Part shown: in pieces, positions 1 through 64,000 of the stretch
Layout of the letters: each line of letters begins with the position of its first letter
Position numbering within the stretch: the first letter of the stretch is position 1
NCBI RefSeq assembly: GCF_964033635.1
Contig: NZ_OZ035533.1
Location: 1,798,001 to 1,862,000, forward strand
Source: Chitinophaga sp. MM2321
Lineage (GTDB): Bacteria > Bacteroidota > Bacteroidia > Chitinophagales > Chitinophagaceae
DNA: 64,000 bases
Reading direction: 5' to 3'
The notes under the pieces: generated by a model
What the model saw: only the letters and a program-made list of their open reading frames with translations
Told to the model about the DNA's origin: nothing
Database searches by the model: none
Made by a program: the position numbers and the translations under genes

Positions 1-1
1 G

Positions 2-775
2 ATCGCGCCCTATGCCATTGTTGCCGCCGTGCTGTTTGTATTGGGTATGCTGGTACGTTATTCTCCCTTACCGGAAATTAATACAGAACAGGAAGATGGT
101 GCGCTGGCTACTGCCAACGCAGGTAAAAAAAACATCTTCGGATTTCCGCATCTCATATTGGGCGCACTGGCTATCTTTTTACATGTGGGCACACAGGTAG
201 TAGCTATTGATACCATTATCGGCTATGCCGGTTCTATGCATATTCCACTGTTGGAAGCAAAAACGTTTCCGTCGTATACGCTGTTTGTCACCATCTGTGG
301 TTACCTGCTGGGTATTGCCACCATCCCGCGGTTTATCAGCCAGGTAAATGCCTTGCGGATCTGCACGGTGCTGGGGGCTATGTTTACACTCGGCATTATT
401 TATATGCATGGGGAAGTACGTCTGCTGGGACATACCACTGATATGTCCATCTGGTTTGTGGTGTTGCTGGGTTTTGCCAACTCGCTGGTATGGGCCGGTA
501 TATGGCCACTGGCGCTGGACGGACTGGGACGCTTTACAAAACTGGGCGCGTCGCTGATGATCATGGGGTTGAGCGGAAATGCCCTGCTGCCGCCATTGTA
601 CGGCTATTTTGCCGATCTGCATGGTGTGCGTTATGCCTACTGGGTATTATTCCCTTGTTATCTGTACCTGATATTCTACGCCTTTTACGGACATACACTC
701 AGGAGCTGGAAAGTGGTGCGTTCGCCGATTCAAATTCATCCGGAAAAGCAATTACATGGAACAGAAGAAGTATAA
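2..775 (+). CDS. Sugar MFS transporter, C-terminal part (start outside window)
   Basis: Inner-membrane permease of the FucP/GluP branch of the major facilitator superfamily, probably importing N-acetylglucosamine or a related sugar. The frame is open from base 2, so the N-terminal half lies upstream; about 257 residues remain, with roughly six hydrophobic segments. The stretch WPLALDGLGRFTKLGASLM followed by GNALLPPLYG matches the family's conserved segment. The last 20 bases overlap the start of nagA, so the two are translationally coupled; the substrate is inferred from nagA and nagB downstream. The internal ATG at 29 is not the real start. Confidence 0.85.
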   Translation: MAPYAIVAAVLFVLGMLVRYSPLPEINTEQEDGALATANAGKKNIFGFPHLILGALAIFLHVGTQVVAIDTIIGYAGSMHIPLLEAKTFPSYTLFVTICGYLLGIATIPRFISQVNALRICTVLGAMFTLGIIYMHGEVRLLGHTTDMSIWFVVLLGFANSLVWAGIWPLALDGLGRFTKLGASLMIMGLSGNALLPPLYGYFADLHGVRYAYWVLFPCYLYLIFYAFYGHTLRSWKVVRSPIQIHPEKQLHGTEEV

Positions 776-1952
776 AATTTTTAACGGAAATATAGTTACG
801 CCTTACCGTATCATCCGCGGGGGCACGCTGTTAACGGAAGGTAGCCGGATCCTTGCGGTAAGCGACCGTGATATTCCTGCGCCGGATGCCATAGAAATAG
901 ATGCCGGCGGACAATACATAGCGCCGGGATTTATTGACCTACATATTCATGGGGGCGGTGGTCATGATTTCATGGATGGAGATGTAAACGCGTTTTTAAA
1001 AGTAGCGGAGAAGCATTTGCAGTACGGTACTACTTCAATGGTACCTACTACTTTGAGCAGCGATAAGGCCAGCCTGTTGAAAACGCTGGAAGTATATGAT
1101 GCGGCCAACAAACGCAATGTTGCCGGCGCCCGTTTCCTGGGACTGCACCTGGAAGGGCCTTATGTGGCGATGAGTCAGCGGGGCGCACAGGACCCGCGTT
1201 ATATCCGCAATCCTGATGAAGCGGAGTACAAAGAAGTGCTGGCAGCATCTGATGATGTAGTACGGTGGAGTGCAGCGCCGGAGTTACCGGGTGCGTTGCC
1301 TTTTGGCCGCTATCTGCGCAGCAAAGGCATTTTGCCTGCTGCGGCGCACACAGATGCGATCTATGAAGAAATGCTGGAAGCTTTCGAAAACGGCTATACG
1401 CACCTTACCCATATGTATTCTGCGATGTCCGGCGTTACGCGCCGCAACGCTTTCCGTTATGCGGGCGTGATAGAAAGTGCTTTTCTGCTGGATGAAATGA
1501 CGGTTGAAATTATTGCGGACGGTATTCATTTACCTGCGCCATTACTGAAGCTGGTTTACAAAATAAAAGGACCGGATAAAATTGCTTTGATTACAGATGC
1601 CATGCGTGCCGCAGGCATGCCACCCGGTGAAAGTATCCTGGGCGGTTTAGAAAACGGCCTCCGGGTAATCGTAGAAGATGATGTCGCCAAACTGCCGGAC
1701 CGCAGCTCTTTTGCGGGCAGCGTTGCTACTGCCGACCGGCTGGTACGCAACATGGTGCAGCTGGCGGGTGTACCTATAACAGATGCCATACAAATGATCA
1801 GTACTTCCCCTGCGGCCATTATGGGTATTGCAGACAGGAAAGGATCGCTGGTGGCAGGCAAGGATGCGGATATTGTCATCTTTAATGATGACATCAGGAT
1901 TTCTACGGTTATGGTAGAAGGTCATATCAGGTATACCGCTGATCATTCATAA
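756..1952 (+). CDS. nagA: N-acetylglucosamine-6-phosphate deacetylase
   Basis: Cytoplasmic amidohydrolase that removes acetate from GlcNAc-6-phosphate, giving glucosamine-6-phosphate for NagB. The protein has 398 residues, a usual length. A TIM-barrel metal site is visible: DLHIHGGGGHDF near residues 61-72 (HxH pair), HLEGPYV (metal Glu), HLTHMYSAM, and the catalytic Asp in LITDAMRAAG. It sits between a sugar permease that it overlaps by 20 bases and nagB 22 bases downstream, a standard GlcNAc operon expected in a chitin degrader. Confidence 0.95.
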   Translation: MEQKKYKIFNGNIVTPYRIIRGGTLLTEGSRILAVSDRDIPAPDAIEIDAGGQYIAPGFIDLHIHGGGGHDFMDGDVNAFLKVAEKHLQYGTTSMVPTTLSSDKASLLKTLEVYDAANKRNVAGARFLGLHLEGPYVAMSQRGAQDPRYIRNPDEAEYKEVLAASDDVVRWSAAPELPGALPFGRYLRSKGILPAAAHTDAIYEEMLEAFENGYTHLTHMYSAMSGVTRRNAFRYAGVIESAFLLDEMTVEIIADGIHLPAPLLKLVYKIKGPDKIALITDAMRAAGMPPGESILGGLENGLRVIVEDDVAKLPDRSSFAGSVATADRLVRNMVQLAGVPITDAIQMISTSPAAIMGIADRKGSLVAGKDADIVIFNDDIRISTVMVEGHIRYTADHS

Positions 1953-1974
1953 TATTTAAGAGAAGATATTAATA

Positions 1975-2739
1975 ATGAACAACATTACAACAACAACTGA
2001 CCTGTTACAGGTACAGCGTTATGCCAGCCGTGCAGCCATGGGAGCTGCTGCTGCCAGTATAGCCGCTGATAAAATTATTCAATTACTGGCGGCAAAGGAA
2101 AGTGTAAACATCATCTTTGCAGCTGCGCCTTCGCAGAATGAATTCCTGTCGGCGCTGGTAGCGCATACCGGTATTGACTGGCAGCGGGTGCGCGCCTTTC
2201 ATATGGATGAATATGTGGGCTTGCCGGCATCGGCGCCACAAGGCTTTGGCAACTTCCTGAAGGAAAGGATCTTCGGCAAACTTCCTTTTGCAGCAGTACA
2301 TTATATCAATGGCAATGCCGCTGATCTGCCGGCAGAATGCAGTCGCTACGCGGCTTTGCTGGAACAGTATCCGGCTGATATTGTACACATGGGTATCGGG
2401 GAAAATGCGCACATCGCTTTCAATGATCCACATGTAGCTGATTTCAACGATCCGTTATTAGTGAAGGTGGTGGAACTCGATGAGGCATGCCGCCGCCAAC
2501 AGGTGAATGACGGCTGCTTCGCTACCCTGGAAGCGGTACCGGTGCATGCTGTTACCTTAACGGTTCCTGCCCTGATGAAAGCGGCCTTTATTTATTGTAT
2601 GGTACCGGGTGAGAAAAAAGCTGCCGCGGTATATCATACCCTGCATGATGCCATTCAGGAAAAATACCCTTCTACGATACTGCGCACACATGCGGCGGCT
2701 GTTCTTTTTATTGATGAAGACAGTGCCGCACAGTTGTAA
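1975..2739 (+). CDS. nagB: Glucosamine-6-phosphate deaminase
   Basis: Converts glucosamine-6-phosphate to fructose-6-phosphate and ammonia, the last step of GlcNAc catabolism. The 254-residue protein carries the family motifs HMDEYVGL and GIGENAHIAFND; the second departs from the E. coli form (GNDGHIAFNEP) but keeps the catalytic HIAFN core. It begins 22 bases after nagA and is followed by a strong hairpin, so it ends the operon. A 6-phosphogluconolactonase is the nearest alternative family but fits the neighbours less well. Confidence 0.93.
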   Translation: MNNITTTTDLLQVQRYASRAAMGAAAASIAADKIIQLLAAKESVNIIFAAAPSQNEFLSALVAHTGIDWQRVRAFHMDEYVGLPASAPQGFGNFLKERIFGKLPFAAVHYINGNAADLPAECSRYAALLEQYPADIVHMGIGENAHIAFNDPHVADFNDPLLVKVVELDEACRRQQVNDGCFATLEAVPVHAVTLTVPALMKAAFIYCMVPGEKKAAAVYHTLHDAIQEKYPSTILRTHAAAVLFIDEDSAAQL

Positions 2740-2774
2740 AAGATAAGTTAATCATCTCCCGTAAAAAAAACCGG

Positions 2775-2837
2775 AAAGCGATAAGTGCTGAAAATGGTAA
2801 TGGCCCTGCTGCAACCATCTTCAGCACTTATCGCTTT
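2775..2837. terminator. Hairpin terminator after nagB
   Basis: Perfect 18-bp inverted repeat, arms 2775-2792 and 2820-2837 (AAAGCGATAAGTGCTGAA and its complement). Five more pairs (2794-2798 with 2814-2818) form inside after one mismatch. It starts 36 bases after the nagB stop, ends in a short T run, and is flanked by an A run on its left, so it could work in both directions. Confidence 0.75.
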
Positions 2838-2967
2838 TCAGGCAGATAAAAAAGTGTATACTTGGGGAATATTCAGGTGCGGGGGATTACTCATACAGGG
2901 TATAGCCGTTACCGGTATGATTATTTTGTAAAAACATTCCAGGCAAAAGAAACAAATACCATCACCC

Positions 2968-4158
2968 ATGCTGAAAGAAAAGATCCGGCAGCTGGCCAGC
3001 CAACTGCAGACGGAAACAGTGGCTAACCGCCGCCACCTGCATGCACACCCGGAACTCTCTTTTAAGGAATATAATACCGCCGCTTTTGTGGCGGAAAAAC
3101 TACAGGCACTCCATATTCCTTTCCAACCGATGGCTAATACCGGCATCGTTGCGCTCGTGAAGGGCGACAAGCCCGGTAGTGACAGGGTAGTGGCCTTACG
3201 CGCCGATATCGATGCATTGCCTATCACAGAGCTGAATGACGTGGCTTATAAGTCGCAGAACAGTGGCGTGATGCATGCCTGTGGTCATGATGTACACACC
3301 TCTTCGTTACTCACTACCGCCGCGATCCTTAACAGCCTGAAAGCTGATTTTTCAGGAACCATAAAATTTATTTTTCAGCCGGCGGAAGAACTGGTACCGG
3401 GAGGCGCCAGTATCATGATCAAAGAAGGGGTGCTGGAAAACCCGCGTCCACTCAGTATTCTGGGGCAACACACCATGCCGGAGCTGCCTGCCGGAAAAGT
3501 AGGTTTCCGGGGCGGCCGTTATATGGCCAGCAATGATGAGATATTCATCACCGTAAAAGGGAAAGGCGGTCATGGCGCCATGCCACACCTGGGGATCGAT
3601 CCTGTGGTGATTGCCTGTCATATGGTGATTGCCTTGCAGCAGATCGTCAGCCGGCGGGCAAATGTGATGTCACCTTCGGTACTGTCATTTGGCAGGATGA
3701 TCGCCAACGGCGCCAGTAATGTTATTCCGGATGAAGTAAGACTGGAAGGTACCTTCCGTTCGCTGGACGAGCAATGGCGCAAAGAAGCGCATGACAAGAT
3801 CCGGAAAATGGCGGTTACCCTGGCGGAAAGTATGGAAGGTAGCTGTGATATCGAGATCCGCAAAGGCTATCCTGTACTGATCAATGAAGATAAGTTAACT
3901 GCGGCCACCCGCGCCCATGCTATAGATTTTTTAGGAGAAGACAATGTACTGGACCTCGACATCTGGATGGCGGCAGAAGATTTTGCCTACTATTCACAGG
4001 TGGCGGATGCCTGCTTTTACCGGCTGGGCGTACGTAATGAGGAAAAAGGTATCATATCCGGCCTGCATACCGCCACTTTTGATGCCGATGATCATGCACT
4101 CGAAACCGGTGCCGGCCTGATGGCTTACCTGGCCCTAAAAACACTGGACCAGGATTAA
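2968..4158 (+). CDS. M20 family amidohydrolase (N-acyl-amino-acid or carboxypeptidase type)
   Basis: Zinc-dependent peptidase-family hydrolase of the HipO/AmaA group, which splits N-acyl amino acids or related amides; the exact substrate cannot be read from sequence. The 396 residues include RRHLHAHPELSFKE near the N-terminus, the metal motif MHACGHDVHTSSLL, QPAEELVPGG with the catalytic Glu pair, and GQHTMPELPAGKVG. No signal peptide is visible, so it is probably cytoplasmic. It stands alone between hairpins. Its last two codons and stop lie inside the long inverted repeat shared with the convergent kinase gene. Confidence 0.9.
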   Translation: MLKEKIRQLASQLQTETVANRRHLHAHPELSFKEYNTAAFVAEKLQALHIPFQPMANTGIVALVKGDKPGSDRVVALRADIDALPITELNDVAYKSQNSGVMHACGHDVHTSSLLTTAAILNSLKADFSGTIKFIFQPAEELVPGGASIMIKEGVLENPRPLSILGQHTMPELPAGKVGFRGGRYMASNDEIFITVKGKGGHGAMPHLGIDPVVIACHMVIALQQIVSRRANVMSPSVLSFGRMIANGASNVIPDEVRLEGTFRSLDEQWRKEAHDKIRKMAVTLAESMEGSCDIEIRKGYPVLINEDKLTAATRAHAIDFLGEDNVLDLDIWMAAEDFAYYSQVADACFYRLGVRNEEKGIISGLHTATFDADDHALETGAGLMAYLALKTLDQD

Positions 4159-4267
4159 AGGATGATAGGATTTATAGGATGGGTGTTTTGTTGTTTTTAA
4201 TATTAAACAGCAAATAATATTAAACAGCAAAACACCCATCCTATAAATCCTATCATCCTTTAATCCT
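4151..4267. repeat. 46-bp inverted repeat joining two convergent genes (bidirectional terminator)
   Basis: Arms 4151-4196 and 4222-4267 are complementary at 45 of 46 positions, the exception being a T/C difference that would be a G-U pair in RNA. The left arm holds the end and stop of the M20 gene, the right arm the last four codons and stop of the kinase gene. The same DNA (AGGATTAAAGGATGA) ends both genes, read in different frames. The loop contains a 16-base direct repeat (AATATTAAACAGCAAA at 4199-4214 and 4216-4231) whose second copy runs into the right arm. Confidence 0.9.
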
Positions 4268-5566
4268 CGTCGGTAGAGCTAAGTAAAACGCGCTTCCCAC
4301 TTTTCTATTGGGTTCAAACCATATCCTGCCATGTTGGGCGGCAGTGTATTCTTTGCAGAGGTAAAGTCCTAAACCGATCCCTTTTTCATTACCGGTTCCG
4401 AAAGTGGACCTGGCTTTGAGGGAAAAGATCTCTTCCTTCCACCGGGGATCGATACCGGTGCCGGTGTCTTCTACGGTCAATATGCATTCATCGCCCTGTT
4501 TATCTGCCCTGATATAGATACTACCTCCGGCGGGGGTGAATTTGATGGCATTCCCGATGATATTGCGTATGATCAGTTGCAGCATATTGAGGTCTGCGAT
4601 GGCTTCAAGAGAAGGATCGATCTGATGCTGGAGGGTAATCTTTTTTTTTGAGATCAACGTATCGTTGATCTTCAGGATAGGGGTGACTGCTTCCGCAATG
4701 TTAACAGGGGCCAGGTTAACGGCGAGGCCCTGTAACTGCGTTTTGGACCAGGAAAGCATGTTGTACAGCATCTCCTGGGTATTATTGACCATTTGCAGTA
4801 GTTCTGCTTCCAGCTGTTTTTTATCTTCCTGCGGCAATTCCATGTCCTTCATCAATTCCAGGTACGACTGGATATTGGCCATCGGACTGCGTAAATCGTG
4901 GGAGATGATAGAAAAGAGCTTGTTTTTCTCGGTATTCATGCTCTCCAGTACCTTGTTTTTCTCTTCTCCTTTCTGCTTTTCTGTGTTATAGACCCTTTTA
5001 AGGTAAAGCGTTCCGCAGAAAATAACCATAATACCGGTTACATAGGCGTACATCAGGTCCGCAAAGAAGTAGCTGCGATCGCTGTATACGCGCGGAATGC
5101 TCTCCGGATGATAATATTCATAAATAACCAGGCAGGTTACTACCAGCAGGTTGAGGAGCAGCCACCAGCCATACTGCCGCGGAGATACCAGCATGATCAG
5201 GAAAAAGGTCAGGGTATAGATCAACAGGGAGGAGCCTTCAATGCCGGAGCTGAAGAAATAATTTACCCCAAAAAGGGCATTGATCAGTATAATACTGATG
5301 CTCATACTAAGGACAGGCTTGTTCCTGAACCTGGACAGGTAGTACAGGCTGGCCAGCGCCACAAACATGCCAAGAAGGAGGTAGGTAGTTGCCTTTAACC
5401 CGATAATAATATCAAATGGGATATTGAACAAAATAACAAGGAGTGCAATAATGCAGATAGAGTTGAAGTTCCGGTTTTCAAAAGAAACTTCATCCGGGAA
5501 GCCAACGAGGAAGTTAAAGACCCTTTTAAACCGATCTGAAACAGCTCCTATTTTGTTCTTTAGCAT
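4253..5566 (-). CDS. Membrane sensor histidine kinase
   Basis: Inner-membrane sensor that autophosphorylates on His223 and passes phosphate to a response regulator, probably the receiver protein encoded 154 bases upstream. Of 437 residues, about 35-195 form six hydrophobic segments without a recognisable extracellular sensor domain, then a short linker. The H box is FSIISHDLRSPM (His223). The ATPase domain shows RNIIGNAIKFTPAGGS (N box), DTGTGIDP (G1) and GIGLGLYLCKEY (G2). The signal is unknown. Its 3' end lies in the inverted repeat shared with the M20 gene. Confidence 0.92.
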   Translation of the reverse strand: MLKNKIGAVSDRFKRVFNFLVGFPDEVSFENRNFNSICIIALLVILFNIPFDIIIGLKATTYLLLGMFVALASLYYLSRFRNKPVLSMSISIILINALFGVNYFFSSGIEGSSLLIYTLTFFLIMLVSPRQYGWWLLLNLLVVTCLVIYEYYHPESIPRVYSDRSYFFADLMYAYVTGIMVIFCGTLYLKRVYNTEKQKGEEKNKVLESMNTEKNKLFSIISHDLRSPMANIQSYLELMKDMELPQEDKKQLEAELLQMVNNTQEMLYNMLSWSKTQLQGLAVNLAPVNIAEAVTPILKINDTLISKKKITLQHQIDPSLEAIADLNMLQLIIRNIIGNAIKFTPAGGSIYIRADKQGDECILTVEDTGTGIDPRWKEEIFSLKARSTFGTGNEKGIGLGLYLCKEYTAAQHGRIWFEPNRKVGSAFYLALPTRIKG

Positions 5567-5720
5567 GTTACAAAACTAAAAAAAAATAAATGATGGAAGC
5601 CGTCTATCTGTGTTGTTGAAATAAACATTTATGCTATAAAGCTGGGGGAGCATACCAGCGTGGGTTATGGATAGTTTATCTTTATTTTTATAGTGTAAAA
5701 TAATTTTATATGACCTGTTA

Positions 5721-6134
5721 TTACCGCTTTAAGAATTGTTTTTGCCACCCTTCTTCTATTACGTCTTTGAGTATTTTACATAAGCCTTCAAAAGAGTTGG
5801 GTTTGGTCAGAAAGAGTTTTGCCCCGAGCCGGATACTATCTTCCATATCTTCCTTCAAAGCTGAAGTACTGAGCACAATAATCTTTGTCAGTTGCCGGTG
5901 AAGGATCTTGCCTAATTCCAGCAAACATTCCTTACCATTCATTAATGGCATATTTAAATCAAGGAAGATATAGTCGGGAGGGAGTAGTGTTTCGTCAGAT
6001 AGCAGTGCAATCGCCTGTATCCCGCTTTCACAGGTGTAGGTTTCTATTTCCGGTGATACTTCCTTCATCGCTTCTTTAAAAAAAGTTCTGTCATCGGCAT
6101 CATCATCGATCACTAGTATGGTCCGTCGCGTCAT
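5721..6134 (-). CDS. Single-domain response regulator (CheY/Rcp1 type)
   Basis: Receiver domain without an output domain, 137 residues. The acidic pocket IDDDADD is near residues 9-15, the phospho-acceptor Asp59 lies in FLDLNMPLMNG, Thr/Ser is in VLSTSA, and the conserved Lys is in LFLTKP. It precedes the histidine kinase on the same strand and is its likely partner. With no DNA-binding domain it must act through protein contact or as a phosphorelay step. Confidence 0.9.
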   Translation of the reverse strand: MTRRTILVIDDDADDRTFFKEAMKEVSPEIETYTCESGIQAIALLSDETLLPPDYIFLDLNMPLMNGKECLLELGKILHRQLTKIIVLSTSALKEDMEDSIRLGAKLFLTKPNSFEGLCKILKDVIEEGWQKQFLKR

Positions 6135-6269
6135 AAATGGTTAAAATTAGGTTTACAAATAAAATAACTGGTTTCCGGATTTTTCAGTTGGGTTCTTCAA
6201 AGGCTATACAATTTCGTTAAATTTACCGGTATAATCAAATTTAAAAAGCTGCCGGAATAATTATTAAAG

Positions 6270-6932
6270 ATGATGGAAGTTTTTTGTACCCGCTTAACAA
6301 GTCATTTATCACCACAACTTTTTGGTGAATATCTTTCGTTATTACCTGATGCTTTGCAGCAAAAGAATAATCGTTATAAAACGGATCAGGATAAGCAACT
6401 GCACCTAGCCGGACAACTGCTATTGCTGGAAGTGCTGCAACGATGGGGATATGATCGCAACTGTTTACAGCAGGTACAGTATAACCCCTACCACCGGCCC
6501 TATATTCCCGGCGAGGTGGATTTTAATATTTCCCACTCAGGGGATTATGTTCTCTGTGCTGTTGGCAGGCATGTAAAAGTGGGTATTGATATTGAAGCGA
6601 TAAAAAATATTGATTTACCAGATTTTACAGAGATGATGACCGATGATCAATGGGGAGAGATCCATGCAGCAGCAGATCCGGTCGGCGCTTTTTTTTCGTA
6701 TTGGGCGATCAAGGAAAGTGTGATGAAAGCAGATAGCCGGGGCATATATATTCCGCTGAATGACATTGTTATTGAAAATGATACGGCCCGGTATGATGGC
6801 GTAAACTGGTGGCTGTTTCCATTGCATATTGATCCTGATTACTGTGCATGTGTTGCCGTAAATAAGGCCATGACGGCTGTTCCGGTCCAATATATCTCCC
6901 TGGAAGACCTGCTGCCGGTTGCCGGTAGCTGA
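6270..6932 (+). CDS. 4'-phosphopantetheinyl transferase (Sfp type)
   Basis: Transfers phosphopantetheine from coenzyme A to a carrier-protein serine. The 220-residue protein has FNISHSGDY near 85-93, the magnesium motif VGIDIE (104-109; Asp107 and Glu109) and FFSYWAIKESVMKA (141-154) with the catalytic Glu149 and Lys153. The length fits the Sfp group rather than the short AcpS. No carrier protein or synthase is nearby, so its target is elsewhere, perhaps a polyketide or peptide synthetase. Two ATGs lie in tandem at 6270 and 6273. Confidence 0.88.
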   Translation: MMEVFCTRLTSHLSPQLFGEYLSLLPDALQQKNNRYKTDQDKQLHLAGQLLLLEVLQRWGYDRNCLQQVQYNPYHRPYIPGEVDFNISHSGDYVLCAVGRHVKVGIDIEAIKNIDLPDFTEMMTDDQWGEIHAAADPVGAFFSYWAIKESVMKADSRGIYIPLNDIVIENDTARYDGVNWWLFPLHIDPDYCACVAVNKAMTAVPVQYISLEDLLPVAGS

Positions 6933-7073
6933 CACGGCATCCTGGTTTCCTGTATTTGTCTTGTTCCGATTTAGTTATATATTAGTTGCCGGATGCCCGG
7001 ATCTATCGGGCATCATCCATTGTATAAACCGGCCATATCAGATCCAACAATAAAAGTATTGCTGACGACAAAA

Positions 7074-7568
7074 ATGAGAGACTATTATTACATTTTAGGA
7101 ATAGAAAACAATGCCAGCGATGCCCAGGTTAAGACGGCGTATAGAAAACTCTCCCAGAAATTTCATCCGGATAAAAATGATGGTGACCGCTTTTTTGAAG
7201 AAAGGTTTAAAGCTATCCAGCAGGCTTATGAAACGCTTTCAGATCCTGCCGGCAGAACAGCCTATGACAGGAACTTATCTCAACACAATACTACCAGGGT
7301 AAGCGCAGCAGTGCTGAAACAATATGAAGATTCTTTCAGAAGAAGGTATGAAGAGAAGCTGAAAAAGAAAGAGCAGGAAATGCGGCAACGGTATGAAGTC
7401 CGGGAACAAAGAATCAATAATGAAGCATATGAGCGGGTGAGGGCAAAAGTGCGGCAACTGGAAGCAGCCCATGATCCCCACAGGAATCGTTTAATGCCCG
7501 TAGTGACGGGAATACTGGCCGTTAGCCTGTTGGTCGTAACGGTGATCCTGGTGGTAAAATGCCTGTAA
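7074..7568 (+). CDS. Membrane-anchored J-domain protein
   Basis: DnaJ-family co-chaperone that would stimulate an Hsp70 at the membrane. The start at 7074 puts the J domain at the N-terminus (RDYYYILGI); an in-frame ATG at 6993 adds 27 residues unlike the family. The HPD motif is at 31-33 (KFHPDKN). After the J domain (about 1-70) comes a charged coiled-coil stretch rich in Glu, Arg and Lys (about 85-135), then one C-terminal membrane segment (about 140-162). It lacks the zinc-finger and C-terminal domains of true DnaJ, so it is a specialised J protein. Confidence 0.85.
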   Translation: MRDYYYILGIENNASDAQVKTAYRKLSQKFHPDKNDGDRFFEERFKAIQQAYETLSDPAGRTAYDRNLSQHNTTRVSAAVLKQYEDSFRRRYEEKLKKKEQEMRQRYEVREQRINNEAYERVRAKVRQLEAAHDPHRNRLMPVVTGILAVSLLVVTVILVVKCL

Positions 7569-7741
7569 CGGGCAGCCGATGCAGCAAAAAACTGCCCCGA
7601 AGCGTTGCAAAAGTTACGGCAGGTGAGGATACTATCAGTACCTGCGCAGAAGGTATTTGGATTTAGCAGATACAGCATCTACTTTAGTGGTAATAACCGT
7701 GTCTCTGCGGGGACCTCTTAGTTTGCAATTAAAATTCCTTT

Positions 7742-9196
7742 ATGAAGAAAACTATTGTAAGTACAATCGGCTTACTGTTTGTTATGTTATCTCTTTCTGC
7801 GCAGAATTATACGGCAGATTGGCCTTCACTGAACAAGCGGGGAGTGCCTGAATGGTTCAACCAGTCCAAGTTTGGCATCTTTATTCACTGGGGCGTATAT
7901 GCGGTGCCGTCATATGCAGTAGTAGGCGATGGTGGCTATTCAGAATGGTATTGGCACAACCTGCGGGCCAAAAAAGAAGGTAAAAATGCAAAGCTGCAGG
8001 CTTTCCATGATAAGGAATATGGGAAAGATTTTCCCTATGAAAAGTTTGAGTCACAGTTTACCGCTTCACTTTTTGACCCGGCCCAATGGGCGGATGTTTT
8101 TCGTCGCTCCGGCGCCCGCTATGTGGTATTGACTTCCAAGCATCACGAGGGGTACTGCCTGTGGGATAATAAACAAGCCAATGAGTCCTGGGGCCATTCC
8201 TGGAACGCGGTAACGGGTACGCCTAAACGCGATCTGCTGGGCGATCTGACAACAGAAGTGCGCAAGGCCGGTTTACGCATGGGCTACTACTATTCCCTGT
8301 ATGAGTGGTATAATCCTTTGTGGCTGAAAGATAAAAAGAAATATGTGGATGAAGTGATGATCCCGCAGTTCAAAGACCTGGTAACCCGTTACAAACCTTC
8401 CGTGATCTTCTCCGATGGGGAATGGGAGCTCTCGGACACCGCCTGGCGTAGCACGGAATTACTGGCCTGGTTATACAATGAATCACCCGTAAAAGATGAG
8501 GTAGCAGTGGATGATCGCTGGGGGAAAAAAACGCGTGGTAAAAACAACGGAGCTACCTATTTCACCTCCGAATATGGCAGCGGCATGCAGCCGGGTGTAG
8601 CCTGGGAAGAGAGCCAGGGTATCGGCTACTCTTATGGCTATAACCGCATGGAGAATGTAAATGATTATAAGAAAAGCAGTGATCTTATTATACTCCTGGT
8701 TGATATTGTAGCGCGTGGCGGCAACCTGTTGCTGGACATCGGACCCACGGCTGACGGTCGTATCCCTGTTATCATGCAGCAGAAATTAATTGACATGGGT
8801 GCCTGGCTGACAACAAACGGAGAAGCGATTTACGATACGAAAGCATGGAAAGAAACCCGCCAATGGAGTGCAGGCAAACGCCCGGAAGTGAAAGAAGCCA
8901 ACTATATGGCCAAATACGATATTGCAAAAATGGTACAACCATCGAAGGAAAACGCCAATATCGAAATGTTCTTTACACAGAAACCAGGCGCGTTGTATTG
9001 TATTGTTACCAATTTTCAGGAACAACTGCGCATAAAAAACTATACCCTTCCAAAGAATGCCGCGCTCAGTATCCTGGGCTGTAACAAGGCTATCCGCGGG
9101 CAACAGCAGGGTAAAGACGTGGTGATAAACTTGTCAGGCATGCGTCCTGGTGATATCCCACATGATATGTTTGTGGTGAAGATTGCAGGAAAATAA
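7742..9196 (+). CDS. Secreted alpha-L-fucosidase, GH29
   Basis: Retaining exo-fucosidase releasing L-fucose from glycans in the periplasm or at the surface. Residues 1-20 form a signal peptide ending LSLSAQ. The catalytic domain opens with FGIFIHWGVYAVPSYA (44-59) and holds KHHEGYCLWD (133-142); the likely nucleophile is Asp225 in VIFSDGEWE. At 484 residues the length is usual, with a small beta-rich C-terminal domain. A strong terminator follows. The zinc dehydrogenase next door could act on the released sugar or its products, but nothing proves it. Confidence 0.92.
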   Translation: MKKTIVSTIGLLFVMLSLSAQNYTADWPSLNKRGVPEWFNQSKFGIFIHWGVYAVPSYAVVGDGGYSEWYWHNLRAKKEGKNAKLQAFHDKEYGKDFPYEKFESQFTASLFDPAQWADVFRRSGARYVVLTSKHHEGYCLWDNKQANESWGHSWNAVTGTPKRDLLGDLTTEVRKAGLRMGYYYSLYEWYNPLWLKDKKKYVDEVMIPQFKDLVTRYKPSVIFSDGEWELSDTAWRSTELLAWLYNESPVKDEVAVDDRWGKKTRGKNNGATYFTSEYGSGMQPGVAWEESQGIGYSYGYNRMENVNDYKKSSDLIILLVDIVARGGNLLLDIGPTADGRIPVIMQQKLIDMGAWLTTNGEAIYDTKAWKETRQWSAGKRPEVKEANYMAKYDIAKMVQPSKENANIEMFFTQKPGALYCIVTNFQEQLRIKNYTLPKNAALSILGCNKAIRGQQQGKDVVINLSGMRPGDIPHDMFVVKIAGK

Positions 9197-9223
9197 AGAT
9201 GAAGATCAGATAGATATTAAAAG

Positions 9224-9258
9224 AGGATTAACCTGATCAACGAGGTTAATCCTTTTTT
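9224..9258 (+). terminator. Intrinsic terminator after GH29 gene
   Basis: Perfect 11-bp stem (AGGATTAACCT at 9224-9234 with 9243-9253), 8-base loop, then a run of six T at 9253-9258. It lies 27 bases after the fucosidase stop, the classical arrangement. Confidence 0.85.
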
Positions 9259-9304
9259 AATTGTATAGCTGACATTTAGCGGGGCGTATAAATAATATAG
9301 ACAA

Positions 9305-10321
9305 ATGAAGACATTGGTTTGCACACAGCCGGGGGAGTTTGCGTATGTGAACAGGGACATGCCGGTATCAGCGGAAGGCCAGGCCATCATCCGGATAAAA
9401 CGTATAGGCATATGCGGTACTGATCTCCACGCCTTTGAAGGTACGCAGCCTTATTTCAGTTACCCGCGGGTACTGGGACATGAGCTGGCAGGGGAATTAG
9501 TGGAAACCGGCAATGCACCTGGATTTGAAAAGGGGGAGCTGGTTACCATTATTCCTTATTTCAATTGTGGGGAATGTATTGCCTGTCGTGCCGGGAAACC
9601 CAATTGTTGCAGCCGGATATCAGTTTGCGGGGTACATGCCGATGGTGGCATGACGGCGTATTTTTCTGTACCTGCCTATTCACTGGTACATGGTCAGGGC
9701 CTCGGTGCGGATGAACTGGCGCTCGTAGAGCCGTTGGCGATAGGTGCGCATGGTGTGCGCCGCGCAGGGGTGCAGGCAGGCGAATACGTGCTTGTAGTGG
9801 GCGCAGGGCCTATCGGTTTGGGTACCATGGAAATGGCCCGCATTGCCGGTGGCCAGGTGATTGCGCTGGACGTCAACAACCACCGTTTAAACTTTTGCAA
9901 AGAACACTTGCAGGTACCACATGTTGTGAATGCCCGGGAAGAAGATGTGACCGCACAATTAATGAAAATTACCGGTGGAGACATGCCGACGGTGGTTATA
10001 GACGCTACCGGCAACGGGCCTGCTATTAACAACGCTTTTCAATATATGGCACATGGCGCGCGATATGTATTGATAGGACTACAGAAAGGAGAAATCCATT
10101 TTAGTCATCCTGAATTTCATAAGCGGGAAGCGACTTTAATGAGCAGCCGCAACGCCACCCGGGTGGATTTCGACCATGTAATTGCCTGTATTGCGAAAGG
10201 ATGGATAAAGCCCGGCACTTATATTACACACCAGGTAAACTTTGACCAGGTGAAAGACCAGTTCGCCAGCTGGCTCGATCCCGCCAATGGTGTTATTAAA
10301 GCTATGGTGAGCCTGGAATAG
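9305..10321 (+). CDS. Zinc-dependent alcohol dehydrogenase (RspB/LgoD-like)
   Basis: Medium-chain NAD(P)-dependent dehydrogenase for a sugar or sugar-acid hydroxyl group. The 338 residues show the catalytic zinc site GICGTDLHAFEG and LGHELAGE, the structural zinc loop CGECIACRAGKPNCC, and the Rossmann motif GAGPIGLG followed by an Asp in ALDVNNHR, which suggests NAD. It resembles enzymes such as E. coli RspB and L-galactonate dehydrogenase. A role in fucose or another deoxy-sugar pathway is suggested only by the neighbouring fucosidase. Confidence 0.85.
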   Translation: MKTLVCTQPGEFAYVNRDMPVSAEGQAIIRIKRIGICGTDLHAFEGTQPYFSYPRVLGHELAGELVETGNAPGFEKGELVTIIPYFNCGECIACRAGKPNCCSRISVCGVHADGGMTAYFSVPAYSLVHGQGLGADELALVEPLAIGAHGVRRAGVQAGEYVLVVGAGPIGLGTMEMARIAGGQVIALDVNNHRLNFCKEHLQVPHVVNAREEDVTAQLMKITGGDMPTVVIDATGNGPAINNAFQYMAHGARYVLIGLQKGEIHFSHPEFHKREATLMSSRNATRVDFDHVIACIAKGWIKPGTYITHQVNFDQVKDQFASWLDPANGVIKAMVSLE

Positions 10322-10357
10322 TCTTGTATTTCCAATGATACGTTTGTGGATGAATGT

Positions 10358-11254
10358 TTACCCGGCAGTAAACTGTTCCAGCAACTTATAGGGAATACCT
10401 TTGTATAAAGCCGCTGCATCTGCCTGTAACCCAAATGCGGCAACAGCTGCATGCAACCCGGCGGATTGCTGCCGGTAAAATAACGGAATGATCTCCAGCC
10501 ATTGTTTAATAAGTGCTTCTTCCGGCTTGCGGATCATAAACCGGTGAATGCTTTGCAACATCGGTTCAAAGAAAAGCGCACAGTCTGCGGCTAATTGCAC
10601 AGCGTCATTTTCCTGCTGGATCCGGTGGGTGGTTTCAAACAGCAACTGACAAATAAGAGAATGCCTCATTTCTATCATATCTGCATCGTATTCTTTCACA
10701 TAATGGTCATTCAGATCTGCCAGGAGGGTGGCCTGTCCTGTGAGCAGGAATACCAGGCAATCAGACAGCATTTCCAGTGCAGCAGTTTTTTTTCCTGCGG
10801 AGAAATAAACCCGCGAGAGGTTCTGATATTGCGAGAGCCGGTCGAAAAGCAGGAAATGAAACCCCTGTGCTTCCAGTTTCCTGTTATTGTTTAAGGTATG
10901 ATGAATCAGGCTAATGGCTTTTTCAACGTCGCCTGTACGATGATGGTACAACGATTTTGAGCGGTCGTATACGTTTACCAGGAACGATTTTAACATCACT
11001 TTTTCATCGGGTAATGCATGCAGGTACCGTTCACCTCTTTCAAAAAGATGCTGTGCCACGCGGAAGCGGTTACTGTTCACTTCTACAGTAGCATCCGTAA
11101 ATAATTTCGCGATCATATACAACGTCTGCCGCTCGTTTGTTGGAAGCGCCTTGTTTAATGCCGTCATAAATACACGCAGGTACAAAACGGTTTCTGCAAA
11201 CTGATGTTTGTTCCAGGTGAGTTTCTTTTTAACGGGAGTGGCTGTTTGTTGCAT
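10358..11254 (-). CDS. Helical protein of unknown function, last gene of the peptide operon
   Basis: Not recognised. 298 residues, almost entirely predicted amphipathic helix, without signal peptide, membrane segment, cysteine cluster or catalytic motif. The periodic spacing of Leu, Ala and aromatic residues resembles TPR-like or other helical-hairpin repeats, which often act as binding scaffolds. It follows the degenerate SPASM protein by 3 bases and so belongs to the biosynthetic operon. A scaffold or precursor-binding partner is a guess. Confidence 0.7.
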   Translation of the reverse strand: MQQTATPVKKKLTWNKHQFAETVLYLRVFMTALNKALPTNERQTLYMIAKLFTDATVEVNSNRFRVAQHLFERGERYLHALPDEKVMLKSFLVNVYDRSKSLYHHRTGDVEKAISLIHHTLNNNRKLEAQGFHFLLFDRLSQYQNLSRVYFSAGKKTAALEMLSDCLVFLLTGQATLLADLNDHYVKEYDADMIEMRHSLICQLLFETTHRIQQENDAVQLAADCALFFEPMLQSIHRFMIRKPEEALIKQWLEIIPLFYRQQSAGLHAAVAAFGLQADAAALYKGIPYKLLEQFTAG

Positions 11255-11257
11255 ATA

Positions 11258-12391
11258 TCAGGAGCTAAGAGGTATATTATATTTCAGGTAAACCTTCTCC
11301 GGGAAGTTATGAATGAAAGCAGGGCAGTTATCATTATAACCTTCTTGTTTATCTATCTCTCCACCACAAAGCGGAAGGTAGCTACAGGTGGCGCAAAAGC
11401 TTTTTCCGGTGAGTAAGGATGCCACCATGCCCGGATCATAGTGATGTGTGCCGTTGTCACCTTTCCTGTATTCACAGGGAAGTTTAACCGGCAACAGGTT
11501 CAGGAATAAGCCTTGTGCATCGAGGTATTTCAACAGTTCTTTTTCTTTCAAAAAGAAAGTGCCGGTACTTTCCTGTTCTTCCTGTGAAAGCTGTACCAGC
11601 AGGGTCACCTGCCGATACCGGCGCAGTGCTGTCAATGACTTCATCAGCAAAGGTAACAGTGTCTCATACTCCGATGTAACGGTAACGGTTATATGAAAAT
11701 TGACAGCGGCCAGCAGGCTACCGGAGATCAGTTTTTCTTCCAGTGCCAGCAGCATATCATGCATACGTATCGCGGTATGCGCTTCACGAATCACTTCCGG
11801 TTGAAGGATAATGTGGTCGAGCTTAATCGTGGTGGCAGACAATATTTGTTCCGGGTAATCCCAGTTGGTGCAAGTCCCGCTTTCCAGTTGAAATACAGGC
11901 TGGCAGGAAGCAAGAAGTCCTGCCTTGTCCACCTGGTCATGTACTGCTTCTACCTGGCCGCCCGCTGCTTCCAGGTTGCGGGCTTCCAGCGTGATGCGCA
12001 GTTGCTTCTTTTTTATTGCCGGCGGCGTTGCGGCCTGTAGCCATTCCCGGATCTGTAGCACCGGCAATAGCGGAACGATGTCTGCTTCGCAGGTGAGCCG
12101 TACACTGTATTCATTGGCACGCATATCTGCGGCAGCGAGTTGGTTCTTTATCACGATTTCTTCCAGCTCTTCCTCATCTGCCGGCAGGATCAGGTCATGA
12201 TACATCAGGGTGCTGAACAGGCCATCAGGAATAGCGGCGAAGTTGCCTTCACGCACTAACTGTAACGCATATCCGGTTACTGTAACGCCCATTCCCTTGC
12301 GGAGGGAGTAGAGCATCCTTTTGGCGGAAGGTTCTTCTTTTCCGTCAATGGGGGGAGAGATGTACACATATTTCGACAACTTAAATTGCAT
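11258..12391 (-). CDS. SPASM-domain protein with degenerate radical SAM region
   Basis: A paralogue of the radical SAM/SPASM enzyme at 16036-17445. Its opening MQFKLSKYVYISPPIDG parallels the other's MYKLSHYVIISAPVDE. The C-terminus keeps a SPASM cysteine set (CATCSYLPLCGG then DNCPAF), but no CxxxCxxC motif exists anywhere, so the SAM-binding iron-sulfur cluster is lost. It may be a precursor-binding partner for the active enzyme or bind one auxiliary cluster. The start at 12391 is chosen for this homology and because it lies 2 bases after the P450 stop; the open frame runs upstream to 12559 through P450 sequence. Confidence 0.85.
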   Translation of the reverse strand: MQFKLSKYVYISPPIDGKEEPSAKRMLYSLRKGMGVTVTGYALQLVREGNFAAIPDGLFSTLMYHDLILPADEEELEEIVIKNQLAAADMRANEYSVRLTCEADIVPLLPVLQIREWLQAATPPAIKKKQLRITLEARNLEAAGGQVEAVHDQVDKAGLLASCQPVFQLESGTCTNWDYPEQILSATTIKLDHIILQPEVIREAHTAIRMHDMLLALEEKLISGSLLAAVNFHITVTVTSEYETLLPLLMKSLTALRRYRQVTLLVQLSQEEQESTGTFFLKEKELLKYLDAQGLFLNLLPVKLPCEYRKGDNGTHHYDPGMVASLLTGKSFCATCSYLPLCGGEIDKQEGYNDNCPAFIHNFPEKVYLKYNIPLSS

Positions 12392-12393
12392 GG

Positions 12394-13605
12394 TTAGCGC
12401 CATTTGATTTGCAGTTTCAGGGAATCGGGGCCGCGTTGCAGGTAAGGATAGGTGCGCCAGCGGGTGCCGTCCTGCAAAGGCGTATATGCTTCCGTGGCGG
12501 CTATGAACTGGGTTAGCCCGGTGCTTGCCTGTAACTGTGCCAGCCGGGCGCCTATACAACGGTAAGCGCCGGCGCCGTAACTCAGGTGTGCCGGTTTTCT
12601 ATCCAGCAGTATATCATCCGGGTCAGGAAATGCTTTAGGGTCGCGGTTGGCCGCGCCCACACAAACCAATACCTGGCTACCTGCCGGAATCGTTTTTTTA
12701 GATAACTTAATGTTGTCTTTTGCAAAGAGCAAAAAGAATTGTACCGGGCTGTCATAACGCAGCAGCTCATCTATGCAACCGCTTATTTTCGCTGGCTGAC
12801 TACGCAGTACCGCCTGTGTTTTCGGGTGCTGATCTAACGCTACTACCGCATTGCCCAGGAAGTTCATCATGTTGTCGTGGCCTGCATAAAACAACAGCAG
12901 TAACATAGACTCGATGAAACTGTCGTCTTCTTTTTCCTGTTTGGCTACATCAATCAAGGCACTGCAAAGATCATCGTCGGGATGTTTTCTTTTATATACC
13001 ACAATAGAACGGATATATTCCATAAACTCCAGCGCAGGTCCTGAAGTGGGTGGGGTAACAATATATTGCAGGTACTTTCCGTGCAACATACCGGCCAGTG
13101 CGGTGAGCTTGTCAATATCACCGGCTGGTACACCGATGATACGGCTGATGGTTTCAAACGTATAGGGGTGCGCGTAGTCGGCCATAAAATCAATGACATC
13201 CTGTTCCCGGAGTGCGGTCAGCAGCTTGTCGGCCTGTTGCAGCATGGCATCCGACTGGAAGCGCAGGTTTTTGGCGGCCAGTGCGTGCAGCACATTTTTC
13301 CGGTAAGGAAGCCCGCTTTCCGGAGAGAAAGCAAAAAGTGTTTTGCCCATCGCACCCTGGCCGGAGAAAAGCGCCGTTTGTGTTTCAGGGTCTTGTCCCC
13401 AGTGAGAGCAGGAAGGGTGTTGCAGCAACGCCACTGCTTCTTCATATCCTGTAATGACCCACTGCATGGAGGAAATCCTTTCTATACGGTCCTTTTGTTG
13501 CATCTGCCGGTAGAGCGGGTATGGATTGTCTGCCGGAATAGCCATAGGAGCCCCTTGCAGGAAGGAAGGGGTAGTTTTGACACGGGCATTCAGTTTTGTT
13601 TCCAT
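12394..13605 (-). CDS. Cytochrome P450 of the peptide operon
   Basis: Heme monooxygenase, 403 residues, soluble bacterial type. The heme ligand is Cys350 in LSYGAGAYRCIG; the ExxR motif is ELLR at 280-283. The I-helix reads YAGHDNMMNF, so the usual oxygen-activating Thr after the acid is Asn245. The C-helix segment SGLPYRK lacks the common His of the HTR motif. Such changes are seen in P450s that do crosslinking rather than plain hydroxylation, but that is only suggestive. It lies between the permease and degenerate SPASM genes, pointing to oxidation of the peptide or its prenyl group. Confidence 0.92.
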   Translation of the reverse strand: METKLNARVKTTPSFLQGAPMAIPADNPYPLYRQMQQKDRIERISSMQWVITGYEEAVALLQHPSCSHWGQDPETQTALFSGQGAMGKTLFAFSPESGLPYRKNVLHALAAKNLRFQSDAMLQQADKLLTALREQDVIDFMADYAHPYTFETISRIIGVPAGDIDKLTALAGMLHGKYLQYIVTPPTSGPALEFMEYIRSIVVYKRKHPDDDLCSALIDVAKQEKEDDSFIESMLLLLFYAGHDNMMNFLGNAVVALDQHPKTQAVLRSQPAKISGCIDELLRYDSPVQFFLLFAKDNIKLSKKTIPAGSQVLVCVGAANRDPKAFPDPDDILLDRKPAHLSYGAGAYRCIGARLAQLQASTGLTQFIAATEAYTPLQDGTRWRTYPYLQRGPDSLKLQIKWR

Positions 13606-13644
13606 TTGATATATCCTGTAAATGATGATAGATAAAATAAAAGA

Positions 13645-16014
13645 TTATTCATTCCGGAGTGTTTTAACCGGGTTTTGCCGGATCACTTTCAACACCATGG
13701 AACAAACGGTCAGCATATAGATCGGCATTAAGATAAAGAAGCCACACAGCGGATAGATCCACGAGACAGGCATGTGATCTTTGTATACGATACCAAACAT
13801 CATTTTGATGGCATACATACTCAGCGGAAAGCCAATAACAATGGCGATCAGCAGGTTTTTCATATAGATGCCCAGTACTTTCAGGATCAGGTCAATATTA
13901 CCCGCCCCCATGATCTTCATGATGCTGTAGTTTTTCTGCCTGCTTATTATATTCAGGTATACCAGGCTGAAAAGCCCCATGCAGGAAAGGATCAGCGCCA
14001 GGAAAGCAGAGAAGCTCATGATTTTATTATGCCCCGTTACAATGTTGAAATACCGCTGAAAAGCGTCTTCCTGGAAAGCGCCTTCAAAAGGTACTTCCGG
14101 CGTAACAGACTGCCACAACGTTTTTAGTTGGGCATATACTTTATCTGCTGCTCCCGGTTGTGTTCTTACAATAATATAATTACACTGATCGGGTTCCGCC
14201 AGCGTCATTACCACCGGTTCGATGAGGCTCTGGAAGTCATTGAAACGAAAATCTTTTGTAACGGCTGATACATAATACGCCTGGTCGCCGATCTTCAGCT
14301 GCATACCGATAGGGTCTTTTGTATTCAGGCGCCTGGCCATGGTTTCATTAATCACTACAGTATTGATGCCGGCATTTATTTTCCAGTCGAAAGGGGTACC
14401 GCTTAACATATTAATGGCGAGTGTCCGCACGTAGGCGCTGTCAACACCCAGTTCCAGCACCTTTATATCGTTTTCACTGTCGCCGGTTCTCACGAGCGCC
14501 TCACTGTTACTGAAACCAATATGATCCCTGGCAGTTGCCACCGCTTTTACATCGGGCAGTTTGGCCAGCTGGTCTTTGAAATAGTTGTAGGCGCTTTTAT
14601 TGGCGGGGTTTACCATCAGCAGGTCCTGTTGTTGGTAGCCACGGTCCCTGCTCCGCATATAGTGTTCGTTGGCAATAAAGTGAAGGCTTGCCACGATATA
14701 GATGAAAGCAAAAATAAATTGCAGGGAGAGCATCACTTTGGAGAGGCGTTTCTTATTGCCCGGTGCGCCGCCTCCTTTGAGTATTTCCACGGTCTGAAAC
14801 CTGGAAATATACAGGGAAGGATAAGCGCCGGAAAGAAAAGTAGTGAATGCCATGATGCACAGGAAAAATGCCCAGGTCCACCAATTATCCAGTTCGAAAC
14901 TCAGCCCGATGTCCAGCAGTTTTTCAAACTGCGGCAACAGTACGAAAGCTGCCACCAGGATGCCTGCCAGCAATGCGAGGAAGTTGATGATCAGGTTTTC
15001 CAGCATAAACTGGTAGATGATAAACCCGCGGCTGCTGCCCAGTACTTTCCGTACACCTATTTCCATCAGTCGTCGCGCACCGAGAGCGATAGCCGCATTA
15101 ATATAATTAAGACAGGAAATGGTGATGAGCAGAAACCCGATGAGCAGCAAAGCTATTCTTCCGGCGGGAGGCCCCCAGCCGCGTACGATGGAGCCACGGA
15201 TCCGGTAGCTGTTTAAAGAAAGCGTTTCCAGTGGCGCATAGCCAAACTGGGTGATCTTCAAACCGGGATTGGCCGCATTATAACTGTCGAGATATTTTCC
15301 TGACTGGGTTATTAATTTCGCCATATCTCCCTTTGTGCTGGTTTTTATAAAAGTGGCATTGGTGGTAGCTGTCCAGCTTTCATAATCGGGATTACGTGAT
15401 TTGAGCGCACTATAGTTCAGTAGAATATCAAAATCGAAACTGGCCTTCCTGGAAAAGCGGGCGGCCACACCTCCGATGGTGTAAGCCGTTGCTTCGTTGT
15501 TCCCGAATTTTATATTTAGTATTTCGCCCACAGGGTTGCTGCTGCCGAAATATTTAATGGCTACATCTTCACTGATAATAGCTGCGGCCGGTGATTGCAG
15601 CGCCAGTGTGCTGCCCCATTTCAGCGGGAAGTTAAAGACCTCGAAAAAATCACCATCACTGAAAGTGATGCGCTCATACAGGGCTTCTTTATTCTTCACT
15701 GTAACGGCGCCTGTTTCGCTTTTCAGGCGCACCATATTTTCTACCTGCGGGAAATCCATTTTAAAAGCCGGACCCAGTGCGGCGGGTGCTTGTCCATAAG
15801 TAAGGAGACTGCCATTATTATTCATCTTATATGTAAGCAGGAATACGCGGTCACCATCTTTATGAATGCTATCTACTTTGTACTGGAATTCAATAAAAAT
15901 GAGGATCACCAGTGTACAGGCTATTCCCATCGACAAGCCGATGATATTGAAAAGCGATGTCATTTTATTCTTCCGGAGATTCCTGATTCCGGTCAGCAGG
16001 AAATTGATCAGCAT
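13645..16014 (-). CDS. FtsX/MacB-type ABC transporter permease
   Basis: Inner-membrane protein of 789 residues with the duplicated Bacteroidota layout: N-terminal membrane helix (about 20-42), periplasmic MacB-like domain, three helices (about 285-400), a short hinge and fourth helix (about 430-450), a second periplasmic domain, and three C-terminal helices (about 675-780). It opens LLTGIRNLRKNKMTSLFNI, typical of the family. No ATPase gene lies in the operon, so it must borrow one encoded elsewhere. Its place among the modifying enzymes suggests export of, or immunity to, the mature product. Confidence 0.9.
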   Translation of the reverse strand: MLINFLLTGIRNLRKNKMTSLFNIIGLSMGIACTLVILIFIEFQYKVDSIHKDGDRVFLLTYKMNNNGSLLTYGQAPAALGPAFKMDFPQVENMVRLKSETGAVTVKNKEALYERITFSDGDFFEVFNFPLKWGSTLALQSPAAAIISEDVAIKYFGSSNPVGEILNIKFGNNEATAYTIGGVAARFSRKASFDFDILLNYSALKSRNPDYESWTATTNATFIKTSTKGDMAKLITQSGKYLDSYNAANPGLKITQFGYAPLETLSLNSYRIRGSIVRGWGPPAGRIALLLIGFLLITISCLNYINAAIALGARRLMEIGVRKVLGSSRGFIIYQFMLENLIINFLALLAGILVAAFVLLPQFEKLLDIGLSFELDNWWTWAFFLCIMAFTTFLSGAYPSLYISRFQTVEILKGGGAPGNKKRLSKVMLSLQFIFAFIYIVASLHFIANEHYMRSRDRGYQQQDLLMVNPANKSAYNYFKDQLAKLPDVKAVATARDHIGFSNSEALVRTGDSENDIKVLELGVDSAYVRTLAINMLSGTPFDWKINAGINTVVINETMARRLNTKDPIGMQLKIGDQAYYVSAVTKDFRFNDFQSLIEPVVMTLAEPDQCNYIIVRTQPGAADKVYAQLKTLWQSVTPEVPFEGAFQEDAFQRYFNIVTGHNKIMSFSAFLALILSCMGLFSLVYLNIISRQKNYSIMKIMGAGNIDLILKVLGIYMKNLLIAIVIGFPLSMYAIKMMFGIVYKDHMPVSWIYPLCGFFILMPIYMLTVCSMVLKVIRQNPVKTLRNE

Positions 16015-16035
16015 ATTTTTTTTCTCGTTACCAGG

Positions 16036-17445
16036 TTATTCATATCGTTTAAAATCTTCCACTGCCAAAGCTGCATCAAAGCCGGATAACCGTTCTTCCA
16101 GTTGTGGCGCTGCTGTATGGCAAAGGAGGTATTTGAGTTCCAGTTCTTTCAGGATATTGAATTTGAAAGGCGGACAGGCTGGAATGCCTTCCACCCATGA
16201 TTTAGGACAGCTACCGCCACAAACGGGTAGCAGCTTACAATGGTGACAGGGATATTTTTCCGTATCCCTTACTACGGTGTACCAATCGTTCAAAGGCTTA
16301 TCGACAAAGGTATCCAGCGTATTTTTTTGCAGGGTGCCCAGTTGATAGGGTGTGCCGTTATAGAAATCCGCATAGGATATTTCCGAGCAATTATAAATAT
16401 TACCGTAGGCATCATATATTTCTGTATTACCGCCGGTGGCCATACAGGTAGTCAGTTTCCTTTTATAGCCGGTGGTGCTGTACGGGTATCCCAGCTTTAT
16501 TTTTAAGATCTGCCACCTGATGGTAAGCATGGCCATTTTTTCTTTTGTAAGTGAAGCCTTGTGCGCATCATTACCACCCCAGGAATAGATGCCCACAAAA
16601 TAGAGCCGGGCTATCTTCGTATGCAGACCGTCTGCTGCCAGGAGACGGATGAGCGGCTCCACACCATCTACATTCTTTTCATCTACATTACAACGGATGA
16701 TGATACTGCATCCCAGGCTTTCATAATCTGCTCTTTGCAGTATTGTTTTCAGGTTATTATAAATAAGATCAAAAGACCCCGTTCCTTTTTTCGTATAGCG
16801 GTGACTGTCATGATAATCACCGGTACCATCCAGCGTTATTTCTATCTGGTCAACATGAAATTTTGTGACCAGTTCTTCAAATACAGGTTCTTTTAACGAC
16901 AGACCATTTGTTACTATTTTGCCGCCGATCTTCACCTCTTCATTATTTATTTTTTCTTTCAGCCGCTTATAGATCATCCGCATCTGGGGGAAGCCCATGA
17001 GGGGTTCCCCGCCAAACCAGCCCAGATATAGATTAGTATAACCGCCGGAGATGAATTTAAGATGGATTCTGTCTGTCAGCTTTTCCACTACATCATCCGC
17101 CATATTTTTTTTGGTATGTTGTTGTCCGCAATAATAACAACCTAACTGGCAGGAGGCAGTGGGTTGAATGGACTCTACCAGTTGTCTGCCAGGAGTAGCA
17201 GTAGCAGCGTGATTTTCGGCCATAATCGTTCCCAGCTCATTTTCCGTTTTTTGCACCAGTATCTGCGCACGCACCAGTTGCTCCTGCACAGAAGCAGGGA
17301 TATGATCTGTCAGGTCGTTTTTCAGGAATTCATAGCAGATCTCCGGGAGCAGCAGGGTGTGGCCAGACCGGGTGGAGTAGGCCAGTCTTCGCTGCTCTTC
17401 GTCAACAGGAGCTGAAATAATAACGTAATGAGATAGTTTATACAT
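16036..17445 (-). CDS. Radical SAM/SPASM peptide-modifying enzyme
   Basis: Iron-sulfur enzyme expected to modify the precursor peptide by radical chemistry. The 469 residues begin with a PqqD/RRE-like region (about 1-75), then the radical SAM motif CxxxCxxC at Cys99, Cys103, Cys106 (SCQLGCYYCGQQH), a GGEPLMGFPQM segment, and a SPASM domain with Cys400, Cys403, Cys409, Cys413 and Cys424 (CHHCKLLPVCGGSC). This arrangement is shared with maturases making thioether or carbon-carbon links. It follows the M50 protease gene by 11 bases. The bond formed cannot be deduced, but the precursor's only Cys and Trp are obvious targets. Confidence 0.93.
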   Translation of the reverse strand: MYKLSHYVIISAPVDEEQRRLAYSTRSGHTLLLPEICYEFLKNDLTDHIPASVQEQLVRAQILVQKTENELGTIMAENHAATATPGRQLVESIQPTASCQLGCYYCGQQHTKKNMADDVVEKLTDRIHLKFISGGYTNLYLGWFGGEPLMGFPQMRMIYKRLKEKINNEEVKIGGKIVTNGLSLKEPVFEELVTKFHVDQIEITLDGTGDYHDSHRYTKKGTGSFDLIYNNLKTILQRADYESLGCSIIIRCNVDEKNVDGVEPLIRLLAADGLHTKIARLYFVGIYSWGGNDAHKASLTKEKMAMLTIRWQILKIKLGYPYSTTGYKRKLTTCMATGGNTEIYDAYGNIYNCSEISYADFYNGTPYQLGTLQKNTLDTFVDKPLNDWYTVVRDTEKYPCHHCKLLPVCGGSCPKSWVEGIPACPPFKFNILKELELKYLLCHTAAPQLEERLSGFDAALAVEDFKRYE

Positions 17446-17456
17446 TTTTTGATTAT

Positions 17457-18761
17457 TCAGTTTTCCAGAGATAAGCGGGAGGGTTCTGTTTTTTTTATTT
17501 TTTCATTACTATACCGCCGGTATCTTTTTTTTGTTTGTACAATGATCTGTCTGATCAGGATGATATAGAAAAGCGCAGGAATGAACAATGCTGAAAGGCT
17601 GTCTTTCAGCCAATCGAAAGTGATAGTGCCGGTTTCCAGTAAAAGTTGTCTCACAAAGGCATACAGGCGCACGGGGAAATAGAGGATGGAGTTGCCATTG
17701 AAAAGCAGCATATAGATAACAAATGCAATGGTTATCCCGATGGACAATAATCCGTATGTCAACAGGAATAGTGCGCGTTTGTCGGGCTTCCAGGTTTTAT
17801 TGATGCCGCTCATTCTGCCAAAGAAACGCCCTACTGTATGCATTGATTTTTCTTTCAAATTGGAGATGCTGAGCAGATCGCTGAGTATCCAGTAGCCATC
17901 GTATCGTAAGAATGGGTTGATGTTGACAAGCAGGGTCACAGCAATCAGGAAAGATACGTCCAGCCACAGGCGGTTGCCGGTAATGTAAAAGCAGATAGCC
18001 AATGCACTGCATACGATTAACTGAAGATAGATACCACCGAAATCTACCACCAGCCGTTGGTTTTTTTGCAGCCGCCAGGTGTCTGTTACGTCAGAGAAAA
18101 ACACTGGTGCCACAAGGTAGAACCCGAAGCCAATATCCCCGCTGGTGGCGCCATAGGTGTCACAAGCGGCGGCGTGTCCAAATTCATGGAGTAACAGGCT
18201 GATATAATTGATGATGAGAAAGTACAGCAATAGTTCTTTCCCTGCATGATGATACACCTGGCTCACATTTACATGTGTAAGGAAGCTGCCGGCCAGCAGC
18301 AGTATGCTGGCTGTTAATAATACCAGGAATACCTGCCGCTGGAAAAGCGGGATAAACAGGGGAGTGATCTTTCTTACAATAAAAGCAGGAACAAGTGTAA
18401 AACGCAGCCGGAGATATTCATCTTTCACTTTTATCTTTTCTACATTATCTGTAGCAAAAATGCCATATCCCAGGATCTGTTTATTAAAAACGTGTACGAT
18501 ATCATCAACAGAGAAATTTTTATTTTGAGATTTATTAAAGTTGATAGCAATCTGTTCGAGGTTGTTGGTACCGTTTACAAGATCGAGCAGGCTTTTGGTG
18601 ATACTGTTGATCTGCAGTTTGGTAGGGGCTTCCCCGTCAATACACAGCGTGTACATATTGGAGCTGAACTGCGTATAAGAGCAGCTGTCGCGTAATACGG
18701 GGATATAGTTTTTATCTATGGTCATAATGTTTGTATAGCAATCGCCTGTTCTTTTAATCAT
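17457..18761 (-). CDS. PqqD-like/M50 membrane metalloprotease
   Basis: Polytopic membrane protein of the site-2-protease type found in peptide natural product clusters. A soluble N-terminal part of about 110 residues resembles PqqD-like precursor-recognition domains. Then come several membrane helices with the zinc motif LLLHEFGHA and the second conserved element NPFLRYDGYW. It probably removes the leader peptide or helps export. The ATG at 18761 overlaps the upstream stop as TAATG and is chosen for that coupling; an ATG at 18725 is a possible alternative, and a longer open frame reaches 18785. Confidence 0.88.
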   Translation of the reverse strand: MIKRTGDCYTNIMTIDKNYIPVLRDSCSYTQFSSNMYTLCIDGEAPTKLQINSITKSLLDLVNGTNNLEQIAINFNKSQNKNFSVDDIVHVFNKQILGYGIFATDNVEKIKVKDEYLRLRFTLVPAFIVRKITPLFIPLFQRQVFLVLLTASILLLAGSFLTHVNVSQVYHHAGKELLLYFLIINYISLLLHEFGHAAACDTYGATSGDIGFGFYLVAPVFFSDVTDTWRLQKNQRLVVDFGGIYLQLIVCSALAICFYITGNRLWLDVSFLIAVTLLVNINPFLRYDGYWILSDLLSISNLKEKSMHTVGRFFGRMSGINKTWKPDKRALFLLTYGLLSIGITIAFVIYMLLFNGNSILYFPVRLYAFVRQLLLETGTITFDWLKDSLSALFIPALFYIILIRQIIVQTKKRYRRYSNEKIKKTEPSRLSLEN

Positions 18762-20776
18762 TAGCTGCGTGCTGCCGGTTCCCATTCCCGGAAGCGTTTC
18801 AATGCACGGGTGGCTACGGCAGTAGAAAAGAGGCTGGCAATTTCTCCGGTGATGGTATTGCCGCCGCCGGATTTGTTGAGCCGGAATGTATGTTGCTTAT
18901 TGTTCCATTTAATAGTGCCGGGATTGGGGATCACGAGGAAATCAGTACCAGGGAAAGCGCCATTCCTGTATTGATGACTGAGGATCCATTTTTTCATGCC
19001 CATCATTTCTTTCCGGTATTGTGCTACCCATTGTGGAGATGCACACAGGGTATCCAGCACCAGCGACGTATAAAAAACACTCTCGCCCGTGATCATGTCG
19101 CAGGCGTAGCTGCCGTTAGGGCGGATGCTGCGCATCACATAGTCCATGGCTTTTTCTGCTTCCGGCGATACGCCCTGATCTTCCAGCAGCATGCTTTGCA
19201 AGGTGAAACAGGTAGGGTAGAGGTAGGACGTCCACCAGTAAGGCGACCAGATGCCGTGTTCATTTCGTTGATCCAGCAGGTAATTCCGGAGCAGTTTTAT
19301 TTTGCGTTGATAAGGTGCTTTGTCCGGCAACTGGTTCAGCAGGTAATATGCCAATGCGCTTACGCACTGATGATCGCCGATCCAGCCTTTCAGCTGGGAG
19401 GGCTTCAACCCCATGAAGCCCGATAATGCAGGATTGTTGCTGGAATAGGTACTGAATCCGCCTTTGGCAGATTGTCCCTTCAGCCAACTATTAATATATC
19501 CGTGTACGTTAGTACTGGTTTTATTAAGGGTGAGGAGTGCCGCCGTGGTGGAATCATAGTCGGGAGTCCAGTCGGTATTATAGCCCCACAAGCCGGCCTG
19601 CCGGTGCTGTACAAGGAAATCAGCCGCCTTGTCCAGGCTCTCTTCCCCTGGTTCCAGGAAGGAGGCAATGAAGCCGGTAGACCAAACATTGCTCAGTCCC
19701 TGCATATTGCTGATCTCATACCAGGAACCGTCTTTGTTCTGCATGTTGCGGAGGTAGTCAACAGACAATCCGATTGCTTTGGCAATACCGGGTGTTCTTG
19801 CCGGTGGTTCGGGTGAATTTATTTTTCCCAGGTAAGTATTGATCCGGTAGGCATGCGTATTTACCTTATAGTAATTCATATTGTTACGGCAGATACCGAG
19901 GATCTTCAGGTAATCACCCAGCTGTGACTGGTAAGGTTTTACGTCATCAATTGCTTGCTGGTAGTAGTCTCTGGACATTTGCATTAGTTTCTCTGCCAGT
20001 TCAGAGATAAAGAAATATTTTTCGATCATTTCCGGTGAGTGGTCCTGGAACTTGTTGCCACGTTCTTTGAACCATTCATGCAGGAGGATGTGACCGAGAT
20101 TGTTTTTTTTGAAGAGCAGATCTTTTTTGAAATCTTCCAGGTCGTCCTGGATGCATCGGGCAATAGAGAAATTATCGATGGACCGTTGCAATGCGTCGTA
20201 TAATTTCTTTTGCCGGCTATGTTTTGAAAAGTAGGCATCGATGGCTACTTTGGAGATGCTGCATTTTGTGATACATAACTTTTTATAGGTATCGAAGCTC
20301 ATCTGCGGGTTGTAGGCTGCATCCAGCAGGATACTGCCCAGGAATTCACTGTTCCGTTTACTCCATAGCTGCCAGAAACCCGGTGAGTCGCCAAACATCC
20401 GGGCCAGTATTTTCAGTGCTTCATCCTGGTATACATGTGCTTTCAGTAAGGTAATGCTGGTGCTTTCCGGAGGGCTGCCGGGCAATTCATCTTTGTCGTT
20501 CATGGCATCTAAACAGAGCAGGTACCTGAAATAGAAGAAGCCTGAAATACAAAGCTGTTGTACAAGATGGTTATCCCGTTCTCCAAATACTTTTTTGAAA
20601 AGGGAAGGGTATAAAAGATAAAATTCGGAATCGAAAAAGGTGTTGGGGAAAAGATGGAATTTGAGATTGCCCGGCAGGGATATGTTATTGTCGAGGTGAT
20701 CGAGAAAGCTTTGCTTTAATTCCTCCACCTTCTTTTTCAGGTGCGACGGGAATTGGGTTTTACTTATATTGATCAT
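18761..20776 (-). CDS. Isoprenyl-synthase-like / squalene-cyclase-like fusion protein
   Basis: 671 residues in two parts. Residues about 1-320 are all-helical and resemble trans-isoprenyl diphosphate synthases and class I terpene synthases: a weakened first Asp-rich region (LDAMNDKDE, 89-97), TYKKLCITKCS (163-173) where the family has a Lys-Thr pair, and an intact second motif DDLED (211-215). Residues about 330-665 resemble class II squalene-hopene cyclases, with QW-type repeats (QNKDGSW, 346-352) and DYDST (406-410) where DxDD(T) is expected. It directly follows the precursor peptide gene. Attachment of a prenyl group to the peptide and its cyclisation is the favoured guess; separate terpene synthesis is possible. 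Confidence 0.8.
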   Translation of the reverse strand: MINISKTQFPSHLKKKVEELKQSFLDHLDNNISLPGNLKFHLFPNTFFDSEFYLLYPSLFKKVFGERDNHLVQQLCISGFFYFRYLLCLDAMNDKDELPGSPPESTSITLLKAHVYQDEALKILARMFGDSPGFWQLWSKRNSEFLGSILLDAAYNPQMSFDTYKKLCITKCSISKVAIDAYFSKHSRQKKLYDALQRSIDNFSIARCIQDDLEDFKKDLLFKKNNLGHILLHEWFKERGNKFQDHSPEMIEKYFFISELAEKLMQMSRDYYQQAIDDVKPYQSQLGDYLKILGICRNNMNYYKVNTHAYRINTYLGKINSPEPPARTPGIAKAIGLSVDYLRNMQNKDGSWYEISNMQGLSNVWSTGFIASFLEPGEESLDKAADFLVQHRQAGLWGYNTDWTPDYDSTTAALLTLNKTSTNVHGYINSWLKGQSAKGGFSTYSSNNPALSGFMGLKPSQLKGWIGDHQCVSALAYYLLNQLPDKAPYQRKIKLLRNYLLDQRNEHGIWSPYWWTSYLYPTCFTLQSMLLEDQGVSPEAEKAMDYVMRSIRPNGSYACDMITGESVFYTSLVLDTLCASPQWVAQYRKEMMGMKKWILSHQYRNGAFPGTDFLVIPNPGTIKWNNKQHTFRLNKSGGGNTITGEIASLFSTAVATRALKRFREWEPAARS

Positions 20777-20817
20777 AATAATCCTACGGGTTTAGTTCAC
20801 GGAGCTAAATGATGAAA

Positions 20818-20844
20818 GGAAAATCCCGCTGGGCGGGATTTTCC
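20818..20844 (-). terminator. Attenuating hairpin between precursor and enzyme genes
   Basis: Perfect 12-bp stem (GGAAAATCCCGC at 20818-20829 with 20833-20844) and 3-base loop, 19 bases after the precursor stop; on the minus strand it is followed by TTTCATCATTT. Partial termination here would keep precursor mRNA in excess over enzyme mRNA, as in many peptide natural product operons. Confidence 0.75.
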
Positions 20845-20862
20845 GGATTCTTTGCCGTTTGC

Positions 20863-21024
20863 TTAGCCAATCCAGCAAACGCCATTAGCATCAATCTCAG
20901 CGATAGGTGCCGCAGCAGCCATTTCCAAACGGGTTTCCAGCTCTTCTACTTTAAAGAGGGAAAGTTTTTCTTCTTCTGACAGGTGTTCGATTTTCGCCAG
21001 AATCTGGGTGTCATTCTTTTGCAT
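20863..21024 (-). CDS. Precursor peptide of a putative ribosomally made natural product
   Basis: A 53-residue open frame from ATG at 21024. The first ~38 residues are helical and rich in Glu, Lys and Leu (ILAKIEHLSEEEKLSLFKVE), like a leader peptide; then an Ala run and a short tail APIAEIDANGVCWIG. The tail holds the only Cys (50) and only Trp (51). The ORF is the first gene of an operon with a prenyl/cyclase fusion, PqqD-like protease, radical SAM enzyme and P450, and is separated from them by a hairpin, the expected arrangement. A Cys four residues from the end and Trp three from the end recall CaaX boxes and ComX, but no family was recognised. Confidence 0.8.
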   Translation of the reverse strand: MQKNDTQILAKIEHLSEEEKLSLFKVEELETRLEMAAAAPIAEIDANGVCWIG

Positions 21025-21248
21025 GTTAATTTTGGTTTTTTATGGTTAGAAAAGAATCGACTAGGGTGCATACCATTGTCAGGAGGTAGTGTACATACAT
21101 CCGGATGACAATTTTTATTGCCTGATTATGATTAACAATGCTACTATAGCTTAGGGTGCTTGGGGCTCCATTTGCATATTTGGGTCTGGTGCTCTTTTAT
21201 CAATATCAGTAACTGCGAATAAAGCTATTTCAATTATGATTAAAGGAC

Positions 21249-21268
21249 AATCGCCAATATTGGTGATT
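21249..21268. promoter_or_regulatory. 20-bp palindrome upstream of precursor gene
   Basis: AATCGCCAATATTGGTGATT, symmetrical at all positions but one pair. It lies about 225 bases upstream of the precursor ATG, between it and the LuxR/NarL regulator gene. Size and symmetry suit a dimeric HTH regulator. Function is inferred only from position. Confidence 0.4.
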
Positions 21269-21270
21269 TT

Positions 21271-21298
21271 TTGAACCCCTGTTTTCAGGGATGTTCAA
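21271..21298. terminator. Hairpin downstream of the NarL-type regulator
   Basis: Stem TTGAAC/GTTCAA (21271-21276 with 21293-21298) continued by CCCTG/CAGGG with a 2-base bulge, 12 bases past the stop of the regulator on the minus strand. No T run follows on that strand, so termination is plausible rather than certain. Confidence 0.45.
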
Positions 21299-21310
21299 GG
21301 TGTTGTTGTT

Positions 21311-21934
21311 TCAGAGCAAAGTGTATTCGCTCGCAAGTTTTATAACAGCGGTAATATTATTGACAGAAAATTTTTCCATCAGATTTTTACGATGACTTTC
21401 CACCGTATAAGGGCTGATACTCAGTTGTACTGCTATTTCCTGTGAGGTGAATCCTTTCCCTGCCAGGTCCAGTACTTCCTTTTCTCGCCGGGTTATCTGT
21501 GGTATTTTATCCAGATCATGCTGGCCGATAGTGCTCAACGCATGTTGTGATCTGCTACATAAATACAGTTTGCCTTCCAGTACAGAATAAATGGAAGCGA
21601 TGATCTCTTCCGGGGATGCATGCTTGACGACATAACCGCTGACTCCGTTTTGTAACATGGCCATAATTACAGGCCGGTCATTATAAATACTCAGTGCTAT
21701 GATCCTGATATGTTTGAACCGCTGATTAATTTCTTTACAGAGGTGTATGCCGCTGCTATCCGGTAAATTGATCTTCAGCAGGATGATATCTGTTGCTGTT
21801 TCCGGCAGAGCGTCCAGTAGTTCATCTCCCGAGTTGAAATGGGCAGTGAGTGAGAGGTCCGGGTGATTTGAGAAGAGGCTTTTAAAACCTTCTACAACAA
21901 TGGGGGGGTCATCGACAAGAATTACATTGGTCAT
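21311..21934 (-). CDS. NarL/LuxR-type response regulator lacking the phospho-acceptor Asp
   Basis: 207 residues: receiver domain (about 1-120) and LuxR-type HTH (about 140-205; TRREKEVLDLAGKGFTSQEI, then SPYTVESHRKNLMEKF). The acidic pair VDD and the region LLKINLPDSSG are recognisable, but position 54, normally the phosphorylated Asp (LLDINLPD), is Lys. The receiver is therefore probably not switched by phosphorylation and may be constitutively active, bind a ligand, or work by dimer exchange. It lies just upstream of the peptide operon on the same strand and is the likely local regulator. No kinase gene is adjacent. Confidence 0.9.
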   Translation of the reverse strand: MTNVILVDDPPIVVEGFKSLFSNHPDLSLTAHFNSGDELLDALPETATDIILLKINLPDSSGIHLCKEINQRFKHIRIIALSIYNDRPVIMAMLQNGVSGYVVKHASPEEIIASIYSVLEGKLYLCSRSQHALSTIGQHDLDKIPQITRREKEVLDLAGKGFTSQEIAVQLSISPYTVESHRKNLMEKFSVNNITAVIKLASEYTLL

Positions 21935-22242
21935 GGTTAAATTTAAAATTTGCCTACGGTTGTTAGGGTGACGGGTTAATTATCAACTATATGGTTGCAT
22001 CTTTTAAAGGGAAAGACTAACTAGGTGTGCCCGAGTGATATGGAATTTTCGGTACCCGGAAGTTAAAGATAATTATTAATAAATTTTATCCCTGAAATTG
22101 GGGATATCTGCCCAATGAACCAAAACGGGCTATATTTGATCCTGAATTTAATAAATTGATCTATATTTCCTGCATTCTTTTCCGGATAACCTTTGCAGAC
22201 GGCTTTCCCGGTTGGATGTATCAATGATGAACACATCTTTAT
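21935..22242. other. Divergent intergenic region
   Basis: 308 bases between the minus-strand regulator and the plus-strand HipA-like gene. No ORF worth calling. It must hold both promoters; only the HipA-side -7 element at 22131 was identifiable. A short ATCCC/GGGAT hairpin lies around 22087-22104. Confidence 0.6.
22107..22138 (+). promoter_or_regulatory. Candidate Bacteroidota promoter for hipA-like gene
   Basis: Exact -7 element TATATTTG at 22131-22138 with an approximate -33 element TCTG at 22107-22110, spacing 20. Transcription would start near 22144, about 100 bases before the ATG. The -33 match is imperfect. Confidence 0.4.
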
Positions 22243-23040
22243 ATGAATGATATTAAACATCAACTCAGGACTGTCAATGTGATCCGGTATGTGACGCCGT
22301 TGCGTGAAGGAGGTTCCTTGCCTGCTATTGTGGAAGCCGATGACGGGTTCATGTATGTGCTGAAGTTTCGGGGTGCAGGACAAGGCGTAAAAGCACTCAT
22401 TGCCGAACTTATTGGTGGTGAGATAGCCCGTGCATTGGGATTGAAGGTACCTGAACTGGTATTTTCCCACCTGGACGAATCTTTCGGCAGGATGGAAGGC
22501 GACCAGGAAATACAGGACCTGCTACGCGCCAGCGAAGGACTTAACCTGGGACTTCATTACCTGTCGGGCGCCATCACATATGATCCGGCGGTAGTAACCA
22601 TTGATCCGTTGTCCGCTTCACAGATTGTGTGGCTGGATTGTCTCCTCACCAATGTAGACCGCACCGCACGCAACACCAACATGCTGATGTGGCACCAGGA
22701 ATTGTGGCTGATAGATCATGGCGCCGCGCTGTATTTTCATCATTCCTGGCAGAACTGGGAGGAGCAGGCGCTACGTCCGTTTATACAGGTAAAAGATCAT
22801 GTGCTGCTGCCACAGGCCAGTGAACTCGCAGCTGTAGACACTGCATTCAGTGCTATCCTGACAACAGACAAAGTGCGTGCAATTATTGATTTAATCCCTG
22901 AAAACTGGCTGGCCGCAGCAGGAACAGATATGCCGGCCAAAGAAAGAAGAGAGGTATATGTTCAATTTTTAACGTCACGAATCGCTCACTCGGAAATTTT
23001 TGTAAAAGAAGCAACACATGCAAGACAATCACTTATTTGA
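22243..23040 (+). CDS. HipA-family kinase-like protein
   Basis: 265 residues related to the C-terminal kinase part of HipA Ser/Thr kinases, in the stand-alone group paired with DUF3037. The active-site segment reads LTNVDRTARNTNML (Asp139, Asn144) followed by WLIDHGAALYF (Asp158), consistent with catalytic and metal-binding residues. The N-terminal HipB-interaction domain of toxin HipA is missing and no HipB-like antitoxin is nearby, so it need not be a toxin. It overlaps the DUF3037 gene by 23 bases. Confidence 0.8.
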   Translation: MNDIKHQLRTVNVIRYVTPLREGGSLPAIVEADDGFMYVLKFRGAGQGVKALIAELIGGEIARALGLKVPELVFSHLDESFGRMEGDQEIQDLLRASEGLNLGLHYLSGAITYDPAVVTIDPLSASQIVWLDCLLTNVDRTARNTNMLMWHQELWLIDHGAALYFHHSWQNWEEQALRPFIQVKDHVLLPQASELAAVDTAFSAILTTDKVRAIIDLIPENWLAAAGTDMPAKERREVYVQFLTSRIAHSEIFVKEATHARQSLI

Positions 23041-23401
23041 GTATGCGGCCATCCGTATTGTGCCAAGAGTAGAGCGTGAAGAGTTTCTCAATGTAGGTGT
23101 CATTCTCTACTGTAAAAAGTTGAAGTTTTTACAGGCCATGATTACGATAGATGAAGAACGCCTCCGCGTTTTTTCCGGTTACCTGGATATGGAGGAACTG
23201 AAAGCATATCTCCATGCCTTTGAGCAAATATGCCTGGGCGATAAAGCCGGCGGTCCTATTGCCCGGCTGGATATCGCTTCCCGTTTTCGCTGGCTCACCG
23301 CCACACGGAGCACCATTCTGCAAACATCAAAAGTGCATACCGGCTTATGCGGCAATGCCGCTGAAATGCTTATCAGGATACATACACAACTGGTGTTGTA
23401 A
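23018..23401 (+). CDS. DUF3037 family protein
   Basis: 127-residue cytoplasmic protein matching DUF3037 by its opening YAAIRIVPRVEREEFLNVGV and FSGYLDMEELKAYL. Function is unknown. It is encoded in the same operon as the HipA-like kinase with a 23-base overlap; the two families usually occur together, so it may be the kinase's substrate or regulator. Confidence 0.85.
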   Translation: MQDNHLFEYAAIRIVPRVEREEFLNVGVILYCKKLKFLQAMITIDEERLRVFSGYLDMEELKAYLHAFEQICLGDKAGGPIARLDIASRFRWLTATRSTILQTSKVHTGLCGNAAEMLIRIHTQLVL

Positions 23402-23494
23402 AATGAAGGCAACCACCGGTCAGATTTTAGGGTGTCGCCTGAAATTGATAATTTCGCTTTTGATACAGCAACCGGCAAATATTAATTTCTGAAG

Positions 23495-24127
23495 ATGAAA
23501 GAACGAGTTTATACCCGCAAACAGGAGATCGTCAATGGATTGGTACATGGTATCGGGATGGTATTCGGCGCAGCCGGATTACCTGTACTAACCGGCATGG
23601 CTACCGCTCACGGTAACACGCCGGGCATTATTGGAGCAGGCATTTATGGATTTTGCTTTTTATTACTTTTTACAAGTTCTACCGTCTATCATTTTTCGCA
23701 GGAATCTGTTGTAAAGCGCACCTTCGAAATATTTGACCATATCAGCATCTATTTTCTCATTGCCGGAACATATACGCCTTTCCTGCTGGTGTATATGAAT
23801 AATGCCTTTGGTATTACACTGCTCTCCATTCTGTGGGGGCTTACCCTGGTAGGCATCTTGTTCAAAACCTGGTTTACCGGCCGGTATGAGATCATATCTA
23901 CCAGTATTTACCTGGTTATGGGATGGATCATGATCGTAGGAGGGAGACGGTTCTTCGATGTGCTGCCCCTTTCTGTGCTGATCTTAATTGCTACGGGTGG
24001 CGTCTTGTATTCCATCGGTGTTTTCTTTTATGTGTGGGATAAATACCGCTATACCCATGCGGTATGGCATGCATTGGTGCTGGTGGCCGCCGTATGTCAC
24101 TATGTTGCCGTATTACTGGCCATGTAG
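23495..24127 (+). CDS. Hemolysin III / PAQR family membrane protein
   Basis: Seven-helix inner-membrane protein of 210 residues related to YqfA and TrhA. The family signature is visible: QEIVNGLVHGIGMVFG in helix 1, SSTVYHF, DHISIYFLIAGTYTP, and HAVWHALV near the end, whose His, Ser and Asp residues form the metal site of the superfamily. Bacterial members are linked to membrane homeostasis rather than haemolysis. It stands alone. Confidence 0.88.
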   Translation: MKERVYTRKQEIVNGLVHGIGMVFGAAGLPVLTGMATAHGNTPGIIGAGIYGFCFLLLFTSSTVYHFSQESVVKRTFEIFDHISIYFLIAGTYTPFLLVYMNNAFGITLLSILWGLTLVGILFKTWFTGRYEIISTSIYLVMGWIMIVGGRRFFDVLPLSVLILIATGGVLYSIGVFFYVWDKYRYTHAVWHALVLVAAVCHYVAVLLAM

Positions 24128-24267
24128 TGCCTTACCTTCCTTAAAATAATGCTTGCAACAATATCGGAATTTGTATATTATTGCGATAGCAGTTGCCGGC
24201 AGGCGGCCGCAGCCGATTCTCCGGCGAATGATATTAAGCAATCAGTTCAGTTAACTATAGACACATT

Positions 24268-25041
24268 ATGAAAGGTAAATTCTTACTAACCGCGCTTGTA
24301 ATAGGCGGTTTTTATACTGCAAATGCCCAGGAAAAGGCTAAACCTGAAGATACGGAAGTATACAGCCCGGTACCACCTGAAGTAAAAGCAGGCAAAAAAT
24401 GTGGTGAAGCACCATCGGATGCCATCGTATTATTTAATGGTACCAACCTGGATCAGTGGGTGATGACGGATGACAGGAACACTCCTGCAAAATGGAACGT
24501 TGGAAAAGGTATACTTACTGTCAACAAACAGGTGGGAAACATTGAGACCAAAAAGTCTTTCAATAATTACCAGCTGCATATTGAATGGCGTGTACCGGCA
24601 AACATCACCGGCACCGGACAGGGACGCGGTAATAGCGGCGTTTTCCTGGCATCACTGGGTAAAGGCGATGCTGGTTACGAGCTGCAGGTGCTGGATGCTT
24701 ATAACAACAAGACTTACACCAATGGTATGGCGGGTAGTATCTACAAACAGTCCGTTCCACTGGCTAATCCTGCATTTAAACCAGGTGAGTGGCAAACGTA
24801 TGATGTGATCTGGAACGCACCCGTTTTCGGAACAGACGGTGCATTGGTTAAACCAGCCCATGTAACTGTAATTTTCAATGGTGTAGTAGTACAGAATGAT
24901 ACAGAGCTGAAAGGCCCCACTCAATATATTGGTGAAGCGGCATACCGCCAGGCACATGGTCCGAGCCCGATTAAACTACAGGCGCACGGAGATAAGAGTG
25001 AGCCACTGAGCTTCCGGAATATCTGGGTAAGAGAATTATAA
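24268..25041 (+). CDS. Secreted DUF1080 (3-keto-disaccharide hydrolase type) protein
   Basis: Signal peptide 1-21 (ending FYTANAQ) and one beta-jelly-roll DUF1080 domain, 257 residues. Features include LFNGTNLDQWV near the domain start, RGNSGVFLAS, and GYELQVLDAYNNKTY. The family is common in Bacteroidota; some members hydrolyse 3-keto-glycosides, but the substrate here is unknown. It stands alone before a strong convergent hairpin. Confidence 0.85.
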   Translation: MKGKFLLTALVIGGFYTANAQEKAKPEDTEVYSPVPPEVKAGKKCGEAPSDAIVLFNGTNLDQWVMTDDRNTPAKWNVGKGILTVNKQVGNIETKKSFNNYQLHIEWRVPANITGTGQGRGNSGVFLASLGKGDAGYELQVLDAYNNKTYTNGMAGSIYKQSVPLANPAFKPGEWQTYDVIWNAPVFGTDGALVKPAHVTVIFNGVVVQNDTELKGPTQYIGEAAYRQAHGPSPIKLQAHGDKSEPLSFRNIWVREL

Positions 25042-25058
25042 AGAACGAAGTAAAGGAA

Positions 25059-25104
25059 TAATGTAAAAGACCGTCTCATAACTATGAGACGGTCTTTTAC
25101 ATTA
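25059..25104. terminator. Bidirectional terminator between DUF1080 and peroxiredoxin genes
   Basis: Perfect 22-bp inverted repeat (25059-25080 with 25083-25104) separated by only two bases. A and T runs on both sides let it end transcription of both convergent genes. Confidence 0.85.
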
Positions 25105-25110
25105 AACCGG

Positions 25111-25749
25111 TTAGTTTAAGTCTGGTTGAGGGGTGTACCTGATATATGCATTCACTTCCTTTACGCCTTTTGGGAATTTCTTCAAAGCATCTGCTGTTTT
25201 AATAGCATTGGAAATAATCACATCTCCACCAACTACCCAATCAACTGGTGTGGCAATACTATAATTATCTGATAGCTGCAAAGCATCAATCGCTCTTACG
25301 ATCTCGTTGAAATTTCTGCCGATGGCAGCGGGGTAGGTGAGGGTTAGTCTTACCTTTTTATTTGGATCAATCACAAACACAGACCGTACGGTTGACGTGG
25401 CCGATGCATTCGGATGGATCATACCATAAAGTTCAGCTACCTTTTTATCTTTATCAGCTATTAGTGGGAAGTCCACTTCCGTATGCTGGGTCTCATTAAT
25501 ATCTTTGATCCATCCATGATGATCTTCCACGCTATCTACGCTTATCGCAATTGCTTTTACATGGCGCTTTGCAAATTCGTTGTTCAGTTGTGCCGTTCTT
25601 CCTAACTCAGTTGTGCATACTGGTGTAAAGTCGCCCGGATGCGACAGCAACAGGCCCCAGTGGTCTCCCAGGAATTCGTAAAAATCAATCTCTCCGATGG
25701 TAGTCTGTGCTTTGAAGTTGGGGGCCTGATCTCCTAATTGTAAACTCAT
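25111..25749 (-). CDS. 1-Cys peroxiredoxin (Prx6 type)
   Basis: Thiol peroxidase reducing hydrogen peroxide and organic peroxides. With the start at 25749 it has 212 residues beginning SLQLGDQAPNF, as in the Prx6 family; an ATG at 25788 would add 13 residues without family similarity. The peroxidatic Cys45 lies in GDFTPVCTTELG and no second Cys exists. The long C-terminal region (DWVVGGDVII and on) marks Prx6. It is monocistronic. Confidence 0.9.
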   Translation of the reverse strand: MSLQLGDQAPNFKAQTTIGEIDFYEFLGDHWGLLLSHPGDFTPVCTTELGRTAQLNNEFAKRHVKAIAISVDSVEDHHGWIKDINETQHTEVDFPLIADKDKKVAELYGMIHPNASATSTVRSVFVIDPNKKVRLTLTYPAAIGRNFNEIVRAIDALQLSDNYSIATPVDWVVGGDVIISNAIKTADALKKFPKGVKEVNAYIRYTPQPDLN

Positions 25750-26060
25750 GATATCTTTTTTTAGGGATGATAAATTAACATTACTCATACTCTATAAAAC
25801 AAATAGAGTAATTATTACCGAAAGTAGCGCATTTATGGCGGCGTTAATGGTGTTATTTACTTCATTAATGGCTGTATTCAGGTATCTTTTGATACTATCT
25901 CTTCGGCAATCAAATGGGTTCTTCGCTCCGGGACCGATTGTAGCGAAGAAGCCATTATAGCTGCTGTTGGCCTCTTAGATAAATCCGCTGTTATGACCAT
26001 TTAAAACTACCTTCACCGGAATACGGGCAATTTGCCAAATACCGCCATCAATCACCCTTA

Positions 26061-26663
26061 TTGCAAAAGATCTTTAATACACTCATCAATAGTTTTATTG
26101 ATAATAAAGTAGGCATAGCAGAAAATTTTTTAAGTGAATCCCTCTCCTCACACCTGAAAGATAATTTGACCACCCTTTATACCGAAAAACTACTCCTGTC
26201 TGCCGGAACAGGAAACGACAAATTGGCCGTGCAGAATAAACTGGTCAGAAGCGACATTATTTACTGGCTGGACCGTGCACACAATAACCCGCATGAAAAT
26301 GATTTTTTTGACCTGATGGATAGCTTTGTAAGCCATCTAAACGATACCTGCTATACTGGTATTACAGGTTACGAATTTCACTATACCATGTATGAAAAGG
26401 GTAGCTTCTACAAAAAACATATAGATCAGTTCCGTAACAATGACAGCAGACAATATTCGATGATCATCTACCTGAATGTTGACTGGCAGGAAAATGACGG
26501 TGGAGAATTATGTATTCATCAAAACAACAGCTTTCAGCATATCGCTCCGGTTAATGGTAAAAGTGTATTTTTTAAAAGCAGTGAACTGGAACACGAAGTG
26601 TTACTTACCAATAAGCCAAGAATGAGTATCACCGGGTGGTTGAAGAGAGATAACCTTTTTTGA
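26061..26663 (+). CDS. 2-oxoglutarate/Fe(II)-dependent oxygenase (prolyl hydroxylase fold)
   Basis: 200 residues with a double-stranded beta-helix core. The iron ligands fit His120 and Asp122 (KKHIDQF) and His178 (LEHEV), with Arg187 in KPRMSITGW to bind 2-oxoglutarate. It resembles SM-20/P4H-type hydroxylases that act on a protein residue; its target is unknown. Translation appears to begin at a TTG (26061), since no in-frame ATG lies near the conserved start. It stands alone, 129 bases before the GH95 gene. Confidence 0.8.
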   Translation: MQKIFNTLINSFIDNKVGIAENFLSESLSSHLKDNLTTLYTEKLLLSAGTGNDKLAVQNKLVRSDIIYWLDRAHNNPHENDFFDLMDSFVSHLNDTCYTGITGYEFHYTMYEKGSFYKKHIDQFRNNDSRQYSMIIYLNVDWQENDGGELCIHQNNSFQHIAPVNGKSVFFKSSELEHEVLLTNKPRMSITGWLKRDNLF

Positions 26664-26751
26664 TCTTTCCTGTGCATCCTTGTTTTTAACGGCCTGCCGC
26701 GTTTATGCGTCAGCGTTTGCATCCTGCAATAAAAAATATTATCTTGTTTTT

Positions 26752-26759
26752 TATTTTTG
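26752..26759 (+). promoter_or_regulatory. Candidate -7 element for GH95 gene
   Basis: Exact TAnnTTTG match (TATTTTTG), 33 bases before the start codon. No -33 TTTG lies at the normal distance, so support is weak. Confidence 0.3.
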
Positions 26760-26792
26760 TTAAGATAAAAACAGCCGTTAAAATAACCCTTG

Positions 26793-29237
26793 ATGCAAAA
26801 GATAACAGTCCTTCTTTTTAGTGTTTTTCTGACAGCAAATGCTGCGGCGCAACAACCATTGAAATTGTGGTACCGGCAGCCGGCAGGCAAAACCTGGACA
26901 GCCGCATTGCCGCTTGGCAACGGGCGGCTGGGAGCCATGGTGTTTGGCAATCCTGCGCAGGAGCGCATCCAGCTGAATGAAACCACTGTATGGACAGGTA
27001 GCCCCAACCGCAATGATAACCCCGAATCGCTGGCAGCACTGCCCGAAATCAGGCGGCTTATTTTTGCAGGAAAACAGAAAGAAGCACAGGAATTGGCCGC
27101 TATAAAAATGCAGTCGAAGAAGGCCTTCGGACAAATGTACCAGCCTGTTGGTAACCTCGATATTGCATTCCCCGGCCACGAGAATTATAAAGACTATTAC
27201 AGGGAGCTGGATATTGAAAAAGCCATTGCCACCACCACTTATACTGTTAACGGCGTGAAGTACACGCGTGAAGTATTTGCCTCAGTGCCTGCACAGGTAA
27301 TAGTAGTAAGACTTAGCAGCAGCAAGCCGGGAAGCCTTACCTTCAAGGCATCCTTATCCACTCCGCAAACGAAGGCCCACATCAGCGCCAGACAACATGC
27401 CCTGCTGATCAACGGAACAACAGATAGTCACGAAGGCGTGGAAGGGAAAGTCAATTATAATGGTATTGCCAACGTCAGCATTGCCGGAGGAACCATGACT
27501 ACCGAAGGTGATGCGATCCAGGTACGCAATGCCAGCAGTGCTACCATCTATATTTCCATTGCTACCAATTATATCAACTATCATGATATCAGTGCAGATG
27601 CGGTAAAACGTTCCGAAGCCTATCTGGCAAAGGCGCTCAAAGAACCATATGCCAAGGTATTGCAACAACATGTTGCAGCTTATCAGCGGTATTTTAACCG
27701 GGTAAAAATAGATCTGGGCACATCACCGGCAGCAGCTGAACCTACAGACATACGGCTGGCGCAGTTCTCCAAAACAAATGATCCGCAGTTTGTGGCACTG
27801 TATTTCCAGTTTGGCCGCTACCTGCTGATCTCCGCATCGCAACCCGGCGGACAGCCCGCCAACCTGCAAGGTATCTGGAATGAAGAGATGACTCCTCCAT
27901 GGGATAGTAAGTACACCATCAATATCAACACAGAAATGAATTACTGGCCGGCAGAAAAAGATAACCTGCCGGAAATGCATGAGCCATTAATACAGATGGT
28001 AAAAGAGCTGTCAGAAAGCGGCCGTGAAACAGCGGCAACCATGTATGGCGCAAGAGGGTGGATGACGCATCATAATACAGATCTGTGGCGGATTACAGGC
28101 CCGGTTGATGATATCTTCTGGGGCGTGTGGAGCATGGGAGGAGCGTGGCTAAGTCAACATCTCTGGGAAAAATATCTTTACAATGGCGATAAAAAATACC
28201 TGGCTGAGATCTACCCGGTACTGAAAGGCGCCGCTATGTTCTTCGTTGATGATCTCGTGGAAGAACCCACCCATAAATGGCTGGTCATCAATCCCGGTAC
28301 ATCTCCGGAAAATGCGCCCAAAATAAGACCAGGCGTATCTTTTGACGCCGGTTGCACTATGGATAACCAGATCGTGTTTGACATGCTGAGCGCAGCAATT
28401 GATGCCGCTGAAGTTTTAAAAACTGATATAACGTTTACGGATACACTGAAAGCTGTTCGCAAGCGCCTGCCCCCGATGCAGGTAGGGCAATATGGCCAGT
28501 TACAGGAATGGATGCAGGACCTGGACGATCCGGAGGATCATCACCGCCACATCTCTCACCTGTATGGTTTGTTTCCTTCTTCACAGATCTCTCCTTATCG
28601 CACCCCTGCACTATACAGCGCAGCCAATACAACATTATTGCAGCGCGGTGATGTTTCCACCGGCTGGAGCATGGGCTGGAAAGTAAACTGGTGGGCACGT
28701 TTACAGAATGGTAACCGCGCCTTAAAACTGATCACCAGCCAGTTGAGTCCTGTAGGCACCAATGGTGGTGGCGGCGGTACCTACGATAACCTGTTTGATG
28801 CACATGCACCCTTCCAGATAGACGGAAACTTCGGCTGCACATCGGGCATCACTGAAATGCTGATGCAGAGCCACGATGGCGCTATCCAGTTGTTACCCGC
28901 ACTGCCAGACAGCTGGAAAAAGGGCAGCATCAGCGGCTTACGCGCGAAAGGCGGCTTTGAAATAACCGACCTCGTATGGAGCAACGGCAAAGTAGTAAAG
29001 CTCATCATTAAATCAACCCTGGGTGGCAACTGCCGGATCCGTGTAGCCAATAAGTTACAGGCATCTGCATTAAAGCCAGCCAAAGGAGATAATGATAATG
29101 TTTTCTTCCACACAGCAGCTACAGCTACACCACTAATCTCTGATAAAGCAACCCTGAACACCATACCCGTACAGGAAACTTTCCTATACGACCTGCCTAC
29201 CACCGCGGGAAAAACATATACATTGTATAGGGACTAA
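26793..29237 (+). CDS. Secreted alpha-L-fucosidase, GH95
   Basis: Inverting 1,2-alpha-L-fucosidase, 814 residues. Signal peptide 1-19 (ending TANAAAQ). The N-terminal beta domain holds LPLGNGRLGAMVFG and LNETTVWTGSP, both family hallmarks. The catalytic alpha/alpha barrel includes NINTEMNYWPAEKDNL and NPGTSPEN, and GGTYDNLFDAHAPFQIDGN near the end. The start is the ATG at 26793; a TTG just before it is not needed. With the GH29 enzyme it gives the window two unrelated fucosidases. Its 3' flank is a 46-bp inverted repeat. Confidence 0.93.
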   Translation: MQKITVLLFSVFLTANAAAQQPLKLWYRQPAGKTWTAALPLGNGRLGAMVFGNPAQERIQLNETTVWTGSPNRNDNPESLAALPEIRRLIFAGKQKEAQELAAIKMQSKKAFGQMYQPVGNLDIAFPGHENYKDYYRELDIEKAIATTTYTVNGVKYTREVFASVPAQVIVVRLSSSKPGSLTFKASLSTPQTKAHISARQHALLINGTTDSHEGVEGKVNYNGIANVSIAGGTMTTEGDAIQVRNASSATIYISIATNYINYHDISADAVKRSEAYLAKALKEPYAKVLQQHVAAYQRYFNRVKIDLGTSPAAAEPTDIRLAQFSKTNDPQFVALYFQFGRYLLISASQPGGQPANLQGIWNEEMTPPWDSKYTININTEMNYWPAEKDNLPEMHEPLIQMVKELSESGRETAATMYGARGWMTHHNTDLWRITGPVDDIFWGVWSMGGAWLSQHLWEKYLYNGDKKYLAEIYPVLKGAAMFFVDDLVEEPTHKWLVINPGTSPENAPKIRPGVSFDAGCTMDNQIVFDMLSAAIDAAEVLKTDITFTDTLKAVRKRLPPMQVGQYGQLQEWMQDLDDPEDHHRHISHLYGLFPSSQISPYRTPALYSAANTTLLQRGDVSTGWSMGWKVNWWARLQNGNRALKLITSQLSPVGTNGGGGGTYDNLFDAHAPFQIDGNFGCTSGITEMLMQSHDGAIQLLPALPDSWKKGSISGLRAKGGFEITDLVWSNGKVVKLIIKSTLGGNCRIRVANKLQASALKPAKGDNDNVFFHTAATATPLISDKATLNTIPVQETFLYDLPTTAGKTYTLYRD

Positions 29238-29248
29238 AGGAGAACAGG

Positions 29249-29370
29249 AATTTACGGATTTATTGATTTACGAATGTAGGGATTTGAAATGCAGTAGAGA
29301 TTTAAGCATATGCTATTATCTCCGCTGCATTTCAAATCCCTACATTCGTAAATCAATAAATCCGTAAATT
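29249..29370. repeat. Perfect 46-bp inverted repeat between convergent genes
   Basis: Arms 29249-29294 and 29325-29370 match at all 46 positions; pairing extends inward with GAGAT/ATCTC, and the loop holds the palindrome AGCATATGCT. The right arm reaches two bases into the stop codon of the efflux adaptor gene; the left begins 12 bases after the GH95 stop. Length and perfection exceed an ordinary terminator, though it should stop transcription from both sides. Confidence 0.92.
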
Positions 29371-30448
29371 ATAAATTCTCTTCGCTCGCTACTGCCACAA
29401 CCCTATCTGAGGGTTGGATATCGCCAAAGATTTCCTGGAGGGAATCTTTTTTCGTTCCCTCGATCACGTTAATACGGCTAAGGGTTTGATAGTTGTTGAT
29501 CTTCAGTACAAAAACACCTGACTGTGCATGCACGACGCTTTTTAACGGTACCCACAAGGTGCTGTCCGGGCGTTGCAGCAGGAGTTTTACCTGTGCGTAG
29601 GCACCGCCGCTTAGTTGATTGGTACTGTTGTCTACATCAAATTCTACGGTGATGGAACGGTCGTTTTCATCCAGCAGCCCTGCATTCCTGGAGAGGCTGG
29701 CATGGTATAGTTGTCCGGGGCGATCGCTTACGGTAAAAGATACTTTCGTATCAGTTCCCAATGAGCGCGCATGTTTTTCGGGCACCAATACGGTCAGGCG
29801 CAGCCGCTTGTTCTGCGCGAGCGAAAATAAGGGGAGTGCGCCACCATCGCCTACGAGGGCTCCTTGTGAAATATGACGGCTGGTAATCACGCCATCAAAG
29901 GGTGCCACAATACGCAGGTAGTCATTTAACTGCGCAGCTGCGCCGGTATTGGCAATGGCTGCTACGTAGGCGGCACTGTCACTTTGCAGCCTGCTCTTCG
30001 CCCTTTCCAGTTCGATGGCTGCTACGGCCCCGTTTTTTGCCGCCGCTTGCAGGAGGCGTTCGTATGACTGTTTACTGAACATATAATCCGCATACAATTT
30101 CTCTTCGCCGGATTTGTTGGAGAGATATTGCTGGTTTATTTCCAGGGCGTCCAATACGGCCAGCAGTTGCCCTTTCTTTACAACACTGCCTCTGTCTACA
30201 TATAATTTCCGCACAAAGCTTTTTACTTTGGCATACAGGTTTACCTGTTCATAAGGTTTTAGTTCGCCGGGTAACGTCAACGTATAAACGGGGCGGTCTT
30301 CCAGTACTGTCGCTGCTTTCACGGCAGGTACTTCTTTTTTCTCGGCGGACTTGTCCGCCTGTTGCCCGCTGGATGAACAGGCTGTAAGCAATACACTACC
30401 TGTAACCAGGAACGTTGCAAATATGATAACGGATGATTTGAAGTGCAT
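29369..30448 (-). CDS. RND efflux periplasmic adaptor lipoprotein
   Basis: Membrane fusion protein linking the RND pump to the TolC channel, 359 residues. A lipoprotein signal ends LLTACSS, giving an inner-membrane lipid anchor. The lipoyl half-motifs flank a helical hairpin (LYAKVKSFVRKLYVDRGS and APFDGVITSRHISQGALV), followed by a beta-barrel domain. It is the last gene of the operon, 9 bases after the pump gene. Confidence 0.92.
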   Translation of the reverse strand: MHFKSSVIIFATFLVTGSVLLTACSSSGQQADKSAEKKEVPAVKAATVLEDRPVYTLTLPGELKPYEQVNLYAKVKSFVRKLYVDRGSVVKKGQLLAVLDALEINQQYLSNKSGEEKLYADYMFSKQSYERLLQAAAKNGAVAAIELERAKSRLQSDSAAYVAAIANTGAAAQLNDYLRIVAPFDGVITSRHISQGALVGDGGALPLFSLAQNKRLRLTVLVPEKHARSLGTDTKVSFTVSDRPGQLYHASLSRNAGLLDENDRSITVEFDVDNSTNQLSGGAYAQVKLLLQRPDSTLWVPLKSVVHAQSGVFVLKINNYQTLSRINVIEGTKKDSLQEIFGDIQPSDRVVAVASEENL

Positions 30449-30457
30449 AGTAAAATA

Positions 30458-33400
30458 TTAAAGCGTGTTTGTATGTAATGAATGAACAGGTATGGCGTAC
30501 CTGCTTTGTGGATCGTCCGGATCGAGGGACGGACTTACCCTGCTGGCTTTCGCCCTTACAGCCGCGAAGAAGTTGGGGAGCACCAGCAATACGGTTATAG
30601 TAGATAACAGTAGGCCGCCTATAACTGCCTGTCCTAATGGAGCTACCTGTTCACCACCTTCACCCATGCCAAGGGCCATTGGTATCATACCTGCTATCAT
30701 GGCCGCTGTGGTCATAATAATCGGACGAAGCCGCGAAGCCGCTGCCAGTTGTGCCGCCTGCTTTGCCATCAGGTGGTTGTTGCGGCGGTATTGCTCCGCC
30801 TGATTGACCAGCAATACGGCATTGGATGCTGATACCCCGATGGACATGATCATACCCATGTACGATTGCAGGTTGAGCGTACTACCAAATAGCAGTAACG
30901 ATAAGAGGCTGCCACCTACTACCGCAGGAATTACCGAAAGGATCAGCCCTGATATTTTGAACGACTGATAATAAGCCGCCAGCATCAGGAAGATGACCAC
31001 AACGGCTACCAGTAAGCCACTTTGCAGGCTGGTCAGCGTTTCGCTGAGTAGTTCTAAAGAACCTTGCCTGGTAACGATGACGCCACGGGGAGCATCGCCT
31101 GCATTTTTAATCGCCTGGTCTACTGCTTTAGCGGCGGCACCCAGGTCCTTTTTGTGCGTGTTGGCAATAATGGTGACATAGCGGTTAGGCCCCTGCCGGT
31201 TGATTTGTGCGGGTTGTTTTACGATAGCCACAGTAGCCACATCTTCCAGCACAGGACGCATCTGTCCTTTTTTCAGGGACAGGGAACGTAGCTGGTCAAC
31301 AGACTGCATATCGGCTTCGGGTATCTGTACCTGTACCTGGAATACAAGCCCTGATTTCGGGTCTACCCAAAGATTTTTATTGGTGTATCGGGTAGAAGAA
31401 GTGGCAGTGACCAACGTGCGGGTAATATCGTCCATCGTTAGTCCGAATTGTGCAGCCAGTTCCCGGTTCAGGTTGATCTGTAGTGATGGGTATTCAAGCG
31501 GTTCGGCTATGCGCACGTCCCGCAGGAAAGACACTTTTGCCAGTTCGGCTTCTATCTTGCGGGCATGACTGGCAGCAACTTTCAGCGGATTGCCTGCTAC
31601 CTTTATTTCTACAGGTGTCATCGCTCCCTGGCTCATGATTTTTTCTACCAGTTCCACCGGCTCGAAATTTATTTTCAGCTCAGGGTATTGTTGCCTGATG
31701 GTATCCCTGATCTTTTCTTTTAATTCTTCTCCTGATCCTTTAAATATTTTTTTGTCGATAGATACCTGTAATACAGCCTCTCCTGAAGTACTGGTAAACA
31801 GGAAGATGGGGTTGATCGCGGTGGCGGAAGGTTGGGTACCTACATAAGCTGATGTGATCTTCACTGCATCAGCAGGCAGGATTCCGTGGATCAGCTGTGT
31901 TACCTTTTTAAGATAACCTTCCGTTTTTTCCAGACGGGTTCCTTCCGGCGCCTGGATGCGTAACTGTAAATCACCTCCGTTGGAGGCTGGCATAATATCC
32001 GTACCGATCAGCAACGAAGAACCCGTGATGAGTCCAATGCTGATGATGGCATATAAGATCGTGATCAGTGTAGTCTTTCCCGTTAGTCTGCCGGTTAAGA
32101 AGGCATAACGCACCCGGAACCGTTCAAAGCGGGAACGCTTTTTCCGGATCTTTTGTATCGGCGCATGCTTTGCTTTCATCAGCCAGTTGGCCACAACAGG
32201 CACAAAGGTCTGCGATGCTATAAAGGAAGCTATCATGGCGAAAGCCACTGCCAGCGACAGCGGCATGAACATATCTTTTGGTATGCCCGTCATCATGAAA
32301 GATGGGATCAATACGGCCAGGATACATAATAATATGAGCAACTTGGGAACAGATATTTCCAGCAGCGCGTCTACAATAGCGCGTGGTTTCTCCTTGCGCA
32401 TGTCCATGTGCTGATGTATGTTTTCTATCGTCACCGTGGCCTCGTCCACCAGGATGCCGATTGACAGCGCCAGCCCGCTCAGTGTCATGATATTGATGGT
32501 TTGTCCGAAGGCGTATAGCATCAGTACAGCCGACAGGATGGCAATAGGGATCGTCATCATTACAATGAGCGAACCTCTTGCATCACCGAGAAACAGGAAT
32601 ACGACCAACCCTGTGAGCAGGGCGCCGAGCAAGCCTTCATGCACGAGGTTACTCAACGAGTTTTTGATGTAGCCTGACTGATCAAACACATACTTTACCG
32701 CTACATCTTCCGGCAACACATTTTCCAACATGGGTATGGAGGCTTTCAGGTTGGCCACTGCTTTCAGTGTGGAGGCATCTGCTTTTTTGATGACCGGCAG
32801 GTAAACGGAACGCTTTCCATTGATCAGTGCATAGCCTACCGTCTGGTCTGTACCATCTTCTACAGTGGCTACATCTTTTACAAAAACGGTGGCGCCATCT
32901 TTACTTCTCACCGGAATATTTAAAAACTCTTCCGGGCCGCTGGCAATGGAATTGACCGGCGCCATCAGGTTCTGATCGCCGATACGGATATTCCCTGCCG
33001 GTGTGGGAAGATTGTTTTTTGCAATGGCAGCAGTGATCTCTTCGGGGCTCATACCATACGACTGCATCAGCTGCGGATTGATCTTTACCACCATGGTGCG
33101 GGTGTTGCCACCAAAAGGAGCAGGCGCCGTAATACCGGGGATGTTCACAAACATAGGCCGGATGCGGGTAAGCACCAGGTTTTGCAATTCACCGATGGAG
33201 CGTTGCGGGCTTTCAAAAACGAGTTGTCCTACCGGCAATGAGCTGCCATCAAAGCGTACCACTTGTGGTGGTACAGCGCCGGGAGGTAAAAAGCCCATTG
33301 CCCGCGATACCTGCGTGGATACTTCTGCCGCCGCTTGCGCCATATCGGTGCCGGGATAAAACGTGAGTTTCATCAACGTAAAACCCTGTACACTTTTGAA

Positions 33401-33643
33401 GTCAATACTTTTTACCCCACTGACAAAAATGAGTACTTTCTGAAAACCATCGGCCATGAAACCATCCATGTAAGCGGGTGTGAGTCCGCCGTAAGGCATA
33501 GCAATGTAGATAGCCGGCAGTTCTATTTTCGGGAAAATATCAACGTTGATCTTGCGGATAGCCGATACAGAAAAGTAGATGATGGCCATCACTGCCACCA
33601 TCACTACGATGGGCTTTCTTAATGCTGATCTTATTAAATTCAT
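30458..33643 (-). CDS. RND-family efflux pump (AcrB/HAE1-like)
   Basis: Proton-driven inner-membrane trimeric pump, 1061 residues, the family's usual size, with 12 membrane helices in the 1+5+1+5 pattern and two large periplasmic loops. Helix 4 reads SIGILVDEATVTIENI, with the Asp of the proton relay; in related pumps the motif is GLLVDDAIVVVEN. Helix 1 opens LIRSALRKPIVVMVAVM. The substrate, drug or metal, cannot be fixed; the absence of CusA-type methionine clusters favours organic compounds. Confidence 0.93.
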   Translation of the reverse strand: MNLIRSALRKPIVVMVAVMAIIYFSVSAIRKINVDIFPKIELPAIYIAMPYGGLTPAYMDGFMADGFQKVLIFVSGVKSIDFKSVQGFTLMKLTFYPGTDMAQAAAEVSTQVSRAMGFLPPGAVPPQVVRFDGSSLPVGQLVFESPQRSIGELQNLVLTRIRPMFVNIPGITAPAPFGGNTRTMVVKINPQLMQSYGMSPEEITAAIAKNNLPTPAGNIRIGDQNLMAPVNSIASGPEEFLNIPVRSKDGATVFVKDVATVEDGTDQTVGYALINGKRSVYLPVIKKADASTLKAVANLKASIPMLENVLPEDVAVKYVFDQSGYIKNSLSNLVHEGLLGALLTGLVVFLFLGDARGSLIVMMTIPIAILSAVLMLYAFGQTINIMTLSGLALSIGILVDEATVTIENIHQHMDMRKEKPRAIVDALLEISVPKLLILLCILAVLIPSFMMTGIPKDMFMPLSLAVAFAMIASFIASQTFVPVVANWLMKAKHAPIQKIRKKRSRFERFRVRYAFLTGRLTGKTTLITILYAIISIGLITGSSLLIGTDIMPASNGGDLQLRIQAPEGTRLEKTEGYLKKVTQLIHGILPADAVKITSAYVGTQPSATAINPIFLFTSTSGEAVLQVSIDKKIFKGSGEELKEKIRDTIRQQYPELKINFEPVELVEKIMSQGAMTPVEIKVAGNPLKVAASHARKIEAELAKVSFLRDVRIAEPLEYPSLQINLNRELAAQFGLTMDDITRTLVTATSSTRYTNKNLWVDPKSGLVFQVQVQIPEADMQSVDQLRSLSLKKGQMRPVLEDVATVAIVKQPAQINRQGPNRYVTIIANTHKKDLGAAAKAVDQAIKNAGDAPRGVIVTRQGSLELLSETLTSLQSGLLVAVVVIFLMLAAYYQSFKISGLILSVIPAVVGGSLLSLLLFGSTLNLQSYMGMIMSIGVSASNAVLLVNQAEQYRRNNHLMAKQAAQLAAASRLRPIIMTTAAMIAGMIPMALGMGEGGEQVAPLGQAVIGGLLLSTITVLLVLPNFFAAVRAKASRVSPSLDPDDPQSRYAIPVHSLHTNTL

Positions 33644-33661
33644 GCGTAGTACTTTTAAAAA

Positions 33662-35041
33662 TTAAAATCTCCGGGACAGATAAGAAAAATCACCTGTTAA
33701 TGTTGCGTTGGTGATCATCAGCTCCCAGAATTCCCGGCAGGCTTCTATATGCGTGTTCTCCGCCTGTTGCAGTAACAACTGGATCTGTAACAATTCAGAT
33801 AGATTGATCAGTCCACTTTGATAGCGGGCGAGATACAACTCATATCCTTCGGTTGCTTTTTGTACACCTGTCTGTGTTTTGCGTACCTGTTGCATTTGCT
33901 CGGTTATCCTGGCCATGGTAGCGTGGAGTCCCGTATTCAACTGCAATGCCTGTTGGTCATATTGCGATTTTGCCGCATCGGCCTGTTGCAGGGCTACTTT
34001 CTTTTGCAGGTTAGTGCTGTAGATGCCAGTCAGGTTCCAGGTAATACCAACTCCTACTAAATAATTCCCGGCGCCGTTTTTAAAACCATCCTGCCAGTTA
34101 TTGGATACGACGCCGTTTTTACCGATGCCGGTACCTCTTTCTGCCACACCTCCCAAAAGCGAGAGAGAAGGGTAGGCAGCGCGCCCCAATGCCTCGCTGT
34201 GCACCTGGTGATACCGGATGTCTGTATCAATCACTTCGAGGTAAGGATGCTGCCGGATACTATCAGCCGCTGCTGGTATATCACCGGCCGGTGTCAGGTA
34301 GGCGCTGTTATGCAGCGTGTTGCCCGCAATACTGTCAGCGATGTACTCCGTGAGCTGATAACGGCTGGCGGTTTCTTTTCCGGTCCAGTGGTCTTCATCC
34401 GATAGTATCTGTGCATAGGAAGAAGCGGCGAGCAATGTATCGGCGCCAGGCTTTAAGCCTGCATCAGCGAGATTTACGGACAGGTCAAGGATCTCTTTTA
34501 CCCGCACTGAATTTTTTGTAGCCCAGGATAGTTTCGCATGGGTGTACAACATATTGAAATAGCGTGCTGCTACGTTGCTTTTCAATTCCAGCAGGTAGGC
34601 ATCCATGTCACTGTGGGCATGGGCTACCTGTAAGGCGGCGGCTTCATTGTTTTTGCGCTGCCGGCCAAAGCTGTAAAGGTTCCAGTCGGCCATCACCGAA
34701 CCAAAAGTGTTGGCAGCTACATGAGCCCCGCTTAATGCATCCGTGTTGCCGCTTACATTGAAAAAGCCGGGTTGTGGAAAGAACGCGCCGCTACTACCAT
34801 TGAAGGTGCCATAAGTGTTTTGTAACTGCATCTTCGCCTGCGGCAACATGCTGCTGCGTGTTATCTTTTGTTCGTAGGTGGCTGCTTTGATACCAGCCTT
34901 TTTATGATTGATCCCCGGATAGTTGGCTGCCGCCAGCGTCCATGCATCGCTGAGCGACAGCGGTGGCTGTTGTGCATGGGCAGCATGGAATGACATGGTA
35001 ATACATGCCAGCACCATTATAATGGTTTTGTAGTTTGTCAT
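33662..35041 (-). CDS. TolC-family outer membrane channel
   Basis: Outer-membrane efflux protein of 459 residues. Signal peptide 1-23 (ending SFHAAHAQ), then two OEP repeats rich in long helices with heptad Ala, Gln and Leu, including the segment QYDQQALQLNTGLHATM. It forms the exit duct for the RND pump encoded 18 bases downstream. The gene order TolC, pump, adaptor is common in Bacteroidota. Confidence 0.9.
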   Translation of the reverse strand: MTNYKTIIMVLACITMSFHAAHAQQPPLSLSDAWTLAAANYPGINHKKAGIKAATYEQKITRSSMLPQAKMQLQNTYGTFNGSSGAFFPQPGFFNVSGNTDALSGAHVAANTFGSVMADWNLYSFGRQRKNNEAAALQVAHAHSDMDAYLLELKSNVAARYFNMLYTHAKLSWATKNSVRVKEILDLSVNLADAGLKPGADTLLAASSYAQILSDEDHWTGKETASRYQLTEYIADSIAGNTLHNSAYLTPAGDIPAAADSIRQHPYLEVIDTDIRYHQVHSEALGRAAYPSLSLLGGVAERGTGIGKNGVVSNNWQDGFKNGAGNYLVGVGITWNLTGIYSTNLQKKVALQQADAAKSQYDQQALQLNTGLHATMARITEQMQQVRKTQTGVQKATEGYELYLARYQSGLINLSELLQIQLLLQQAENTHIEACREFWELMITNATLTGDFSYLSRRF

Positions 35042-35175
35042 ATAAACAGGTTGCCGCCAGGCCAGTGTTGCTGGCTTTAAAGCAGATTGTCAGGAAGAAA
35101 TAAAACGGGAGAGGCTTTAATGGACATCATTAAAGCAGCAGCATGTACTAACATGCCGGATAAGAAAGTAAAAAC

Positions 35176-35580
35176 TCAGAGTAATAACTGCCTGTGACGC
35201 AGGAACAGCGGGATGGGGGTAAAAGAAGAGGAATGGCTGTGGTACCGGGTCAATGCATGCTTAAAGCCAAGCAATAAAGCAGCAAACCCACAGATAACTG
35301 CCAGTAAAAATAAGGGCGATGAAGCCGTGTCACTAATAACGGCGTGCAGGGAAACCGCTGCATCATTCATCAGATCCAGCTGCATACAGGAAGCCAGGGT
35401 TGGCGCCAGCAACTGTTTGCCGGCTTTTGCCGTTGCGCCGTGTTGCATGCCATTGCCTGGTGTGGCAAAATATGACTTCACCGTATTTTTAACCGGGCAG
35501 GAACTAAATACCAACAGCAGCATAGCCAGCACTATAAATGCGGTATGCTTTTTTTCTGCGTGTATGTTACTACGGTACAT
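35176..35580 (-). CDS. Small membrane protein upstream of the efflux operon
   Basis: Not recognised. 134 residues: a lipoprotein-like N-terminal signal (LLLVFSSC), a short polar stretch, one strong membrane segment (about 90-112, SPLFLLAVICGFAALLLGF) and a tail with His residues (RYHSHSSSF). It lies 134 bases upstream of the tolC-like gene on the same strand, so it may be the first gene of the efflux operon and an accessory or sensor. A plus-strand frame overlaps it, but the signal and membrane segment favour this one. Confidence 0.6.
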   Translation of the reverse strand: MYRSNIHAEKKHTAFIVLAMLLLVFSSCPVKNTVKSYFATPGNGMQHGATAKAGKQLLAPTLASCMQLDLMNDAAVSLHAVISDTASSPLFLLAVICGFAALLLGFKHALTRYHSHSSSFTPIPLFLRHRQLLL

Positions 35581-35649
35581 CCTGCAAATGTAAGAAAATT
35601 TATTGAAACAGGCCGGAATAGGCGATGTTCCTCCCCCATCATGAAGTCG

Positions 35650-35657
35650 TATATTTG
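35650..35657 (+). promoter_or_regulatory. Candidate -7 element for the Crp/Fnr gene
   Basis: Exact TATATTTG inside the palindrome GTATA-TTTG-TATAC (35649-35662), 62 bases before the GTG start. No clear -33 element at the normal distance. The palindrome could be a regulator site in the divergent region. Confidence 0.4.
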
Positions 35658-35718
35658 TATACAGTTAACAAAATCATAACATCTCAAAAAAATAAATCAC
35701 TACATAAATAAATCATTT

Positions 35719-36348
35719 GTGAGCATAAGCGCGTACCTGGATCAGTATTTTCCGCAATTTGAACCGGCATTAAAAGAAATAATCGCCGATAACTGTACAC
35801 TAAAATCAGTGCCTGCGGGTGAAAAGCTCATCCAGACAGGGCAGCAGATGCGTGCTACCATGCTGGTGGTAGAAGGGCGACTGAAACTTTACCGGGAAGG
35901 GGAAGAAGGAGGTGAAGTTTTTATGTATTACCTCGAACCGGGCACTGCATGCGCTTTATCAATGATCTGTGCGCAAAAACAGGAAACCAGTGAGGTAATG
36001 GCAAAAGCACTGGAGGACAGCCTTGTTCTGATGATTCCCGTAGCATTAATGGGCACCATGATGCAGGACTATAAAAGCTGGTACAACTTTGTAGTGGAAA
36101 CATACCGCAGCCGCTTTGAAGAATTGCTGAATCTCCTTGACCAGGTTGTATTCAGGGCCATGGATCAACGGCTGGTATCTTACCTGGAAAACCAACGCGA
36201 AAAATTAAAAACAACACAGCTGTATATTACACACAGCGAAATTGCGACTGACCTGAATTCTTCGCGTGAAGTTATTTCAAGATTGTTAAAGAAACTCGAA
36301 CAACAGGATAAAGTGAAGTTGTTCAGAAACTATATTGAATTATTATAA
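35719..36348 (+). CDS. Crp/Fnr-family transcriptional regulator
   Basis: 209 residues: cyclic-nucleotide-binding fold (about 1-130) without the Arg-Ser pair needed for cAMP, a dimer helix, and a winged HTH (ITHSEIATDLNSSREVISRL, about 173-192). It starts with GTG. Cys26, Cys78 and Cys84 are present but not in an Fnr-type iron-sulfur pattern; Cys78 and Cys84 could sense thiol or persulfide stress. Next to it are sulfur-handling genes preceded by two GTGAC-N4-GTCAC palindromes, typical of this regulator family, so it probably activates them. Confidence 0.88.
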   Translation: MSISAYLDQYFPQFEPALKEIIADNCTLKSVPAGEKLIQTGQQMRATMLVVEGRLKLYREGEEGGEVFMYYLEPGTACALSMICAQKQETSEVMAKALEDSLVLMIPVALMGTMMQDYKSWYNFVVETYRSRFEELLNLLDQVVFRAMDQRLVSYLENQREKLKTTQLYITHSEIATDLNSSREVISRLLKKLEQQDKVKLFRNYIELL

Positions 36349-36365
36349 CGTAAGATTTTTCTTAT

Positions 36366-36409
36366 GTGACATTAGTCACCTTATATGCCTGGGTTTAACC
36401 GGATCTTTG
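36366..36409 (+). promoter_or_regulatory. Crp/Fnr-type operator and -7 element for tauE-like gene
   Basis: Perfect palindrome GTGAC-ATTA-GTCAC at 36366-36379, and a -7-like element GATCTTTG at 36402-36409. The palindrome centre lies 36.5 bases before the end of the -7 box, so about -41.5 from transcription start, the class II activator position. The same geometry recurs at 37245. Confidence 0.75.
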
Positions 36410-36429
36410 CATTGTATAAATATTATTCA

Positions 36430-37233
36430 ATGGAAATTATAGGTTACCTCGCTGCTGCCTTAACAGGTATTTCACTGGGCCTGATTGGCGGCGGTGGCTC
36501 TATTCTTACCTTACCGGTACTGGTTTATTTATTTGGTATTGCACCCGCGCCGGCCACGTCTTATTCTCTTTTTATTGTTGGTATCACGAGTCTTATCGGG
36601 GCATGGAACAGCCACCGCAAGCAGGACGTAAGTATGCAGACCGCTTTCCTTTTCGGGTTGTCTTCTATCTTAACTGTTTTCCTGACCAGGAAATTCCTGT
36701 TACCGGCCATACCGGAAAAGATCTTTCTGACCAATACATTTTATCTGACAAAATCATTGTTGATCATGATGTTGTTTGCGGTATTAATGCTGGCGGCGGC
36801 TGTTTCTATGATCAGTGACCGGGAGCAGGTATCAGGGGAGGAGATAATTACAGCACCTAAGAAAATTAATTTCTGGAAATTATTACTATACGGACTACTG
36901 ATCGGCATCGTTACCGGTTTGTTAGGCGCCGGCGGCGGCTTCCTTTTAATACCGGCGCTGGTTATACTGGTAGGATTGCCTATGAAAAAAGCGATTGGTA
37001 CTTCCCTGCTTATTATCGCGCTTAACTCACTGATCGGTTTTATGGGTGATATCGGTCATTTTCAGATAGACTGGATCTTCCTGTTAAAAATAGCCGCGAT
37101 GGCTATTGCCGGTATCCTGGTGGGTGGATTGTTATCCCGTAAAATATCCGGTGAAAAACTGAAAGTCGCATTCGGCTGGTTTGTAGGCGTGATGGCTGTT
37201 TACATCATTATTCATGAATTATTTATAGGATAG
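36430..37233 (+). CDS. TauE/SafE-family sulfite/organosulfur exporter
   Basis: Inner-membrane permease of 267 residues with about eight helices in two related halves, each with a glycine-rich signature (GISLGLIGGGGSILTLPVL and IVTGLLGAGGGFLLIPALV). The family moves sulfite, sulfoacetate or related sulfur anions out of the cell. The start at 36430 matches the family N-terminus; an ATG at 36385 would lie inside the promoter region. It opens the sulfur module and carries its own operator. Confidence 0.9.
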   Translation: MEIIGYLAAALTGISLGLIGGGGSILTLPVLVYLFGIAPAPATSYSLFIVGITSLIGAWNSHRKQDVSMQTAFLFGLSSILTVFLTRKFLLPAIPEKIFLTNTFYLTKSLLIMMLFAVLMLAAAVSMISDREQVSGEEIITAPKKINFWKLLLYGLLIGIVTGLLGAGGGFLLIPALVILVGLPMKKAIGTSLLIIALNSLIGFMGDIGHFQIDWIFLLKIAAMAIAGILVGGLLSRKISGEKLKVAFGWFVGVMAVYIIIHELFIG

Positions 37234-37244
37234 TGCATCGTTAT

Positions 37245-37288
37245 GTGACTTGTGTCACCGTCATTGAAAGGTGAATGTGGGAACTTTG
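37245..37288 (+). promoter_or_regulatory. Second Crp/Fnr-type operator and -7 element, before YeeE genes
   Basis: Perfect palindrome GTGAC-TTGT-GTCAC at 37245-37258 and GAACTTTG at 37281-37288. The distance from palindrome centre to -7 end is again 36.5 bases, and TTATGTGAC and CTTTGCA around the elements are the same as at the first site. Confidence 0.75.
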
Positions 37289-37306
37289 CAACATAAAGAG
37301 AAACGC

Positions 37307-37876
37307 ATGGTATTTACAGATTTTTTGAAACAACCCTGGCCCTGGTATATTGCAGGACCTTTAGTAGGACTCACCGTACCGGTATTGCTGATCATCGGAA
37401 ACAGATCTTTTGGTATAAGCTCGTCGCTCCGGCATATGTGTGCTGCCTGTATTCCATCGAAAGTGCCTTTTTTTCAGTACAACTGGAGAAAAGAGATATG
37501 GAACCTGTTTTTTGTAGCGGGTATCCTGGTGGGTGGCGTAATAGCGGGTGTATGGCTGTTGAATCCCGCTGCCATGACTGTAAGTCCTGCCCTGGTAGAT
37601 CAGTTGGCTGCTTACGGTATCCATGATTACCAGTCTTTGGTACCGGTTGAACTTTTTAACTGGCAGCAGTTGTTTAGTATAAGAGGGCTGATCATGATGG
37701 TAGGTGGTGGCCTCCTGGTAGGATTTGGCACTCGTTATGCCGGGGGCTGTACCAGTGGTCATGCTATCATGGGATTATCTACTTTGCAGTGGCCTTCGCT
37801 GGTGGCTACCTGTTGTTTTATGATAGGCGGTTTTACGATGGCGAATTTTATTCTCCCGCATATCCTGGCATTATAA
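37307..37876 (+). CDS. YeeE/YedE-family thiosulfate/sulfur transporter, first half
   Basis: Membrane protein of 189 residues equal to half of a full YeeE transporter, which imports thiosulfate or sulfur through conserved Cys residues. The key cysteines are visible in HMCAACIPSK and GGCTSGHAIMG. The ATG at 37307 is chosen over an upstream GTG (37271) that would precede the promoter element. The partner half is encoded 12 bases downstream. Confidence 0.88.
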   Translation: MVFTDFLKQPWPWYIAGPLVGLTVPVLLIIGNRSFGISSSLRHMCAACIPSKVPFFQYNWRKEIWNLFFVAGILVGGVIAGVWLLNPAAMTVSPALVDQLAAYGIHDYQSLVPVELFNWQQLFSIRGLIMMVGGGLLVGFGTRYAGGCTSGHAIMGLSTLQWPSLVATCCFMIGGFTMANFILPHILAL

Positions 37877-37888
37877 ATAATTAACAAG

Positions 37889-38359
37889 ATGAAAGAAATG
37901 AAACAGCAAGAAGTTAGTAACGATACGATAGAAACCGCGGCGCCCTGGTGGCATCACCTGAAGTATGCAGTGGTGGGTGTATTATTTGGTATTGTATTCG
38001 TGAAATCGGAAGTAATCAGTTGGTTCCGTATCCAGGAAATGTTCCGGCTGCAATCTTTTCATATGTATGGTATTATCGGGAGTGCAGTTATTACCGGTAT
38101 CATATCTGTGTGGATCATCCGGAAGTTTGATATAAAAACATTGAGCGGAGAGAAAATTATTTTTCATCCGAAGCAATTCAACAAAGGACAGATTTATGGT
38201 GGCTTGATTTTTGGCTTTGGTTGGGCTATCACCGGGGCTTGCCCTGGTCCGCTGTTTGCGCAGATTGGAACAGGGGCCACTGTTATAGTGGTCACCTTGT
38301 TGAGTGCGATTGCAGGCACCTGGATATATGGACGATTCAGGGAAAAATTGCCACACTAA
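37889..38359 (+). CDS. YeeE/YedE-family sulfur transporter, second half (DUF6691 type)
   Basis: 156-residue membrane protein with four helices, complementing the preceding gene to make a split YeeE-like transporter. The conserved Cys motif is GWAITGACPGPLFAQIG. Close spacing to its partner and to the metallo-hydrolase gene (39 bases) supports one transcript. Exact sulfur substrate is unproven. Confidence 0.87.
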   Translation: MKEMKQQEVSNDTIETAAPWWHHLKYAVVGVLFGIVFVKSEVISWFRIQEMFRLQSFHMYGIIGSAVITGIISVWIIRKFDIKTLSGEKIIFHPKQFNKGQIYGGLIFGFGWAITGACPGPLFAQIGTGATVIVVTLLSAIAGTWIYGRFREKLPH

Positions 38360-38398
38360 TACCAGCTGCTATTTTTTATTACTTATAAATAGGAAGAG

Positions 38399-39733
38399 AT
38401 GAAAATTAAACAATTTGAAGATAAACCACTGGCACATTATTCTTATGCCATATTAAGTGAAAAGGATGCAAAAATAGTACTGATAGACCCCTCCAGGGAT
38501 ATCAGCCCTTATCTCGATTATGCGAAGGAACAGGATGCTGTGATTACCGCTGTGATAGAAACGCATCCGCATGCAGATTTTATCAGCGGACATCTTGAGT
38601 TGTATCATGCTACCGGCGCTACTATTTATTGTTCAGGGCTAACCGGTGCTGCCTACCCACATATTCATTTCGATGATGAGCGAACCGTTACCCTTGGTGA
38701 ATGCACGCTTAAAGCCGTTAATACACCCGGGCATTCGCCCGATAGTATTTGTGTCGTACTGGAACAGGACGGGCAGGACAAAGCAGTATTTACCGGTGAT
38801 ACTTTATTTATAGGAGATTGTGGAAGACCTGATCTGAGAGAAAACACGGGTAAGGTAAGCGCAAAAAGAGAAGTGCTCGCAAAGCAGATGTATTATTCGC
38901 TGCGCGAAAAACTCATGATACTGCATGATGATGTAATCGTATATCCCGCACATGGCGCCGGGACGCTGTGTGGTAAGGCGCTCAGTGAAGCCAATCAAAG
39001 TACCATCGGTGCAGAGAAAAAAACGAACTGGTCGCTACAAAAACTTACGGAGGACGCCTTTACAAAAATGATCCTGGAAGAACAACCTTTCGTACCTAAA
39101 TATTTTCCTTACGATGTATCGCTGAACAGGATGGGCGCGCCTGATCTTACACCGGCGCTGTCTCGTATTCCTGTTGTAGGGGAAAGCAACCGGTCTGATA
39201 AAAATATAATTGTCATTGATACACGTCCTGCACCTGTTTTCAAGCAGGGACATTTACCCAATTCGATCAATATACAGGATGGTAATAAGTTTGAGACGTG
39301 GTTGGGAAGTATTATATCTCCGGAGGAAAAATTTTATCTCGTAGCCGAAACAGCAGAACAGTTACAGCAATTAATGAAACGTACTGCTAAAATAGGCTAT
39401 GAACCTTTTATTGAATCGGCTTTTGTGTTGCAGGAGGGCAGTGAAAAAACGGCGTTGATAGATCCGGCTATATTCAAACAGCAGTTGTCAGATTTTACGA
39501 TTGTGGATGTACGCAATGAATCAGAGATGAATGAGTCACCTGTTTTTCCTGCTGCTATCAACATTCCTTTACCGGAATTACGGGAACGTATAAACGAAAT
39601 ACCGGTGAATAAACCGGTAGTGATTCATTGTGCCGGCGGCTACAGAAGTGCGGCGGGTAGCAGTATTGTCGGCAACGCTTTGGGCGGACAGGTGGAAGTG
39701 TATGACCTGGGAGAAGCCATAAAGGAATTTTAG
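38399..39733 (+). CDS. Persulfide-dioxygenase-like metallo-hydrolase with two rhodanese domains
   Basis: 444 residues. The N-terminal metallo-beta-lactamase domain (about 1-235) is of the ETHE1/CstB type: ETHPHADFISGH, TPGHSPDSI, TGDTLFIGDCGRPDL and YPAHGAGTLCG. Two rhodanese domains follow. The first (about 250-350) lacks its active Cys, reading FYLVAET at that point; the second ends in the active loop IHCAGGYRSAAG. It should oxidise persulfides to sulfite and transfer sulfur, and the neighbouring TauE protein could export the sulfite. Confidence 0.9.
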   Translation: MKIKQFEDKPLAHYSYAILSEKDAKIVLIDPSRDISPYLDYAKEQDAVITAVIETHPHADFISGHLELYHATGATIYCSGLTGAAYPHIHFDDERTVTLGECTLKAVNTPGHSPDSICVVLEQDGQDKAVFTGDTLFIGDCGRPDLRENTGKVSAKREVLAKQMYYSLREKLMILHDDVIVYPAHGAGTLCGKALSEANQSTIGAEKKTNWSLQKLTEDAFTKMILEEQPFVPKYFPYDVSLNRMGAPDLTPALSRIPVVGESNRSDKNIIVIDTRPAPVFKQGHLPNSINIQDGNKFETWLGSIISPEEKFYLVAETAEQLQQLMKRTAKIGYEPFIESAFVLQEGSEKTALIDPAIFKQQLSDFTIVDVRNESEMNESPVFPAAINIPLPELRERINEIPVNKPVVIHCAGGYRSAAGSSIVGNALGGQVEVYDLGEAIKEF

Positions 39734-39762
39734 CATTGTTACCGGTTAACCCATTACCTGTT

Positions 39763-39793
39763 TTTGAATAAATGAATTATTACCCTACCTTTG
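39763..39793 (+). promoter_or_regulatory. Bacteroidota promoter for the cobalamin-uptake operon
   Basis: TTTG (39763-39766), 19-base spacer, TACCTTTG (39786-39793): a full match to the -33/-7 consensus. The predicted start, 4-6 bases after the -7 box, falls at the first base pair of the riboswitch P1 stem (39798). Confidence 0.8.
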
Positions 39794-39797
39794 CTCC

Positions 39798-39976
39798 GCA
39801 TTGGTTTATCCTTGTCCACCCTGGACAAGGATAATTAAAAGGGAACTCGGGTGTAAATCCCGGACAGTCCCGCTGCTGTAAGTCTCGTAAATGCTTGGGC
39901 CATCCAAACAGACCACTGTCGCTAATCCGATGGGAAGGTCGCCCGAAGCAGAGATAAGTCAGAACACCTGCCATGC
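39798..39976 (+). promoter_or_regulatory. Cobalamin riboswitch
   Basis: Leader RNA that binds adenosylcobalamin and lowers expression of the transport genes. The P1 stem is GCAT.GG (39798-39804) with CC.ATGC (39971-39976). The core reads GGGAACTCGGGTGTAAATCC, then CAGTCCCGCTGCTGTAAG, and ends with the B12-box region AAGTCAGAACACCTGCC. A stem-loop CTTGTCCACCCTGGACAAGG closes near the 5' end. The btuB-type gene begins 137 bases downstream. Confidence 0.92.
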
Positions 39977-40112
39977 AGTCGTTTTTAAGCTTTCGTGGAA
40001 TGGAGCTTGGAAATAATCACATGGCGGGCGTGCCTGCAAATGAACTATTTCCCTTTTATTGTTTTCCTGGTAACGAAGGCCGTTGATTGAATAATCAAAT
40101 CGGTGAAAAATT

Positions 40113-42128
40113 ATGTGTTTCAATGAACAAGTCTGTTCACTGATAAGGGGATTCGTTTGCCTTATACTGATAACTGTGGGCCTGGTACAACCAGTTGCTG
40201 CACAGGAAACAGACAGTGTGAAGGCGCAGAACCTCAGAGAGGTGTCTGTGATAGCGCAGCGCGCTACCCGCGAAGTTACGCCGGGGCAGAAGATGCAGGC
40301 AAAAGAACTGGATCGACTGGGCAGCCACTCCGTAGCGGATGCCATCCGTTTTTTTTCGGGTGTGCAGGTAAAGGATTATGGGGGCATCGGCGGACTGAAA
40401 ACCGTGGATGTGCGGAGTATGGGCACCAATCAGACAGGTGTCTTTTATGACGGCATACAGTTGGGTAATGCACAGAACGGGCAGATTGACCTGGGGAAGT
40501 TTTCGCTGGATAATATGGAAGAAATAGCCCTGTACAACGGACAAAAAAGTAACATCTTCCAACCGGCAAAAGATTTCGGATCTGCTGGTGCTATTTATCT
40601 CACTTCTCTCAAACCAAAGTTTGCAGATGGAGAACAGGTACACCTCAAAGGCACCGTGAAAACAGGCTCCTTCGGACTTTTCAATCCTTCCCTGCTATGG
40701 CAGCAAAAGATCAGTCCTGCTATTTCCACTACGCTCAGTACGGAATGGACCCATGCCAACGGGCAGTACAAATTCCGGTACCGCAAAAAGAATGGCTATG
40801 ATACCACGGCCACCAGGAAAAACAGCGACATCAATGCTGTACGGATGGAAGGTGGTATCAACGGAACCATGAGAGGAGGAGAGTGGAGTACCAAACTATA
40901 CTATTACAACTCGGAACGCGGACTGCCCGGATTCGTTGTCAATGGGGTATTCGGACATGTAGACCGTCAATGGGACAAGAATTTTTTTGTACAATCCTCT
41001 TTCCGGAAAGATGTAACACGCAGATACAGCCTGTTACTAAATGGTAAGTACGCTTACGACTATACGCATTACCTCGCACCGGATACCGCTTTATTATATA
41101 TCAACAATCATTACCGGCAAAAGGAAGCCTATTTTTCCATGGCCAATCAGTATGCGCTGACAACCTGGTGGGACCTGGGCCTCTCCGGCGATTTCCAGTG
41201 GAATAAACTGGATGCGGATCTCGTGAACTTCTCTTATCCGCAAAGGTATACAACACTGGTGGCAGCTGCCGCTTCGCTGCATTTTAACCGCTTTAATGCG
41301 CAGGCCAGTTTGCTCGGTACTTTCATGAATGAAGAAGTGAAAAAAAATGTAGCATCGAAGCCCAAACGAGAATTTACACCGGCCATCTTCACTTCGTGGC
41401 AGCCCTTTCCCAAAGAGGATCTGCGCTTGCGTGCCTTTTACAAAAGGATCTTCCGCATGCCTACTTTCAACGATCTGTATTATACGGATATCGGCAATTC
41501 CAATCTTAAACCGGAATTCGCTACCCAATACAATGCCGGGGTAACGTGGAGTAAAACATATACCGGTATCTCCCTGCAGGAAGCAGGCGTTGAAACGGAT
41601 GCCTACTACAATGAAGTAACACAGAAAATAGTAGCGTCGCCCGCCTCCAGCCAGTTCCGTTGGATGATGATAAACCTCGGACTGGTACAAATAAGAGGGC
41701 TGGACGTAAAAGCAAAGGCGTTGTGGCAGGTGAAAAAAGTAGTTAGTATCTCTACCCGCCTTACCTATACATATCAGAAAGCACAGGACTTTACAGATCC
41801 TACAGATAGCTTTTATGGTGATCAGATCCTTTATATTCCCTGGCACAGCGGCTCATTGATTGTGGGCGGCGGCTACAAAAAATGGGATGTTAATTACAGC
41901 CTCCTTTACACCGGCGAACGATACAACGGTAAAGCCAACATCCCGGAAAACTACGTACAGCCCTGGTATACCAGCGATATATCCGTAAGCAGGCAACTGC
42001 GCTGTAAAGCCACCGGTATCCATTTAACAGCACAGGTCAATAACCTGTTTAACCAGTACTATGATGTAGTGCTGAACTATCCGATGCCGGGGAGAAATTA
42101 CAAATTCATTTTAAGCGTCAATATTTAA
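40113..42128 (+). CDS. btuB: TonB-dependent cobalamin receptor (BtuB-like)
   Basis: Outer-membrane 22-strand receptor importing vitamin B12, 671 residues. A signal sequence ends with VAAQE. The plug domain (about 45-160) includes ELDRLGSHSVADAIRFFSGV and GGLKTVDVRSMG; the barrel ends with an aromatic C-terminal strand. The B12 specificity comes from the upstream cobalamin riboswitch and the downstream BtuG-like gene. No TonB box could be fixed with certainty. Confidence 0.9.
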   Translation: MCFNEQVCSLIRGFVCLILITVGLVQPVAAQETDSVKAQNLREVSVIAQRATREVTPGQKMQAKELDRLGSHSVADAIRFFSGVQVKDYGGIGGLKTVDVRSMGTNQTGVFYDGIQLGNAQNGQIDLGKFSLDNMEEIALYNGQKSNIFQPAKDFGSAGAIYLTSLKPKFADGEQVHLKGTVKTGSFGLFNPSLLWQQKISPAISTTLSTEWTHANGQYKFRYRKKNGYDTTATRKNSDINAVRMEGGINGTMRGGEWSTKLYYYNSERGLPGFVVNGVFGHVDRQWDKNFFVQSSFRKDVTRRYSLLLNGKYAYDYTHYLAPDTALLYINNHYRQKEAYFSMANQYALTTWWDLGLSGDFQWNKLDADLVNFSYPQRYTTLVAAAASLHFNRFNAQASLLGTFMNEEVKKNVASKPKREFTPAIFTSWQPFPKEDLRLRAFYKRIFRMPTFNDLYYTDIGNSNLKPEFATQYNAGVTWSKTYTGISLQEAGVETDAYYNEVTQKIVASPASSQFRWMMINLGLVQIRGLDVKAKALWQVKKVVSISTRLTYTYQKAQDFTDPTDSFYGDQILYIPWHSGSLIVGGGYKKWDVNYSLLYTGERYNGKANIPENYVQPWYTSDISVSRQLRCKATGIHLTAQVNNLFNQYYDVVLNYPMPGRNYKFILSVNI

Positions 42129-42138
42129 ACTATACATC

Positions 42139-43290
42139 ATGATGAAACAACTCCGGATGATCGGCCTGTTTGTTACAACCGCAGGTATCTTTTTGAGCAG
42201 TTGCAGGAAGGAAGATAAGATCATTCCCCCGGTGATAACACCTGTTGACAGTCCCGCAGTATACAACGTAGTCAAAGGATTTTATCTGCTGAATGAAGGC
42301 AACATGGGCAGTAATAAAGCCTCACTTGACTATTACGACTATACGAAAGGGGAGTACCATAAGAATATCTATGCAACCGCCAATCCCACTGCTGTGAAGG
42401 AACTGGGCGATGTAGGCAACGATATCCAGGTGTATGGCAATAAAGTGTATGCCGTAATCAATGTATCCAATAAAGTGGAAGTGATGGATGCCACCACCGC
42501 CAAACGTATCAAACAGATAGATATCCTCAACTGCCGGTACATAACATTTGCTAACGGTAAAGCATATATCAGTTCTTATGCAGGGCCGGTAGAAATTGAT
42601 CAGGATGCGCCCATCGGTTTTGTAGCGGAAGTAGATACCGCCACCCTGGAAATTACCAGGAAAGTGACGGTAGGGTACCAGCCGGAAGAAATGGCTGTAG
42701 TTGATGGGAAGTTGTATGTAGCCAATTCCGGTGGCTACCGTTTTCCTGATTATGACCGCACCGTTTCTGTGGTAGATCTGGCGACCTTTACTGAAATAAA
42801 GAAAATTGATGTAGCGCCAAACCTGCACCGGTTAAAGGCCGACAGCTATGGTGATATATATGTTAGCTCCCGCGGAGATTATTATGATGAACCTTCCGCA
42901 CTTTTTGTGATAGATACAAAAACAGACCAGGTAAAGAAAAGATTTGACATAGCCACGAGCGATCTGTGTATCTCCGGCGATACTGCTTATCTCTACGGAT
43001 CATCTTTCAGTTATGATACCAATGATTGGGCCATCACCTATGACAGGATCGATGTGAAAAATGAAACAGTACTGCAAGGCAGCTATATCACCGATGGCAC
43101 AGAAAAAATAATTAAGATGCCTTACGGTATAGCAGTAAACCCGGTTACGAAGGAAATTTTTGTAACAGATGCCAAAGACTTTGTTTCACCTGGAACCCTT
43201 TACTGTTTTGATAAGAACGGGAAAAAGAAATGGTCGGTGACTACAGGAGATATTCCTGCACATATAGCATTTGTAACCGCAGCAGAATAA
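42139..43290 (+). CDS. BtuG-like surface beta-propeller lipoprotein (DUF5074/YncE type)
   Basis: 383 residues with lipoprotein signal (FLSSC) and repeated beta-propeller blades (for example EVMDATTAKRIKQIDI, EVDTATLEITRKVTV and VVDLATFTEIKKIDV). Bacteroides BtuG proteins are surface propellers that bind cobalamin very tightly and sit on BtuB; position directly after btuB under the riboswitch suggests the same role. Orthology has not been checked. Confidence 0.75.
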   Translation: MMKQLRMIGLFVTTAGIFLSSCRKEDKIIPPVITPVDSPAVYNVVKGFYLLNEGNMGSNKASLDYYDYTKGEYHKNIYATANPTAVKELGDVGNDIQVYGNKVYAVINVSNKVEVMDATTAKRIKQIDILNCRYITFANGKAYISSYAGPVEIDQDAPIGFVAEVDTATLEITRKVTVGYQPEEMAVVDGKLYVANSGGYRFPDYDRTVSVVDLATFTEIKKIDVAPNLHRLKADSYGDIYVSSRGDYYDEPSALFVIDTKTDQVKKRFDIATSDLCISGDTAYLYGSSFSYDTNDWAITYDRIDVKNETVLQGSYITDGTEKIIKMPYGIAVNPVTKEIFVTDAKDFVSPGTLYCFDKNGKKKWSVTTGDIPAHIAFVTAAE

Positions 43291-43319
43291 TAATACATCA
43301 TCCACATAAAAGTAATAAC

Positions 43320-44498
43320 ATGAAAAAGAGAATTTTACCCGCCGTTTGCATAGTAGCAGCTTTATTGGCCGGCTGTTCCAAAAATAATGACATCAGCGGG
43401 CCTGTTGAGAAAGCGCCGGAAGTAACCATTGTTACACCTCCTGGCGGCTTTACGGTCGATCAGATGAAATGGGTGAGGATTGCCCCCGACGTTATAAATG
43501 ATGAAAAGGCGACCTTCCTTTGGACAATAGGCGCCGATACACTGGGTACCACGAAAGACCTCCTGCATGTATTCGCAACGGAAGGACAGTACACCGTTAA
43601 ATTCACCGCAACAAACAGTGCGGGAGAAGGACACCAGGAAATAGTGGTAAACATCGCTGCAAAAACCTATACCAATGGCGTAGCCCGTGTATTTGATTTC
43701 CTGTCTGCACCCGGACAGTTTGTCAACACCATGCCCGCATGGAAGGAAGGAGATAATGACAGTACCATGGCGGCCAAAGCAGAAGCCGCGCTAAAGAATA
43801 ATTCCATGATACATCTCGGCGGATTTGGTGGATACATTGTGATGGGTTTTGATCATACTATCATCAATACACCTGGTGAAAACAGCTTCCTGGTAAAAGG
43901 CAATGCTTTTAATAACTGGTCAGAACCGGGTATCATCATGGTATCATATGATGCCAATGGCAATGGTATTCCGGATGATGAATGGTATGAAATTGCCGGT
44001 TCTGAATATGATAACCCCAAGACCGTTAAAAACTACCAGATTACCTATTATAAGCCGGATGAAAACAAAGTGCCTACGCCCAATGACAACTACGCTTATA
44101 TATCAGATACAACTTACATCCGTTGGAAAGACAACCAGGGAAAAACCGGTTTCATTTCTAAAAATGTATTCCATAGTCAAAGTTACTATCCGCAGTGGAA
44201 AGGCGATAGCATCACTTTCACCGGTACCAAACTGACGGAAGAAAACGTAGTAGACCTGTCTGGGAATGGCAGCAACTACGCCAGTCCTGCATTTGATTTT
44301 GGTTATGCCGACAACTGGAGTAACAATGATGACAAAGCAAAAATAAAAATCAGCTGGGCGGTAGACGAAACCGGCAAACAGGCCAACCTGAAAGGTGTTG
44401 ATTTTATTAAAGTACATACCGGTATGCGCGCAAAAGGTGGATGGCTGGGTGAAATTTCAACAGAAATAACAGGGGTAACAGACCTGAATCTTAAGTAA
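43320..44498 (+). CDS. PKD-domain surface lipoprotein of the cobalamin operon
   Basis: 392 residues. Lipobox LLAGCSKN, then a PKD/Ig-like domain (about 30-115; PEVTIVTPPGG and GQYTVKFTATNSAGEG) and a larger beta-rich domain with DANGNGIPDDEWYEI, which looks like a calcium-binding loop. It follows the BtuG-like gene by 29 bases. Bacteroides cobalamin operons also carry extra surface B12-binding lipoproteins (BtuH); whether this is one cannot be told. The GTG at 43230 inside the previous gene is not the start. Confidence 0.7.
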   Translation: MKKRILPAVCIVAALLAGCSKNNDISGPVEKAPEVTIVTPPGGFTVDQMKWVRIAPDVINDEKATFLWTIGADTLGTTKDLLHVFATEGQYTVKFTATNSAGEGHQEIVVNIAAKTYTNGVARVFDFLSAPGQFVNTMPAWKEGDNDSTMAAKAEAALKNNSMIHLGGFGGYIVMGFDHTIINTPGENSFLVKGNAFNNWSEPGIIMVSYDANGNGIPDDEWYEIAGSEYDNPKTVKNYQITYYKPDENKVPTPNDNYAYISDTTYIRWKDNQGKTGFISKNVFHSQSYYPQWKGDSITFTGTKLTEENVVDLSGNGSNYASPAFDFGYADNWSNNDDKAKIKISWAVDETGKQANLKGVDFIKVHTGMRAKGGWLGEISTEITGVTDLNLK

Positions 44499-45120
44499 AA
44501 AAGCTAAAGTATATAACCTGCTATCTTGTTTAAAAACGGAAAGCGGAAAATTAAAAGACGAACCGATCACCTGGTTTGGATTTGCCTCATCCGAAAGAAA
44601 ACCTGAATGCAAACAGTGGAGGTTGGATTTTGTAAACAGTATCCAACCTCCCTTATTGCCAACCCCTTTATTACACATTGTTTATTCAATCTCCTTTTGT
44701 TAAACCGGCGCCCCTTGCCACGCTCCACTAGTGGAATCTACGGTAGTAATTTATCCAACCCATAATTTTATTGCCTATGGCTGCGGATAATTGTTGTATG
44801 TTGCCACTGAATTTTTTGACCTGGTAATACACGTTCCTGTACTGATGATTTCTACACGCACAACTTTTATTAGATGCTCATTTATCTCCTGCTTAGACGC
44901 TTTAAAGTACTCCACGATTTATTTTAGGATGAACATATATTGCATCTTCTCCATTATTTTTTTATAAGCAAACACCTGGTTTCGGACATATATGGTGCAG
45001 GTGATACAAAACTTACCTGGGATAATAAATTTTTTTACTGTATCAGTACAAGGCAGGTCAGTCAAAGAAAAATAACTTTTTAAATTCACAACGAAATCAC
45101 GAAAATAATTATTCCACAAT
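44499..45120. other. Long intergenic region before the polysaccharide locus
   Basis: 622 bases without a supportable gene. It holds the hairpin at 44618-44651 and the palindrome TCCACTAGTGGA near 44727-44738. The last 150 bases are AT-rich and must contain the susC promoter; TAACTTTT (45073-45080) is the best -7 candidate but has no matching -33 element. Confidence 0.6.
44618..44651 (+). terminator. Hairpin after the cobalamin operon
   Basis: Perfect 11-bp stem GGAGGTTGGAT (44618-44628) with 44641-44651, 12-base loop. It is 120 bases past the stop and lacks a T run, so termination is likely but unproven. Confidence 0.5.
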
Positions 45121-48100
45121 ATGATTAACGATTGCAAGGGTCGCAACCGCCCCGTCTTATCATTACTAATGATACATGCGCTGCTTTTCATTACCACTGC
45201 TCTTTTTGCGCAGGAGCCCAGGCTTCTTACCGGAAAGGTAATTGACGCTGCAACCAACGAACCTATACCTGGAGCCTCGATTGCAGTCAGTGGCGCCGCA
45301 AACACCTCTATATCAAATGACAAAGGTGAATTTACAATTAATGTAGCCTTGGGAAAGACACTGGCGGTGTCATACATAGGGTATACAACGTCATTACATC
45401 TGGTGGGTGCCAATTTGCATCCCGTCATAAAACTGAAAACGGCTTTAGGAGAACTGGCTGACGTAGTTGTTGTTGGATACGGACAACAAAAAAAGGAGAG
45501 CGTAGTTGCGGCTATTTCCACTATGAAAGCTACAGGGCTGAAACAAACGCCTGCTGCCAATATTGGGATCGCCTTAGCCGGACGCCTGCCAGGGTTGAGT
45601 GTTTTGCAGCGTTCCGGTGTCCCGGGAGGAGAGCAATTGGAATTTTATATCAGAGGCCGTAGCACCGTAAATGGGCAGCAACCATTAATGCTGGTAGACG
45701 GTGTGGAACGGGATTTTACCGCCCTTGATCCAAGGGAAGTTGAATCAATATCGATATTGAAAGATGCATCCGCTACTGCGGTGTATGGTGTGCGCGGTGC
45801 AAACGGCGTTATCATGGTAACCACGCGGAGGGGACATTCCGGCAAGCCAATCATTGATATTACAATGGAACAGTCCTGGCAGTCGCCCACAAGAATGCCA
45901 AAGATGACCAGTGCATATGATTATGCCGTGTTAAGAAACCAGGTGGAAACGCAGAACGGACGCCCGGTTATTTATGATGATGTTGCACTGGGACACTACC
46001 AGAAAGGAGATTTTAAAGAGTTATATCCCGTGCGCGATTTTGTAAGCGAATTTATGAAAGACGGGTTTCCAATGCGCAGAGTGAATGTCAACGTAAGTGG
46101 CGGTAGTGACCGTATGCGTTACTTTACTACGGTTGGATATCTTTTCCAGGAAGGTATTTTCAAAACCGAGAAATTTTCAGACTACGACTATGATCCTACT
46201 TCAAAAGCGAACCGTGTAAACTTCCGGTCGAATTTTGATATTGACGTCAACAAATCATTAAAAATGTTTCTGAATGTAAGCGGTTACATGCAGAAAAAAA
46301 ATGATCCGGTTGTAGTACCAAATAACGGAGACTATCTTTCCGATGTGAATGGATATTCAGTCGTACTTAGTTCCCTGATTTCCACACCGAATAATTATCA
46401 CAATGATGTAACGCCTGATGGTGAAGTGTTATCAACACCGCTAAAAGGTGGTAATATTAACAACGTGCCCTACGGAATGCTGAACCGTTCCGGGTTTCGT
46501 AACACCCTTACCAACCAGGTAACCACTACTTTAGGAGCAGAGCAGGCGCTTGATTTTATCACAAAAGGATTGTCTGCAAAAGTGGTGGCTTCTTACGATG
46601 CTACAGCCATCAACCAGCAGGTAAGGCAGCGGTCCTATCAATTGTTTGAAGCAAAAGCAGCTCCCAATAATCCGGACTCTGTAATTTATCAGCCTACTGG
46701 CACCATGACCAATAGTACGCTTTCAGATGCGCAATATCAATCTCAATGGAATCTGCTGAATATTGATGCGTCGGTTAACTACAAACGTTCATTTGGTCTT
46801 CATGATGTAACGGGTATGCTGTTGTTTAACCGCTATCAACGGGTGATTAATATCCAATTGCCTTTCAATTATGTCGGCTATGTTGGACGTGTTACCTATG
46901 GTTATAACGATAAGTATCTGGCAGAGGTCAATTTTGGATATAACGGGTCAGAGCAATTTGCACCCGGCCATAAAATGGGTTTCTTTCCCTCTTTTTCTGT
47001 GGGTTGGGTAGCCTCCAATGAAAGTTTTTTACAGGAGGCAGCTCCCTGGCTTACGTTCGCTAAACTGCGGGCTTCCTATGGCCAGGTGGGTAATGATAAT
47101 ATGAACGGCGCAAGGTTTGCTTTTTTAACCTTGTGGAATGGCAGTTATGAATCTCAGATCGGAAACAAAGAACTCACGTGGGAAAAAGCCAATAAGTCCA
47201 ATGTTGGTTTGGAAACACGTTTATTCAAGAATTTTACGCTGGATGTAGATGTTTTTTATGAAAAGAGAAACAATATCCTGATTGCTGCAACCGGGTTGGT
47301 GCCAACAGGTATGTTTGGTACAGGAGGGGTTTATAATTCTGGTATTATTCCGAAAGTAAATGCCGGACAAATAGAGAATAAAGGGTTTGAATTGTCGGGA
47401 GGATATCAGAAGACCATAGGGTCCGATTTCAGGATCGACGTCAGGTTGAACGGAGCATATAACCAGAACAAAGTGCTTTACATGAGCGAAGTATTGCTTC
47501 CGGAGGAATACACTTATCGCCTCCGCAGCACTGGATATCGCCTGGGACAGCCTTTTGGATATAAAACAGCCGGGTTCTTCAATACACAGAAGGAAATAGA
47601 TGAATGGTACGACCAGACCGGCGTAGGAGCGAAGCCCAAATTGGGCGATTTGAAATATATGGATACGAATGGAGACAACGTTATTACTGAGCAGGACCAG
47701 GTACCGCTTGGGAATCCGGAGATGCCGCAGTGGACTTTTGGCGCAGCGATGAGCCTCCAGTATAAAGGCTTTGACTTTAGTATGCTGTGGCAAGGGGTGG
47801 CTAAAAGAAGCTATTTACTTACAGGACAACGGATCTTCGAGACCTATAATTTTAATGAGTGGCACAAAGAAGCCTGGAGCCAGGAGAGATATGATGCAGG
47901 GCTTCCAATTACATACCCGCGCCTCGATCCCGGAAGTAATGCAAGCAAATTGACTTCAGACTTTTGGTATGTAGACGGTAGCTACATACGGTTGAAGAAC
48001 CTGGAAATAGGCTATACACTTCCTCATAAGATTTCTGATAGAATAGGTGCTACGTCTATAAGAGTTTATGCCAATGGGCTTAACCTGCTCACTTTTGACC

Positions 48101-48195
48101 GCTATCCTGTTAAATACCAGGACCCGGAACAAAACAATGAATTAATGTACCCGGTATTTAAAGCCTATAACGCTGGGGTAAATGTTTCTTTTTAA
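45121..48195 (+). CDS. SusC-like TonB-dependent outer membrane transporter
   Basis: Imports oligosaccharides together with the SusD-like protein that follows. 1024 residues: signal peptide ending TTALFAQ, a carboxypeptidase-like regulatory domain (about 32-115; LLTGKVIDAATNEPIPGASI), the characteristic VVVVGYGQQKKESV segment, a plug with PLMLVDGVERDF and ATAVYGVRGANGVIMVTTRR, and a large barrel ending in an aromatic strand. Its stop precedes the SusD start by 13 bases. No extra anti-sigma-binding domain is present. Confidence 0.95.
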   Translation: MINDCKGRNRPVLSLLMIHALLFITTALFAQEPRLLTGKVIDAATNEPIPGASIAVSGAANTSISNDKGEFTINVALGKTLAVSYIGYTTSLHLVGANLHPVIKLKTALGELADVVVVGYGQQKKESVVAAISTMKATGLKQTPAANIGIALAGRLPGLSVLQRSGVPGGEQLEFYIRGRSTVNGQQPLMLVDGVERDFTALDPREVESISILKDASATAVYGVRGANGVIMVTTRRGHSGKPIIDITMEQSWQSPTRMPKMTSAYDYAVLRNQVETQNGRPVIYDDVALGHYQKGDFKELYPVRDFVSEFMKDGFPMRRVNVNVSGGSDRMRYFTTVGYLFQEGIFKTEKFSDYDYDPTSKANRVNFRSNFDIDVNKSLKMFLNVSGYMQKKNDPVVVPNNGDYLSDVNGYSVVLSSLISTPNNYHNDVTPDGEVLSTPLKGGNINNVPYGMLNRSGFRNTLTNQVTTTLGAEQALDFITKGLSAKVVASYDATAINQQVRQRSYQLFEAKAAPNNPDSVIYQPTGTMTNSTLSDAQYQSQWNLLNIDASVNYKRSFGLHDVTGMLLFNRYQRVINIQLPFNYVGYVGRVTYGYNDKYLAEVNFGYNGSEQFAPGHKMGFFPSFSVGWVASNESFLQEAAPWLTFAKLRASYGQVGNDNMNGARFAFLTLWNGSYESQIGNKELTWEKANKSNVGLETRLFKNFTLDVDVFYEKRNNILIAATGLVPTGMFGTGGVYNSGIIPKVNAGQIENKGFELSGGYQKTIGSDFRIDVRLNGAYNQNKVLYMSEVLLPEEYTYRLRSTGYRLGQPFGYKTAGFFNTQKEIDEWYDQTGVGAKPKLGDLKYMDTNGDNVITEQDQVPLGNPEMPQWTFGAAMSLQYKGFDFSMLWQGVAKRSYLLTGQRIFETYNFNEWHKEAWSQERYDAGLPITYPRLDPGSNASKLTSDFWYVDGSYIRLKNLEIGYTLPHKISDRIGATSIRVYANGLNLLTFDRYPVKYQDPEQNNELMYPVFKAYNAGVNVSF

Positions 48196-48208
48196 ACTGA
48201 TTATAGAA

Positions 48209-50002
48209 ATGCGAACGATCATGAAGCAGCTAATTTTAAACTTGATAGTAGTTTGCGGACTTGTCTCCATATATGGGTGCCAAAAGATATTGGAAAAAAC
48301 ACCTGACGGACAAACCACTATTGATAAGGTTCTGAGCAATGCCGGACGGAGCAAAGGATTGCTCGATGCCGTATATAACGAAACATATCTCGCACGCGAT
48401 CAGGTGTCTTTTGTGATGAACCCCATCGAATGCCTGACGGATAATGCATTTTGGGCAGCCACCTATAATGCCTATGAATGGCATAATGGAAGTTTGTCTT
48501 TATCCAACCCGGTTATTAACTGGGCCTGGAGTAGTCCAAGTGAGCAATTATGGCCCGACTACTGGCGGGGAATCAGGCTTGCTAACAATGCGATTAAGTA
48601 TTTACCACAATCAACTGCGATTACAGAAAATGAACGTGCCATCTGGATCGCTGAAGCACGGATAATGCGTTGCTGGTATTATATGCAGCTCCTGGAATTT
48701 TATGGACCAATGCCCTGGATTGAAGAACCTTTTGAACCTACTTATACCGGATGGAATGAGCTGGTACGTCCTTCCTACAATGACCTGGTAACAAAAATGG
48801 AACAGGAGCTGATGGATGTTATTAATTCACGGATCTTACCGGATCGTCAGCCTTCGCAGGAAGCCCGTCATGTTGACAACGGTGTTGCCTACGCTATCAG
48901 GGCCCGTATATTATTATACAATGCAAGTCCGTTAAACAACCCGGAAAATGACAAGAATAAATGGCAACGTGCGGCGGATGCAGCAGAGGATATTATCAAA
49001 TTGCCCTACTACAAGCTGGTGCCGATGACCGATTATAAAAAGTTATTTGTTGGCGCTTTTGGAACACCTGTTTCTGAAATCATCTGGAGATCCTGGGCCG
49101 ATAATTCCGCTATTAACAATACGAATGGGGTAGATGGTGGTAGTTATCCGTATGCTAATATCAATCACATGTGGAATTGCGGGGAGTCTCCTACGCAGGA
49201 ATTGGTGGATTGTTTTGAAATGAAGAATGGCGCTTTTCCGGTAACCTATAATGATGCCAACCGCACAAGCGTTACCGTTACGCCCGGAGCAGCAGCATTG
49301 GGCTACAGCGAAGCTACCGGTGGCGATCCTTATGCCAATCGTGACGCCCGTTTTGAGGTAAATATCGTTCACAATATGACAAACTACGGTATTCCCTATA
49401 ACTGTACACAACCCTACATTATCGAAACGTTTGTTGGCGGCCGCAATGGCTTTAATGATGTAATTTCCCAGGAAACACAGCGTTCCTGTACCGGCTATTA
49501 TAGCGGAAAAGATAAACAGGTAAAATTCTGGGGTCCAGCCGGAAGCATGGGACATGAACCCACCTATTGGGTGTTTTTCCGTCTTGCTGAGTTTTACCTG
49601 CAAAAGGCGGAAGCCTTATGCGAGTTAGGTGATCTGGGTGGAGCGACGACAGCACTCAATGCTATTCGTGAACGTGCGTTACAACCACGCATACAGGATG
49701 TTCCCGGGTTTGTAAACTCGCAGGAATTTATTCGTGAGCGTATCCGTAACGAGCGGAGAGTGGAATATTGCCTGGAAGGACAATATCGTTTTGTGGACCA
49801 GCGTCGTTGGAAGGTTTTAGATAAGACCAATCGTTTTATTACCGGCATGCGCATTACGCAGGGAAACGACGGCAAGTTCAGCTACCAGCGTAAAAAGATC
49901 CGGGACTACCAGTCTTTTACCAATAAATACCTGGTAATGCCGATCCCCTTGGAAGATGCAAAAAAGATGACCGGCATGTTACAGCCCGAGGCATGGAGAT
50001 AA
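48209..50002 (+). CDS. SusD/RagB-family surface glycan-binding lipoprotein
   Basis: 597 residues, pairs with the SusC channel to capture glycan fragments. A lipoprotein signal ends SIYGCQK; the TPR-containing fold shows LIEARIMR-like (WIAEARIMRCWYYMQLLEF) and C-terminal RNERRVEYCLEGQYRFVDQR motifs typical of the family. The start is taken as the ATG at 48209; ATGs at 48182 (inside susC) and 48221 are alternatives. A large hairpin follows. Confidence 0.93.
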   Translation: MRTIMKQLILNLIVVCGLVSIYGCQKILEKTPDGQTTIDKVLSNAGRSKGLLDAVYNETYLARDQVSFVMNPIECLTDNAFWAATYNAYEWHNGSLSLSNPVINWAWSSPSEQLWPDYWRGIRLANNAIKYLPQSTAITENERAIWIAEARIMRCWYYMQLLEFYGPMPWIEEPFEPTYTGWNELVRPSYNDLVTKMEQELMDVINSRILPDRQPSQEARHVDNGVAYAIRARILLYNASPLNNPENDKNKWQRAADAAEDIIKLPYYKLVPMTDYKKLFVGAFGTPVSEIIWRSWADNSAINNTNGVDGGSYPYANINHMWNCGESPTQELVDCFEMKNGAFPVTYNDANRTSVTVTPGAAALGYSEATGGDPYANRDARFEVNIVHNMTNYGIPYNCTQPYIIETFVGGRNGFNDVISQETQRSCTGYYSGKDKQVKFWGPAGSMGHEPTYWVFFRLAEFYLQKAEALCELGDLGGATTALNAIRERALQPRIQDVPGFVNSQEFIRERIRNERRVEYCLEGQYRFVDQRRWKVLDKTNRFITGMRITQGNDGKFSYQRKKIRDYQSFTNKYLVMPIPLEDAKKMTGMLQPEAWR

Positions 50003-50020
50003 TTAATTAACCGGCTAAAT

Positions 50021-50109
50021 ATGATACGTCAGCTAATGCCCGACAATGATGCAGCTACACTAACAAACGTACAGCTACATTTTGACGGGTATTGGCTGAC
50101 GGTTATCAT
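50021..50109 (+). promoter_or_regulatory. Large hairpin between susD and downstream enzyme genes
   Basis: Arms 50027-50042 and 50086-50101 pair over 16 positions (two would be G-U in RNA); ATGATA (50021-50026) and TATCAT (50104-50109) extend the stem across a 2-base bulge. The loop repeats CAGCTACA twice. No T run follows, so mRNA stabilisation or partial attenuation behind susCD is likelier than full termination. A second small stem CCGGCA/TGCCGG lies at 50174-50189. Confidence 0.6.
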
Positions 50110-50217
50110 TGGAGCAATGCCGTAAGCCGGGTTACTTTAAATTAAGCAGGTTTGAATCATTAGAGGAATAAAACCGGCAGTTATGCCGGATGTCAATAAT
50201 CGTAGTTGATTTATTTA

Positions 50218-51444
50218 ATGAAGAAGTATATACTTTTTGTAAGCACTTTGTTGTTAATGTCTGCCAGTCGGACCATGGCAGCAGGACTGTACACCGATAA
50301 AAATGTAAAAGAAAAACCAGCTGTTTCCAGGAACAGGGCGGTGCTGTATGAAAAAAGACTGAACAGCCGCAGCGTTATTCCCGAATTGCAGTTACATGAA
50401 GCCGGGCAATATACCAGGGAAGGGTTAAAAATTACGAGGAAAGACAGCATCGTACGTTTAAATCGTTTTTATGCGCTGGCCGAACGCATGGTGCAGTACC
50501 GCGTAAGTTTTTCGGCAGATGCCAAAGCTTCATTCAGGAGTAGTGAGGGAGATTTTAACGCATTTGTTGATGTGGCAAACAAAAAGATTGCTATCGGCAC
50601 CAATCCTGTTACAGAACAGTCAGTACCTTTTTTGAAAGAAAATCGTGATTACCTGGTTGAAGTGTACCATATTTATCAACAGGCAAAACTGCGTATCGTG
50701 GATCTGGCATCCGGAGAAGCGGCAGAGATATCAGCTATTAATGATGGCAGTGGGGGCGCAGGAAAAGGTGTGTTGCAGCCTGGGTTTTCAGTAGGCATGC
50801 AATGGGATTATTATTGCTTCGGCATTGCCGGAGGTACGTCCATGCTTGTAAAGCAAATAAAAGTTTTTGCCCTTAAGAAAAAGGTAAAAGTGTTGATATA
50901 TGGCGACTCTATTACGCAACCCGAAGGGTATTTTCCAACGAAAGATTTTCCGCTGGCCTGGACACAACAGATTATAAATAGGTTAGGAGGGAATGCTATC
51001 TCAAGTGGTAGAGGCGGTGGAAGAATTGATATGGTGCTGAATTATATAAAAAATGAATTACCCTTTATAAAGACTAAATATGTAATGGTAACGATCGGCA
51101 CCAACGGAGGGAATACTGAGGCCAATTTGAGTGAGCTGGTCAGTTATATTAAGTCACAGGGAGCGATACCCATTCTGAACAATATCCCCAGCAATGAAAG
51201 TGGCACACAAAAAGAGAACAATCGGATCATTGAGAATGTGCGCGCAAAGTTTGGTATAAACGGTTGCAAATTTGATCTTGCTACATCGGTGAAGGGAGAC
51301 GGCCAGGAGGTCGATAAAACAACCATGTACTGGGAAGACTACGCAAAAAGCTATGGTTGGCAAATCTATCATCATCCCAATGAAAAAGGCGGCACCAAAA
51401 TGTTTGAGCAAACGCTCGTTGACATACCAGAAATTTATCAATAA
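50218..51444 (+). CDS. Secreted SGNH/GDSL-family hydrolase
   Basis: Probable carbohydrate esterase removing acetyl or similar groups from the target glycan. 408 residues: signal peptide 1-22 (ending RTMAAG), an N-terminal beta-rich domain (about 30-215), then an SGNH domain with block I VLIYGDSITQ (catalytic Ser), block III TIGTNGGN, and block V IYHHPNEKG (catalytic His). The ATG at 50218 is used; the upstream TTG lacks support. Family is clear, substrate is inferred from the locus. Confidence 0.85.
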   Translation: MKKYILFVSTLLLMSASRTMAAGLYTDKNVKEKPAVSRNRAVLYEKRLNSRSVIPELQLHEAGQYTREGLKITRKDSIVRLNRFYALAERMVQYRVSFSADAKASFRSSEGDFNAFVDVANKKIAIGTNPVTEQSVPFLKENRDYLVEVYHIYQQAKLRIVDLASGEAAEISAINDGSGGAGKGVLQPGFSVGMQWDYYCFGIAGGTSMLVKQIKVFALKKKVKVLIYGDSITQPEGYFPTKDFPLAWTQQIINRLGGNAISSGRGGGRIDMVLNYIKNELPFIKTKYVMVTIGTNGGNTEANLSELVSYIKSQGAIPILNNIPSNESGTQKENNRIIENVRAKFGINGCKFDLATSVKGDGQEVDKTTMYWEDYAKSYGWQIYHHPNEKGGTKMFEQTLVDIPEIYQ

Positions 51445-51527
51445 TTTTTCGATGGGTTTGGAATCCTGCAAAAGCATCTTTACTTTAAACAGGTTCTTTC
51501 CATCTCTAACGCTCAAGTCATGGTATT

Positions 51528-52820
51528 ATGATTAGAATAACTAAAGGGAGCTTGATTGCTTTATTTTTACTGATATCACATTTTGCTTTTGCTAACAGGA
51601 GCCACACGCTTCTTTACGATGTAAAAGAGGTTCCTAACGGGAAAGTATATATTATTACACAAAAGAGTAACGGGTATACTTTTGATTCCGCCCGATATGC
51701 GGTATTCATACCTGAAGGTATCACCACGCTGGAAGGCGTCCTGGTGCATCAGCACGGATGCACCATGGAGGGCCGCGGGATGGCTACTGCCTATGATTTG
51801 CAATACCAGGCTTTTGCAAAAAAATGGAAGCTGGCAATCGTTGGTCCGGACCTGTATTCAGCAAAAAATAATTGTCACGATTGGAGAAACCCCGAATCAG
51901 GATCGGGGCCGGCATTGCTACAAACGCTGGAGCAGATTGGAAAAGTATCCAGCCATGCTGAATTGGCAAACGCACCCTTGTTGTTATGGGGGCATTCGGG
52001 CGGCGGCTACTGGGTTCTTTCGATGCTTCGGCAGTATCCTGAACGAATAATGGGCATTTTTGCTTATTCGCCCGCTTTCGAGCCTGGCGTTTATCCTGCC
52101 GCGGCGCTGAAAGTACCTGTTATGATGCGCCATGCCGGACCGGACGGAGATGCCTGTTGCTGGCAGACGTCGATCCGCGAATTCGGTAAGCTGCGTGCTG
52201 CGGGTGGTTATGCCAGCATTGCCTATACTCATTTTCAAAGCCATAATTTCAGTTTTGTGCGCTATATGACCATTCCTTTTTTTGAATCAGTAATGAAACA
52301 ACGGCTTCCTCAAAAAGCCGGAAGCGGATACAAGGCCATGAGAAATATGGATGTATCCGGGGCATGGCTGGGAGATACCCTGAGTGGAAATATCTATAAA
52401 GCAAATGTATATCCAGGTAGGAAAACAGCTGCTGCCTGGTTGCCGGACTCTTTAACCGCAGTAAAATGGCGGGAGTATGTAATTACCGGAACCGTTGTAG
52501 ATCGTACTGCACCTCCCGCACCTTATGGCGTGCAACAAAAGCGAAGACATAATATGGCCGTTGAATTATCATGGAAAGCAGATGCAGATATTGAATCAGG
52601 GATCAGCCATTTTAACATCTACAAAGACAATCAACTTATTGGCCGGTTCCCATCTTCGGGTACTTACCAAAACTTTGATACAAATGGAGATGATGCTTAT
52701 CCGCTGCAGCTTCCCGGCTTGCAAACAGATGTCACATTACCCTGGAATGATCCCGGAAAAATAGCGATTACTACGGTGAACCATTTTGGACTTGAATCAA
52801 ACAAGACGATAGTTCCTTAA
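51528..52820 (+). CDS. Secreted alpha/beta hydrolase (esterase/depolymerase-like)
   Basis: 430 residues with signal peptide (FLLISHFAFA) and an alpha/beta hydrolase fold resembling PHB-depolymerase and feruloyl-esterase-like enzymes: HQHGCTMEGRG, then the nucleophile elbow LLWGHSGGGYWVL. The C-terminal 100 residues look like a fibronectin-III-type beta domain (VDRTAPPAPYGV, ELSWKADADIESGI). It may cleave ester side groups on the glycan. Three base changes in the elbow would be needed to lose activity; none is seen. Confidence 0.82.
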   Translation: MIRITKGSLIALFLLISHFAFANRSHTLLYDVKEVPNGKVYIITQKSNGYTFDSARYAVFIPEGITTLEGVLVHQHGCTMEGRGMATAYDLQYQAFAKKWKLAIVGPDLYSAKNNCHDWRNPESGSGPALLQTLEQIGKVSSHAELANAPLLLWGHSGGGYWVLSMLRQYPERIMGIFAYSPAFEPGVYPAAALKVPVMMRHAGPDGDACCWQTSIREFGKLRAAGGYASIAYTHFQSHNFSFVRYMTIPFFESVMKQRLPQKAGSGYKAMRNMDVSGAWLGDTLSGNIYKANVYPGRKTAAAWLPDSLTAVKWREYVITGTVVDRTAPPAPYGVQQKRRHNMAVELSWKADADIESGISHFNIYKDNQLIGRFPSSGTYQNFDTNGDDAYPLQLPGLQTDVTLPWNDPGKIAITTVNHFGLESNKTIVP

Positions 52821-52860
52821 AACTGGAAATAGCCAATTATTCAACACTAAACTCAAACAA

Positions 52861-54177
52861 ATGATGGCAGGACTAAAAGCAAATGTTTTAGCTCTGTTAC
52901 CCATTGCCGCGATATTTTTTATCACTTCCTGCGCCACTCTAAGGGATCTTAACGATAAAGGTGTTGTTGACAGGGAGGGGCATATAGCGATAGACAACCG
53001 TTCTTATAAAATTCCGGACCTGAAAACGCCTGTATTATTAGATGAAAACCACGGGTGGATAAGAAATTATAAAAATGTGCTTTCTGGTTTTTATAGTCTA
53101 TACCAACCTGAGGTTGTTTATGTGAAAGGAGACGAGTATCCGTATAAAATGTGGTTTATGGGGTGGGCCCATACTTTTTTAAACAAGCCTGATACGTTGG
53201 CAGATGGTTCTTATTATCCCGGGCATAATGGTGTGAATGGGGGAGATGCTATTTTTTTCGCGAGGGCTAAAACGCTGGATGAATGGCAGGTGTACAGCAG
53301 GAAACGTAACGGTACCGGTGAAGTTTACTGGGATGAAAATCAGCAAACGGCCGACTGGGTTCCCGTCCTTACTTCTCAGGGTGATACCTGGTTTGATGAC
53401 CTGCATGTGGGCGACCCCTCCGTTATATACATGAATGGTACTTTTTATATGGCGTATTCGGCAATGGGGACAGATAAGAAGAATCCCTCAGAACCCTATC
53501 CCTGGAGTGATAACGCCGCATGCATTATGGGAGCCACATCAAAAGATGGTATTCATTGGACACGCAGTAAGGAGCCACTAATGATATGGGGCAAGGAATA
53601 CGGGTTTAATGAAATGAATCAGAAAGCGTTTTATTATGGAGGTTATCAGCGTCCTGCTCTCTTGCTGGAAGATGGGAAATGGAGAATGTGGTTCGACCAT
53701 GAAGCGGGATCTAAAAATAAAATTTCTATTGGATATGCCGAAAATGCAGGAGACTTCCTGAATAGCCGGTCCTGGAAGCGAATAAGCGGAGATACAACAC
53801 CTGTGTTAACCCAATTCGTAGATGTTGATGTTGTTAAAATAGGCAGTATTTACTATGCCTATGGCGATCCTTTTGTGGAATGGCATCACGTTAAAGACAA
53901 AGCAATTACTGACAGTGATAATGGCTGGTCCGGACGACAAATAGTTGAAGCGCAATCCTATGATGGAATTAATTGGAAAATAACGGGCTACTTCAAACCA
54001 GACCCAGGTTATCCGGCTAACCAGATACCACAGGTGTTTTTAGACCATGAAAATAAAAGGGTTTGTATATTCTATGCAACGCAGCGGGGAAAAAGACAAT
54101 CGAAGGAATACGATTGGAAATGGGATAATTTCAGGTATATGTACAAAGAACTTAAAGCGTATGAGGATTCGAAATAA
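52861..54177 (+). CDS. Lipoprotein with five-bladed-propeller glycoside hydrolase fold (GH43-like)
   Basis: 438 residues; lipobox ITSCATL. Propeller motifs include PEVVYVKGDEYPYKMWFMGW, VGDPSVIYMNGTFYMAYSA and RPALLLEDGKWRMWFDHEAG, the arrangement seen in the GH32/43/117/130-type superfamily. Family within this group cannot be set without a profile search, so the linkage cut is unknown. It is the last plus-strand gene before the GntR regulator. Confidence 0.72.
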   Translation: MMAGLKANVLALLPIAAIFFITSCATLRDLNDKGVVDREGHIAIDNRSYKIPDLKTPVLLDENHGWIRNYKNVLSGFYSLYQPEVVYVKGDEYPYKMWFMGWAHTFLNKPDTLADGSYYPGHNGVNGGDAIFFARAKTLDEWQVYSRKRNGTGEVYWDENQQTADWVPVLTSQGDTWFDDLHVGDPSVIYMNGTFYMAYSAMGTDKKNPSEPYPWSDNAACIMGATSKDGIHWTRSKEPLMIWGKEYGFNEMNQKAFYYGGYQRPALLLEDGKWRMWFDHEAGSKNKISIGYAENAGDFLNSRSWKRISGDTTPVLTQFVDVDVVKIGSIYYAYGDPFVEWHHVKDKAITDSDNGWSGRQIVEAQSYDGINWKITGYFKPDPGYPANQIPQVFLDHENKRVCIFYATQRGKRQSKEYDWKWDNFRYMYKELKAYEDSK

Positions 54178-54261
54178 CAGGACAGGCTATCTTTATGGTA
54201 GTTCATCAGTTGAATAATTCATTCAAGTCATTGGGCGTAGCAGGGTTCAATGTTTTTTGAC

Positions 54262-54295
54262 AATCCCTTCCTTTAATTTATTAAAGGAAGGGATT
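54262..54295. terminator. Bidirectional terminator between hydrolase and GntR genes
   Basis: Perfect 15-bp stem AATCCCTTCCTTTAA (54262-54276) with 54281-54295, 4-base loop, followed by T runs on the plus strand (TTTGTTTTTTTAA). It separates convergent genes. Confidence 0.85.
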
Positions 54296-54309
54296 TGTTT
54301 TTTTAATGA

Positions 54310-55341
54310 CTATAATGAATTACGTAGCGTCAACTTAAAGGGCACTTTTAATTTTTCTGTAGATCCCGAAAGGATGGACCGGGCCGTCATAGCGCCCATT
54401 TCATAAAAATCAGAAGATATGGTGCTGATACCATTCAATATGACCCGCTTAAATGGTGTTTCATTATAGGAAATAATGCCCACCTGGGTGCCGATCTTTA
54501 GTGAGGTCGGTTGAATTTTTTCGATGAGCGTAACGAGATCCTCCTCAATCATGTTAATATATACGTCTCCCAGTTTAATGGGTTCGTTCTGTATATCGCT
54601 GATGATCTTGTAAGAAAACGCATTATCCTGGCAAAAATGCGTGAAGCCTTTTCTTATTTCTTCAGGATAATAGCTATTTTCAGGAAAGATCAGTTTAATG
54701 GTATGGTATTTTACCAGGCTTTCGAGTGCAGCATGAAGCGCCTGGTAAATATCATTTTGATAATCGATATAAATTGACCCGTACTCTCCCTTTACACCCG
54801 GAAGTGACTTATCCAATAGTATCAGTTTATCTTTAGGGATCGTATCAATCACTTCATTGGCGCGCTCCCCGCCATCAATAAAGTGGGGAATGATCACATA
54901 ATGGGTGTAGTGGTCTTTATTGCCCGAAAGTAAGCGTTTGAATAAATGGAAATCGTTGTTGTAAATATAGAAATCAATAGCTGCTTCATCTCCCAACTCA
55001 TTTACCAACGCATCATAAATTAGTTTTTTGGGTGCGCTTAATTTATTAAAAAGAAGGAATACCCTCAATGGCCGCCGGAATTCCGTATTTTCAATAAAAT
55101 AACCTCTTCTGGGTACTGCATTAATCACCCCTAGCCTCCGTAATTGCTTATACCCTCTTTCCACCGTATCCCGGGCAATATCCAGTTCTATACTCAGCTC
55201 GTTAATAGAAGGCATATTATCTCCTGCTTTAATAGTACCTTTTTCAATTTCTTTTAAAACGGCATTTACAATTTGCAGGTATTTGGAAGTGCTGGAGTAC
55301 GGATCTACCTGGATAAGATCAATGATTTTTTCCTTTTTCAT
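54310..55341 (-). CDS. GntR-family regulator with sugar-binding domain
   Basis: 343 residues: N-terminal winged HTH of the GntR type (about 15-85; MPSINELSIELDIARDTVER and RGYFIEN) fused to a LacI-like periplasmic-binding-protein domain (about 95-340). It should sense a sugar from the locus. The ATG at 55341 is used because the upstream candidate at 55365 is a TTG. It lies inside the locus on the opposite strand, divergent from the aldolase gene, and a perfect TTGCA-N4-TGCAA palindrome sits 11 bases before its start. Confidence 0.88.
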   Translation of the reverse strand: MKKEKIIDLIQVDPYSSTSKYLQIVNAVLKEIEKGTIKAGDNMPSINELSIELDIARDTVERGYKQLRRLGVINAVPRRGYFIENTEFRRPLRVFLLFNKLSAPKKLIYDALVNELGDEAAIDFYIYNNDFHLFKRLLSGNKDHYTHYVIIPHFIDGGERANEVIDTIPKDKLILLDKSLPGVKGEYGSIYIDYQNDIYQALHAALESLVKYHTIKLIFPENSYYPEEIRKGFTHFCQDNAFSYKIISDIQNEPIKLGDVYINMIEEDLVTLIEKIQPTSLKIGTQVGIISYNETPFKRVILNGISTISSDFYEMGAMTARSILSGSTEKLKVPFKLTLRNSL

Positions 55342-55351
55342 TGGCAAAATA

Positions 55352-55365
55352 TTGCATTTTTGCAA
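55352..55365. promoter_or_regulatory. Candidate GntR operator
   Basis: Perfect palindrome TTGCA-TTTT-TGCAA immediately upstream of the GntR start, in the divergent region with the aldolase gene 55513. Autoregulation or control of both directions is inferred from position. Confidence 0.5.
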
Positions 55366-55512
55366 GTAGCAAATTAGTATTTATACCTCAATATAAAAAG
55401 GGGAAAAGCTACTTTAATTTAAATGGTTTCTTTCGGGTCAAGACAGGATAGGAATGAGAAATTGAATTTTTATGTTTGTTCTTGTTAAGATTTTTACAAG
55501 AATGATTAAAGT

Positions 55513-56838
55513 ATGGAAACTTTGCTGAATATAAAAACGATGCACGCCAGTGATCAGATTTGTTTAATAATGTTACGTATTTACGACCGGGTTCTAACAA
55601 CAACTTCTGGGGGGAATATTTCCATTATCGATGAAGAAGAAAATATCTGGATTACGCCCGCAGGCATAGACAAGGGATTGTTAAAGCCTTCTGATATTGT
55701 GTGTATGAGGAAAGATGGAACTGTTGTAGGCGATCATAAGCCTTCATCAGAGTACCCATTTCATTTAGCTATTTATAAAAAGCGCCCAGATATTAAAGCC
55801 ATCGTACATGCGCATCCTCCGGGAATGGTAGCATTTAGTATTGTGCGGAAAACACCGGATACCCGGGTATTGCCTCAAACCCACCAATTGTGCGGCGATA
55901 TCGGCTATGCAGCTTATGCTTTGCCGGGCACGGAGGCGCTTGGGAAAAGCATTGCCAATGAGTTTGAGAAAGGTTTTTCGGTAGTGATTATGGAAAACCA
56001 TGGAACCGTTATCGGAGGCACTGATATTTCAAACGCCTATCAGAAATTTGAGTCAATCGAAGTTTCGGCCAGGTCGATCCTTAGTGGTAGCAGCATAGGA
56101 ACACCCATCGCTGTTTCAGATGCAGGTTTGGCAGCTCACAAGGCACAACAGTTGGTTGTTTTGCCAGAGCAGGAAGAACAACCGTTTTATCCTGCCAAAG
56201 ACAGGGAAAAGCGGGCGCAGATACTCAAAATTGTAAAGCGCGCCTGTAAACAGGGGCTTATGCTAGGGGCCTATGGTTCTGTTTCCGCCAGGTCGGAGAA
56301 TGACGATTTTGTGATTACGCCCAATGCGGTTTCAAAATGGGATCTTGCATTGGATGATCTGGTACAGGTGAAAGATGGCAAAAGAGAAAAAAATAAAATG
56401 CCGGATAGCGCGGCCTTATTGCACCAGGCAATATATGCCAAACATAAACACGTAAATGCCATCATCATCACGCAACCTATTTATCTGACATCATTTGCTA
56501 TTACGGGTGCCGACTTTAATGTAAGAACGATTCCCGAAACCTGGATTTATTTACAGGATGTAAAAATGACAGAACTGGAACATAAACTTTCTGGGACAGA
56601 AAAAATAGCGGAAAGTATTTCAGAACAGTCTCCCGTATTGATTGTGAAGAATGAATGTGTTATTGTAACCGGGAACAAGCTGCTCCAGGCATTTGACTAC
56701 CTGGAGGTTGCTGAGTTTAGCGCCAAATCAGTGATCTTATCCGCATCCCTTGGGAAGATGATCCCTATTAGTGACGGGGAAATAGACGAGTTGGGTAAAG
56801 TGATGGGCCGATGGAAAAACTATGAATGGAAAATGTAG
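55513..56838 (+). CDS. Tandem class II aldolase/adducin protein with a degenerate second domain
   Basis: Two class II aldolase domains in one 441-residue chain; single-domain relatives are about 210-270. Domain 1 (about 1-215) has the catalytic Glu in KPSSEYPFHLAIY, zinc ligands His99 and His101 (HAHP), and the third in ENHGTVIGG. Domain 2 (about 230-441) aligns but reads PDSAALLHQAIY, IITQP and KNECVIV at those places, so all four key residues are lost. Probably a fuculose-, rhamnulose- or similar sugar-1-phosphate aldolase with a structural pseudo-domain. Confidence 0.85.
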   Translation: METLLNIKTMHASDQICLIMLRIYDRVLTTTSGGNISIIDEEENIWITPAGIDKGLLKPSDIVCMRKDGTVVGDHKPSSEYPFHLAIYKKRPDIKAIVHAHPPGMVAFSIVRKTPDTRVLPQTHQLCGDIGYAAYALPGTEALGKSIANEFEKGFSVVIMENHGTVIGGTDISNAYQKFESIEVSARSILSGSSIGTPIAVSDAGLAAHKAQQLVVLPEQEEQPFYPAKDREKRAQILKIVKRACKQGLMLGAYGSVSARSENDDFVITPNAVSKWDLALDDLVQVKDGKREKNKMPDSAALLHQAIYAKHKHVNAIIITQPIYLTSFAITGADFNVRTIPETWIYLQDVKMTELEHKLSGTEKIAESISEQSPVLIVKNECVIVTGNKLLQAFDYLEVAEFSAKSVILSASLGKMIPISDGEIDELGKVMGRWKNYEWKM

Positions 56839-56884
56839 CAACCGGATAAAATTTGAATATTCCACGAAATGAAAAATAGCAGTT

Positions 56885-57856
56885 ATGAATAATAAATATG
56901 CAATCATTCTGGGTAATCTGGGAAATACCAGAGACCGTTTTTGTCAGGGATACAAAGTAAATCCCAGCTCCGAAGAAATGCTGAAGTTGGCCCTTGAAAA
57001 AATTCCACATATCCAGGGTATAGAACTGGTAGGGTCCTGGGATATAAGACCGGACAACGTGGGGGACATGAAGAAAAGAATGGACGATGCCGGAGTAGCC
57101 TGCGTTAGTATTATCCCGGATACATTTGCTAATCCTCTTTTCGGAAGAGGTAGTATTACCAGCATTGACGCAAAAGTGAGACAGGCGGCACTGGATTATC
57201 TACGGCAAATGAGTGAAGTAGCAATCAAAATGGATTGCGGCATTGTAAATTTATGGCTGGGACAGGATGGGTACGACTACCTGTTGGCTACCGATTACGA
57301 CCAGGAGCGGACCTGGCTTACTGAAGCTACAAGGACCATTGCAACGGAATTTCCAACGCTGCGCTTTGCACTGGAATATAAACCCAAGGAACCCCGCAAC
57401 TTTTCCTACCATGCAAGAATGGCGGATACCATCCTGGCTGCAAAGGAAACCGGCTGCAATAATGTTGGTGTAACCATCGATACCGGACATAGCTTTTATG
57501 CCGGTGAGAACGTGTCCGAAGCTGTGGTGCTGGCAAAAAGAGCCGGTAATTTATTATATCATATGCACTTTAATGATAACCACGGAACCTGGGATGATGA
57601 TATGATTGTGAGTAGCGTTCATTTCACCACTTACGTGGAACTGTTGTTCTGGTTGAAAAAAACAGGATACACCGGCTGGCTTTCAATGGACCAGTACCCT
57701 TACCGCGAAGACGCAGTAGACGCTATTTCCGAAAGTATCCTATGGATAAAGAAATACGAACAGATAGTGGATACTTACTATGATGAAATTGATGCACTCA
57801 TCAAAGAAAATGATGCGGTGAAAACATCCAGGTTTTTACGTAAACTGATCGCATAG
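56885..57856 (+). CDS. Sugar phosphate isomerase/epimerase-like TIM barrel
   Basis: 323-residue cytoplasmic protein of the xylose-isomerase-like TIM barrel family. Metal-site segments are visible: FALEYKPKEP (Glu), GVTIDTGHSFYAGE (Asp and His), HMHFNDNHG (His and Asp). Candidates include an L-rhamnose isomerase-like or keto-sugar epimerase; L-rhamnose isomerase itself is longer (about 420). It follows the aldolase by 46 bases, so the two are likely successive steps of one sugar pathway. Confidence 0.8.
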   Translation: MNNKYAIILGNLGNTRDRFCQGYKVNPSSEEMLKLALEKIPHIQGIELVGSWDIRPDNVGDMKKRMDDAGVACVSIIPDTFANPLFGRGSITSIDAKVRQAALDYLRQMSEVAIKMDCGIVNLWLGQDGYDYLLATDYDQERTWLTEATRTIATEFPTLRFALEYKPKEPRNFSYHARMADTILAAKETGCNNVGVTIDTGHSFYAGENVSEAVVLAKRAGNLLYHMHFNDNHGTWDDDMIVSSVHFTTYVELLFWLKKTGYTGWLSMDQYPYREDAVDAISESILWIKKYEQIVDTYYDEIDALIKENDAVKTSRFLRKLIA

Positions 57857-57888
57857 CACCAATAACTTCTTACATAAAATAGTGTCAT

Positions 57889-60609
57889 ATGAACGATTCC
57901 ACTTTCCGGAAGGGATGCTGCGCCCTTGTGTTTTTGTTTTATTCCCTTTTCGCGCTTCCTTCGATAGCAACAACACCGTTGAAACCAGCAACAATAACAG
58001 TTACCGCCTTAAAATGCGACAATGCAGTAAATCCGATTGGGATGGATGCGCGGACCCCCCAGTTTAGTTGGGAGATCACAGCCACTCAGCGCAATTTTAT
58101 GCAAACAGCCTACCAGGTACTGGTAGCCGATGCTGTTGATAAATTAGAGAAAGGCGAAGGGAACGTATGGAATAGTGGTAAGGTATCCTCTGCGCATGCT
58201 GCCGGCGTTTTATATAGAGGAACAGCATTGGAAAGCAGGAAAAAATATTACTGGAAGGTGTTGGTTTGGAACAACGGAGGCACAACACCTGAGGTGAGCA
58301 AAATAGCAAATTTTGAAATGGGCTTGCTGCATCAATCAGACTGGAGTGGAGATTGGGTAGGCTTTCCTTCCGGATGGATTGGTAAAGTACATTACTTCCG
58401 GCGCGTTTTTTCCTTTCAGAAAGAAATTGCCCGCGCACGGGCTTATGTTGCAGGCATTGGTTATAATGAATTGGAAATAAACGGAAAAAAAGTAGGTAAT
58501 CACGTGCTGGACCCGGCCACCAGCGATTTTAGCAAAACAATTTATTATACGACCTATGATATAAAGGAGTTTTTGAATGCAGAAAACGTGATGGTCATCG
58601 CCGTAGCTCCCGGGTGGTATGGAATGCCGAAGTTGCGCATGCAACTGGAGTTCTATTTTACCGACGGAACCATGGAAGTAATCAACTCTTCCACGATCAG
58701 GAATGTGACGCTTGGACCAGTGGTTTCATCCGGTATCCTGGATGGCGAAGTATATGATGCCCGGGAGGAAAAACCGGAGTGGAACCTGCCTTCTGATACG
58801 ATCATCAAAGGCTTGCCCAATAAGTTCTGGGGCGTTGCGCCGGTAGTGGAAGCGCCTGGAGGTAAAATGGCTGCGCAACAGTTGGAACCCATCAGAGTGG
58901 TGGACAGTTTTGCACCGGTAACGGTTAAAGAAGCCCAACCAGGTACGTATGTAATGGATGCCGGACAAAATATGGCAGGGTGGGTGGCACTGCGTGTTAA
59001 AGGACCTAAAGGAACAAAAATAACATTGCGCTTTGCAGAAACGTTATATAAAAATGGTCAGGTAAACCAGGAAAATCTACGTACCGCAGCCGCTACAGAT
59101 ACTTATATTCTGAAAGGAGACGGTGAGGAAAAATGGGAACCCCGGTTTACTTACCACGGATTCAGGTACATGCAAATAGAAGGCTGGCCTGGGCAGCCAA
59201 CGGTAAATGATTTCACCGTAAAAAAAGTGCGTTCGGATGTGGAATCCGCAGGAACGTTCAATAGCAGTAACGATTTATTGAACCGTATTAATCAAATGGT
59301 GCAACGTACAGAAGCTTCCAATCTGCATAGTATCCCTACCGACTGCCCGCAGCGCGATGAAAGAATGGGCTGGTTAAATGATTTAACGGTGCGTATAGAA
59401 CAGGCGGTTTACAATTTTAACCTGCATCGTTTTTACGCAAAATACATAGGGGATATCTGTGATACCCAAAATGAAAACGGAGAAATAACCGATACCGCCC
59501 CTTACAAAGTAGGAGGCAAACCCGCCGATCCGGTGTCAGTAAGCTTTTTGTTATTGGCCTTGAAGAGCTATGAATACTACGGGAATACGGAGATTATCCG
59601 GAACCATTACCCGCAAATGAAAGCATGGGTAGATTATTTAACCACCCGCACAAAAAATGGCATTGTTGACTATAGCTATTATGGAGACTGGTCACCACCC
59701 AGAGAGTTTGGTACAAAATCGACTAATTACAGTGCTGTTTCTATGGATACGCCCGGAGAATTAATGTCTACCGGCTACCTGTATTACAGTGCCGACGTAT
59801 TAGCACAAATGGCGGCTATTTTGGGCAATGTGGATGACCAGAACAAGTATGACAAGTTGGCTAAAAGCACCATGAAAGCGTTTAATGATAAGTTCTGGGA
59901 TGAAGCCAAAGGCGGCTATGGTACCAATAACCAGGCTTGTAATTCTTTTGCCGTTTTCCTGGGCGCTCCTACAAAAGAGCAGCTGCCAAGGGTTATAGCC
60001 AACCTGGTGAAAAATGTAAAAGAAAGAGGATACCATTTAACTACCGGCAATCTTTGTACAAAATACATGCTGGAAGCATTAACAGAAAACGGAGAAGTTG
60101 AAACAGCCTACAAAATAGCCACACAAACAACTTATCCCAGCTGGGGATATATGTTGGCCGAAGGAGCAACTACGTTATGGGAACGCTGGGAATATGAAAC
60201 CGGTGGTTCTATGAACTCTCACAACCATCCCATGATGGGGTCTGTTGGCTCCTGGTTGTATAAATATATTGCAGGCATTTTGCCCGATATCAATCATCCC
60301 GGTTTTGGAGAATTTGTATTACGTCCTTATATACCCAATGATCTGGACCATGCGGAAGCAACGTATCAATCTGTAAAAGGGGGAATTGGCTCTGCCTGGA
60401 AGAAAGCAAAAGGTACGCTGGAATACACGGTAAGTATTCCTGCTAATAGCAAGGCTACTGTATTTATACCTACCAAAGATGTTAGGTCAATTACAGAAGG
60501 TGGCCGTGCCATCAGCCAATTAAAAGAATGCCGCTTTTTACGTTCGGAAGGCCAGTGGGCAGTATATGAAGTAGGAGCGGGAAAATACCAGTTCAAATCT
60601 AAATGGTAG
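57889..60609 (+). CDS. Secreted alpha-L-rhamnosidase, GH78
   Basis: 906 residues, releasing L-rhamnose. A signal peptide is followed by Bac_rhamnosid_N beta domains, DWSGDWVGFPSG and GYNELEINGKKVGNHVLDPA, then the (alpha/alpha)6 barrel. The acid catalyst region DCPQRDE is at 485-491 (Asp485, Glu491), and a second conserved segment is EGATTLWERWEYE. It starts 32 bases after the isomerase gene and almost abuts the next gene (1 base). Confidence 0.93.
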   Translation: MNDSTFRKGCCALVFLFYSLFALPSIATTPLKPATITVTALKCDNAVNPIGMDARTPQFSWEITATQRNFMQTAYQVLVADAVDKLEKGEGNVWNSGKVSSAHAAGVLYRGTALESRKKYYWKVLVWNNGGTTPEVSKIANFEMGLLHQSDWSGDWVGFPSGWIGKVHYFRRVFSFQKEIARARAYVAGIGYNELEINGKKVGNHVLDPATSDFSKTIYYTTYDIKEFLNAENVMVIAVAPGWYGMPKLRMQLEFYFTDGTMEVINSSTIRNVTLGPVVSSGILDGEVYDAREEKPEWNLPSDTIIKGLPNKFWGVAPVVEAPGGKMAAQQLEPIRVVDSFAPVTVKEAQPGTYVMDAGQNMAGWVALRVKGPKGTKITLRFAETLYKNGQVNQENLRTAAATDTYILKGDGEEKWEPRFTYHGFRYMQIEGWPGQPTVNDFTVKKVRSDVESAGTFNSSNDLLNRINQMVQRTEASNLHSIPTDCPQRDERMGWLNDLTVRIEQAVYNFNLHRFYAKYIGDICDTQNENGEITDTAPYKVGGKPADPVSVSFLLLALKSYEYYGNTEIIRNHYPQMKAWVDYLTTRTKNGIVDYSYYGDWSPPREFGTKSTNYSAVSMDTPGELMSTGYLYYSADVLAQMAAILGNVDDQNKYDKLAKSTMKAFNDKFWDEAKGGYGTNNQACNSFAVFLGAPTKEQLPRVIANLVKNVKERGYHLTTGNLCTKYMLEALTENGEVETAYKIATQTTYPSWGYMLAEGATTLWERWEYETGGSMNSHNHPMMGSVGSWLYKYIAGILPDINHPGFGEFVLRPYIPNDLDHAEATYQSVKGGIGSAWKKAKGTLEYTVSIPANSKATVFIPTKDVRSITEGGRAISQLKECRFLRSEGQWAVYEVGAGKYQFKSKW

Positions 60610-60610
60610 T

Positions 60611-62398
60611 ATGATGCGATTGTTAATTATCCTTTTATTATTATACCCCCTGGGCCTGTTTGCCCAGGGCAAAGGCCATCATGAGGCGTCCAATGCGTCG
60701 GCCCAGGTGGTTGCGGTAGATCAGTTTGGCCGAAGCTTTAATACGGTTAGCGGGTACAAACCCAAAAAACAGGTGGGGATATTCTATTGGCCCTGGATCG
60801 GGCAACCCTATGCCAGCGGCATTTACGATGCTACGCAAATTAGTGCCATGCCTAATGGTTTAAAATTGTTGTATGATTTTAAATATTTAAACGATTCAAT
60901 TAGTCCTACCGGGCAGGCGCATTTCTGGGGAGCACCATTATGGGGTTATTATAATTCTGCAGATGAATGGGTCATTCGAAGACAAATGAAAATGCTCACG
61001 CTGGCAGGTGTTGATTTTATTGTTTTTGATCTTACCAATCGCGTTACCTATAAGGACGTTTACGAAAAAGTATTCCGCGTAATTGAAGAATTTATAGCAG
61101 AAGGCTGGACTCCTCCGAAAGCGGTTTTTTATACCCATTCTAAATCTTTTGAAACCACCTGGCAGGTATACCGGGAGCTATATCAACCTGGATTGTATCC
61201 CAAAGCCTGGTACCGGGTGAATGGAAAACCGATGATTATAGCGTATACGAAGGAAGCGGATGATGTGGCTGAAGCCATTTCAAGAAACGATACTACTTAT
61301 ACTCCCACTCCTTACTCAAAAGAATTAAAAGACTTTTTCTATTTTAAGAAGCCACAATGGCCATTTGATACGGTGTATGAAGATGGATTTCCCTGGATAG
61401 AGTGGAGCTTTCCGCAACCCCTGCACGGAAATATCATGAGTGTTTCTGTTGCCAGTCATCCAAAAGTGCCGATGTCCCGCTCTATTACATCAGGGTGGAT
61501 TAACTGGGGCCGCGGATGGGATCCGGCTACACAAACAAATAAAAAAGAAGATATCCTTACCGGCGGCTTTTTTCAAAAACAATGGGATCATGCACTTCAG
61601 GTTGATCCGGATACCGTATTTGTTGGCGGTTGGAATGAATGGATTGCTTACAAGCAACCTTATGGAGATGAGTATATGCTTTGTGATGCAGCCGATATTG
61701 AATATTCACGGGATATAGAACCCATGCGTGGCGGATATGAAGACGCTTTTTATATTCAGATGATCAAAAATATCCGGCAGTTTAAAGGGATATCCAACAA
61801 AGCAGCCGGACATGCGGCAACCACGATCGATATCGCAAAAAGCACTGCCCAGTGGGCCAACGTTCCTGCTGTTTACAAAAATATAGATCGTACACCTGAA
61901 AGTAGAGCGCATTACGGCGCCTCTAAAAAAGTATTCTATACACAACCTGCTCCTGTCAACAATTTACAGGAACTGAGAGTAACACATGACAACAAACATT
62001 TTTATTTCCTGGTAAAAGCTGAGAAGCCCTTCGTACACAGCAGCGATGCAAAAAGCGGACTGCAATTATTGATCGGTAAAGGTGATCCGGCTGTTAAAGG
62101 ATGGAACGGGTATGAATACGTAATAGAACCGGATATGACTACTGGTAAAGCCCGGGTAAGTAAATTAGATAAGGGATATAAAAAGACATTGATAGGAACA
62201 ACTGCATTTGTACAGGACAAAAATCTGCTGCAGTTACAGATACCCCGTCAGTTGCTGGCAGCCGGAAAAGAAACACAGCAGATATATTTTAAAGTAGCAG
62301 ATGGTATAGCCAAGCCGGCAGATATAATGGAATATTACATAAGTGGCAGTGCAATGCCAATGGGCCGGTTAAGCTATTTGTATCGCATGGATAAATGA
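60611..62398 (+). CDS. GH99-like secreted hydrolase with C-terminal CBM9-like domain
   Basis: 595 residues; signal peptide ending LGLFAQ. The catalytic part (about 35-400) resembles GH71/GH99-type TIM barrels (GIFYWPWIGQP, AGVDFIVFDLTNR, FVGGWNEWIAYKQP). Residues about 420-595 look like a DOMON/CBM9 sugar-binding domain (LRVTHDNKHFYFLVKAEKPF). It lies between two rhamnosidases, so it probably attacks the glycan backbone or a side chain. The linkage is not known. Confidence 0.8.
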   Translation: MMRLLIILLLLYPLGLFAQGKGHHEASNASAQVVAVDQFGRSFNTVSGYKPKKQVGIFYWPWIGQPYASGIYDATQISAMPNGLKLLYDFKYLNDSISPTGQAHFWGAPLWGYYNSADEWVIRRQMKMLTLAGVDFIVFDLTNRVTYKDVYEKVFRVIEEFIAEGWTPPKAVFYTHSKSFETTWQVYRELYQPGLYPKAWYRVNGKPMIIAYTKEADDVAEAISRNDTTYTPTPYSKELKDFFYFKKPQWPFDTVYEDGFPWIEWSFPQPLHGNIMSVSVASHPKVPMSRSITSGWINWGRGWDPATQTNKKEDILTGGFFQKQWDHALQVDPDTVFVGGWNEWIAYKQPYGDEYMLCDAADIEYSRDIEPMRGGYEDAFYIQMIKNIRQFKGISNKAAGHAATTIDIAKSTAQWANVPAVYKNIDRTPESRAHYGASKKVFYTQPAPVNNLQELRVTHDNKHFYFLVKAEKPFVHSSDAKSGLQLLIGKGDPAVKGWNGYEYVIEPDMTTGKARVSKLDKGYKKTLIGTTAFVQDKNLLQLQIPRQLLAAGKETQQIYFKVADGIAKPADIMEYYISGSAMPMGRLSYLYRMDK

Positions 62399-62405
62399 AA
62401 TAATT

Positions 62406-64000
62406 ATGAGCAAACAAAATAAAAGGAGTAGCGGAACGCTTCTTATTTACCTGGGGTCGGTTTTATTAATGCTATTGTTTCAATATTGTTCTCCCGGAAT
62501 TGCGGCATTACAAGTAAATGCGCTTACCGTGGAAGGAAGGGATAGTTTAATGGGCTCCGATATCTTACAGCCCCGGTTTAGCTGGAAAATAGCATCCGGC
62601 GAACGGGGGATAAAACAAACAGCCTATCAGCTGCTGGTAGCCAGCAGTAAAGAGGCGTTGAGCAAAGGAGAAGCGGATATTTGGGATAGTGGAAAGATGG
62701 ACACCGATTCTTCCTTGGACATTGTATACAAGGGCAAACCGCTTAGCTCTTTTCAGTCTTGTTACTGGAAAGTAAAAATATGGACAAACAACGGGAAGGA
62801 AGCCACCAGCCAGCCCTCTTTCTGGACGATGGGCTTATTGCAGCCTTCCGATTGGCAGGCGAAGTGGATCGGATTGGATGGTCATAATGATAAAGATCAA
62901 CCGGATAGCACTTTGACCAGACTGGCTGCCAGACATCTGCGCAAAGAGTTTAGCATCGATAAAAAAATTGCAACAGCTACGGCTTATATTAGTGGCATGG
63001 GGTTGTATGAATTATCGCTCAATGGGGAAAAAGTGGGGCAGGATGTGTTGGCGCCTACGGTGTCCGAATACAATAAAAAGATATTCTATAATACCTATGA
63101 CATTACGCGTCAACTGCAACAGGGAGCCAATTGTGTGGGAGTAGTCCTGGGTAATGGGCGTTTTTTTGCTGTCCGTAATTATCATGGGCAATTAAATCCA
63201 CTTACAGGTATTGGACAGGCACAATATGGATTGCCGAAACTATTGCTGCAAATACGCATACTATATACTGATAGTACTGTAGCCTGGGTAAACTCTGATG
63301 AAAGCTGGAAGGTAACCGATAATGGCCCTATTCTGGCGAACAATGAATTTGATGGTGAAGAGTATGATGCGAACAAAGAATTGGCAGGTTGGGATAAAAC
63401 CGGCTATAACTATCAGGCCTGGAAAGGGGTGAACCTGATGCCTTCAGGTAAGGAAAGGATAGAAGCGCAACCGAACGAAAATATCCGTATCAAGGAAGTA
63501 CTTAATCCCATCACTGTGCATGCTACGCCGCGTGGCTCCTATATCCTGGATATGGGGCAAAACATGGTGGGATGGGTTGCCATAAAAGTAAAAGGTGAAA
63601 AAGGAGATACGATTCGTATGCGCTTTGCAGAAACCATGAAGGGAAAGGATTCGATCTATCTCGATAATATGCGCGACGCTAAAGTTACCGATAAGTACAT
63701 CCTGAAAGGCGGAGGCACAGAAAGCTGGGAACCCCGGTTTACCTATCATGGTTTCCGTTTTGTAGAAGTAGAAGGTCTGCGCTCGAAGCCCGACGTAAAA
63801 GATTTTGCAGGAAAAGTGATTTATGATGACGTGGCTACAATTGGCACATTTGAAACAGCTAACCCCACCATCAATACCATATTTAAAAATGCTTATTGGA
63901 CCATCCGCGGTAACTACCGTGGTATGCCTACAGATTGTCCTCAGCGGGATGAGCGCGTTGGTTGGTTGGGCGACCGGGTGATTAGCTCTTATGGTGAAAG
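62406..64000 (+). CDS. Second secreted alpha-L-rhamnosidase, GH78 (3' end outside window)
   Basis: Open from ATG at 62406 to the window edge: 531 residues of an expected ~900. Signal peptide 1-31 (LLFQYCSPGIA), then the same GH78 arrangement as the gene at 57889: PRFSWKIASGERGIKQTAY, MGLLQPSDWQAKWIGLD, WEPRFTYHGFRFVEVEG, and acid motif DCPQRDE at 510-516. Differences from its paralogue throughout suggest a distinct substrate rather than a recent duplicate. Confidence 0.92.
   Translation, partial: MSKQNKRSSGTLLIYLGSVLLMLLFQYCSPGIAALQVNALTVEGRDSLMGSDILQPRFSWKIASGERGIKQTAYQLLVASSKEALSKGEADIWDSGKMDTDSSLDIVYKGKPLSSFQSCYWKVKIWTNNGKEATSQPSFWTMGLLQPSDWQAKWIGLDGHNDKDQPDSTLTRLAARHLRKEFSIDKKIATATAYISGMGLYELSLNGEKVGQDVLAPTVSEYNKKIFYNTYDITRQLQQGANCVGVVLGNGRFFAVRNYHGQLNPLTGIGQAQYGLPKLLLQIRILYTDSTVAWVNSDESWKVTDNGPILANNEFDGEEYDANKELAGWDKTGYNYQAWKGVNLMPSGKERIEAQPNENIRIKEVLNPITVHATPRGSYILDMGQNMVGWVAIKVKGEKGDTIRMRFAETMKGKDSIYLDNMRDAKVTDKYILKGGGTESWEPRFTYHGFRFVEVEGLRSKPDVKDFAGKVIYDDVATIGTFETANPTINTIFKNAYWTIRGNYRGMPTDCPQRDERVGWLGDRVISSYGE

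Follow-up and report, generated by a model that had tools for sequence, protein, structure and literature searches.

The 64,000-nucleotide stretch of DNA that we analyzed (hereafter, the window) contains a run of eight genes on the minus strand, extending from position 21024 down to position 10358 and encoding, in order, a small peptide, a fusion of a prenyltransferase-like domain (P domain) to a class II terpene cyclase domain (C domain), an M50 protease, a radical SAM/SPASM protein, an FtsX-type permease, a cytochrome P450, and two proteins that we call X2 and X1. A gap of 86 nucleotides follows the peptide gene, and elsewhere the genes are separated by no more than 39 nucleotides or overlap. 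An initial annotation of this DNA had correctly placed the peptide ORF (20863–21024, minus strand, 53 amino acids, ending in VCWIG) and the fusion gene (18761–20776, minus strand), as well as the protease, radical SAM, P450 and permease genes that follow on the same strand; X2 and X1, which it had not listed, lie beyond them. Between the peptide and fusion genes we found a 12-bp perfect stem with a 3-nucleotide loop (20818–20844), in an 89-nucleotide gap region with a z score of −2.93, which a terminator scan flagged on the plus strand only. This stem is possibly an attenuator that favors peptide over enzyme by lowering read-through into the enzyme genes. Upstream of the peptide gene, a LuxR/NarL-type response regulator (21311–21934, minus strand) possibly regulates the operon.

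The precursor peptide comprises a leader (residues 1–35) containing the motif LFKVEELExRLEM and a core, AAAAPIAEIDANGVCWIG, in which Cys50 and Trp51 are encoded by adjacent codons (20872–20877, minus strand). A search of its own genome at E ≤ 1 matched only the peptide itself. Scanning genome contigs with two patterns yielded five loci. Each of the four clade A loci with upstream sequence (the window, Parachryseolinea silvisoli [L007], Chryseobacterium sp. ISL-6 [L009], and L034, which shares an identical fusion with an entry labeled Flavobacterium [P0030]) encoded a related peptide upstream of the fusion; a fifth clade A locus (L008), in which only ~100 bases precede the match, was left out of this count. 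The upstream relatives shared the leader motif and had CW in their cores, and L009 carried two peptide copies with an identical core. Using equal size of the longest contig as a proxy for residence on the same contig, we found that 20 of the 41 clade A fusions pair with a related peptide, a lower bound because many contigs are short. The initial annotation had proposed the co-occurrence of these two genes as a check of its reading, and the pairing recurred, with no refutation.

A profile search at E ≤ 10 returned 97 relatives of the peptide, of which 23 (representing 22 contig sizes) paired with a fusion by the same proxy, covering two other fusions in addition to those of clade A. Trp lay within four residues of the C terminus in 20 of the 21 clade A paired peptides, and the sole Trp of P0156, paired with P0049 by equal contig size, directly followed the leader. 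Cys was present in all 23 paired cores, and within clade A it was as conserved as Trp. All 97 cores contained Trp, a count biased by the presence of CW in the query profile itself; in a control intended to avoid this bias, a protein search using only the leader, Trp was found in all candidates, which numbered only six. The FKVEELExRLEM leader together with a Trp in the core provides a handle for genome mining.

The 671-residue fusion begins with the P domain (residues 1–319; 19820–20776), which matched nothing in Pfam or NCBIfam at E ≤ 0.1 and nothing in a PDB sequence search. We therefore assigned it from its predicted structure, an all-alpha model with a trans-isoprenyl-diphosphate-synthase (IDS) fold that matches IDS structures over 286 residues. 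Its first Asp-rich motif, D90xxxDxD96 (20489–20509), retains D90, D94 and D96 in all 41 clade A sequences; in the clade A alignment, the second (QDDLEDFKKD, including Gln210; 20120–20149) retains D211, D212, D215 and D219 in all 41 and Q210 in 38. The C domain (residues 328–671; 18764–19795) is predicted to be an alpha-barrel with a DxD acid motif, as expected of an MstE-like class II terpene cyclase, with MstE being one of several tied top matches. Both Asp residues of its acid motif, D406-Y-D408-S (19550–19561), are present in 91 of 91 sequences and align with the DxD of MstE, which we take to hold D109. Thus, the Asp motifs are intact in both halves of the fusion; the folds of both halves are predicted, and a shared fold does not by itself show function.

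Fusion matches were sparse, occurring in 5 of 195 genomes of the window's family (the window's own, another over most of its length at 25% identity [G114], and three in the C domain only), in 16 of 395 genomes of the phylum, and in 8 of 395 genomes of the order of G248. Although 38 of 164 genomes of the order of G261 had matches, many were weak (E ~1e-4, in frames of 330–340 amino acids), and these are probably ordinary polyprenyl synthases. The fusion matched none of three further genomes from the genus of the window (G006, G106 and G177), indicating that the cluster is patchily distributed.

The M50-type membrane metalloprotease (17457–18785, minus strand; HEFGH) has a predicted PqqD-like fold, that of a RiPP recognition element, at its N terminus (residues 18–112), although the model is weak (pLDDT 66). 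Foldseek alone found no match to the M50 model at E ≤ 0.001, and Pfam searches of six M50 proteins found no PqqD domain. The protease belongs to the same superfamily as those of daptide and epipeptide (YydH, LiaK) systems and, here too, lies beside a radical SAM maturase. However, its scores fell far below the family cut-offs (141.8 against 300 for the daptide HExxH family, E 3e-41; 63.6 against 225 for YydH/LiaK, E 2e-17), and we rejected assignment to either system.

The radical SAM/SPASM peptide maturase (16036–17445) carries a CxxxCxxC motif (CQLGCYYC) and a SPASM domain, scoring above the cut-off for TIGR04085 (41.4 versus 27) and reaching no equivalog cut-off among the 25 families listed. 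The FtsX/MacB-type ABC permease (13645–16014) likely serves in export or self-protection; it is also found in L007 and is absent from L009 and L034. The P450 (12394–13605) has an intact haem-Cys motif (YGAGAYRCIG). X2 (11258–12391, its start set by alignment with L007 and L009) resembles the radical SAM maturase at its N terminus and ends in a SPASM-like Cys tail but lacks CxxxCxxC, and its counterparts in L009 and L034 are only 217 amino acids long. X1 (10358–11254), which is weakly TPR-like (E 0.0064, below the cut-off), occurs in each of the four clade A clusters seen whole. These five genes, like those before them, are all on the minus strand, and both the gene order and its conservation were directly observed.

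The initial annotation had regarded a peptide terpenylated by such a fusion as a product class not known to it, but this class was published in 2024. According to the available portion of a 2026 review (PMC13290415), ChrPC and NctPC (Hubrich et al., 2024; also cited in the portion available of PMC12715784) are fused enzymes that attach a prenyl chain to a Trp in a peptide and then cyclize that chain. The IDS-like P domain of ChrPC transfers C10–C20 donors onto an internal Trp before its C domain cyclizes them, and NctPC uses an ABBA-type P domain to attach geranylgeranyl to Trp and an MstE-like C domain for cyclization; the criterion of a Gln just before the second Asp-rich motif likewise comes from the review (PMC13290415). 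When compared with ChrPC by this description only, the fusion in the window agreed on the features compared: a predicted IDS-like P domain fused to a class II cyclase domain, both Asp-rich motifs with Gln immediately preceding the second, and a Trp-containing precursor beside the fusion, with Trp51 counting as internal because it is third from the peptide end. The window's fusion shares with NctPC, as described there, the MstE-like C domain, but we rejected membership in the NctPC type: the P-domain model is all-alpha and IDS-like and not an ABBA-type barrel. MstE (PDB 6sbb–6sbg) differs in standing alone and acting on a small molecule. PalQ and ComQ are likewise IDS-like and prenylate Trp in ribosomal peptides (PMC10853753, PMC13290415), but the portions available describe no cyclase domain for them, and PalQ, which acts on a C-terminal Trp (PMC10853753), loses its activity when the peptide is extended past the Trp (PMC13290415), whereas the window's peptide has two residues after it. 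Among the literature matches listed, which were available in part, none apart from PMC13290415 and PMC12715784, the latter by its citation of the 2024 work, described fusions acting on peptides, and none described a gene set with radical SAM, P450, X1 and X2 genes.

Because the query profile of our peptide search contained CW, we counted core residues at loci found through the fusion and not through the peptide profile. Seventeen loci encoded both domains (P+C loci), and 14 of them gave a total of 20 precursor peptides, found by the leader pattern at ten loci and by eye from small-ORF lists at four (L038, L040, L041 and L043, the last of which had no M50 neighbor). Left out of the Trp count were three loci at which no precursor was found (L008, L010, and L036, whose fusion frame has one internal stop and no M50 neighbor) and those encoding just one of the two domains (L037, L044–L046, L057–L059, L062, L063 and L066–L069). 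Trp was present in the core of all 20 peptides (16 of 16 among those found by the leader pattern), whereas Cys was present in only 13, with the caveat for both counts that the loci are not phylogenetically independent. The position of the Trp shifted, at or near the C terminus in clade A and directly after the leader in L035, L039, L055 and L056, yet the Trp itself stayed. These counts suggest that Trp is the likely site of terpenylation.

The Cys followed a different gene. It lay within two residues of the Trp in eight of eight loci with a radical SAM gene, as CW in the window, L007, L009 and L034 and as WIC or WC in L038 and L040–L042, and in none of the six loci with no radical SAM gene in the fetched stretch of 12–22 kb (L011, L035, L039, L043, L055 and L056; that of L035 stops ~280 bases beyond its peptide). 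The associated p value (Fisher's exact test, 3.3e-4) is inflated because the loci are related, and in L038 and L040–L042 the radical SAM genes were recognized only by their match to the window's protein (E ~1e-13). On the fusion tree, which has long branches and does not separate gains from losses, the radical SAM label required three changes, two of them forced by well-supported branches, and 38 of 500 shuffles clustered the label equally well. The pairing of a radical SAM gene with a Cys beside the Trp occurred on separate branches of this tree, with CW in one clade and WIC or WC in others. Since a Cys near the Trp accompanies the radical SAM gene, the enzyme it encodes is likely to modify that Cys; most simply, we read the Trp as the target of the fusion and the neighboring Cys as that of the radical SAM protein, a division that we consider likely.

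Loci encoding the P domain alone were more varied. In L066–L069, ORFs of 100–151 amino acids with another type of leader precede the enzyme and have a Trp within their last 12 residues (VPWS twice, CPWNDC and CPWGDC). In L057–L059, from the order of G248, cores begin with TFYY, TFYC or TCYC, and three of the five lack Trp, which implies that some P domains in the broader group may act on residues other than Trp. The wider leader pattern hit a single ORF in L057 and another in L058, and we took both for chance matches.

We considered whether Cys50 might be prenylated, as in eukaryotic S-prenylation, with the Trp serving for recognition. The adjacency of the two residues in the four clade A loci and the Cys in every contig-matched core fit this idea, but seven of the 20 cores at P+C loci lack Cys while none lacks Trp, the Cys beside the Trp goes with the radical SAM gene, and all characterized trans-IDS-like enzymes of the peptide-modifying type target Trp, according to the portion of the review available (PMC13290415). 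From the residue counts at P+C loci we rejected Cys as a general prenylation site, and we regard prenylation of Cys50 itself as improbable. It is conceivable, too, that the fusion releases a free cyclic terpene and that the radical SAM peptide is an unrelated neighbor in the operon, since an IDS-like fold is by itself no proof of a peptide acceptor and proteins that join class I to class II domains give free terpenes in fungi and plants. However, the precursor and the M50 protease remain with the P+C genes at five loci that showed no radical SAM gene (L011, L035, L039, L055 and L056), which argues that the peptide belongs with the fusion itself, and the published relatives modify peptides, as far as the review was available (PMC13290415). 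We therefore rejected a free terpene synthase, to which we give the least credence of the alternatives.

A third alternative concerns only the order of events: the C domain might cyclize a free prenyl diphosphate, as drimenyl or copalyl diphosphate synthases do, with the P domain then moving the cyclized terpene to the Trp. We think this order unlikely, if slightly less so than prenylation of Cys50. As for the initial annotation's proposal that the fusion acts on the peptide at either Trp or Cys, its first part gains support from the co-occurrence, the predicted folds, the intact motifs and the constant Trp, and of its two candidate sites Trp is favored and Cys is not.

On these sequences and models, we think it very probable that the PqqD-like domain binds the leader, the fused P domain prenylates Trp51, and the fused C domain closes the chain into rings, such that the operon's product would likely be a peptide whose Trp bears a ring-closed terpene. 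In this scheme, the M50 protease would hold the leader through its PqqD-like domain while the P domain transfers a chain of perhaps C15–C20 to Trp51, in preference to the Cys. Cyclization would come after attachment, by analogy with MstE, which acts on an aromatic ring to which the prenyl chain has been attached beforehand. The radical SAM enzyme would modify the adjacent Cys50, the P450 may oxidize the product, the M50 protease would cleave off the leader near LEM-A, and the permease would export the product or protect the cell. More tentatively, a single dipeptide might be doubly modified, with a polycyclic terpene on the Trp and a radical SAM–installed change, such as a thioether bridge, on the Cys, the two possibly joined or oxidized by the P450, although we would sooner bet against this than for it. 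If true, the product would have a compact peptide–terpenoid head group made by a combination of enzymes that the literature covered, which was available in part, does not describe.

Ribosomal peptides with cyclized terpenes unite two great families of natural products. Their class, as the available portions of the sources indicate, is already published; in this Bacteroidota operon it comes with radical SAM and P450 genes, whose products would add further modifications, and with a residue-level hypothesis. It would place such a system in a complete genome with its full tailoring set, and the pattern linking the Trp to the fusion and the Cys to the radical SAM enzyme is what turns the cluster into that hypothesis.

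Between the precursor gene and the gene for the P-C fusion (a prenyltransferase-like P domain joined to a class II terpene cyclase C domain) lies a stem-loop with a perfect 12-bp stem (window 20818-20844), which is terminator-like on the + strand; the operon itself is encoded on the - strand. Upstream of the operon and on the other strand from it, a gene for a HipA-like kinase adjoins one for a DUF3037 protein (22243-23401). Within the operon, X2 (11258-12391) has the appearance of a radical SAM/SPASM maturase stripped of its radical SAM centre, and it is a possible leader-binding scaffold; two comparison loci from other genomes, L009 and L034, have it only in a shorter form.

Among the more distant P-C loci (coordinates are each locus's own), L039 carries a tandem array of five precursors with VEELE leaders ahead of its fusion (7319-8364), each with a Trp no more than three residues past the leader and with tails that vary among the five. 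In L056, the P and C domains are encoded by two adjacent, overlapping ORFs rather than fused (8634-10555). The fusion frame of L036 (9048-10766), which contains one in-frame stop and among whose neighbours no protease gene was found, looks decayed.

Other loci encode a P domain without a C domain. In four of these, the enzyme gene adjoins an ORF of 100-151 aa (L066, 767-1195; L067, 941-1243; L068, 935-1237; L069, 818-1273) with a leader of a different type and a Trp among the last 12 residues (VPWS, CPWNDC or CPWGDC), a pairing reminiscent of PalX/PalQ (PMC10853753). Where a P-only enzyme accompanies an M50 protease (L057, 9034-9201; L058, 7919-8297; L059, 10441-11095), the precursor cores begin with TFYY, TFYC or TCYC. 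Because three of the five cores lack Trp, a residue other than Trp may be modified in these systems.
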